Shown: positions 1 to 33,691 of the stretch, piece after piece
How the letters are laid out: the number at the start of each line of letters is the position of its first letter
Numbering within the stretch: the first letter of the stretch is position 1
Assembly: GCA_013289065.1 (NCBI GenBank)
Contig: JABDAP010000024.1
Coordinates: forward strand, 1 to 33,691
Direction of reading: 5' to 3'
Source: Bacteroidota bacterium
GTDB taxonomy: Bacteria > Bacteroidota > Bacteroidia > Chitinophagales > Chitinophagaceae
DNA: 33,691 nt
Made by a program: the position numbers and the translations under genes
The notes under the pieces: model-generated
Database searches by the model: none
What the model was told of the DNA's origin: nothing
Seen by the model: only the letters and a program-made list of their open reading frames with translations

Positions 1-65
1 AGGGAATGGTATTCAGAATTGGTATACAGATGCGGTTATTTCCGGCCGAATAATGATATTGCAGG

Positions 66-788
66 ATGAATAATATCATGCGTAAATTTCTGTTCCTTTT
101 TTTTCTTGCCGCTTTGTTTTCTTATACACCTGCTAAAAAGAAAGTGGTTATTGTATGGCAGCCGTCGCATCAAACCAATACCGGAAAAGATTTTAGTGAA
201 GCTGCTGTAAGCAATGCTATTGCGGAAGCAGCTATGTTAACAAAGCCAACTTTTAGCGAATACAAAGTATGGAGTTTTGGCAGGAAGGATGTGCATGATG
301 CCGACAGCGGCAGCAATACCATGATCGCACATACTACGGCAGTGATCGATGGGAAAATTTCCGGGTATGCATGGGAACTGCAGCAATCCAATCAACACAA
401 ACCCGATATATTTATTGCATTGCATAATAACGGCGGAACAAAACGGCACGCGATATGGGGCTATATACATTATGGAGATATGTATGAAGCGGAGAACCGC
501 GAGCTTGCCACACAATTAACCGCTGCTGTTGCCGCTGCAACAAATTTAGAGAACCGCGGTGTATTGCTCGACAGCACTACAGGCCGCAACGATTATCGTT
601 GCGCAACCACCGGCAAACTTTCTTTTTATAGCCTGGATGAACATGTGAATACATCGCCTATCCGTGTGTTATTGGAGATCGGAGATAATGCGGTGAGCCA
701 TGATTTTTTGCAAGATCCCGCTAATCAAAAAAAGATCGGCGAAGCGATCAAAGAAGCGCTGGTGAAATGGATAGAGAAAGGAGAATAG
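66..788 (+). CDS. Secreted N-acetylmuramoyl-L-alanine amidase-like (Amidase_3-type) protein
   Basis: 240-aa ORF with N-terminal signal peptide (FLFLFFLAALFSYTPA). Amidase_3-like elements: VVIVWQPSH near the N-terminus, IFIALHNNGG, and LLEIGDNAV near the C-terminus. Confidence 0.65.
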   Translation: MNNIMRKFLFLFFLAALFSYTPAKKKVVIVWQPSHQTNTGKDFSEAAVSNAIAEAAMLTKPTFSEYKVWSFGRKDVHDADSGSNTMIAHTTAVIDGKISGYAWELQQSNQHKPDIFIALHNNGGTKRHAIWGYIHYGDMYEAENRELATQLTAAVAAATNLENRGVLLDSTTGRNDYRCATTGKLSFYSLDEHVNTSPIRVLLEIGDNAVSHDFLQDPANQKKIGEAIKEALVKWIEKGE

Positions 789-837
789 TAAACATCCCTC
801 AAAAAAATAAACAACCACAGATAACAAACTGTACCAC

Positions 838-1275
838 ATGTACAAACCCAAACCCGGCATCGACATCATTGCAAAAATACTGGATGCATTGTACCGGCAT
901 AACCCCGATGCATTGTTTGTGATGAGCCTGATGCATCAGTATGAAGAACGCGGCAGCCTGAGCAAGAAACAACTGGAGGGTTTATTATCAAAAGCACAGA
1001 AAGCAACAGACATTCCGCAAAACTGGCTGGGTACATTGGAAGCGATCATTCTTAAAATGCCTACACGGTACAAGCCTGTTGAAACAATTACTGCTTCATC
1101 CATCTATCAAAAAGATAAAGAAACGGGTAGCCTGATCAATGCCATTCTTGCCAGATACCCGCAACACAAAAGAGTATTATTCCTTCGCGCCAAATATGAA
1201 AACAACGAACCGCTTTCAGCAGAAGAAACCGGAGAGCTGAAAAAGTTTTATAAAGTATTGCGTATTCAGCCGTAA
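838..1275 (+). CDS. Hypothetical protein
   Basis: 145-aa ORF, codirectional with the upstream gene, typical codon usage. No family recognised. Confidence 0.6.
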   Translation: MYKPKPGIDIIAKILDALYRHNPDALFVMSLMHQYEERGSLSKKQLEGLLSKAQKATDIPQNWLGTLEAIILKMPTRYKPVETITASSIYQKDKETGSLINAILARYPQHKRVLFLRAKYENNEPLSAEETGELKKFYKVLRIQP

Positions 1276-1396
1276 ATATTCAGAGTGCAAATAACAGGCT
1301 TCGGTTATTAATTTAACTGTTTCGGAAAAAAAGCCGGGTTCTCATTCCAACATCTTCCTGTTTTTTTACTCCTGGGATAAACCAAATCATTGTGTT

Positions 1397-2485
1397 ATGA
1401 AAAAAATATACACACTTGCTATTCTTATGATCGTAATGCAGGCGGCTGTTGCACAGTTTCATATCAGCGGAAAACTTGCCGGGGCCGAGGGCAAAAAAAT
1501 CTATCTCAACAGCCGTAAGGGAGATGCCATTACTAAAGATTCTCTTCAATCAACAGATGGTAGTTTTTCTTTTACCGGTTCGGTAACGGAACCATCTGTC
1601 TATACCGTGAATGTAGAAGGCATACGCGGTGGTATTCCTGTTTTTGTTGAAAACAGCGATATCACGGTAAATGGCGATGTAAAAGAATTTACCAAAGCAC
1701 AGGTAAGCGGTTCCAAAGAACATGATATATATGTGCAGATGGATAAACTGCGCAGAAACGGTTCTGTTACACAGGAAGAAATAAAAGCGTATCAGGAACT
1801 TAAAAAGAATAACGATACGGTTGCGATGAAAAAACTGGATGCTGAGTATAACAAAAGAGGCGATGCCATGCTTGCGGAAATGAAACATTTTATTATGGAT
1901 CACAAAGAATCATACGTGGCCATTTATACTTTGGCAATGTTTGGCAATAATGGATTTAAACCGGAAGAAACAGAAGAAATGCTTGCTGCTTTTCCGGCTG
2001 CTGAAAAACAATCTTTTTACGGACAGGAGCTTAGAAAAAAACTCGATATTGTTGCTATGCTTGCTATCGGAAAGATGGCGCCCGATTTTGTACAGTCCGA
2101 TGTAAACAACCAGCCGTTAAAACTTTCATCGCTGCGCGGTAAATATGTGTTGGTTGATTTCTGGGCAAGCTGGTGCAAACCATGCCGCGCTGAAAATCCC
2201 AATGTGGTAAAGAATTATAACACATATAAAGACAAGTCTTTTACTGTTCTTGGTGTATCACTTGACCAACCAGGTAAAAAAGACGACTGGGTAAAAGCCA
2301 TTGCAGATGATGGGCTGAACTGGTACCAGGTTTCTGATCTCAAGTTCTGGGATAATGAAGTTGCGAAACAATATGGGATCCGTTCAATACCCGCAAATTT
2401 GTTAATTGACCCGAACGGAAAAATTGTTGCAAAAGATCTGCGCGGTGAAACACTGGATAAAACGCTTGCAGAGATGGTTAAATAA
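1397..2485 (+). CDS. TlpA-family disulfide reductase with N-terminal DUF4369-like domain
   Basis: Signal peptide; FHISGKLAGAEGKKIYL start typical of DUF4369; thioredoxin motif VDFWASWCKPCRAENP (CxxC); cis-Pro region RSIPANLLIDPNGKIVAKDLRG. Confidence 0.93.
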   Translation: MKKIYTLAILMIVMQAAVAQFHISGKLAGAEGKKIYLNSRKGDAITKDSLQSTDGSFSFTGSVTEPSVYTVNVEGIRGGIPVFVENSDITVNGDVKEFTKAQVSGSKEHDIYVQMDKLRRNGSVTQEEIKAYQELKKNNDTVAMKKLDAEYNKRGDAMLAEMKHFIMDHKESYVAIYTLAMFGNNGFKPEETEEMLAAFPAAEKQSFYGQELRKKLDIVAMLAIGKMAPDFVQSDVNNQPLKLSSLRGKYVLVDFWASWCKPCRAENPNVVKNYNTYKDKSFTVLGVSLDQPGKKDDWVKAIADDGLNWYQVSDLKFWDNEVAKQYGIRSIPANLLIDPNGKIVAKDLRGETLDKTLAEMVK

Positions 2486-2500
2486 ATAATCTTTTATTTA

Positions 2501-2553
2501 TTGCCACAGAAGGCACAGAAAAGATCTGTGTAAATCTGTGCCTTCTGTGGCAA
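2501..2553. terminator. Perfect 19-bp stem intergenic palindrome, probable bidirectional terminator
   Basis: ttgccacagaaggcacaga (2501-2519) / tctgtgccttctgtggcaa (2535-2553), followed by attattttttt. Lies between convergent genes. Confidence 0.75.
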
Positions 2554-2577
2554 TTATTTTTTGCTATTCAATAAACT

Positions 2578-3090
2578 TTATTGCTTATCGTATACAGCTT
2601 TTATGTTTATATCTCCCTGCGGAGTTGTAAGCGCATCGTCTAATGTGAGTGTTTTTCCATCTGCACTCAGGCTCCAGTTTTCTACAACAGTTACTGTGAA
2701 GGCTTGACCGTTAGCGTCAATGCTAATGGTGGAATTGATCGTAAAAGTTGTACCATCGGCAGCCCATTTTAAAGTAGAACTCTTTTTTCCCGCATTGGAT
2801 AGCGTTGTTTCCGAAACCTTGCCATCGCCGGTTATTGTTTCTGTTGTTGAAACCGAGTTACCATCTGGTGAAGTGCCGGTGCGGGTAAAAGTTACGTCGT
2901 TTCCCTTCTGGTCAACGGTCATCTTAGATGGGGCGGCACGCCCACCAAATTGTCCGAGCTCGCTTTTACTTTCGTTTAATGCCCAGGTACCGGAAAAGTT
3001 TGTTTGATACGCTTTTGTTGTACTGAACGAAAATAAAAAAGCGGCCGAAATAAATAACAACAGGATCTTTTTTGAAGTTGAGGTAATCAT
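2578..3090 (-). CDS. Secreted lipocalin-like hypothetical protein
   Basis: Signal peptide (ILLLFISAAFLFSFSTTKA), then FSGTWALNESKSEL and repeated beta-strand-like segments. Confidence 0.7.
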   Translation of the reverse strand: MITSTSKKILLLFISAAFLFSFSTTKAYQTNFSGTWALNESKSELGQFGGRAAPSKMTVDQKGNDVTFTRTGTSPDGNSVSTTETITGDGKVSETTLSNAGKKSSTLKWAADGTTFTINSTISIDANGQAFTVTVVENWSLSADGKTLTLDDALTTPQGDINIKAVYDKQ

Positions 3091-3169
3091 AGTAGTGATT
3101 TTGATTTAAAGCTAATAATAAATCGGAAGGAACACAAAACGAAAAAAGTATCTTCATAAAAAAACAACT

Positions 3170-3865
3170 TTGAAAACATTTGCGGAGAAGGTCATTCATT
3201 TTAATAAAACACTTTCTTTTTCAGGTACGCTGCCGGAAGGCATTCGGATCATGAACCCGTTCAAAGAAGACAAAAAAGTGAATGAGATATCAGCGGCATT
3301 CTATAAAAAATATTATGATGACACGGATACGCGTTACTTAATATTAGGCATTAACCCGGGAAGATTTGGCGGCGGCATTACAGGTATTCCGTTCACAGAT
3401 CCGAAAAGACTGGCCGATAAATGCGGCATTCCATTTCATGGCGAAATGAAACACGAACCGTCGTCTGCTTTTATTTATGAAATGATCGATGCGTTTGGCG
3501 GCGCTGATCAGTTTTACAGGAAAATTTACATCAATTCTATCTGCCCGTTAGGTTTTACATCGATCAACCAGGCAGGCAAAGAAGTAAATTATAATTATTA
3601 CGATAGCCGCGAATTGACAGCCGCTGTATATGATTTTATCAATCAAAGCATCCGTAAACAAATTGCTTTTGGCGTAAACACAGATACCGTTTTTTGTTTT
3701 GGTACAGGAAAGAACGAAAAATTTCTGCGCGAATTAAATGAAGAGAAAAAATATTTTCAAAAGATCATCGCACTGGAACACCCGAGGTTCATTATACAAT
3801 ACAAAACAAAGTTGAAGCAGTTTTATATTGATAAATATGTTTCTAATTTTAGAAAACTTATTTAG
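3170..3865 (+). CDS. SMUG2-like (DUF4918) uracil-DNA-glycosylase superfamily protein
   Basis: Motifs YLILGINPGRFGGGITGIPFTDP, INSICPLGFTS and ALEHPRFIIQYK. TTG start as given in the ORF track. Confidence 0.82.
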   Translation: MKTFAEKVIHFNKTLSFSGTLPEGIRIMNPFKEDKKVNEISAAFYKKYYDDTDTRYLILGINPGRFGGGITGIPFTDPKRLADKCGIPFHGEMKHEPSSAFIYEMIDAFGGADQFYRKIYINSICPLGFTSINQAGKEVNYNYYDSRELTAAVYDFINQSIRKQIAFGVNTDTVFCFGTGKNEKFLRELNEEKKYFQKIIALEHPRFIIQYKTKLKQFYIDKYVSNFRKLI

Positions 3866-3899
3866 AATTGTATCATTTTTTTGCGCGCAAAAATAGTTT

Positions 3900-3954
3900 G
3901 CCACTGATTCACAGATTAGCACAGATAATCAGTGAAGATCTGTGAATCAGTGGC
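3900..3954. terminator. Perfect 17-bp stem intergenic palindrome between convergent genes
   Basis: gccactgattcacagat (3900-3916) / atctgtgaatcagtggc (3938-3954). Confidence 0.7.
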
Positions 3955-3983
3955 GCAATTAAATTAGCCAGCTCGAAACTTAT

Positions 3984-4286
3984 TCACGCCAGTAACTGTG
4001 CAGCTTTTTGATTGATCATACTGATGATGGTTCCCTTAAAAAGAGAAACTGACATTGGAATCTTCCCGTCTAACTCGATGGTGGATGGCATAACGGTGAG
4101 TTTACCACTGAGCGCAAACCCTTTCACAGAAAAACTAAAATCTCCCTGGTTACCTGTCCAGTTCTCCTGTAAGTTTTCGATCTTGTCACCATGTTCTTTT
4201 TTCATTTCAGTAAGCAATGTTTGAATTCTTTTCAATGCTTCTTCCTGTGAAAGATGGTGCGGTATACTCATTTGAAGGCTGGACAT
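3984..4286 (-). CDS. Polyhydroxyalkanoic acid system family protein (PHA_gran_rgn-like)
   Basis: MSIPHHLSQEEALKRIQTLL...WTGNQGDFSFSVKGFALSGKLTV...IELDGKIPMSVSLFKGTIISMINQKAAQLL matches the family layout. Confidence 0.75.
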   Translation of the reverse strand: MSSLQMSIPHHLSQEEALKRIQTLLTEMKKEHGDKIENLQENWTGNQGDFSFSVKGFALSGKLTVMPSTIELDGKIPMSVSLFKGTIISMINQKAAQLLA

Positions 4287-4333
4287 AGGCTGGGTTTAAA
4301 TAAAAAAGTAAAAAATCATGCCGCGGTCTTTTA

Positions 4334-4699
4334 TCAGAAAGACCTGATGGCTCTTACATAACACGTATTGTCTTTAAAGTCATTATCACGCTCACCCGTA
4401 TAAAAATTTTGAAAAAAAGCAAAATGCCCGGCGTATTCTGTAGCGCTCCAGTAACTAAAGCGTACAAATGCGCCAACTTTTTCTTTCTGTAAATACAATA
4501 TATTCAGTTCTTCCTCAGTTGGCAATCGCCAGTCGCTGTATTCATCCACTTTATATTGTGCACAGAATTCCATCGCTTCATTCCAGTCGGCTTCACCGGA
4601 AAGGTCTTTTGCCGATGCGATCAATCCATGTTCATTGGTTTCATCAACAAAAAAAATAATCCCGCCTCCATATTCATCGCCAATGTTCAGGTGTTGCAT
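4334..4699 (-). CDS. DUF1566 (Lcl C-terminal-like) domain protein
   Basis: GDEYGGGIIFFVDETNEHGLIAS...WRLPTEEELN...YWSATEY...YVRAIRSF. Confidence 0.88.
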   Translation of the reverse strand: MQHLNIGDEYGGGIIFFVDETNEHGLIASAKDLSGEADWNEAMEFCAQYKVDEYSDWRLPTEEELNILYLQKEKVGAFVRFSYWSATEYAGHFAFFQNFYTGERDNDFKDNTCYVRAIRSF

Positions 4700-4706
4700 A
4701 GTTTGT

Positions 4707-4714
4707 CAAAAATA
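4707..4714 (-). promoter_or_regulatory. Bacteroidota -7 box (TATTTTTG) 7 nt before ATG of DUF1566 gene
   Basis: Plus strand caaaaata, i.e. minus-strand TATTTTTG matching TAnnTTTG. No clear -33 TTTG seen. Confidence 0.4.
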
Positions 4715-4767
4715 CGTTGCTGAAAGATATAAAATCGGAAAGATGTTAGTTGACAGAAGACAAAAAA

Positions 4768-4835
4768 GATGTTAGTTATTAGATGAAAGTTGACAGAAAA
4801 ACAATCCGCCATCTGTCAACTTTCATCTAACATCT
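4768..4835. repeat. Long intergenic palindrome between divergent genes
   Basis: agatgaaagttgacaga (4781-4797) / tctgtcaactttcatct (4812-4828) perfect 17 bp. Extended by agatgtt (4768-4774) / aacatct (4829-4835), with a further upstream half-copy agatgttagttgacagaag at 4741. Confidence 0.8.
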
Positions 4836-4887
4836 TTTCTTTTCCTGTTTCTTAGTATCTTACAAACATCGATCAAAACATCATTTC

Positions 4888-5661
4888 ATGAACCTGCAGG
4901 TAAAAGATCATTTATTCATTATAGGCGGAGCCACTTCCGGTTTTGGCAAAGCCATTGCCGAAGCATTGTTAAAAGAGGGCGCTGATATTATCGCCGTTGC
5001 GCGTGGCGAAGAAAAATTAAAGATGCTCGCCGCAACTGCTCCGTCACAAACACAAATTATCGTAGGCGATATCACAGACAGCAGTATCATTACGCAATTA
5101 AAAAATATTGTTGGCAACAGGCAATTGCATGGAATGGTACTTAATGCCGGCGGGCCGCCCGCAAAGACAGTTCTGGAAACAACATTGGAAGACTGGGACA
5201 CCGCATATAAAAACATACTCCGCTGGAAAGTAGAGATCACACAGGCTTTTGTTCCAAAAATGATGGAACAAAAATATGGCCGTATGCTCTATATAGAAAG
5301 TTCTTCCGTAAAACAGCCAATGGAAAATTTAGTGTTGAGTAATTCTTTGCGTGTGGCAGTGGTAGGAATGGTAAAAACATTATCGCAGGAAATTGCCAAG
5401 AGCGGCGTTACATTAAATATACTCGGCCCGGGGTCGCACAACACACCGGCGATAGACAGGATCTATAAAAAGAAAAGCGAACAGACCGGTTTGCCTTTTG
5501 AAGAAGTAAAACAAAAAGCCATTGAACAAATACCTGTTGGCGCATTAGGCGAAGCAGAAGATTTTGCAAGCCTTGCACTATGGTTGTTGAGCCCGTTAAG
5601 CCGTTATGTAACCGGCGAAACCATTACGGTTGATGGCGGATCGGTAAAAAGTATGTTATAA
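4888..5661 (+). CDS. SDR family oxidoreductase
   Basis: GGATSGFGKAIAEALLKEGADIIAVAR nucleotide-binding motif; NAGGPP; S...K region; YVTGETITVDGG C-terminal motif. Confidence 0.93.
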   Translation: MNLQVKDHLFIIGGATSGFGKAIAEALLKEGADIIAVARGEEKLKMLAATAPSQTQIIVGDITDSSIITQLKNIVGNRQLHGMVLNAGGPPAKTVLETTLEDWDTAYKNILRWKVEITQAFVPKMMEQKYGRMLYIESSSVKQPMENLVLSNSLRVAVVGMVKTLSQEIAKSGVTLNILGPGSHNTPAIDRIYKKKSEQTGLPFEEVKQKAIEQIPVGALGEAEDFASLALWLLSPLSRYVTGETITVDGGSVKSML

Positions 5662-5677
5662 AAAATAAAATGATTAA

Positions 5678-6538
5678 ATGAAAAATAAATTCACCTTTCT
5701 TTTTTTAGTTGCATTTTTTGTTTCAACATTCATAAACGCACAAACCAAAGAACCTGCAACCATTGGCCCCGATAAAGGGTCACTGATCATTGTTGGCGGC
5801 GGCAATGTAGGCGAAGAAATATGGAAAAGATTTGTAGAGCTTGCCGGCGGGGCCAATGCAAATATTGTTATTGTAACAACCGCAGATGATGATTCATCTA
5901 TCAGCCGTGGATTATCGCCCGAAAAAGATTCATTGATAAAACATGGTGTGCAGCAGATCGGTTTTCTTCACACGCGTGACCCCAGGATCGCTAACACGGA
6001 AGCGTTTGTTGAACCATTAAAAAAAGCAACCGGTATCTGGTTTCGTGGCGGAAGGCAATGGAAACTGGCAGACGCTTATCTTAATACACTCACACAAAAA
6101 GAATTTAGCCGTGTGCTGGAAAGAGGCGGTGTAATTGCCGGAACATCTGCAGGAGCCACCATTCAGGGTTCTTTTATGGTTCGTGGCGATACAAAAGGGA
6201 ATACCATTATGATCGGCGATCATACACAAGGATTGGATTTTATTCATCATGTAACGATTGATCAACATCATCTGAAACGAAACAGGGTGTTTGATCTTGT
6301 TGATGTGATTAAATCACACCCCGATCTTTTAGGAATTGGTTTGGATGAAAGCACAGCGATCGTTGTACAAAAAGATATGTTTGAAGTGATCGGTGTTTCT
6401 TATGTAGCTGTTTATGATATCGACCAGATCAACGGCCAGTCAAAAGGCCCACACGACCTCAACAGTTCATGGGGGCCGTTTTACTTTTTAAGTCACGGAC
6501 AGAAATACGATCTTAAGTTGCGGAAAATATCAAGATAA
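5678..6538 (+). CDS. Secreted cyanophycinase-like peptidase (S51 family)
   Basis: Signal peptide; GSLIIVGGGNVGEEIWKRF; IWFRGGRQWKLADAYLNT; VIAGTSAGATIQGSFMVRGD (Ser nucleophile); GIGLDESTAIVV. Confidence 0.9.
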   Translation: MKNKFTFLFLVAFFVSTFINAQTKEPATIGPDKGSLIIVGGGNVGEEIWKRFVELAGGANANIVIVTTADDDSSISRGLSPEKDSLIKHGVQQIGFLHTRDPRIANTEAFVEPLKKATGIWFRGGRQWKLADAYLNTLTQKEFSRVLERGGVIAGTSAGATIQGSFMVRGDTKGNTIMIGDHTQGLDFIHHVTIDQHHLKRNRVFDLVDVIKSHPDLLGIGLDESTAIVVQKDMFEVIGVSYVAVYDIDQINGQSKGPHDLNSSWGPFYFLSHGQKYDLKLRKISR

Positions 6539-6543
6539 AAATA

Positions 6544-6906
6544 TTAACCGGCGGCTTCTTCGCCATTGGCATCTGATGCAACTTCTTCTTTTGGCGTTAC
6601 GTTTTTCATGCTCAGCTGAAATTTTGTGTTGAGCGAAACAACATAATGGTTAACAGCCAAAAGCGCTTTGATATTTGCATCATCCAGCATTACGGTAGCA
6701 AGGTCGGAAGCCAGTGCAGAACCGCTGATGATATTGGCCACACGGCCCCTGGTAAATTCGATGGAAAATTTATAACCGGCTTTGCGCCCGCTTCCGGCTC
6801 TTTCAAAATCAATACGGTTCAGATCCAGTACCTGGTCGCCATTAACGGTTCGTTTCAATAATATTTTGATAATGGGAAGATATTTGCTCCAGATCTGTGT
6901 ATACAT
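6544..6906 (-). CDS. Hypothetical protein
   Basis: 120-aa ORF on minus strand, good coding character, convergent with cyanophycinase. Confidence 0.6.
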   Translation of the reverse strand: MYTQIWSKYLPIIKILLKRTVNGDQVLDLNRIDFERAGSGRKAGYKFSIEFTRGRVANIISGSALASDLATVMLDDANIKALLAVNHYVVSLNTKFQLSMKNVTPKEEVASDANGEEAAG

Positions 6907-7091
6907 GGGGAATTAGTTGGTTATGTTATACAGGCTTTGTGACGAGCCAATACTACTGCAAAGGTGCATTATTTATGGGCTAAATACGAATTTGGTTTTG
7001 GAAAATCGCGAAAACGCCCGTTCGGCGCGGGTCTGCGGCGGATTAAGGCTGCGAAAAACAGTACACACATTTAGGCGATGATCATTGTGGT

Positions 7092-7652
7092 TTATAACAG
7101 GTCCAGTTCTTTGCGGTAATCATACTGGAGATCCTCATGTAATTTGTCCAAAGCAGACCGTATCTTTTTCAACTGCTGTTCATAGATATTATTCAGCACC
7201 GTACTTTTTTGATACCGGATGCCCGAGTTTTTCATTTTGCTGCAGAAATAGATCAGCAAAGCCGTTTCTGCCTGTTTGGATGCAGTGTATTTGATATAGC
7301 GGTTGGTAATGCGTAAAATTTTTCGCAGGCTTTTTTTGGTGAGATACGTAGTTGACTTTGGCAACTCGGTAAAACCTTCATCTATCATTTTTTTTACGCT
7401 GTTGATATATCCTTCCTCATCATGCGCTTCAAATAAAAGAAAAGTAAGCAGCTCTTTATTTTCTTTTTTAAATTTTGCAAGGCGCAAGCAAAGCTCCAGC
7501 AGTTTTGGTTGCGCAGTTGCCTGCAGTTCCTGTTTCAGTTCCTGGATAGATGCCGTTTTCATTGATGCAAGATAAACCGCATTTGTTTTAGTGTTGACGG
7601 CCTTCTTGCCGGCTTGTCCGGTAAACAGATCTTTCAACCCGGATAACTTCAT
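7092..7652 (-). CDS. Hypothetical helical protein (DUF6155-like)
   Basis: 186-aa ORF, Lys/Leu-rich helical. True start may be the internal ATG at 7562 (MKTASIQELKQEL). Confidence 0.6.
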   Translation of the reverse strand: MKLSGLKDLFTGQAGKKAVNTKTNAVYLASMKTASIQELKQELQATAQPKLLELCLRLAKFKKENKELLTFLLFEAHDEEGYINSVKKMIDEGFTELPKSTTYLTKKSLRKILRITNRYIKYTASKQAETALLIYFCSKMKNSGIRYQKSTVLNNIYEQQLKKIRSALDKLHEDLQYDYRKELDLL

Positions 7653-7698
7653 CGTATGATCGGTTTAAGTATTTTACAGGATAGATAACGCTAATTTC

Positions 7699-7932
7699 AT
7701 GCCATTCGACACCTCGCAACCACATCCCGAATTATTATTTGAACTGGTGAGTATGCGGATGCCATTTGGAAAATATAAGGACCGCTTGCTTTGCGATCTG
7801 CCCGATCACTATCTCGAATGGTTTCAACGCGAAGGGTTTCCCAAAGGAAAACTGGGCATCCTGCTCGAAACCATGTATACGATAAAACTAAACGGGCTCA
7901 GCTATTTGCTTGATCCATTAAAAAAGAAATGA
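7699..7932 (+). CDS. DUF3820-family small protein
   Basis: MPFGKYKDRLLCDLPDHYLEWFQREGFPKGKLG is characteristic. Confidence 0.8.
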   Translation: MPFDTSQPHPELLFELVSMRMPFGKYKDRLLCDLPDHYLEWFQREGFPKGKLGILLETMYTIKLNGLSYLLDPLKKK

Positions 7933-7965
7933 TATTGCTTATATTGAAGCAGTAAATCTATTACC

Positions 7966-8880
7966 ATGAATTCATCCCGCAGGTCATTCATTCAACAAAC
8001 AGCGCTGGCATTGGCCGGCAGTACTGTTTTATCAAGATCATTATTTGCCGCTGCATCCATCCAACATATTACCGGTATTCAGTTGTACACGGTAAGGGAT
8101 GATATGAAAAAGGATCCGCTTGCTACATTGAATGCACTTGCAGAAATGGGTTATCAATATGTAGAGCATGCCAATTATGTGAACCGCAAATTTTATGGCT
8201 ACAGCGCCACTGAGTTTAAAAAGATCCTGGAAGGGCATGGAATGAAAATGCTCAGCGGCCACACGGTAATGGGAAAAGATCATTGGGGTGAATCAAAACA
8301 ACAATTTACCGATGCATGGAAATATACGGTTGATGATGCGGCAACGGTTGGGCAACAATTTGTGATCAGCCCCTCATTCGATGAAAGCAGGCGCAAAACA
8401 TTTGATGATATCAAACGCTACATGGATGTATTCAATAAAAGCGGCGAACTGTGCAAACGATCAGGAATGCGGTTCGGCTACCACAACCATAATTTTGAAT
8501 TCAATGAATCATTGAACGGACAAAAAGTGTACGATATCATTTTACAATACACCGACCCTTCTTTGGTTGTACAACAGCTGGACATGGGCAACCTCTATGG
8601 AACCGGCGCCAATGCATACGAGATCGTTAAACAACATCCCGGAAGATTTATTTCAATGCATGTAAAAGATGAGATCAAATCGGCCAAAGGCGAAATGAAT
8701 GATGGTTATGACAGCACCATCCTCGGTACCGGTGTTGCCAACACCAAAGCCATTATTGATCTTGGTAAAAAGACCGGCGGCACATTACATTTTATTATTG
8801 AACAGGAATCGTACCAGGGAAGAACGCCGCTGGAATGTTCAAAAGAAGACCTGAAAGTGATGAAGAGCTGGGGTTATTGA
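7966..8880 (+). CDS. Sugar phosphate isomerase/epimerase (xylose-isomerase-like TIM barrel), Tat signal
   Basis: SSRRSFIQQTALALAGS Tat-like leader; GIQLYTVRDDMKKDP; FGYHNHNFEF; QLDMGN; HVKDE. Confidence 0.88.
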   Translation: MNSSRRSFIQQTALALAGSTVLSRSLFAAASIQHITGIQLYTVRDDMKKDPLATLNALAEMGYQYVEHANYVNRKFYGYSATEFKKILEGHGMKMLSGHTVMGKDHWGESKQQFTDAWKYTVDDAATVGQQFVISPSFDESRRKTFDDIKRYMDVFNKSGELCKRSGMRFGYHNHNFEFNESLNGQKVYDIILQYTDPSLVVQQLDMGNLYGTGANAYEIVKQHPGRFISMHVKDEIKSAKGEMNDGYDSTILGTGVANTKAIIDLGKKTGGTLHFIIEQESYQGRTPLECSKEDLKVMKSWGY

Positions 8881-9629
8881 TCCTTTGCCGGCGCATCATC
8901 TTTTTTGATCTCTTTTGCTGGCTTCGTTGTTTCAAACTGTACTATCTGTCTTTTATAAATTCCTTTTTCCAATGCATAGGTAATAATGCCTGCAATGCTT
9001 TTTGCACCGATCTTATCCATGATCCTGGTGCGGTGCCCTTCAACGGTTCGTTTGCTGAGGCTGAGTGTGAAGGCGATTTCTTTACTCGTGCATTCGCGGC
9101 AGATCAGGCGCATGATCTCTTTTTCGCGGTCGGTAAAACTGGCATCCACCTGTGGCGGCAACTGGTAATTTTTAGAAACGATCTCGGTTAATTTTTCTGT
9201 TATCTCGCGGCAGAAATAAGGTTTGTGGAGGAAAACGGCATTGATCGCATCCGAGATCTCGGTACAATCGGCGCTTTTTAACAGGTAACCCAATGCGCCG
9301 GCTTCCAGTGTTTTTAATATGGGTTCTTCTTTTCCGTGTGCCGACAAAATAATGATCCTGCACCCGGTCTTACGCCGCAGAATTTCTTTTGTGGCCGCAA
9401 CGCCATCCATTACAGGCATAGCGATATCTGTAAGGATCACATCGGGTAAAAGTTCAACAGCACGTTTTACCAGCTCCTGGCCATTTACTGCTTCGCCAAC
9501 CAATTCTACATTTTTGACCTGGGCCAAAAGGTTGCGCAAACCGTTCCTGAAAAGAACATGGTCATCTGCAATCACAACCCGGATGTTTCTTTTTTCCATG
9601 CAAGCGTTTTGGTTATAAGATCGTATCAA
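8874..9629 (-). CDS. NarL/FixJ-family response regulator transcription factor
   Basis: RVVIADDHVLFRNGL, DVILTDIAMPVMDGV, SAHGKEE...K, LuxR HTH FTDREKEIMRLICRECTSKEIAFTLSLSKRTVEGHR. Probable true start is ATG at 9599 (MEKRNIRVVIADD). Confidence 0.93.
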   Translation of the reverse strand: MIRSYNQNACMEKRNIRVVIADDHVLFRNGLRNLLAQVKNVELVGEAVNGQELVKRAVELLPDVILTDIAMPVMDGVAATKEILRRKTGCRIIILSAHGKEEPILKTLEAGALGYLLKSADCTEISDAINAVFLHKPYFCREITEKLTEIVSKNYQLPPQVDASFTDREKEIMRLICRECTSKEIAFTLSLSKRTVEGHRTRIMDKIGAKSIAGIITYALEKGIYKRQIVQFETTKPAKEIKKDDAPAKDQ

Positions 9630-9829
9630 ATTACAGGTAGTTATACGCCGGGCTTATTGCAGAAACTAAAAACAAAAAAGTTTCAGCGGTGTATAAATAC
9701 CTGGATCAATGAAAGTAAAAAGGGCGGTAAAACGAAACAACCGTTAAAACACGGTATTATTTGGTTGGATATACTGTTGTGGTATGGATCGTGAGTGGTG
9801 AGTTGTGGGTGGTAGATGAGAGCAAATAA

Positions 9830-10063
9830 TCATCGCGGGATCTTATATTCTGTTAAAAGAACGTTCAGGTCGATATCAAGCCCCTGCGCCAAAGCAACCA
9901 GTGTGGTAAAAGCAAGATTTACTTTCCCTTTCTCAATACGTTGTACCTGGCTATACTCCAAACCCGCAGCAGCAGCGAGCTGATGAATGCTGAGGCCCTT
10001 TTCCTGCCTGAGCTTTGTTAAGTGGGCAGCAAACCGCGCCAGTATTTTTTCTTTATTGCTCAT
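9830..10063 (-). CDS. XRE-family helix-turn-helix protein
   Basis: LTKLRQEKGLSIHQLAAAAGLEYSQVQRIEKGKVNLAFTTLVALAQGLDIDLNVLL. Confidence 0.9.
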   Translation of the reverse strand: MSNKEKILARFAAHLTKLRQEKGLSIHQLAAAAGLEYSQVQRIEKGKVNLAFTTLVALAQGLDIDLNVLLTEYKIPR

Positions 10064-10394
10064 GATGGAACAAGATCAATTCAATGGACAAATTATTTGG
10101 CGTATGATTATACACCATCGGCAAAACATACTTACCTTAGCGGGGCTGTGTTTTTAAAGCCGCAGTGTAAAAAAATGAACCCGACAATACCAATGTATGT
10201 TTCCAGGGAAACCCGCCACCTGATACTTTACAGCCTTATCATAGATCTGATCAGTAAAAGAAAAAACCAATAAACAAAGGGTGCTCAATAACCGGTTTAT
10301 AAAAACCTGCACTGTTTACAGGCCATTCTTTTTAATCCCGTTTAAACCGGTATGGCAACAGCCTTTATTATTGTTAATAATTATCATTGAAATG

Positions 10395-10473
10395 TGGAGT
10401 ATTAACTGTCAATAAAATCAATAGCCATTTATATTTTATTGAAATTTAAACTTAATAGTTTAATAACACTCCA
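10395..10473. promoter_or_regulatory. Nested AT-rich palindromes upstream of the SET/ATP-grasp operon
   Basis: caataaaat (10410-10418) / attttattg (10433-10441); ttaaac-ttaata-gtttaa (10446-10463); outer tggagt (10395-10400) / actcca (10468-10473). Confidence 0.5.
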
Positions 10474-10479
10474 ACGTTT

Positions 10480-10977
10480 ATGATAACAGCCATTACTTCC
10501 GCGTATAAAATGATCAGCAAACATGGCTTTGCTGATATCATGCAAAACAGTTCAACCGGAGAAAAGTCGCTGCACGCCACTTCTTTTTTTGATGTGGGCG
10601 ATACGATCCATGATTTTACTGCCGAAAAAGTTTTGGAAATCCCTACTTACCTTACTGTGCAGACAGGCGAGAACAAACACATCATACTATCGCCGGAGTT
10701 TTTGCAATACATCAATCATAGCTGCGACCCGAATGTTTTCTTCGATACGACCCGCATGCAGGTAATTGCTTTAAAAGAAATACAGCCGGGTGATGAACTG
10801 ATGTTCTTTTATCCTTCCAGCGAATGGGACATGACGCAACCATTTGATTGTTTTTGCGGAACAGCAAAATGCCTGCATCGGATAAAAGGCGCGGCGCATC
10901 TTACAGAAGAAGAAGCGGCCCGTTATAAGCTTACTGATTTTATACAACAACAGTTATTAAACAGAACGAAGAAATAA
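10480..10977 (+). CDS. SET-domain protein (putative lysine methyltransferase) with post-SET cysteine motif
   Basis: YINHSCDPNVFFD (NHSCxPN), QPGDELMFFYPSSEW (catalytic Tyr region), post-SET CFCGTAKC. Confidence 0.88.
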   Translation: MITAITSAYKMISKHGFADIMQNSSTGEKSLHATSFFDVGDTIHDFTAEKVLEIPTYLTVQTGENKHIILSPEFLQYINHSCDPNVFFDTTRMQVIALKEIQPGDELMFFYPSSEWDMTQPFDCFCGTAKCLHRIKGAAHLTEEEAARYKLTDFIQQQLLNRTKK

Positions 10978-10981
10978 TCTG

Positions 10982-12145
10982 ATGTATCCCTCTTCCGAAT
11001 GGATTCCTGCGGTGCCGGTTAACCGGCTGAAAATTTGGGTGCTGGCTCCCTGTCTCCTTACCAACGACGCCAATATCGATTACTACTACGACTTTTCGCA
11101 AAGCATTGCCGAATACACCAAAACGTTTGCTGAATTAAATATCAACTGGCACTGGCAACCCGTAACGATGAATGATTATGAAGTGATCATCGATGGTATT
11201 GTTGCAGAAAAAGAAGCTGGCAAATTTTTTCCCGTTGTTTTAAATTTATGCGATGGCGATGAAATAAACGGAACGCCCGGTGTTTCGGTTGTTCAGTTGC
11301 TTGAAATAAACGGATTGGTGTACACGGGTTCGGATGAATATTTTTACCGCATCACCACTTCCAAGATCCCGATGAAGCGTGCTTTTGATAAAGCAAAAGT
11401 TCCCACACCCAAATGGAAAGCGATCCTCTCAAAAGAAAAAGGGACGAAAAATATTTTTGATAAACTGGGCTGCCCAATTATTGTAAAACCTTCCGTATCC
11501 GGTGGCAGCATGGGCGTTGGTATCAAGAATGTTGTATCAACTCAGGAGGAATTACAGCAACAGATCCATAACATGTTTGAAGGTTACCGCGGATGGAACC
11601 TTGCAGCAGATGGCATCATCGCAGAAGAATTTATTACCGGCCCCGAGTTCACAACCATGATCGTTGGCTCTGCCCTGTTTCCCGATCAATGCAAAGTGCT
11701 GGCCCCTGTTGAAAGGGTATTTCATCCATCATTACCCGATACAGAAAAATTTTTATCATTCGACCGTTTGTGGGAAATATATGAAGAGGAATCAGCGATG
11801 CCCGGCGAAGACAGTTTTTATGAATACGGATCACCAGAAGCATCTCTTCATGATGCCATCAAACAACTAAGCCTCGATGCATACATAGCCGTTGGCGGTA
11901 CGGGTTATACAAGGGTTGATATCCGGATGGATCAGTCAACCAAAAAATTATACGTGCTCGAAGTAAATGCGCAATGCGGTTTAAGTGAAGATGAAGATTA
12001 TACCTCTATTGGTGCTATATTGCGCATGAGCGGCATTTCTTTTACAGAACTGATAGTTGAAATTATCAATGATGCATTCAGGAGAAAAGAAAAGGCCGAA
12101 CACGAAACTGTTTTTATTGCGCCCGTGCGGGAAAAATTGAAATGA
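10982..12145 (+). CDS. D-Ala-D-Ala-ligase-like ATP-grasp protein
   Basis: PIIVKPSVSGGSMGVGIKNV glycine loop; IIAEEFITGPEFTTMIV; GYTRVDIRMD...LYVLEVNAQCGLS. 4-bp gap from the SET gene. Confidence 0.88.
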   Translation: MYPSSEWIPAVPVNRLKIWVLAPCLLTNDANIDYYYDFSQSIAEYTKTFAELNINWHWQPVTMNDYEVIIDGIVAEKEAGKFFPVVLNLCDGDEINGTPGVSVVQLLEINGLVYTGSDEYFYRITTSKIPMKRAFDKAKVPTPKWKAILSKEKGTKNIFDKLGCPIIVKPSVSGGSMGVGIKNVVSTQEELQQQIHNMFEGYRGWNLAADGIIAEEFITGPEFTTMIVGSALFPDQCKVLAPVERVFHPSLPDTEKFLSFDRLWEIYEEESAMPGEDSFYEYGSPEASLHDAIKQLSLDAYIAVGGTGYTRVDIRMDQSTKKLYVLEVNAQCGLSEDEDYTSIGAILRMSGISFTELIVEIINDAFRRKEKAEHETVFIAPVREKLK

Positions 12146-13569
12146 AAGTCTGCGTACTACAACCTGATTACTCAAGAACTGCTGTGGATTACCAGTATTA
12201 TGATCCGCCCCGGAATTTATCAGCGTTATTGCCCGGTTCGCAGGTAGACCATGTATCACTCAATAAACTCACTACCTACAAACAACTCAAAGCATTACAG
12301 CATAAAGGCTATGATATTTTTGTAAACTTATGCGAAGGGTATCTTGAATGGGAAGTTCCATCCATCGATGTGATCTATACATTGGAATTACTGGGATTGC
12401 CATACACCGGCCCAACCACATTGTTATACGATCCGCCAAAAGAACTGATGAAATATGTTGCGTATTGCGAAAATGTTGCAACACCATCATATGTATTGAT
12501 CGAAAAAGAAGAAGATCTCGAAACAGCCAGTACACAACTAACTTTTCCTCTTTTTATAAAACCTGCCAAAGCCGGCGACAGTCTGGGTATCGATGAACAT
12601 TCTTTGGTGCACAATAAAGAAGAACTTGCCGAAAAAATAAAAACAACTTCAGAAGAATATCCCCAGCTGCTTGCGGAAGAATATATCGATGGCCGCGAAT
12701 TCACCATTCTTATCGCAGCGAACAGCGATGGACAAACAGCCACTACTTTTAAACCTGTGGAATATATTTTCCCTTCAGGCTTTCTGTTTAAAACATATGC
12801 ATTAAAAACTTCTGAGTTACATCCCGATGCAAATATTCCCTGCAACGATCCTGTTATTGAAAAACAATTGCGCGAGGCTGCACAAAAAATATTCAAAGGT
12901 TTTAACGGTGCAGGTTATGCGCGCCTGGATTTTCGGTTGAACGATAAAGGGCAGTTATTTTTTCTCGAAATAAATTTCACCTGCTCCGTTTTTTACAGCG
13001 ACGGTTATGAAGGCTCGGCCGATTATATATTAAAACATGATGGCATCGGCCAGCAGGGTTTTCTCAACCATATGATCGCCGAAGGCATTGCACGCCACGA
13101 ACGCATGCAAAAAAAATATATCGTTAAGGGAAATGCCATTTCCGGCTATGGAATTTATGCAACGAAACAAATTCAACCGGGCGAACTGATTTTTAAAGGC
13201 GAGGGCAGGTCGCAACGCATCATCACGCGCCGGTATGTGGAAGAGAACTGGCCCTTTAATGAAAAATTAATTTTCCGCCGTTATGCTTACCCGCTTAGTA
13301 ATGAGGTTTTTTTATTATGGGATGATAACCCAGCTGAATGGGCCCCGCAAAACCATTGCTGCCAGCCCAATACAAAATACGACGGGCTCAATGTAGCAGC
13401 CACTGTTCAGATAAATGCAGGCGAAGAACTAACGCTTGATTATGCTTCTTTCCTGGATGAAAATATGGAGCCCTTTCAATGTAATTGTGGCTCAATCAAT
13501 TGTCGCGGCTTAATTACAGGCAGGCCAGATAATTCGGTTACGCACAGGGAAAATAGGGCACAGCCTTAA
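12142..13569 (+). CDS. ATP-grasp ligase fused to C-terminal SET domain
   Basis: ATP-grasp: PLFIKPAKAGDSLGID, LLAEEYIDGREFTILIA, GYARLDFRLNDKGQLFFLEINFTC. SET: KGNAISGYGIYATKQIQPGELIF, NHCCQPNTKY, AGEELTLDYASF, post-SET CNCGSINC. ATGA overlap with the upstream ORF. Confidence 0.9.
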   Translation: MKVCVLQPDYSRTAVDYQYYDPPRNLSALLPGSQVDHVSLNKLTTYKQLKALQHKGYDIFVNLCEGYLEWEVPSIDVIYTLELLGLPYTGPTTLLYDPPKELMKYVAYCENVATPSYVLIEKEEDLETASTQLTFPLFIKPAKAGDSLGIDEHSLVHNKEELAEKIKTTSEEYPQLLAEEYIDGREFTILIAANSDGQTATTFKPVEYIFPSGFLFKTYALKTSELHPDANIPCNDPVIEKQLREAAQKIFKGFNGAGYARLDFRLNDKGQLFFLEINFTCSVFYSDGYEGSADYILKHDGIGQQGFLNHMIAEGIARHERMQKKYIVKGNAISGYGIYATKQIQPGELIFKGEGRSQRIITRRYVEENWPFNEKLIFRRYAYPLSNEVFLLWDDNPAEWAPQNHCCQPNTKYDGLNVAATVQINAGEELTLDYASFLDENMEPFQCNCGSINCRGLITGRPDNSVTHRENRAQP

Positions 13570-13701
13570 ACATCACCACTCTTTGGTAGTCCAACTTACA
13601 ACCCATTGATCAAAGAAAGACTGTGTTAAATCTTCATACAACGGATGGAAACTGTGCCATACAGCGTCTAACTTGTAGGGAATAAGAAAGGAAAAAATAA
13701 A

Positions 13702-14637
13702 ATGTCAAGATTTGAGATTCTTCGAAAGCTGATGCAGAAACACCGGGGGCAACTGGTGTTTACGTATGTATTGTTTTCGCTGGAAATGCTGGGTTCATTA
13801 CTGCGCCCGTTTTTTCTCGGGGAAGCGGTGAATGATCTTATGAGAGGAAGTTATCGCGGGCTGATCATTTTATCTGCCGTTCACTTTGCATGGATCATCA
13901 TCGGTACTTTACGCCATCGGTATGATACAAGAACGTACTCGGCTATCTATACTTCATTAGTTACCCGTTTTTTATCACGCAGGATCGATCAGTCCGAAGT
14001 GTCTAAATTAAGCGCCCACTCAACACTTGCAAGGGAGTTTGTTGATTTTCTTGAATTCGACCTGGTGTATGTGATCGAAGCGATCTATAATTTACTGGGT
14101 TCGATCATCCTGTTATATTTCTATGACCGTTCGGTTGTTCTATTATGTCTCGCTATTCTTTTACCTGTTGTTGGTATCAGTTATGTTTATGGCAAAAGAA
14201 TGAAAAGGCTGAACCGTTTAAAGAATGATGAACTGGAACAGCAGGTAGACATTATTTCTTCCGGCGATAAAAAAGCGATCTTCAAACACTTTAATAACCT
14301 TCGCCACTGGCAGGTGCGCATCAGCGACCAGGAAGCATGGAACTTCGGTATCATGGAACTGATGGTGATGGTCGTGATCGGAATTTCTTTATTGGTTACG
14401 CACGCCGTTTCAGGAACAACCATACTTGCAGGTACCTTGATCGGTATCTATACATACATCCTCAAATTCGTATCGGGCCTTGATACAATACCTTATACCG
14501 TTCAACGGCTATCATCATTAAATGATATTACCCGCCGCATAGAATTACAGGCCGAAGATTTTCCTGTTGAAGGGACAGAAACCATTCAGCGGGATAAAAC
14601 GGTGCGGTTGTCTAAGATGAGTAAACCACTGATTTGA
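13702..14637 (+). CDS. ABC-exporter-type six-transmembrane domain protein lacking an ATPase domain
   Basis: Hydrophobic helices with ABC_membrane layout (LRPFFLGEAVNDLMRG, VLLCLAILLPVVGISYVYGKRMKRLN). No Walker A/B or signature motif before the stop. Confidence 0.75.
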   Translation: MSRFEILRKLMQKHRGQLVFTYVLFSLEMLGSLLRPFFLGEAVNDLMRGSYRGLIILSAVHFAWIIIGTLRHRYDTRTYSAIYTSLVTRFLSRRIDQSEVSKLSAHSTLAREFVDFLEFDLVYVIEAIYNLLGSIILLYFYDRSVVLLCLAILLPVVGISYVYGKRMKRLNRLKNDELEQQVDIISSGDKKAIFKHFNNLRHWQVRISDQEAWNFGIMELMVMVVIGISLLVTHAVSGTTILAGTLIGIYTYILKFVSGLDTIPYTVQRLSSLNDITRRIELQAEDFPVEGTETIQRDKTVRLSKMSKPLI

Positions 14638-14680
14638 TTTTGGAATTTTCGATTGGGAAATTTTGGAATTGATTTTTATT

Positions 14681-14764
14681 ATAAGACTGGAGTTAAAAGT
14701 CAGAAGACTGGAGTCTTTAAATAAATCATTATTTCAGACCCCAGTCTCCTAACTCCAGACTTAT
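14681..14764. repeat. Intergenic inverted repeat (agactggagtta family)
   Basis: ataagactggagtta (14681-14695) / taactccagacttat (14750-14764), one mismatch, plus inner agactgg/ccagtct. Confidence 0.7.
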
Positions 14765-14889
14765 AAATAATCTGCGGTTTGATTTTTTCTTCCAGATACG
14801 ATAACGATTTCGTTTATTAACAATACCACAGAACGCTTATCCCGAAAAAAATTCTTACTTTTTGCACTCATTTTTAATCCCCGATTGTA

Positions 14890-16221
14890 ATGTCATCAAG
14901 AAGAAAATTTATTCGTAACGCTACCTACATGGCGGGTGGCGGTGTATTAAGTTCTGCTATCAACAACAAAGCATTTGCCTATTTTAAAAACCGCGTGGCG
15001 CCGAGCGATCAATTGAATATTGTTGCTATTGGTATTAACGGACAGGGTTGGTCCAATTTGTTGGCAGCCGTTAAAGTGCCGGGCGTAAACATTGTAGGAT
15101 TGTGTGATGTTGATAAGAACGTGATCGACCGCAGAATGGGCGAGTTCGCTAAAATAAACATCGACAGCGCGAAAGTAAAAACATACAGAGATCACAAAGA
15201 GGTACTCGACAGGAAAGATGTGGATGCGGTAATTATCGGCACACCCGACCACTGGCATGCTTTGCAGATGATCAACGCATGCGAAGCCGGCAAAGATGTG
15301 TTTGTTGAAAAACCCGTTGGCAATTCCATCGGCGAATGCCGCGCGATGGTGAAAGCACAGCAACGGTATAATAAAGTAGTGCAGGCCGGACAGTGGCAGA
15401 GAAGCCAGCAACATTTTAAAGATGCCATTGATTATGTACACAGCGGCAAACTTGGAAATATACGCACAGTAAAAGTGTGGTGTTACCTTGATTGGAAACA
15501 ACCGCTGGAAGTAAAACCCGATGCACCCGTTCCGCCGGGAGTGGATTATGCAAGATGGCTGGGGCCCGCGCCCACAAGGCTTTTCAACCCAAACCGTTTT
15601 CATTTTACTTTTCGCTGGTTCTGGGATTATGCGGGTGGATTAATGACGGACTGGGGTGTGCATTTATTGGATTATGCATTGATCGGAATGAAAGTGGCCA
15701 ACCCGAAATCGATATCAACCGTTGGCGGAAAATTTGCCAAACCCGATTCGGCAGATGAAACACCGGATACATTGATGGCGATGTATGAGTTTGATAACTT
15801 CAATATTATCTGGGATCATGCAGTAGGGATCGGCAATGGTAATTATAACCGCGATCACGGCATTGCATTCATCGGCAATAATGGAACATTGGTTTTGAAC
15901 AGGGGTGGATGGGAGGTGCTGGAAGAAAAAAAGAATGAGCACAAAGTAATGGTGCCGTTCCAGAAATCAATCGATAACGGACTTGATAAACACTGGGTAA
16001 ATTTTGTGGATGTGATACGGTCAAGAAATATGAAAGACCTGCATTGTCCCATACAGGCCGGCGCCGATATTGCCAGCTTTGCACAAATGGGCAATATTGC
16101 CTACCGCACCAGGCAAAAACTTTTCTGGGATGCCGGCAAACAACAGTTCACGGATGATGCCATCAATAAAAAATATTTGATGAAGGAATACCACAATGGG
16201 TACCAGTTGCCGAAAGTATGA
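14890..16221 (+). CDS. Gfo/Idh/MocA family oxidoreductase, Tat-like leader
   Basis: SSRRKFIRNATYMAGGG; LNIVAIGINGQGWSNL; VIIGTPDHWHALQMINACEAGKDVFVEKPVGNSI; GGLMTDWGVHLLD. Confidence 0.94.
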   Translation: MSSRRKFIRNATYMAGGGVLSSAINNKAFAYFKNRVAPSDQLNIVAIGINGQGWSNLLAAVKVPGVNIVGLCDVDKNVIDRRMGEFAKINIDSAKVKTYRDHKEVLDRKDVDAVIIGTPDHWHALQMINACEAGKDVFVEKPVGNSIGECRAMVKAQQRYNKVVQAGQWQRSQQHFKDAIDYVHSGKLGNIRTVKVWCYLDWKQPLEVKPDAPVPPGVDYARWLGPAPTRLFNPNRFHFTFRWFWDYAGGLMTDWGVHLLDYALIGMKVANPKSISTVGGKFAKPDSADETPDTLMAMYEFDNFNIIWDHAVGIGNGNYNRDHGIAFIGNNGTLVLNRGGWEVLEEKKNEHKVMVPFQKSIDNGLDKHWVNFVDVIRSRNMKDLHCPIQAGADIASFAQMGNIAYRTRQKLFWDAGKQQFTDDAINKKYLMKEYHNGYQLPKV

Positions 16222-16240
16222 TCTTCTGTAAAAACAAAAA

Positions 16241-16314
16241 CCGCAGAGTAAAGAGTGTTTGCGTAAAAATTTATCCCCTTATAATTGCGCAAACGTTCTC
16301 TTTATCTCCACGGC
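16241..16314. repeat. Degenerate inverted repeat of the accgcGGAGa-type family
   Basis: ccgcagagtaaagagtgtttgcg (from 16241) against cgcaaacgttctctttatctccacgg (ending about 16313), imperfect stem. Confidence 0.55.
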
Positions 16315-16501
16315 GAACCAAAACCAACTGCCATCTAGTTCTTCATAGGAAATGCTATATATATTAAAATGGGTTGTCTATAATCGATAGTGCAAAACAA
16401 CACGAAACTATTACGCAGGACAATGGGAAAAACCCCCTATTTTTCTGCGTATTAACTCTTTCTCCAATTAAGCTTAACGCATATTATCTTGCGGTAATAT
16501 T

Positions 16502-18673
16502 ATGATCAGCACTATCGCAACGCCACATCAGATCCTCGAATCGGTTTTTGGTTATACAGAATTCAGGCATAACCAGGAAGAGATCATCACCCATCTTTTA
16601 AAGGGAAAAGATGCTGTTGTGCTTATGCCAACCGGCGGCGGCAAAAGCCTTTGTTACCAGGTTCCTGCATTGTGTTTGCCCGGTGTAACTATTGTGGTTA
16701 GCCCGCTTATCGCTTTAATGAAGGATCAGGTTGATGCATTGGTATTAAGCGGTGTAAAAGCAGCTTTCTTAAACAGCACGCAAAGCGGCGGCGAACAATC
16801 ATTCATCTTGCAGCAGCTGCGCAGCAACGAATTGAAATTATTATATGTTGCACCGGAACGTTTGGTGGGTGGCGAAATACAGTTTCTTCGTTTTCTGCAG
16901 GACATACCCGTTTCCTTGTTCGCCATTGATGAAGCGCATTGTATCAGCCAGTGGGGGCATGATTTCAGGCCGGAGTATCGCGTGTTAAGCCAGCTGAAAG
17001 AAAAATTTCCTTCCGTTCCCATCATTGCATTAACTGCAACGGCGGATGCGTTAACGAAGAAGGATATTATTGAACAGCTGCATGTTACCGATTACCGCGT
17101 TTTTGAAAACAGTTTTAACCGGCCGAATATTTATTATTACGTAAAACCAAAAAAAGGATATTATGATTCGCTGGTTGATTATCTCGAAGAACATAAAGAT
17201 GACAGCGGCATCATTTATTGTTTAAGCAGGCTGGCCACAGAAAAACTTGCCGAAGACCTGCGTGCCGACGGATATAGTGCGGCAGCCTATCATGCAGGGC
17301 TCGAAAAGAATATCCGTGATGAAAGACAGGATCTGTTTTTAAAAGATGATATCAAAATAATGGTCGCCACCATTGCATTCGGAATGGGCATCAATAAAAG
17401 CAATGTGCGTTTTGTGGTGCATGCAGACCTTCCTAAAAATATTGAAGGCTATTACCAGGAAACCGGAAGGGCCGGCCGCGATGGGTTACACAGCGAAGCC
17501 GTTTTGTTTTATGGCGCAGGCGATGTGATGAAACTGAAAAATTTTGCACAGGTAGAAAATAACCCCGACCAGACACAGATCCTTTTAAAGAAACTGGATC
17601 AGATGGTTCAGTTATGCGAAACAAGATCGTGCAGAAGAAAATACCTGCTGAATTATTTTGGCGAAGAAGCAGCCGGCTATTGCGGCAGCTGCGACAATTG
17701 TTTACATAAACCCGAATTGCAGGATAGTACGGTAACGGCGCAAAAAATTTTAAGTACGGTTTACAGGATCAATCAATCTTTTGGCATGCGTTACGTGGTT
17801 GATATCCTGAAAGGAAGCAATAGCGAAAAAATAAGGGCCGAGCATAAAAAATTATCCGTGTATGGAATAGGAAAAGATAAACCCAAAGAAGAGTGGATGC
17901 ATTATCTGAAAGAATTATTGCATTATGGCTACCTGCAACAAAGCGATGGCGAATACCCGGTAATAAAACTGACAGAAAAGAGCAAACCTGTTTTATTTGA
18001 AAAAGCGCAGGTGTTCTTATCGGCGCCGGTACAGGTAAGTATTGCAAAAGAACCGGTGATATACCAGCAATACGATTATGAAAAAGGTTTGTTTGAAGAA
18101 TTGAAACAACTGCGTAACAAAATTGCACATGAAGAAAATGTGCCGGCATACCTGATCTTCAGCGACAGCACTTTATTGGATCTGGCAACGTATTTACCAC
18201 TTTTGAAAACCGACCTGCCCAAAATATCAGGGTTCGGTGCATTTAAGATTGAAAGATATGGCGCGACTTTTTTAGAAAAGATCCGGGAATATTGCAGCGA
18301 TCATTCCTTAACAACACGAATAGAACTTAAACAAACCACGCGGACAAAAAAAGCAAGCGTGCCGCGTGAAAGGGCTTCAGATACAAAGAAGATCAGTTAT
18401 GATATGTACCGTTCGGGAAAAACAATTGCAGAGATCGCTGCAGAAAGACAATTTGCGATAACAACGATCGAAACACATCTGAGTTATTATATCACAACCG
18501 GCGACCTGGATGTGAACGAATTTGTTTCTTTTGATAAACAGGATCTGATCGAACAGGCAGCCATACGATTTGGAAGGCTGAGTTTAAAGCTGATAAAAGA
18601 TAATTTGCCGGAAAACATTAGCTATATGGAAATACGGATGATGGTGGCGCATCTGAATAAAGAGACTGCTTAA
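16502..18673 (+). CDS. recQ: ATP-dependent DNA helicase RecQ
   Basis: [61 protein letters not shown]; zinc region [12 protein letters not shown]...CGSCDNC; HRDC region; C-terminal HTH. Confidence 0.97.
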
Positions 18674-19641
18674 AACTGCGTAAGCGCAAAATCCAATGCG
18701 CGTAATTCGGCCCACGAATATTCATTACCCGGCAATTGAAAACCGCAGTGGCCGCCATTATTGGGTGTTTCCAAAAATAAATATTCGCTTGTTTCTGCTT
18801 CATTATAACAAAAACATTCGGGCGATAGAAAAGTATCATTCATAGCCTGCACGATCAGTGAGGGGACACGGATATTTTTCAGAAAAGGTTTTACACTGGC
18901 GCGGCCATAAAAATCATGGGCATCGCTAAAGCCATGGAGCGGCGCAGTGTAGCGGTTATCGAAATCTACAAAGTGCCTGATCTTTTCATAACCTTCGTAA
19001 CTGATCTGCCCGGGGAATAATTTTTCCTTTGCTTTTATTTTTTTTCCAAGCTTCCGCAGGAAACGTGTATTGTAAATTTTATTGGTCGGCCGGGATAAGA
19101 TCTTAACACTGCTCAACAGATCGCAGGGAACAGAAAAGGCGATCACTTTTTTTACCTGCGGAGGAACTTCTTCAGGATATTCGGCAACGGCACGCAGGCT
19201 CAGGCTCCCGCCCATGCTGAAACCGATCAAAATAATTTCTTCATAGCCATATTTTTGAATGGAATGATCGATGATCAGTTTCAGGTCGCCGGCATCGCCA
19301 TGATGATAAAAACGTAAGAGCCTGTTCATTTCGCCACTGCAGCTTCTGCAGTTCCATCCTAAAGCATCGTACCCATTTTGTGTAAACAGTTTTGCCATGC
19401 CCAGAACATAATGCCTGTGCGAATCCCCTTCCAGCCCGTGTGTGATAATGGCCAGCTTTTTATTTGTTGGCGAAATACGATGCCAGTCGAGATCTACAAA
19501 ATCGCCGTCGGGTAATTCGAGCCGTTCTCTTTGCTGGTAATGAAATTTTATTTTCCTGAACAGGCTCGGGAAAATAGTTTGCAAATGCGCATTGAACTGC
19601 CAGAAAGGTGAACGGAAATTTGGTGGGGGAAGAACGGGCAT
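18670..19641 (-). CDS. YheT-like alpha/beta hydrolase
   Basis: [67 protein letters not shown]. The ORF track starts at TTG 19650. ATG 19641 ([13 protein letters not shown]) preferred because a -7 box overlaps the TTG. Confidence 0.9.
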
Positions 19642-19647
19642 GTATTG

Positions 19648-19655
19648 CAAATATA
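19648..19655 (-). promoter_or_regulatory. Bacteroidota -7 box (TATATTTG) 6 nt before ATG of YheT-like hydrolase
   Basis: Plus strand caaatata at 19648-19655; ATG at 19641. Confidence 0.45.
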
Positions 19656-19683
19656 AACAGGATCGTTAATTTATTTATGTAAA

Positions 19684-19780
19684 CTCTGCGCCCCTGCGTC
19701 TCCGCAGTGAAACTGGTTTAAAAAATTGAGTAAGTAATTATTTCAAATTTTTTTCACCGCGGAGACGCAAAGACGCAGAG
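19684..19780. terminator. 29-nt-arm inverted repeat downstream of the MATE gene
   Basis: ctctgcgcccctgcgtctccgcagtgaaa (19684-19712) / tttcaccgcggagacgcaaagacgcagag (19752-19780). 25 of 29 positions pair; the four others are G-U wobbles in minus-strand RNA. Confidence 0.7.
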
Positions 19781-19788
19781 CAAACATG

Positions 19789-21183
19789 TTAGATCTTTAT
19801 CAACTTCCATTTACCTTTTTTGAAAAGGATCACACTTGTAATGGTAATGCATGTTTCAGTTGTTACGATCGCAATAAATACACCGGTTGGCCCCATGTGC
19901 AGAATATCTGCCAGCACATATGCAAACGGGATCTGAAAAACCCAGAACCAGAAAAGATTGATCCATGTCGGTGTCTTGCTGTCGCCCGCGCCATTGAATG
20001 CATTGATCATTACCATCCCAACGCCATAAAAAATATAACCCATACTCACAATGCGCAATGCAGTAACAGCTGTTTTAACCACAGCCGGATCTTTATTGAT
20101 CAGCCCTACAAAAAATTCTGCGCAGGTAACAAATAACAAAGAAACAATGGCCATGAAGATGGCATTATACTTTGCGGTTTTCCATACGGAAGTTTCTGCG
20201 CGTTCGGGTTGTTTGGCGCCGAGGTTTTGTCCAACCAATGTTGCTGCAGCATTACTCAATCCCCATGCGGGCATGATAAAGAAAATGAGTAAACGAATGG
20301 CAATGGTATATCCTGCGATCGCATCGCTTCCAAAACCGGAAATAATTCTTGCCATCGCGATCCAGCTTGCAGAGCCGATAAGGAACTGTAATGTGGCTGT
20401 TGATGCAATATTGAAAATAGATCTCAACACTGCTGCATCCGGAATAAAATGATGCAGGTGAATTTTGATAATGCCTTTTCCTTTGAACAAATGATATACC
20501 TGGTAACATACACCAATGCTGCGGCCGGTAGTTGTTGCCATGGCAGCTCCGGGTAAACCAAACCGGTGTATCAGTATAGGGCAAAGGATAATGTTACAGA
20601 TATTGGCAAGCCATAAGCTACGCATGGCGATCGCCGCATCACCAGCACCGCGAAAAATTCCATTCAGTAAAAACAGTAACATGATCACCACATTACCTGT
20701 GAGCATGATGCGTGCATAAGAAGCGCCCATGGCCAATACCTGCGCATCGCCACCCATGAGCGACAATATTTTTTCTGCAAAAAAGAAACCGGTGCAACTG
20801 ATCAATATGGTAACGATAAAACAAAGAAGGGCCGCTTGCGCGCCGGCTTTTGCGGCGCCGTCGTAATTCTTTTCGCCTACACGCCTTGCTACCATTGCGG
20901 TTGCACCCATGCTTAAACCGATGGCAACAGAATAAACGATGGTAAGAAAAGATTCTGTAAGACCTACAGTAGCTGCTGCGCGGGGGCCGAGTTTACCCAC
21001 AAAAAAAATGTCTACTACGGCAAAAACAGATTCCATGCACATTTCCAGTATCATGGGAATGGCGAGTAAAAAAATGGCTTTGCGGATGCTGCCTGTTGTA
21101 AAATCCTGGTGGCCGCTGTTCAATGATTCTTTGAGATAAGACCACAATGATCTCTTGTTCTTATGATTTGTATAAGTATCCAT
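19789..21183 (-). CDS. MATE family efflux transporter
   Basis: Multi-TM, 464 aa; IFLLAIPMILEMCMESVFAVVDIFFVGKLG; GLSMGATAMVARRVGEKN; LSNAAATLVGQNLGAKQPERAE; AFNGAGDSKTPTWINLFWFW. Confidence 0.95.
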   Translation of the reverse strand: MDTYTNHKNKRSLWSYLKESLNSGHQDFTTGSIRKAIFLLAIPMILEMCMESVFAVVDIFFVGKLGPRAAATVGLTESFLTIVYSVAIGLSMGATAMVARRVGEKNYDGAAKAGAQAALLCFIVTILISCTGFFFAEKILSLMGGDAQVLAMGASYARIMLTGNVVIMLLFLLNGIFRGAGDAAIAMRSLWLANICNIILCPILIHRFGLPGAAMATTTGRSIGVCYQVYHLFKGKGIIKIHLHHFIPDAAVLRSIFNIASTATLQFLIGSASWIAMARIISGFGSDAIAGYTIAIRLLIFFIMPAWGLSNAAATLVGQNLGAKQPERAETSVWKTAKYNAIFMAIVSLLFVTCAEFFVGLINKDPAVVKTAVTALRIVSMGYIFYGVGMVMINAFNGAGDSKTPTWINLFWFWVFQIPFAYVLADILHMGPTGVFIAIVTTETCITITSVILFKKGKWKLIKI

Positions 21184-21584
21184 TACGTTAATAAGATTAA
21201 ATAAATAAAATAGAGAACACCCACACCCATGGGTATTGGGGCAAATCGGGAGAATGTGAACTTAAACGTATAAAAGGTCTAAGCCCTGCTTAGCTGTTCA
21301 TCGGCGGAAAATTCGTAAATGGATGCTGCGTTTGTTTTTTATGTAACGCTTAGCGGGGCGAAAATAAGAAAAATGGGGAAATATCAATGTCTCAGCTTGA
21401 AAATTAAAAACAAATCAAAACGGCGCCTTGAAAACTTTGCGTGAGAAAAATGCAGGCCGTGGCTCTGTAATGTATAATCCGGGAACGTAGCGCCGGGAAG
21501 AAACGATGGCCTGCTTTTATACGTACCTGTTACATGAATGTTTACGGACTGGTAGTGAAGTATTATACCCGTTTTGTTAAGTAA

Positions 21585-21592
21585 TACCTTTG
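21585..21592 (+). promoter_or_regulatory. Bacteroidota -7 box (TACCTTTG) just upstream of the T9SS adhesin ORF
   Basis: TAnnTTTG match 8 nt before ATG 21601. Confidence 0.4.
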
Positions 21593-21600
21593 TGTGACTG

Positions 21601-24600
21601 ATGAACCAATATCAATTTTATAGATCAGTACTTTCTATTTCCGCGTTATTACGGGCGGATAGGATTGTGTGCAGGGCTTCCTGCGGAGTAAAACCGGCGC
21701 GTATATTTTTATTGGTTGCGATGATGTTGCCGTTTATTGTATCGGCGCAGGTTGATGCGGGGGGTATTGCAAAAAGCCAATGTATCACATCAGGCTCAAT
21801 ACCTTCGCTGTTTACTTCTTTGAGAGATGCGGCCGGAAGCGGCATAACAATAACATGGGAAAAAACAACTGTTGACAACACTTTTACATCAGGTGTTTCA
21901 ACCATTGCAACCGGAGTGCAATCGTATCAGGAGGCGGCTGTTGCCGTAACAACTTATTATCGAAGAGTTGTTACCAGTGGCGGGGTTCCCGTTTATAGTA
22001 ATGTGATAACAGTTAGTATTGTTGGCTCAGTTGTTAACCCAACATTTAATCCATCCGTGCCACCTTTCCCCATTATTTGCCAGGGAACAACAAGCTTCCC
22101 GGTAAATTATACCACTACCAATACCCCTGATCAATATTCTATAATATGGGATGCAACCGCAGCGGCGGCAGGTTTTACAGATGCAGTAAATCTTACACTT
22201 GCAGCAACACCGGGAAGTTTTAATGTAAGTGTTCCTTCAAATGCACCGGCGAATACTTATAACGGAACGTTGATAGCTGTTAATACAGGAACCGGTTGTA
22301 CCGTTTCAAATTCTTCTTCTGTTTTAATTAATCCATTGCCAACAGTAAGTATCACACCGCCTGCTGCAGTGTGTGCGCCGTCGTCGATTGACCTGACAAA
22401 TGCAAATATCACAAACGGTAGCACAGCAGATACTTACACACGATGGAATGATGCATTAGCAACTTCTTCTTTAACCAATGCGAATGCAGTAACGGCAACG
22501 GGTGTATACTATATAAAAGGCACGATCACAGCAACAGGTTGTTCAGTAATCAAACCTGTTACCGCTACGATCAATCCATTGCCAACAGCAACGGTCACAG
22601 CGGGCGGGCCAACAAGTTTTTGCGCAGGCGGATCAGTAACATTAACATCGAGCGCAGGAAATTCATATTCGTGGAATTCAGGACAAACATCACAGGCAAT
22701 TGTTGTAAGCGCCGGAGCAAATTATGCCGTTACGGTAACAAATGCAGCAGGATGTTCACTCTCTTCTTCTGTTACAACGGTAGTTGTTAATCCACTGCCA
22801 ACTGTAACTATTACAACACCTGCAGCAGTATGTGCACCGGCAACAATCGATCTGACAAATACAAATATTACAACAGGCAGCACAGCAGACACCTACACGC
22901 GATGGAATGATGCATTAGCAACTTCTTCTTTAACCAATGCAAATGCAGTAACGGCAAGCGGTGTATATTATATAAAAGGAACGATCGGTGCAACGGGTTG
23001 TTCGGTTATACAATCCGTTACGGCTACCATCAATCAATTGCCAACAGCAACGATCACAGCGGGCGGGCCAACAAGTTTTTGTGCAGGCGGATCAGTAACA
23101 TTAACATCGAGCGTGGGAAATTCATATTCGTGGAATTCAGGACAAACATCACAGGCAATCGTTGTAAGCGCCGGAGCAAATTATGCCGTTACGGTAACAA
23201 GCGCAGCAGGATGTTCACGCTCCTCTTCTGTTACAACGGTAGTTGTTAATCCATTACCAACTGTAAATATTACAACGCCTGCAGCAGTGTGTGCACCGGC
23301 AACGATCAACCTTACATCGGCAGGTATTACAGCAGGAAGCACGGCAAACTTTTACACACAATGGAATGATGTGTTGGCTGTTTCTTCTTTAACGAATGCG
23401 AATGCAGTAACGGCAAGCGGTGTATATTATATAAAAGGAACGATCGGTGCAACGGGTTGTTCGGTTATAAAACCCGTTACGGCAACGATCAATCAATTGC
23501 CAACAGCAACGATCACAGCAGGCGGCCCAACAACTTTTTGTACAGGCGGATCAGTAATATTAACATCGAGTGCGGGAAATGCTTATTCATGGAATTCGGG
23601 GCAAACATCACAGGCAATCGTTGTAAGCGCCGGAGCAAATTATGCCGTTACAGTAACAAGCGCAGCAGGATGTTCATCTGCATCTGCTGTTACACCGGTA
23701 GTGGTTAATCCCATTCCAGCCGTTACTATCACAACTCCTTCCGCTGTTTGTGCACCTGTAACAGTTAACCTTACAACAGCTGCCATCACAAATGGAAGTA
23801 CACCGGGATTGGTTTACACATACTGGACAGATGCAGCAGCAACCTCATCGCTAACTAATACAACTGCTATAAATACCAGTGGTACTTATTATATAAAAGG
23901 AACATCGCCTTCTGGTTGTTCAATGGTGCAACCTGTTTCAGTTATCATTAATACGCTGCCAACTGTAAATATTACCAACCCTGCGGCTGTGTGTGCGCCA
24001 TCGGTTATTAACCTTACATCTCCATCCATAACAGCAGGGAGTACTGCGGGAATAAATTTTACTTACTTCACAGATGCTGCTGCCGCAAATATTCTCTCAA
24101 CACCTGCAGCAGTAAGCAGTTCGGGTATTTATTATATTAAAGGGGTATTGCCTTCAACAGGTTGTACACTTATTAAACTGGTTGCAGTAACGGTAAATGC
24201 ATTGCCGGTTATTAATATCAACAACCCTGCGGCAGTTTGTGAACCTGCAACAGTCGATCTTTCTGCACCGGCTGTAACCAGTGGCAGTTCTTTGAGTACA
24301 ACATTCACTTACTGGACAGATGCTGCCAATACCATTGCGCTTATCACACCTGCATCAGTTGCCATATCGGGAACATATTATATTAAAGGAACTGTTGCAG
24401 GCAGTTGTTCCGCATCAAAACCGGTTTCAGTAATGATCAATCCATTACCAACAGGTGTATTGCAGCCGCCATCTGTTACATATATATGTGATGGCTTATC
24501 GCAAACACTTACCGCATCCGGGGCAAATAGTTATCAATGGTATCTTGATCAAAATATTATCACCGGCGCCACTGCTGCCAGTTATACAGCAACGGTTGGC

Positions 24601-25449
24601 GGAAATTATACTGTGCAGTTTGTTTCGAAAGATGGCTGTACCAGGAATGCAGCCAATGCCATTGCACTTGATCTTTTTGTAAAACCAATCGTTGCATTTA
24701 ATGCCGACAGCCGTTGTGCCGGATCGCTTATACATTTTACGAACAACTCATCCTATGCATCTTCAGGAACCGTTTCCTGGTTATGGGATCTTGGCGATGG
24801 GTCTTTTTCCAATAATTTATCAGCAACACATATCTATACTTCAGCAGCGGATTATGCGGTAGTATTAACTGCAAATAATATATCGTGCCCAAATCTTACA
24901 ACCGCTGCAACCGTTAATTATTCTGTTGAAACAGCATTGCCGGGTATCCGTTATGATACGATCTATTCTATCGGCAACAGATCATTCATCATCAATGCAC
25001 GCTCCTTTGGCGTGGGTTATTTGTGGCAGCCTTCAACAGGGTTACGGAATGCTGCTGCACAATCAACCATCATAAACCTCGACAGCAGCGTGTCATATAC
25101 GGTTGCCATCACCTCGGCAGCAGGATGTGTTACAACAGATTCTGTTTTTGTTAAGATAACCAATGATGGCGAGATCTATGTCCCGCAAGGCTTTACACCC
25201 AACGGCGATGGTATGAATGACCGTGCATACCCGATACTGATCGGAATAAAACAGCTGAATTATTTTAAGATATTTAACCGCTGGGGTAATATCGTTTTTC
25301 AAACAAATGATGCAGCACCTCAAAACGGATGGGATGGAAAATACCTGGGTAAGATGCAACCCACCGGAACATATGCATGGATAGCGGAAGCAATAGACGG
25401 GCACGGAAATATTATTCGCCGTGGTGGAAATATTCTTTTACTTAAATAG
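21601..25449 (+). CDS. Large repetitive secreted adhesin-like protein with PKD domain and T9SS type-B sorting domain
   Basis: Signal-like segment ARIFLLVAMMLPFIVSAQ; tandem Ig-like modules; PKD-like VSWLWDLGDGSFSNNLSATHIYTSAADYAVVLTA; C-terminal IYVPQGFTPNGDGMNDRAYPI...FKIFNRWGNIVFQT...GWDGKYLGKMQPTGTYAWIAEAID. Confidence 0.93.
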   Translation: MNQYQFYRSVLSISALLRADRIVCRASCGVKPARIFLLVAMMLPFIVSAQVDAGGIAKSQCITSGSIPSLFTSLRDAAGSGITITWEKTTVDNTFTSGVSTIATGVQSYQEAAVAVTTYYRRVVTSGGVPVYSNVITVSIVGSVVNPTFNPSVPPFPIICQGTTSFPVNYTTTNTPDQYSIIWDATAAAAGFTDAVNLTLAATPGSFNVSVPSNAPANTYNGTLIAVNTGTGCTVSNSSSVLINPLPTVSITPPAAVCAPSSIDLTNANITNGSTADTYTRWNDALATSSLTNANAVTATGVYYIKGTITATGCSVIKPVTATINPLPTATVTAGGPTSFCAGGSVTLTSSAGNSYSWNSGQTSQAIVVSAGANYAVTVTNAAGCSLSSSVTTVVVNPLPTVTITTPAAVCAPATIDLTNTNITTGSTADTYTRWNDALATSSLTNANAVTASGVYYIKGTIGATGCSVIQSVTATINQLPTATITAGGPTSFCAGGSVTLTSSVGNSYSWNSGQTSQAIVVSAGANYAVTVTSAAGCSRSSSVTTVVVNPLPTVNITTPAAVCAPATINLTSAGITAGSTANFYTQWNDVLAVSSLTNANAVTASGVYYIKGTIGATGCSVIKPVTATINQLPTATITAGGPTTFCTGGSVILTSSAGNAYSWNSGQTSQAIVVSAGANYAVTVTSAAGCSSASAVTPVVVNPIPAVTITTPSAVCAPVTVNLTTAAITNGSTPGLVYTYWTDAAATSSLTNTTAINTSGTYYIKGTSPSGCSMVQPVSVIINTLPTVNITNPAAVCAPSVINLTSPSITAGSTAGINFTYFTDAAAANILSTPAAVSSSGIYYIKGVLPSTGCTLIKLVAVTVNALPVININNPAAVCEPATVDLSAPAVTSGSSLSTTFTYWTDAANTIALITPASVAISGTYYIKGTVAGSCSASKPVSVMINPLPTGVLQPPSVTYICDGLSQTLTASGANSYQWYLDQNIITGATAASYTATVGGNYTVQFVSKDGCTRNAANAIALDLFVKPIVAFNADSRCAGSLIHFTNNSSYASSGTVSWLWDLGDGSFSNNLSATHIYTSAADYAVVLTANNISCPNLTTAATVNYSVETALPGIRYDTIYSIGNRSFIINARSFGVGYLWQPSTGLRNAAAQSTIINLDSSVSYTVAITSAAGCVTTDSVFVKITNDGEIYVPQGFTPNGDGMNDRAYPILIGIKQLNYFKIFNRWGNIVFQTNDAAPQNGWDGKYLGKMQPTGTYAWIAEAIDGHGNIIRRGGNILLLK
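22333..23709 (+). repeat. Three tandem 459-bp (153-aa) coding repeats, each a 243-bp A module plus a 216-bp B module
   Basis: Units begin at cca 22333, 22792 and 23251, with the next A module at 23710. A/B boundary in unit 1 is at 22576. Confidence 0.95.
23710..24441 (+). repeat. Three diverged A-type modules without B modules (243, 246, 243 bp)
   Basis: PIPAVTITTPSAVCAP (23710), TLPTVNITNPAAVCAP (23953), ALPVININNPAAVCEP (24199); the next module, B-like, begins at 24442. Confidence 0.88.
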
Positions 25450-25463
25450 TTGATCCAGCCGGA

Positions 25464-26471
25464 ATGTTCAAACGAACCAGACATATTATACTGCTTAGTT
25501 TTTTTATGTGCGCGAGTTATATAAGTATTGCACAGGATCCGCATTTTTCGCAATACTTCAGTTCGCCGCTGACATTCAATCCCGCATTTACAGGATATTT
25601 TGAAGGGTCAAGCCGGCTCACCGCAAACCTGCGCAGCCAATGGGCCAACGCAGGCGATACCTATGCAACCGGTACCGTTTCTTATGATACGAAGATCATG
25701 AAAACAAAGATCAGCGGCAACGACCGCTTGGGATTGGGTGTGCATGCATTGTATGACCAATCTTCCGGTGGCATTTTTAAAAACACTTATCTCTCACTGT
25801 CAACCGCATTTAACAAAGGCCTTGATGCGGAAGGCAATCAAAGTATAGGTATCGGCATACAGGCAACATTTGCACATAACAGTATCGACTTCAATAAAAT
25901 TTCTTTCAGCGACCAGTTTAACGGAAACGGTTTTGACCTCACTATTCCAAGCGGCGAAACAATTAATAACCGTTCTGCTTCTTATATGGATCTGAATGCG
26001 GGTGTTTTATATAATTATAAAGATGAAAGCGGCAACCAGTTTTCATTTGGTGCGGGTATTTTTCATTTGCTTACGCCAAAACTTTCTTTTTTTGCAGGAA
26101 ACAATAACTCCGTTCAACCGCGCTATACAATTCATGCCGGCGCCGGTTTTAATATGGGAGAGAATGATGATCTTTTTATAAGTGCGCACACAATGCAACA
26201 GGGAGGAGCCAGTGAATACGTGATCGGCGGGGCGTATGGGTTGGGTATTGGTACTAGCGGTATGTCGCTTTATTTAGGCGCATGGGTACGTGCAAAAGAT
26301 GCAGTATACCCATATATAGGATTACGAACACCCGATTTTCAACTGGGATTAACGTATGATATCATCACATCAGGACTCAGCCGTGTAAAAACTTTCAGCG
26401 GCAGCAGTGAATTATCTTTTATCTATTATATCAGCGCGAACAGGAAAAAGGGAATACCGTGTTTTTTCTGA
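25464..26471 (+). CDS. Type IX secretion system membrane protein PorP/SprF family
   Basis: AQDPHFSQYFSSPLTFNPAFTGYFEGSSRLTANLRSQWA; GLGVHALYDQSSGGIFKNTYLSLSTAF; outer-membrane beta-strand pattern; 14 bp after the adhesin. Confidence 0.93.
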   Translation: MFKRTRHIILLSFFMCASYISIAQDPHFSQYFSSPLTFNPAFTGYFEGSSRLTANLRSQWANAGDTYATGTVSYDTKIMKTKISGNDRLGLGVHALYDQSSGGIFKNTYLSLSTAFNKGLDAEGNQSIGIGIQATFAHNSIDFNKISFSDQFNGNGFDLTIPSGETINNRSASYMDLNAGVLYNYKDESGNQFSFGAGIFHLLTPKLSFFAGNNNSVQPRYTIHAGAGFNMGENDDLFISAHTMQQGGASEYVIGGAYGLGIGTSGMSLYLGAWVRAKDAVYPYIGLRTPDFQLGLTYDIITSGLSRVKTFSGSSELSFIYYISANRKKGIPCFF

Positions 26472-26480
26472 CAGCAGTGA

Positions 26481-26771
26481 TCAAAGTGTGATCACACTAT
26501 TGCTTCCGCCATACATATTCGGATGCTCGCTGTCAGCGGCAGGGTCATTGATCCACTCAACAGTATTCACGCGGTACCTGAATTCGTGTTGTGAATTTTT
26601 TGGCAGCGATACATCGCAACTAAAACTGCCATCTTTCTTTTTACTCATGATAATGGCATTTTCCCAATCGCTGTTAAGGCCAAGGATCTCAACCGTTTCA
26701 GCGTTCTCCGGAGAGAAAGAGAATTTTACTTTACAGTAATCTTTTGTCTTGAAATATGTTTTCTGTATCAT
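26481..26771 (-). CDS. Stand-alone isoamylase early-set / CBM48-like domain protein
   Basis: KVKFSFSPENAETVEILGLNSDWENAIIMSKKKDGSFSCDVSLPKNSQHEFRYRVNTVEWINDPAAD. Confidence 0.85.
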   Translation of the reverse strand: MIQKTYFKTKDYCKVKFSFSPENAETVEILGLNSDWENAIIMSKKKDGSFSCDVSLPKNSQHEFRYRVNTVEWINDPAADSEHPNMYGGSNSVITL

Positions 26772-26946
26772 TTTTAGGTTGTTTGCTTACCCGTTAATAC
26801 GGTTTCTTCAAAAAAGTAACCCCTAAAAAAACTAACAACTGTTTAGTAATGAATATTTAATTTATGCTGATGTATAAATGAATGGCGCCTGCCTGTTGTA
26901 AGTAAAATAGATTTTTATCTCTCAGCGTTCGAAGTAAATAGAAACG

Positions 26947-27219
26947 CTAATCCAATGGCACTTTCAGCGGCTCGATCTCATAAAAACTCATCAGGATACC
27001 AATGTGTCTTTTATACAACCGGTATTTTCCATCCTTGCTAATCGTAAAACCCGAATACTGCCGGTACACTGAAAAAATAAAATAGTTATCCGTCATCTTA
27101 CCTTCTGCCATTTCAAAACTGCTGTATTGTTTCCGGCCGGGATTGGTAATGGCAAGGATCGCAACGATCATAAGGATCGCAACAATACTAATTATAATAA
27201 CTTTTTTTGTCCTGTCCAT
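26947..27219 (-). CDS. Small single-TM hypothetical protein
   Basis: MDRTKKVIIISIVAILMIVAILAI membrane anchor. The ORF track starts at 27225; the second ATG at 27219 is preferred because a -7 box is 1 nt from the first. Confidence 0.6.
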   Translation of the reverse strand: MDRTKKVIIISIVAILMIVAILAITNPGRKQYSSFEMAEGKMTDNYFIFSVYRQYSGFTISKDGKYRLYKRHIGILMSFYEIEPLKVPLD

Positions 27220-27226
27220 AACCATA

Positions 27227-27234
27227 CAAATGTA
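27227..27234 (-). promoter_or_regulatory. Bacteroidota -7 box (TACATTTG) adjacent to the small membrane protein start
   Basis: Plus strand caaatgta; minus-strand TACATTTG-T-ATG. Confidence 0.45.
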
Positions 27235-27306
27235 TTATTAAGAAACCATTTTTAGAACTCATCTCTGTAATATAGGGGCTGGCACTAATTTTTCATATAA
27301 ATTCAC

Positions 27307-27696
27307 ATGCTCGCCACCCAATTGATATGGCTGTTCACCCTCGCGCTGCCCGTGGCATCCATTGCCTGGACCGTAACCCACGAAGAGATCTTTGCAGAAC
27401 CCCGTAACTGGTGTATAAAAACATATAAACAGAGTAAATATTTTTTCATCCGCAAATTGCTATACCTATTTACCTGCGAGTATTGTTTCAGCCATTATGT
27501 AACGATCTTATTTCTTTTCATCACTCACTATACTTTGTTGTTGCCCGGCTGGCGGGGATATCTGATCGGCGGTTTTGGCATTGTCTGGATCGCGAATATT
27601 TATATGAGTTTATTCGCCTTATTGCGCCAGGCGATCAAAGAAGAAAAAACCAGGATCGAAATGGAGGAAAAAATAATAAAGAAGAAAGACGAGTAA
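27307..27696 (+). CDS. Hypothetical membrane protein
   Basis: 129-aa ORF with about 3 hydrophobic segments, CEYCFSHYV motif and charged tail EEKTRIEMEEKIIKKKDE. Confidence 0.6.
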   Translation: MLATQLIWLFTLALPVASIAWTVTHEEIFAEPRNWCIKTYKQSKYFFIRKLLYLFTCEYCFSHYVTILFLFITHYTLLLPGWRGYLIGGFGIVWIANIYMSLFALLRQAIKEEKTRIEMEEKIIKKKDE

Positions 27697-27712
27697 CTGA
27701 TTATAGTCCCAG

Positions 27713-27733
27713 ACCTGCCTGCCACAGGCAGGT
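27713..27733. repeat. Perfect 9-bp stem, 3-nt loop hairpin
   Basis: acctgcctg-cca-caggcaggt between convergent genes. Confidence 0.75.
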
Positions 27734-27782
27734 TAGCAGATTAATATCAATTTCAAAATTTCCAAATCCACAATTCCAAAAT

Positions 27783-28196
27783 TCAATACCCTTCCACTTC
27801 CACGATCTTCCCGTAATCAACAAATAACTCTTCTCCATTGGCAATATCACGCGTGGCTTCAAACCATTTGCCGTCTTCAACAGAAATAAGATTGTAATCA
27901 GCAGAATGGTTCAGGTAGTTTGCAAAATCCATTATTTTACAACCATGTGCGGGTATAAAATAATGATGCTCGTTGTAGAGATAGTAGGTCTCAATAAAAT
28001 TTCTTGCATGTTCAGGCAACTGCTCCACTTCTTCCATACCGAGTTGGATCCACCCGCCGGTTTCTTTTGAAAAAATAGTACGGCAGCCTTTGGGAATATT
28101 CCGGATAGCAAATACGCCGATGCCTTCTACGGGTGATGGCTTTAGCATCACATAGGTTTCGTGCTGCAGTTCGTGCAGTAATGCTTCTTTTGTCAT
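27783..28196 (-). CDS. SET-domain-containing protein
   Basis: KPSPVEGIGVFAIRNIPKGCRTIF; FANYLNHSADYNL; ATRDIANGEELFVDYGKI. No post-SET cysteines. Confidence 0.85.
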   Translation of the reverse strand: MTKEALLHELQHETYVMLKPSPVEGIGVFAIRNIPKGCRTIFSKETGGWIQLGMEEVEQLPEHARNFIETYYLYNEHHYFIPAHGCKIMDFANYLNHSADYNLISVEDGKWFEATRDIANGEELFVDYGKIVEVEGY

Positions 28197-28280
28197 GATT
28201 ATTTTTTTTCAGTAATCTTTTGTGTGCCGGAAGATAAATTCTTTTTCACCGTAGAGGCGCTGAGAAGTAACAGCTCTACT

Positions 28281-28323
28281 CCCAACCCCTAAAGGGGAGT
28301 TAAAAGCCCCTTCAGGGGTTGGG
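28281..28323. repeat. Palindromic cccctaaagggg / ccccttcagggg intergenic element
   Basis: cccaacccct...aaaggggagttaaaagcccctt...aggggttggg. Arms 28281-28290 and 28314-28323 are perfect complements; a related half element cccctaaagggg lies near 31430. Confidence 0.8.
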
Positions 28324-28463
28324 GTAAACAAGTAACTCTTACGGAATCCCTGCGCCACCCGGGTAAAAATTTTTCAAACAAAGGACGCACCAAACAATCG
28401 AAATAATCTTCTACATTTATCACTCTCAAACCATCCGTTTCTTTCAATTAAAACCAACTGCTG

Positions 28464-31277
28464 ATGTTATTCAGAAAATTATCCTGCTTATTGATTGCAT
28501 GTTTATGTGTTGCAACAATTTTTGCACAGAACATTCCAACACCCAAAGAACATTTCGGTTTCGCTATCGGCGATAATTACCAACTCGCCAACTATACACA
28601 AACAGAAGCCTATTTCAGAAAACTGGCTGCTGCATCGGACAGGGTGAAATTAGTTGAGATCGGTAAAACAGAAGAAGGCAGGAACCAACTGATGCTTATT
28701 GTAACATCACCGGAGAATTTAAAAAAGCTGGATCATTATAAAGACATCTCACAAAGACTGGCGCATGCTGAAAACCTTACCGATGAACAGGCGCATGCAT
28801 TGGCAGCAGAAGGAAAAACAATTGTATGGATCGATGGCGGATTACATGCAACAGAAGTAGTAGGTGCGCATCAGTTGATTCAAACAGCGTATGAACTGAT
28901 CAGCAGGAAGGATCCTGAAACATTACGCATACTCGATCAGGTGATCATTTTACTTACACACGCAAACCCCGATGGGCAGGAGCTTGTATCCAACTGGTAC
29001 ATGCGCCAGGCCGATAACAATAAAAAAACAACGGATCAGTTACCGCGCCTGTATGAAAAATATGCGGGGCATGATAATAACCGCGACTTCTACATGCTGA
29101 ACCTGAAGGAAACACAAAACATAACACGGCAGTTATTTATAGAATGGTTGCCACAGATCATGTATAACCATCACCAGACCGGCCCGGCGGGTTCTGTTGT
29201 TGCAGGGCCGCCGTATCGCGACCCGTTCAATTATGTGTTTGATCCCCTGGTAATGACGAGCCTCGATGCAGTGGGTGCAGCCATGATCAACCGTTTGAAT
29301 GAAGAAGGCAAACCGGGTTATACGGAACGAGCAGGTTCGGTTTATTCAACATGGTATAATGGAGGATTGAGAACAACAACTTATTTCCATAACATGATCG
29401 GTTTGTTAACGGAAATTATCGGAAGCCCAACACCATCCGATATTCCATTGGTGCCACAACGTTTGATCCCGAACAGCGCAACACCATTTCCGGTAACACC
29501 GCAGAAATGGTATTTTAAAAATTCGATCGATTATTCTGTATCGCTGAATTATGCAGTATTAAATTATGCGCAGCGTTATCATGATGAGTTGCTGTACAAT
29601 ATTTATAAGATGGGAAGAAATTCCATTGAGCGGGGAGAAAAAGATACCTGGACATTATCACCCAAAAGAATTGCAGAGATCAATCAGTTGTATGAATCAT
29701 CCCGGACAACTGCCACAACGCCTGCAAGAAGAAATGCAAACCCCGATTCAGCAAATGCGAATGCAGGCGGCGGCGAAGGCCGCGGGCCAAACATCCCGTT
29801 GAAATTTTATGATACGGTGATGAAGAACCCGATGCTGCGTGATGCGCGGGGTTATATCATTTCATCCGATCAAAAAGATTTTGCAACAGCCACCAGGTTC
29901 ATGAATGCATTGATCGGTACAGGTATCACCATTCATAAAGCAACAGCGGAATTTACGGTTGCGGGCAAAACATATCCTGCGGGGTCGTATGTAATTAAAA
30001 CAAACCAGGCATTCCGCCCGCATGTGATCGACCTGTTCGAACCACAGGATCACCCGAATGATTTTTTATATCCCGGCGGCCCGCCTGTTGCGCCGTATGA
30101 TGCTGCCGGCTGGACCTTGGCGTATACCATGGGAATAAAATTTGACCGCGTACTCGAGAAATTCGATGGCCCGTTTGAAAGGATCCCGAATGGAGAAATG
30201 CAGGTTGTTAAAGGAAGTATTGTTGCAGAACCTAATGCAAAAGGATATTTAATTGATGCACGCGCAAACAGATCGTTCACTATCGCGAACGACCTGTTAA
30301 AAGAAGGAATAGAAGTTTTCAGGATCACAGATTCCATTAAGGGAACAGATGCGGCGCTCGGTTCTTTCTTTGTACCGTCAACACCCAAAACAAAAACAAC
30401 GATTGAAAAAATAATTACAGAATCAGGTGTGGCAGTAAATGCTATTGCCAAACGGCCGGCTGCATTGGAAAAAATAAATCCTGCGCGTGTTGGGTTATGG
30501 GATAATTATGGCGGATCCATTTCATCCGGCTGGATGCGTTATATCATGGAGCAATACCATTTTCCTGTTGATATTATTTATGCAAAAGATATCGATACAG
30601 GAAACCTCCGCGCGAAATACGACCTGATCATTTTTGCAACAGGCGCTATACCGGCAGTTACCACCGGCACCGGCGGAAGAGGCGCTGGTGGCGGTTTTGG
30701 ACGAAACGATATTAAACCCGAAGATGTTCCTGAAGAGTTCCGCGCAAGGCTCGGAAGAATCACTGCCGATAAATCAATTCCTGAATTAAAGAAATTTTTA
30801 GAAGCTGGCGGTAATGTAGTTACGATCGGAACGAGTACCGGGCTTGCCTATCATTTGAATGTTCCTGTAAGAGATGCACTTGTTGAAATGGTAAATGGAC
30901 AGGAGAAAAAATTACCCGGTGAAAAATTCTATATTCCCGGAAGCGTATTGCGTGTAAGTGTTGATGCAGCTGATCCTGCCGCATGGGGCATGGGCAAAGA
31001 AGCCGATGTATATTTTGATGCAAGCCCCGTTTTTAATATCGCACCCGATGCAAATGCAAAAGGAACCGTGAAACCCATTGCCTGGTTCCCGAACAACAAG
31101 CCACTGCGCAGCGGATGGGCATGGGGACAGGCATATTTGCAGGACGGCGTATCAGCATTCGTAGCCAAAGTAGGCGAAGGAAAATTATACGCCTTCGGCC
31201 CCGAAATAACATTCCGTTCGCAGACGCATGGAACATTTAAGTTTTTGTTCAATGAAATGTATGTGGCCGCGAAATAA
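28464..31277 (+). CDS. Secreted M14-family zinc carboxypeptidase-like metallopeptidase
   Basis: Signal peptide; VWIDGGLHATEVVGAHQLIQTAYEL (HxxE); VIILLTHANPDGQE; NNRDFYMLNLKETQNITRQLF; MYNHHQTG; C-terminal region with GATase-like TGAIPAVTTG. Confidence 0.88.
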   Translation: MLFRKLSCLLIACLCVATIFAQNIPTPKEHFGFAIGDNYQLANYTQTEAYFRKLAAASDRVKLVEIGKTEEGRNQLMLIVTSPENLKKLDHYKDISQRLAHAENLTDEQAHALAAEGKTIVWIDGGLHATEVVGAHQLIQTAYELISRKDPETLRILDQVIILLTHANPDGQELVSNWYMRQADNNKKTTDQLPRLYEKYAGHDNNRDFYMLNLKETQNITRQLFIEWLPQIMYNHHQTGPAGSVVAGPPYRDPFNYVFDPLVMTSLDAVGAAMINRLNEEGKPGYTERAGSVYSTWYNGGLRTTTYFHNMIGLLTEIIGSPTPSDIPLVPQRLIPNSATPFPVTPQKWYFKNSIDYSVSLNYAVLNYAQRYHDELLYNIYKMGRNSIERGEKDTWTLSPKRIAEINQLYESSRTTATTPARRNANPDSANANAGGGEGRGPNIPLKFYDTVMKNPMLRDARGYIISSDQKDFATATRFMNALIGTGITIHKATAEFTVAGKTYPAGSYVIKTNQAFRPHVIDLFEPQDHPNDFLYPGGPPVAPYDAAGWTLAYTMGIKFDRVLEKFDGPFERIPNGEMQVVKGSIVAEPNAKGYLIDARANRSFTIANDLLKEGIEVFRITDSIKGTDAALGSFFVPSTPKTKTTIEKIITESGVAVNAIAKRPAALEKINPARVGLWDNYGGSISSGWMRYIMEQYHFPVDIIYAKDIDTGNLRAKYDLIIFATGAIPAVTTGTGGRGAGGGFGRNDIKPEDVPEEFRARLGRITADKSIPELKKFLEAGGNVVTIGTSTGLAYHLNVPVRDALVEMVNGQEKKLPGEKFYIPGSVLRVSVDAADPAAWGMGKEADVYFDASPVFNIAPDANAKGTVKPIAWFPNNKPLRSGWAWGQAYLQDGVSAFVAKVGEGKLYAFGPEITFRSQTHGTFKFLFNEMYVAAK

Positions 31278-31510
31278 TAAATCACAAATGGAATAATAAA
31301 ACAGCCTTCGTTTTTAGCGGGGGCTGTTTTAGTATTTTAATACATGTGTTACTTGAACAAACTAAATGGATTTTCTTTCGCAAACGCTGCGGTTGCTGGA
31401 TTTTTTTTAGTTTTCTTTTTCTACCCCTGCCCCTAAAGGGGTTCTTTAATTTCAGAGATTTCGCAAAGAAATTTTAATAACACAACATTATTTTTATTTA
31501 TTTTAGTGAT

Positions 31511-32590
31511 ATGTCATTTGCAAAATATCGGTTTGCTTTATTAACTACTACCATTGTTCTGTCGCTTGCCATGCAGGCACAACAACCTGTATCGCCCGAT
31601 ATGAAAGCCGGGATAGATGCATACAGGCAAAAAGATTTCACCACATCTCTCGCATACTTTGTTAAAGCCGCCAGCCAGGGAAACCGCGATGCCATGTTGA
31701 TCGCCGGTATGCAATATGCAAGAGGCGAAGGTGTTCCGAAAGACAGCGCCATTTTTGTGCAATGGCTCAACCGCGCAGCAACAGCCGGTAATTTAGACGC
31801 CGTTTACCAGTTGGGTTATATGTATGATAATGGAAAATATCTTCCCAAAGATTCTGCACTCGCTCTGAAATGGTATACGCTCGGCGCAGAAGCAGGCAAT
31901 TCGAATTGCCAGAATAACCTTGGCTTTAAATACAGCAAAGGAAGATGGGTGCCGAAAGATTATGCAATAGCCCTGCAATGGTTCCGTAAATCTGCTGAAG
32001 CGGGTAATGGATTTGGAATGGCGAATCTCGGCGAATCATACGAATACGGGCGTGGTGTTCCGCAGGATGATGTTATTGCGCTTGATTGGTATCACAAAGC
32101 ATACATAAAAAGTAATTCACTTGATGCTGCCTATCATATTGCAAAATTTTATGAAAAAGGTTATGCAGGCTTGGCAAAAAATGAGCAGGCCGCAATGGAA
32201 TGGTACCAGAATTCAAACCGGAATAATAATAATCCCGGCGCTATGCAACATATCGGCCAGTTATATGAATATGGAAAAGGCGTAACAGCAGATGTAGCTG
32301 AAGCTGTAAAATGCTACCAGCGTGCCGCTGCAATGGGTAATCCCTTTGGTATGTATTATTTGGGCAAGCAGCTAAAAGATCCGGCTGCCGCAACAAAACT
32401 ATATCAACAGGCTGTTGCTGCATTTGCAGCGCTCATCAAGAAAAGTATCAATGATACCGAAAGCATGTGCGGCCTGGCGGTGTTGTACGAAAATGGCGAA
32501 GGGGTAGAAAAAGACCATGCAGCTGCCATGCGTTTATATCAGCAGGCAGCAGATTGGGGGGATGAGGATGCGAAGAAAAAACTGAAGTAA
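31511..32590 (+). CDS. Sel1-like repeat protein
   Basis: Multiple repeats: AMLIAGMQYARGEGVPKDSAIFVQWLNRAATAGNLDAVYQLGYMYDNGKYLPKDSALALKWYTLGAEAGN and others. Signal peptide. Confidence 0.93.
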   Translation: MSFAKYRFALLTTTIVLSLAMQAQQPVSPDMKAGIDAYRQKDFTTSLAYFVKAASQGNRDAMLIAGMQYARGEGVPKDSAIFVQWLNRAATAGNLDAVYQLGYMYDNGKYLPKDSALALKWYTLGAEAGNSNCQNNLGFKYSKGRWVPKDYAIALQWFRKSAEAGNGFGMANLGESYEYGRGVPQDDVIALDWYHKAYIKSNSLDAAYHIAKFYEKGYAGLAKNEQAAMEWYQNSNRNNNNPGAMQHIGQLYEYGKGVTADVAEAVKCYQRAAAMGNPFGMYYLGKQLKDPAAATKLYQQAVAAFAALIKKSINDTESMCGLAVLYENGEGVEKDHAAAMRLYQQAADWGDEDAKKKLK

Positions 32591-32655
32591 AAAAATAGTA
32601 TCGGGTTCACGATTATTTTTTGTCAACCTGCTTTTTTCCGGCTGTAAATAGTTTT

Positions 32656-32699
32656 GCTACAGATTCACAGATACCAGTGAAAATCTGTGAATCTGTGGC
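32656..32699. repeat. 17-nt-arm intergenic palindrome of the cacagattcacagat family
   Basis: gctacagattcacagat (32656-32672) / atctgtgaatctgtggc (32683-32699); the single mismatch is a U-G wobble in plus-strand RNA. Confidence 0.7.
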
Positions 32700-32784
32700 G
32701 GCCGACTTTTGTATCTTATTGAAATGATACAAAACCAATAATCCCCATCTATCCCAAACAAAAAAAGATTTTTTATTTCATCAT

Positions 32785-32792
32785 TACATTTG
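32785..32792 (+). promoter_or_regulatory. Bacteroidota -7 box (TACATTTG) 4 nt before ATG of GNAT gene
   Basis: TACATTTGatgcATG. Confidence 0.45.
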
Positions 32793-32796
32793 ATGC

Positions 32797-33477
32797 ATGA
32801 TCACTTTATTAGATAACCCTGCATGGGAAGCATTAAGCAGCAGGCAGAAGCATTTCAACTGCGGAAGCGATACGCTTAAATATTTTCCTGCAGAGGTAGC
32901 GCCATTCATTGCCATGGAAAAATGGGATGAGAACGATATGCAGGATCTCATAAAAAATATTCCAGCCGGCAGGCCGTTTTCTTTTATAGCAGCAATACAA
33001 AAAACACTGCCGCCGATATGCAGGATCATTTTTACCACACCGCTTTACCAGATGTATTGCCGGGTATTAAAACCATTTGAAGATCCGGGTATAGCGATCA
33101 GAAGTTTAGAGGTAAAAGATGTTCCGCAGATGCTTACACTCACAGCCAAAACAAAACCCGGCCCGTTTTATGAAAGAACGATCGAGTTTGGAAATTATAT
33201 TGGCATATTCAATGATGATGAACTGATCGCAATGGCAGGCGAACGTTTGAAAGTAAATGGATATAGCGAAGTAAGTGCGATCTGTACCAGCCACGAACAT
33301 TTGGGAAAAGGGTATGCATCTTATCTTTTATCAAAAGCAGCTGAACGGATCATTGCAGAAGGCGATGTTCCTTTTCTTCATGTAAGAACGGACAATGAGC
33401 GCGCCATTGAAGTGTATAAGAAAATGGGGTTCGAGATCCGTACAAAAATTGATTTTGCGATCTTTAAAAAAGAATGA
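32797..33477 (+). CDS. GNAT family N-acetyltransferase (FR47-like)
   Basis: ELIAMAGERLKVNGYSEVSAICTSHEHLGKGYASYLLSKAAERIIAEGDVPFLHVRTDNERAIEVYKKMGFEIRTKIDFAIFKK. Confidence 0.92.
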   Translation: MITLLDNPAWEALSSRQKHFNCGSDTLKYFPAEVAPFIAMEKWDENDMQDLIKNIPAGRPFSFIAAIQKTLPPICRIIFTTPLYQMYCRVLKPFEDPGIAIRSLEVKDVPQMLTLTAKTKPGPFYERTIEFGNYIGIFNDDELIAMAGERLKVNGYSEVSAICTSHEHLGKGYASYLLSKAAERIIAEGDVPFLHVRTDNERAIEVYKKMGFEIRTKIDFAIFKKE

Positions 33478-33691
33478 TCACCGGAATTTATTTTTCATTT
33501 CGTATATATTTTTTTGAAACCGCCCGCAAAAATTGAAAGTCTTTATAACCTTCAATTTTATAAGTATGGTGTCTTGACAGAAAATAAATGGGTGTTTCCA
33601 GCGAAAGTATAAAAACATTACCGGTAATAAATACTGCAACAGAAACAGCCGGAGCAGGAAAAACTTCCAGGCAACCACATCCGGTTGGTTT

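Follow-up and report, generated by a model that had tools for sequence, protein, structure and literature searches.

What could be the product of a compact cluster of genes in which peptide-ligase-like domains and SET domains are encoded next to one another and, in one gene, within a single polypeptide? We considered this question for a cluster in the window, by which we mean the whole 33,691-nucleotide stretch of DNA that was analysed. A first-pass annotation had described three codirectional ORFs at 10480-13569, with a gap of 4 bp between the first two and an overlap of 4 bp (ATGA) between the last two, and had proposed that they build a methylated small peptide or, alternatively, a methylated tag on a protein. 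We judge the methylated small peptide to be, with modest confidence, the better of these two readings.

Gene content and surroundings of the operon

The same ORFs, gap and overlap were found again at the same positions (Table 1), and Pfam agrees with the assignment of ORF1, ORF2 and ORF3 as a SET protein, a Ddl-like ATP-grasp protein and an ATP-grasp-SET fusion, respectively. Likewise, the ligase core motifs are present in AG (EEFITGPEF, RVD and EVN) and in AGS (EEYIDGREF, RLD and EIN), as are the SET motifs (NHSCDPN or NHCCQPN, a tyrosine and CxC...C), most of which are invariant or near-invariant in relatives. The earlier view of the locus as a three-gene unit held in that all three genes are real, but it overlooked T, which is a member of the unit in many genomes. 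T consists of a transmembrane domain only, having neither a Walker A nor an LSGGQ motif, and does not qualify as a complete ABC transporter, which combines a transmembrane domain with a nucleotide-binding domain.

Table 1. Positions of the operon genes and their domains in the window
Feature	Position	Strand	Description
S1 (ORF1), free-standing SET-domain methyltransferase, BurB-like	10480-10977	+	165 aa; Pfam SET, E 5.9e-10
AG (ORF2), stand-alone Ddl-like ATP-grasp ligase	10982-12145	+	387 aa; Pfam Dala_Dala_lig_C, 5.7e-20
AGS (ORF3), ATP-grasp ligase with fused C-terminal SET	12142-13569	+	475 aa; Pfam D-Ala-D-Ala ligase C-terminal domain, 3.7e-23, and SET, 4.8e-9
AGS ATP-grasp part, approximately residues 1-322	12142-13107	+	Pfam match 122-278, Ddl fold match; boundary taken from the structure model
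AGS SET domain, Pfam residues 335-434, followed by post-SET cysteines	13144-13443	+	PF00856
T, transmembrane protein of the ABC_membrane_3 type that lacks a nucleotide-binding domain; probable product transporter	13702-14637	+	PF13748, 3.9e-45

The host genome is 2.4 Mb in size and 53% complete, and Sediminibacterium is among its nearest named relatives. Promoter and terminator scans gave results no better than those for shuffled sequences. We rejected a larger operon that would take in the upstream response regulator and the oxidoreductase and RecQ genes that follow T, which are kept in only part of the genus and not family-wide. The response regulator is of the LuxR type (8874-9629, - strand); within the genus, many genomes have it divergently upstream of the operon, a position from which it is absent in the other genera examined. 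A third SET gene, likewise not mentioned in the first-pass annotation, is located 14 kb from the operon (27783-28196, - strand) and encodes a separate short SET protein of 137 aa (PF00856, 3.6e-11). Since similar short SET genes are found in most of the AGS-bearing genomes checked, this gene is not specific to the operon. Elsewhere in the window are a gene for a cyanophycinase-like S51 peptidase (5678-6538, + strand; NCBIfam score of 124.6 bits against a cut-off of 126.6), which is not a conserved neighbour of the operon, and a gene for a secreted protein of 1282 aa that combines PKD and Ig-like domains with a type IX secretion signal of the CHU_C kind (21601-25449, + strand), which is followed by a PorP/SprF gene (25464-26471). 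Shadow ORFs spaced 459 bp apart in the gene for the secreted protein suggest internal repeats.

Conservation and co-inheritance of the gene set

Co-occurrence and gene order in related genomes had been proposed as a check on the system, and the order proved to be conserved. AGS is present in 85 of 296 Chitinophagaceae genomes (29%), representing 38 of 104 genera, and its homologues in the family keep their full length at 58-84% identity, mostly 58-75%. S1 is present in 80 of the 296. Counted without regard to kinship, the two genes occur together in 79 genomes, AGS occurs alone in six (three of them under 80% complete) and S1 occurs alone in one. In 10 of the 79 genomes that carry both, S1 and AGS are on separate contigs or over 6 kb apart, with some contig breaks that could hide linkage; since S1 is unlinked and yet present in these genomes, the co-inheritance of S1 and AGS is not a mere consequence of linkage. 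AG adjoins AGS in the neighbourhoods examined. T immediately follows AGS in 15 of 41 neighbourhoods and is found in 36 of the 296 genomes, 35 of which also have AGS.

Comparison with close relatives (L034, and L006 for AGS) gave dN values of 0.05-0.17 and dS values of 1.3-1.9, the latter near saturation, for dN/dS ratios of about 0.03-0.12. Given this low dN relative to dS, all four genes (S1, AG, AGS and T) are under purifying selection. The gene set is conserved and far from chance.

More distant forms of the system were found in a phylum sample of 396 genomes, of which 17 carry AGS, 16 carry S1 and 15 carry both, leaving two with AGS only and one with S1 only. One genome (G594) has all three genes, with AGS on a different contig from the S1-AG pair, and two divergent AGS carriers (G597 and G724) are without S1. 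Many of the AGS carriers in this sample are green sulfur bacteria, which were recognised by their FMO antenna protein. Their gene order is SET, AGS, a full ABC exporter with both transmembrane and nucleotide-binding domains, and a second short SET. In a tree of Ddl, AG and AGS proteins, the Chlorobial AGS sequences are placed inside the AGS clade with support of 99/97, on long branches. No AG was found in green sulfur bacteria; this counts against a small-product pathway, as does the absence of T from 50 of the 85 AGS-bearing Chitinophagaceae genomes.

The nearest 80 matches in an all-genome scan are all named either as Bacteroidota or as uncultured. Spread by plasmids was rejected, as no plasmid record covers 80% of AGS in either its Chitinophagaceae or its Chlorobial form. 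A viral origin was likewise rejected, the seven IMG/VR contigs that match AGS doing so in the ATP-grasp half only and at 21-31% identity. We also rejected an anti-phage defence system, since none of the four proteins has a PADLOC match. In one genome (L092, 10880-12480, - strand), DNA methyltransferase-like and restriction-enzyme-like genes are inserted between AG and AGS, both of which are retained. In another (L198, 5041-10792, - strand), AGS lies beside genes for N-formylglutamate amidohydrolase-like, MATCAP-type carboxypeptidase and glutathione-synthetase-like proteins.

Ligase and SET domains compared with known enzymes

When AG and AGS are aligned to the host genome's own Ddl (L216), the lysine, glutamates, Arg-x-Asp and Glu-x-Asn that in Ddl bind ATP and Mg and support catalysis are seen to be kept in both. 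By these residues and by fold, both proteins belong to the ATP-grasp carboxylate-amine ligases and share the acyl-phosphate machinery of Ddl. Ddl enzymes are also the closest solved structures to AG and AGS, and Foldseek matches to the AGS structure model (pLDDT 87) include Ddl structures. In contrast, the D-alanine loops of Ddl (GGxSxE, HGxxGEDG and the Ser-containing loops) are gone from both ligases. In their place, AG and AGS have in common NLC[DE]G and an Asn-x-x-Cys loop, which do not occur in the compared Ddl sequences, and AG has an invariant acidic loop, NAQCGxSEDE, at the position of the Ddl second-substrate site. The best NCBIfam models for both proteins are Ddl models, with scores far below cut-off (87.9 and 92.5 bits for TIGR01205, against 245.65). 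Ddl, AG and AGS form three separate clades in the tree, and AGS differs further in its fusion to SET. On the family scores, the lost D-Ala motifs and the tree, we rejected the possibility that AG and AGS are true Ddl enzymes. Since the ATP and Mg residues are kept while the substrate loops, clades and scores set them apart, AG and AGS are, to judge from their residues, probably Ddl-type ligases that act on other substrates.

The resemblance to Ddl, together with the linked membrane transporter, could be taken to mean that the two ligases are modified forms of Ddl whose product is a methylated dipeptide destined for peptidoglycan or some other envelope polymer, with T serving in a flippase-like role. 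We consider this improbable, as the D-Ala binding motifs are lost from both ligases, the genome has a Ddl of its own, neither Mur genes nor other envelope genes are among its conserved neighbours, and the system occurs in only 29% of the family.

The nearest solved structure to S1, by sequence and by fold, is BurB rather than a histone methyltransferase. An S1 profile matches BurB (9l4t) over nearly its full length with an E value of 3.5e-20, whereas histone enzymes are matched at approximately 1e-8 and over the C-terminal half only. The top three fold matches of the S1 model (pLDDT 92) are BurB entries, with TM scores of 0.69-0.71 and a sequence identity of about 24%; NCBIfam has no match for S1. 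BurB from Burkholderia thailandensis and MSMT from Streptomyces mobaraensis are SET-domain methionine S-methyltransferases that are similar to S1 in size as well as fold, and all have HSCxPN, the tyrosine and the post-SET cysteines. BurB S-methylates free methionine, which it holds mainly by main-chain contacts (PMC12542666; PMC7496086), and side chains therefore do not reveal which substrate S1 uses. BurB was presented as a rare case of a prokaryotic SET enzyme with a metabolic role, at a time when natural-product methyltransferases were otherwise known from classes I and III only (PMC7496086). The two proteins differ in that the BurB SAM-contact side chains His72, Arg133 and His138 are not conserved in S1, which counts against the small-product pathway; BurB His93 corresponds to the invariant His80 of S1. 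Their partners differ as well: BurB is encoded with a decarboxylase, a transaminase and a dehydrogenase that lead toward DMSP (PMC7496086), whereas S1 is accompanied by ligases and a transporter, and no DMSP pathway partner genes were found in the operon or among its recurrent neighbours.

In the SET domain of AGS, NHxCxxN, Tyr434 and Cys447/449/454 are invariant or nearly so. The NHxCxPN region, the tyrosine and the post-SET cysteines are kept phylum-wide in both SET domains (METHYLTRANSFERASES) and, with the SET fold, place both among the SET-domain methyltransferases. Structure prediction had been proposed as a check for dead SAM or ATP pockets. Given that the confident S1 and AGS models match BurB and Ddl, respectively, and that the catalytic residues are kept, neither predicted pocket looks dead.

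The SET domain of AGS resembles KMT2D and BurB to the same degree, matching KMT2D over its full length with an E value of 4.4e-13, and this too counts against a small-product pathway. It would suit a role in protein modification resembling that of tubulin tyrosine ligase-like enzymes: AG and AGS would attach amino acids to a target protein, at a side chain or at its end, and lysines of that protein or of the tag would be methylated by the SET domains. Protein lysines are the substrate of most studied SET enzymes, and the MATCAP-type carboxypeptidase gene that adjoins one AGS gene fits such a role. So does the eukaryotic protein TTLL12, in which, as in AGS, a SET-like and an ATP-grasp-type domain are combined in one chain. 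In TTLL12, however, the SET domain precedes a TTL-type ligase, both domains are without critical residues, and the protein is inactive in vitro (PMC3520985), whereas AGS has a Ddl-type ligase first and SET after it, with the residues kept. We rejected TTLL12 as a relative of AGS because of its reversed domain order and lost residues. Protein modification is, in our estimation, unlikely, since S1 is closest to an enzyme that acts on a free amino acid, the unit is linked to a membrane transporter and has no conserved gene for a target protein, and its ATP-grasp domains are of the Ddl and not the TTL kind.

TTLL12 was the only relevant case of ATP-grasp combined with SET in open-access full texts, although earlier mention in the subscription literature is possible. 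The gene system is real, widespread and, in the open-access literature, seemingly undescribed.

A candidate pathway to a methylated small product

We lean toward the view that the product of the operon is a small, methylated, peptide-like metabolite, which is made non-ribosomally and moved across the membrane. A small transported product is favoured over a protein tag because S1 is BurB-like, a transporter is present in both lineages and no precursor ORF is conserved; lysine is no more than a candidate methyl acceptor. As had been noted from the window, no precursor peptide ORF is apparent, and the family set showed no conserved small ORF next to the operon. We rejected a RiPP or graspetide system, for which a conserved precursor gene is lacking there.

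The analysis shows which genes are present, that they are conserved and inherited together, which folds they are predicted to adopt and that their catalytic residues have been kept. What follows is a possible scheme, in which we infer the reactions and the sequence of steps as well as the atom methylated and the passage through the membrane. S1 would methylate a small building block or a free amino acid with SAM, in the way that BurB methylates methionine. AG and AGS would each in turn activate a carboxylate with ATP as an acyl phosphate and join it to an amine, for two amide bonds in all, and the SET domain fused to AGS would place a methyl group on the substrate, or on the product, of the ligase to which it is joined. 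T may then carry the product through the inner membrane, a step for which green sulfur bacteria would use the full ABC exporter instead. That the product crosses the membrane is suggested mainly by the finding that the two lineages carry transporters of different types. A comparable logic is known from the cystargolide and belactosin pathways, in which amino acids are joined by ATP-grasp enzymes outside the ribosome and NRPS and a pathway methyltransferase takes part; that enzyme, however, is a carboxyl methyltransferase, is not reported as a SET protein, is not fused to a ligase and is found in other hosts (PMC11427300).

SET domains have been treated nearly wholly as protein lysine methyltransferases and chromatin enzymes, and here they are tied and fused to peptide ligases in more than a quarter of the sampled Chitinophagaceae genomes and in green sulfur bacteria. 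A bolder proposal, conceivable but in our view falling somewhat short of probable, is that AGS is a bifunctional ligase-methyltransferase that, with S1 and AG, makes a new class of methylated short peptides in Chitinophagaceae and green sulfur bacteria, the SET domains acting on small amino-acid substrates. If so, SET chemistry would extend to peptide metabolism, with a defined gene set in hand, and annotation of AG and AGS as D-Ala-D-Ala ligase and of the SET domains as lysine methyltransferase would be misleading.

A zwitterionic or sulfonium dipeptide that stays inside the cell to serve as an osmolyte, and for which S1 would first make a sulfonium or methylated amino acid, is a very improbable alternative to a transported product. 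It would accord with the formation of S-methylmethionine by BurB en route to DMSP, with the acidic loop of AG, which could suit a cation, and with a ligase pair in genome G641 that occurs with GNAT and an aminomutase-like enzyme, as in the synthesis of N-acetyl-beta-lysine, which has an osmolyte role. The operon has no osmostress gene as a conserved neighbour, and named hosts such as Sediminibacterium and Ferruginibacter are mostly freshwater and soil bacteria, for which strong salt stress is atypical. The tandem Ddl-like ATP-grasps of G641, which lie beside GNAT and a lysine-2,3-aminomutase-like gene, are analogous to S1-AG-AGS in having an amino-acid-altering partner; they are only distantly related to AG and AGS (E about 1e-28), and aminomutase and GNAT take the place of SET. 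Locus L236 (6519-10349, + strand) carries tandem Ddl-like ATP-grasps and GNAT beside a lysine-2,3-aminomutase-like radical SAM gene, and locus L234 (1827-3948, + strand) carries a single Ddl-like ATP-grasp beside such a gene; these loci are possibly another modified-amino-acid ligase system. One such Ddl-like ligase also lies beside a similar aminomutase on a contig from a viral collection.

Follow-up and report, generated by a model that had tools for sequence, protein, structure and literature searches.

An ATP-grasp ligase fused to a SET domain in a conserved operon of the Chitinophagaceae, with a possible role in the synthesis of a small methylated metabolite

A protein found in environmental bacteria of the Bacteroidota joins an ATP-grasp ligase resembling D-alanine-D-alanine ligase (Ddl) to a SET methyltransferase domain in a single polypeptide, and its gene lies in an operon directly behind genes for a stand-alone SET protein and a stand-alone ATP-grasp ligase. 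The reading towards which we lean, with somewhat more confidence than doubt, is that the fusion belongs to an operon whose enzymes turn free amino acids into a small, methylated and peptide-like metabolite. A wider proposal, for and against which we find the balance to be even, is that of a conserved pathway, so far unrecorded, that would employ in the Bacteroidota a pair of Ddl-like ligases and a pair of SET domains, with one ligase fused to one SET, to build a methylated peptide-like metabolite for export, the fused SET being a small-molecule methyltransferase. The features concerned in the window, that is, the whole stretch of 33,691 nucleotides that was analysed, are as follows.

10480..10977, + strand: stand-alone SET methyltransferase, 165 aa, operon gene 1 (SET, E 5.9e-10)
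10982..12145, + strand: stand-alone Ddl-like ATP-grasp ligase, 387 aa, operon gene 2 (Dala_Dala_lig_C, E 5.7e-20)
12142..13569, + strand: ATP-grasp-SET fusion protein, 475 aa, from ATG to TAA without internal stop
12142..13110, + strand: ATP-grasp (Ddl-fold) part of the fusion, residues 1 to about 323 (Z of about 30 against Ddl structures; ATP/Mg residues invariant)
13114..13524, + strand: SET and post-SET part of the fusion, residues about 325-461 (Pfam SET, alignment and fold match)
13702..14637, + strand: ABC transporter membrane protein, ABC_membrane_3 (PF13748, E 3.9e-45)

The first-pass annotation of this DNA had described a complete ATP-grasp ligase followed by a complete SET and post-SET module on one polypeptide, and this description stands: the reading frame is uninterrupted, both folds are matched, and both Pfam domains are found above their curated cut-offs, Dala_Dala_lig_C at residues 122-278 (E 3.7e-23) and SET at residues 335-434 (E 4.8e-9). 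The AlphaFold2 model of the fusion, made from 16 relatives, has a mean pLDDT of 87.5 and a pTM of 0.77. Residues 1-323 of the model match D-Ala-D-Ala ligases with a best Z of 30.2 (rmsd 2.6, 298 residues), and since complete Ddl structures are matched over about 297 residues, the ligase half is whole, its N-terminal part included. The C-terminal 142 residues, modelled alone, match SET domains with a Z of about 12, which agrees with the Pfam match and with the invariant catalytic and post-SET residues described below in identifying this segment as SET. The junction is short, as had been claimed; in the model, a helix (residues 303-322) leads directly into the first strand of the SET domain, at residue 326, with no long linker.

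The source genome is a draft assembly of 129 contigs and 53% completeness, a circumstance in which two genes might have been joined by misassembly or by a frame error. Against this stands the recurrence of the same architecture in an architecture search within the Bacteroidota. The fusion query matched 60 of 195 sampled Chitinophagaceae genomes, of which 59 carry true fusions (two of them incomplete); the match in genome G133, at the end of a contig, falls on the neighbouring ATP-grasp and is not counted. A phylum-wide sample of Bacteroidota added four further families, one of them (f28) at 57% identity and the other three (f18, f24 and f54) at 36-39%. Among named genomes, the best 80 of 539 candidates are all Bacteroidota, mostly labelled Chitinophagaceae, with Sediminibacterium and Terrimonas isolates among them; Sediminibacterium goheungense, S. 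magnilacihabitans and Terrimonas pollutisoli are named carriers of the system. In addition, the SET domains of the fusions form a single group, all 28 of them lying on one side of one branch of the tree (support 93/86), which is consistent with one fusion event. Because the full architecture is present in dozens of independent genomes, isolates included, artefact and chance are excluded as explanations, and the probability left to a joining error is negligible. The distribution is nevertheless patchy, since the fusion was not found in two complete genomes of the source organism's own genus, and in a class-wide sample of 395 genomes it occurred only in Chitinophagaceae. Carriage of the fusion by phages or plasmids was considered and dropped: tblastn against phage and plasmid records returned ATP-grasp halves only, none spanning 80% of the fusion, and a search of IMG/VR gave three relatives, again ATP-grasp only.

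The genes of the operon are tightly packed, with 4 nt between the stand-alone SET and the stand-alone ATP-grasp, and with the stop of the latter overlapping the start of the fusion as ATGA. This arrangement is widely kept. The stand-alone SET precedes the fusion in 59 of 64 loci, and both the SET and the ATP-grasp lie upstream in 58 of the 64 named-genome loci with enough upstream sequence, while the ABC membrane protein follows the fusion in 47 of 72 named-genome loci. No ATPase domain was found in the ABC_membrane_3 protein of the window. In family f18 the order is SET, fusion, a complete ABC exporter with an ATPase domain and a second short SET; at the f18 locus L075 (4812-9074) this second SET has 120 aa, and there is no stand-alone ATP-grasp nearby. 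At the f24 locus L070 (3041-11099), the same-strand neighbours of the fusion are gamma-glutamyltranspeptidase, N-formylglutamate amidohydrolase, MATCAP and glutathione-synthetase-like genes, a neighbourhood that may point to a gamma-glutamyl peptide as the product. Scans for promoters and terminators found about as much as is expected by chance.

Other observations concern the surroundings of the operon. Upstream of it, on the opposite strand (9830-10063, -), lies the gene of a small helix-turn-helix-like protein of 77 aa, members of whose ORF cluster are also found near the operon in loci L045 and L080; it is a possible regulator. Farther downstream (21601-26471, +), a repeat-rich protein of 1282 aa is followed by a protein of 335 aa, and by sequence the two look like a gliding/type IX secretion pair of the PorP/SprF type. 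An anti-phage defence system was considered as well and rejected, as PADLOC gave no match to known defence families for the four proteins.

The genes of the system also occur together among the 195 sampled Chitinophagaceae genomes. The stand-alone ATP-grasp is present in all 59 genomes with the fusion and in G133 (60 of 195), and the stand-alone SET in 57 of the 59 as well as in G133 and G135; in the two fusion genomes lacking the SET (G139 and G156), the copies are at contig starts. In five genomes (G021, G118, G093, G053 and G168) the SET gene is kept, although it is distant from the fusion or on another contig, so linkage alone cannot explain the co-occurrence. Close homologues of the ABC membrane protein were found in 26 of the 195 genomes, all of them among the 60 with the system. 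Fisher's test gives p <1e-13 by genome and <1e-9 by genus, values whose significance is inflated by kinship among the genomes. Genome G135 (contig C218, 842-1318) is the sole sampled genome in which a close stand-alone SET was found but neither the fusion nor the stand-alone ATP-grasp.

The catalytic residues of both halves are intact in an alignment of 16 diverse fusions. In the ligase half, the residues equivalent to K144, E180, E187, K215, R255, D257, E270 and N272 of Escherichia coli DdlB are invariant, and the position of K97 is Lys or Arg. The residues E15, S150, Y216 and S281 of DdlB, which we take from established Ddl structures to be those holding D-Ala, are replaced in nearly all of the 16 fusions, whereas the Ddl of the source genome keeps them: E15 becomes Ser or Thr, S150 becomes Asp or Ala (with Ser kept in 2 of 16), Y216 becomes Thr or Trp, and S281 becomes Asp or Pro, although E15 and S281 fall in weakly aligned regions. 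Against TIGR01205, the fusion scores 92.5 bits, where the curated NCBIfam cut-off is 245.65; a separate true Ddl, encoded elsewhere in the genome, scores 281 bits and is over this cut-off. The loss of the specificity residues and the presence of this second, genuine Ddl gene rule out the fusion as a true Ddl. Since the ATP/Mg residues are kept, the D-Ala residues are lost and a Ddl is encoded separately, the ligase half is probably active on a substrate other than D-Ala-D-Ala. The stand-alone ATP-grasp shows the same pattern, with the catalytic residues conserved and the D-Ala specificity residues not.

In the SET half, N404, H405, C407, Y434 and the post-SET cysteines C447, C449 and C454 are invariant in the same alignment. 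The motif NHCCQPN is present as reported, but its extra cysteine, which had been singled out as a special feature, is not one that defines the family: in a census of 116 fusions the motif triplet is HSC in 94, HCC in 20, and HAC and HHC in one each, which makes the second cysteine a minor variant. SET enzymes are familiar mainly as methyltransferases of lysine in proteins, and the family is best known for histone marking. A different use is exemplified by BurB, a SET-domain methionine S-methyltransferase of DMSP and malleicyprol synthesis, which converts free methionine to S-methylmethionine (PMC12542666). Among SET proteins, BurB is the best PDB sequence match of the fused SET (48% identity over 58 residues), and it is also the best PDB sequence match of the stand-alone SET (9l4t, E 9.8e-10; 34% to a BurB fragment), with the deep branches of the tree unresolved. 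A segment [ST]-[LVI]-Q-x5-6-H is common to the stand-alone SET and the BurB-type SETs and absent from the fused SET, and of the two it is the stand-alone SET that appears closer to BurB. By fold, the fused SET ties between ASH1L (Z 12.1, rmsd 3.9) and BurB (Z 11.8, rmsd 3.0, 29% identity). An hhalign comparison of the two SET alignments was circular, one including members of the other, and its result was discarded. The window also encodes a third SET protein (27783-28196, -), of 137 aa, which has the motif NHSADYN, lacks the post-SET cysteines and is only distant kin of the other two.

In the proposed pathway, the ATP-grasp half would join a carboxylate to an amine with ATP, a reaction suggested by the observed fold and ATP/Mg residues, and the SET half is proposed to use SAM to methylate the same building block, or the product, on a side chain or an amine. 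A second ligation would fall to the stand-alone ATP-grasp, and the SET that stands alone, apparently the more BurB-like one, would act on an amino acid, for example methionine or lysine. In loci with the ABC membrane protein, this probable export partner would carry the product through the membrane, and fusing the two halves would keep ligation and methylation in step. The annotation had gone further in taking the fusion as strong evidence that both reactions act on the same molecule. The conserved two-domain enzyme with its intact residues provides strong circumstantial evidence, drawn from sequence, that ligation and methylation serve one pathway, and it is at this level of the pathway that the support stops.

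Two ligases, two methyltransferases, a transporter and no conserved precursor fit a small methylated peptide-like product. The contexts of SET relatives in other bacteria also count for the metabolite: a relative in Eleftheria terrae, 77% identical to the BurB fragment, lies in a PKS cluster with an aminotransferase and an aldehyde dehydrogenase, one in Sphingomonas adjoins diaminopimelate decarboxylase, and one in Rhizobium adjoins an asparagine-synthase-like gene and a SAM decarboxylase. On a conjugative plasmid of Thioflavicoccus (L180, 2467-6813), a Ddl-like ligase adjoins diaminopropionate genes (SbnA and an ornithine cyclodeaminase-like gene), a gene set that suggests a dipeptide pathway. 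Several points speak against such a metabolite. In the model, the fused SET is not clearly nearer to BurB than to histone methyltransferases (11.8 against 12.1), and its predicted substrate region differs in sequence from that of BurB. The ABC protein has no ATPase domain, and over half of the genomes are without it. Most natural-product clusters carry further tailoring enzymes, and none (oxidases, PLP enzymes) is conserved in the operon.

A serious rival, though an unlikely one, is a protein-modification system in which the ATP-grasps would attach an amino acid to some protein, in the manner of RimK and the tubulin tyrosine ligases, and the SETs would methylate a lysine of that protein. Protein lysine is the commonest substrate of SET domains, and structures of KMT2, ASH1L and NSD are matched by the fused SET no worse than that of BurB; in eukaryotes, moreover, TTLL12 joins SET-like and TTL-like (ATP-grasp) domains (PMC3520985), albeit in reversed order and with critical residues missing. 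The ligase half of the fusion, however, has the compact Ddl fold (Z of about 30), best known for joining free amino acids, the operon holds no conserved gene for a substrate protein, and the association with an ABC membrane protein suggests an exported small product.

The Ddl fold and the membrane transporter partner would also suit a cell-wall role, in which an unusual dipeptide, destined for peptidoglycan or some other polymer of the envelope, comes from the ligases and is modified by the SETs. This is improbable in view of the lost D-Ala specificity residues and the separate Ddl in the genome; beyond the named partners, the only genes conserved around the operon are housekeeping neighbours, and two-thirds of the Chitinophagaceae are without the system. 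More improbable still is the maturation of a short ribosomal precursor, as in the graspetides, a class of RiPPs in whose loci an ATP-grasp, a methyltransferase and an ABC transporter are frequent (PMC8939145). No conserved precursor peptide gene was found near the ligase among the small ORFs at 81 loci, where the widest small-ORF family, present at 11 of the 81, seems to consist of shadow frames of an adjacent gene, and the ligase is of Ddl type by family and fold. The synthesis of a small methylated peptide-like metabolite remains the reading that we prefer.

The domain families are known, but the fusion and the conserved system around it appear undescribed within the open-access literature, in whose full text no bacterial ATP-grasp-SET fusion was found. 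BurB showed that a SET domain can methylate a free amino acid; if the proposed role is true, SET chemistry has been adopted for small-molecule synthesis more widely, well beyond BurB. The system also predicts a Chitinophagaceae metabolite that has apparently not yet been looked for, and because named strains carry it, this prediction is directly testable.

Among known systems, Ddl (PF07478, TIGR01205) shares with the fusion the whole ATP-grasp fold and the catalytic Lys, Glu, Arg, Asp, Glu and Asn, and differs in the residues that select D-Ala and in family score. BurB (PDB 9l4t, 9l4v) has H(S/C)C, the catalytic Tyr and the post-SET Cys in common with the stand-alone and the fused SET, whereas it is a free protein without a ligase, and the substrate segment of the fused SET is longer and of other sequence. 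TTLL12, for which no activity was found in vitro (PMC3520985), is the only described protein found to join a SET-like to an ATP-grasp (TTL) domain and thus has the nearest architecture, although its SET-like domain is at the N terminus and its ATP-grasp is of another type. Another example is the assembly of cystargolide and belactosin, with the ATP-grasp CysD, the methyltransferase CysG and the fusion CysFE, according to the excerpt available of its account (PMC11427300). CysG is described there as a carboxyl methyltransferase, the excerpt mentions no SET domain, and the pathway includes beta-lactone enzymes, which are absent from the system of the window. That assembly nevertheless resembles the present system in bringing an ATP-grasp ligase and a SAM methyltransferase together in one small-peptide pathway, in which fused enzymes hand on intermediates.
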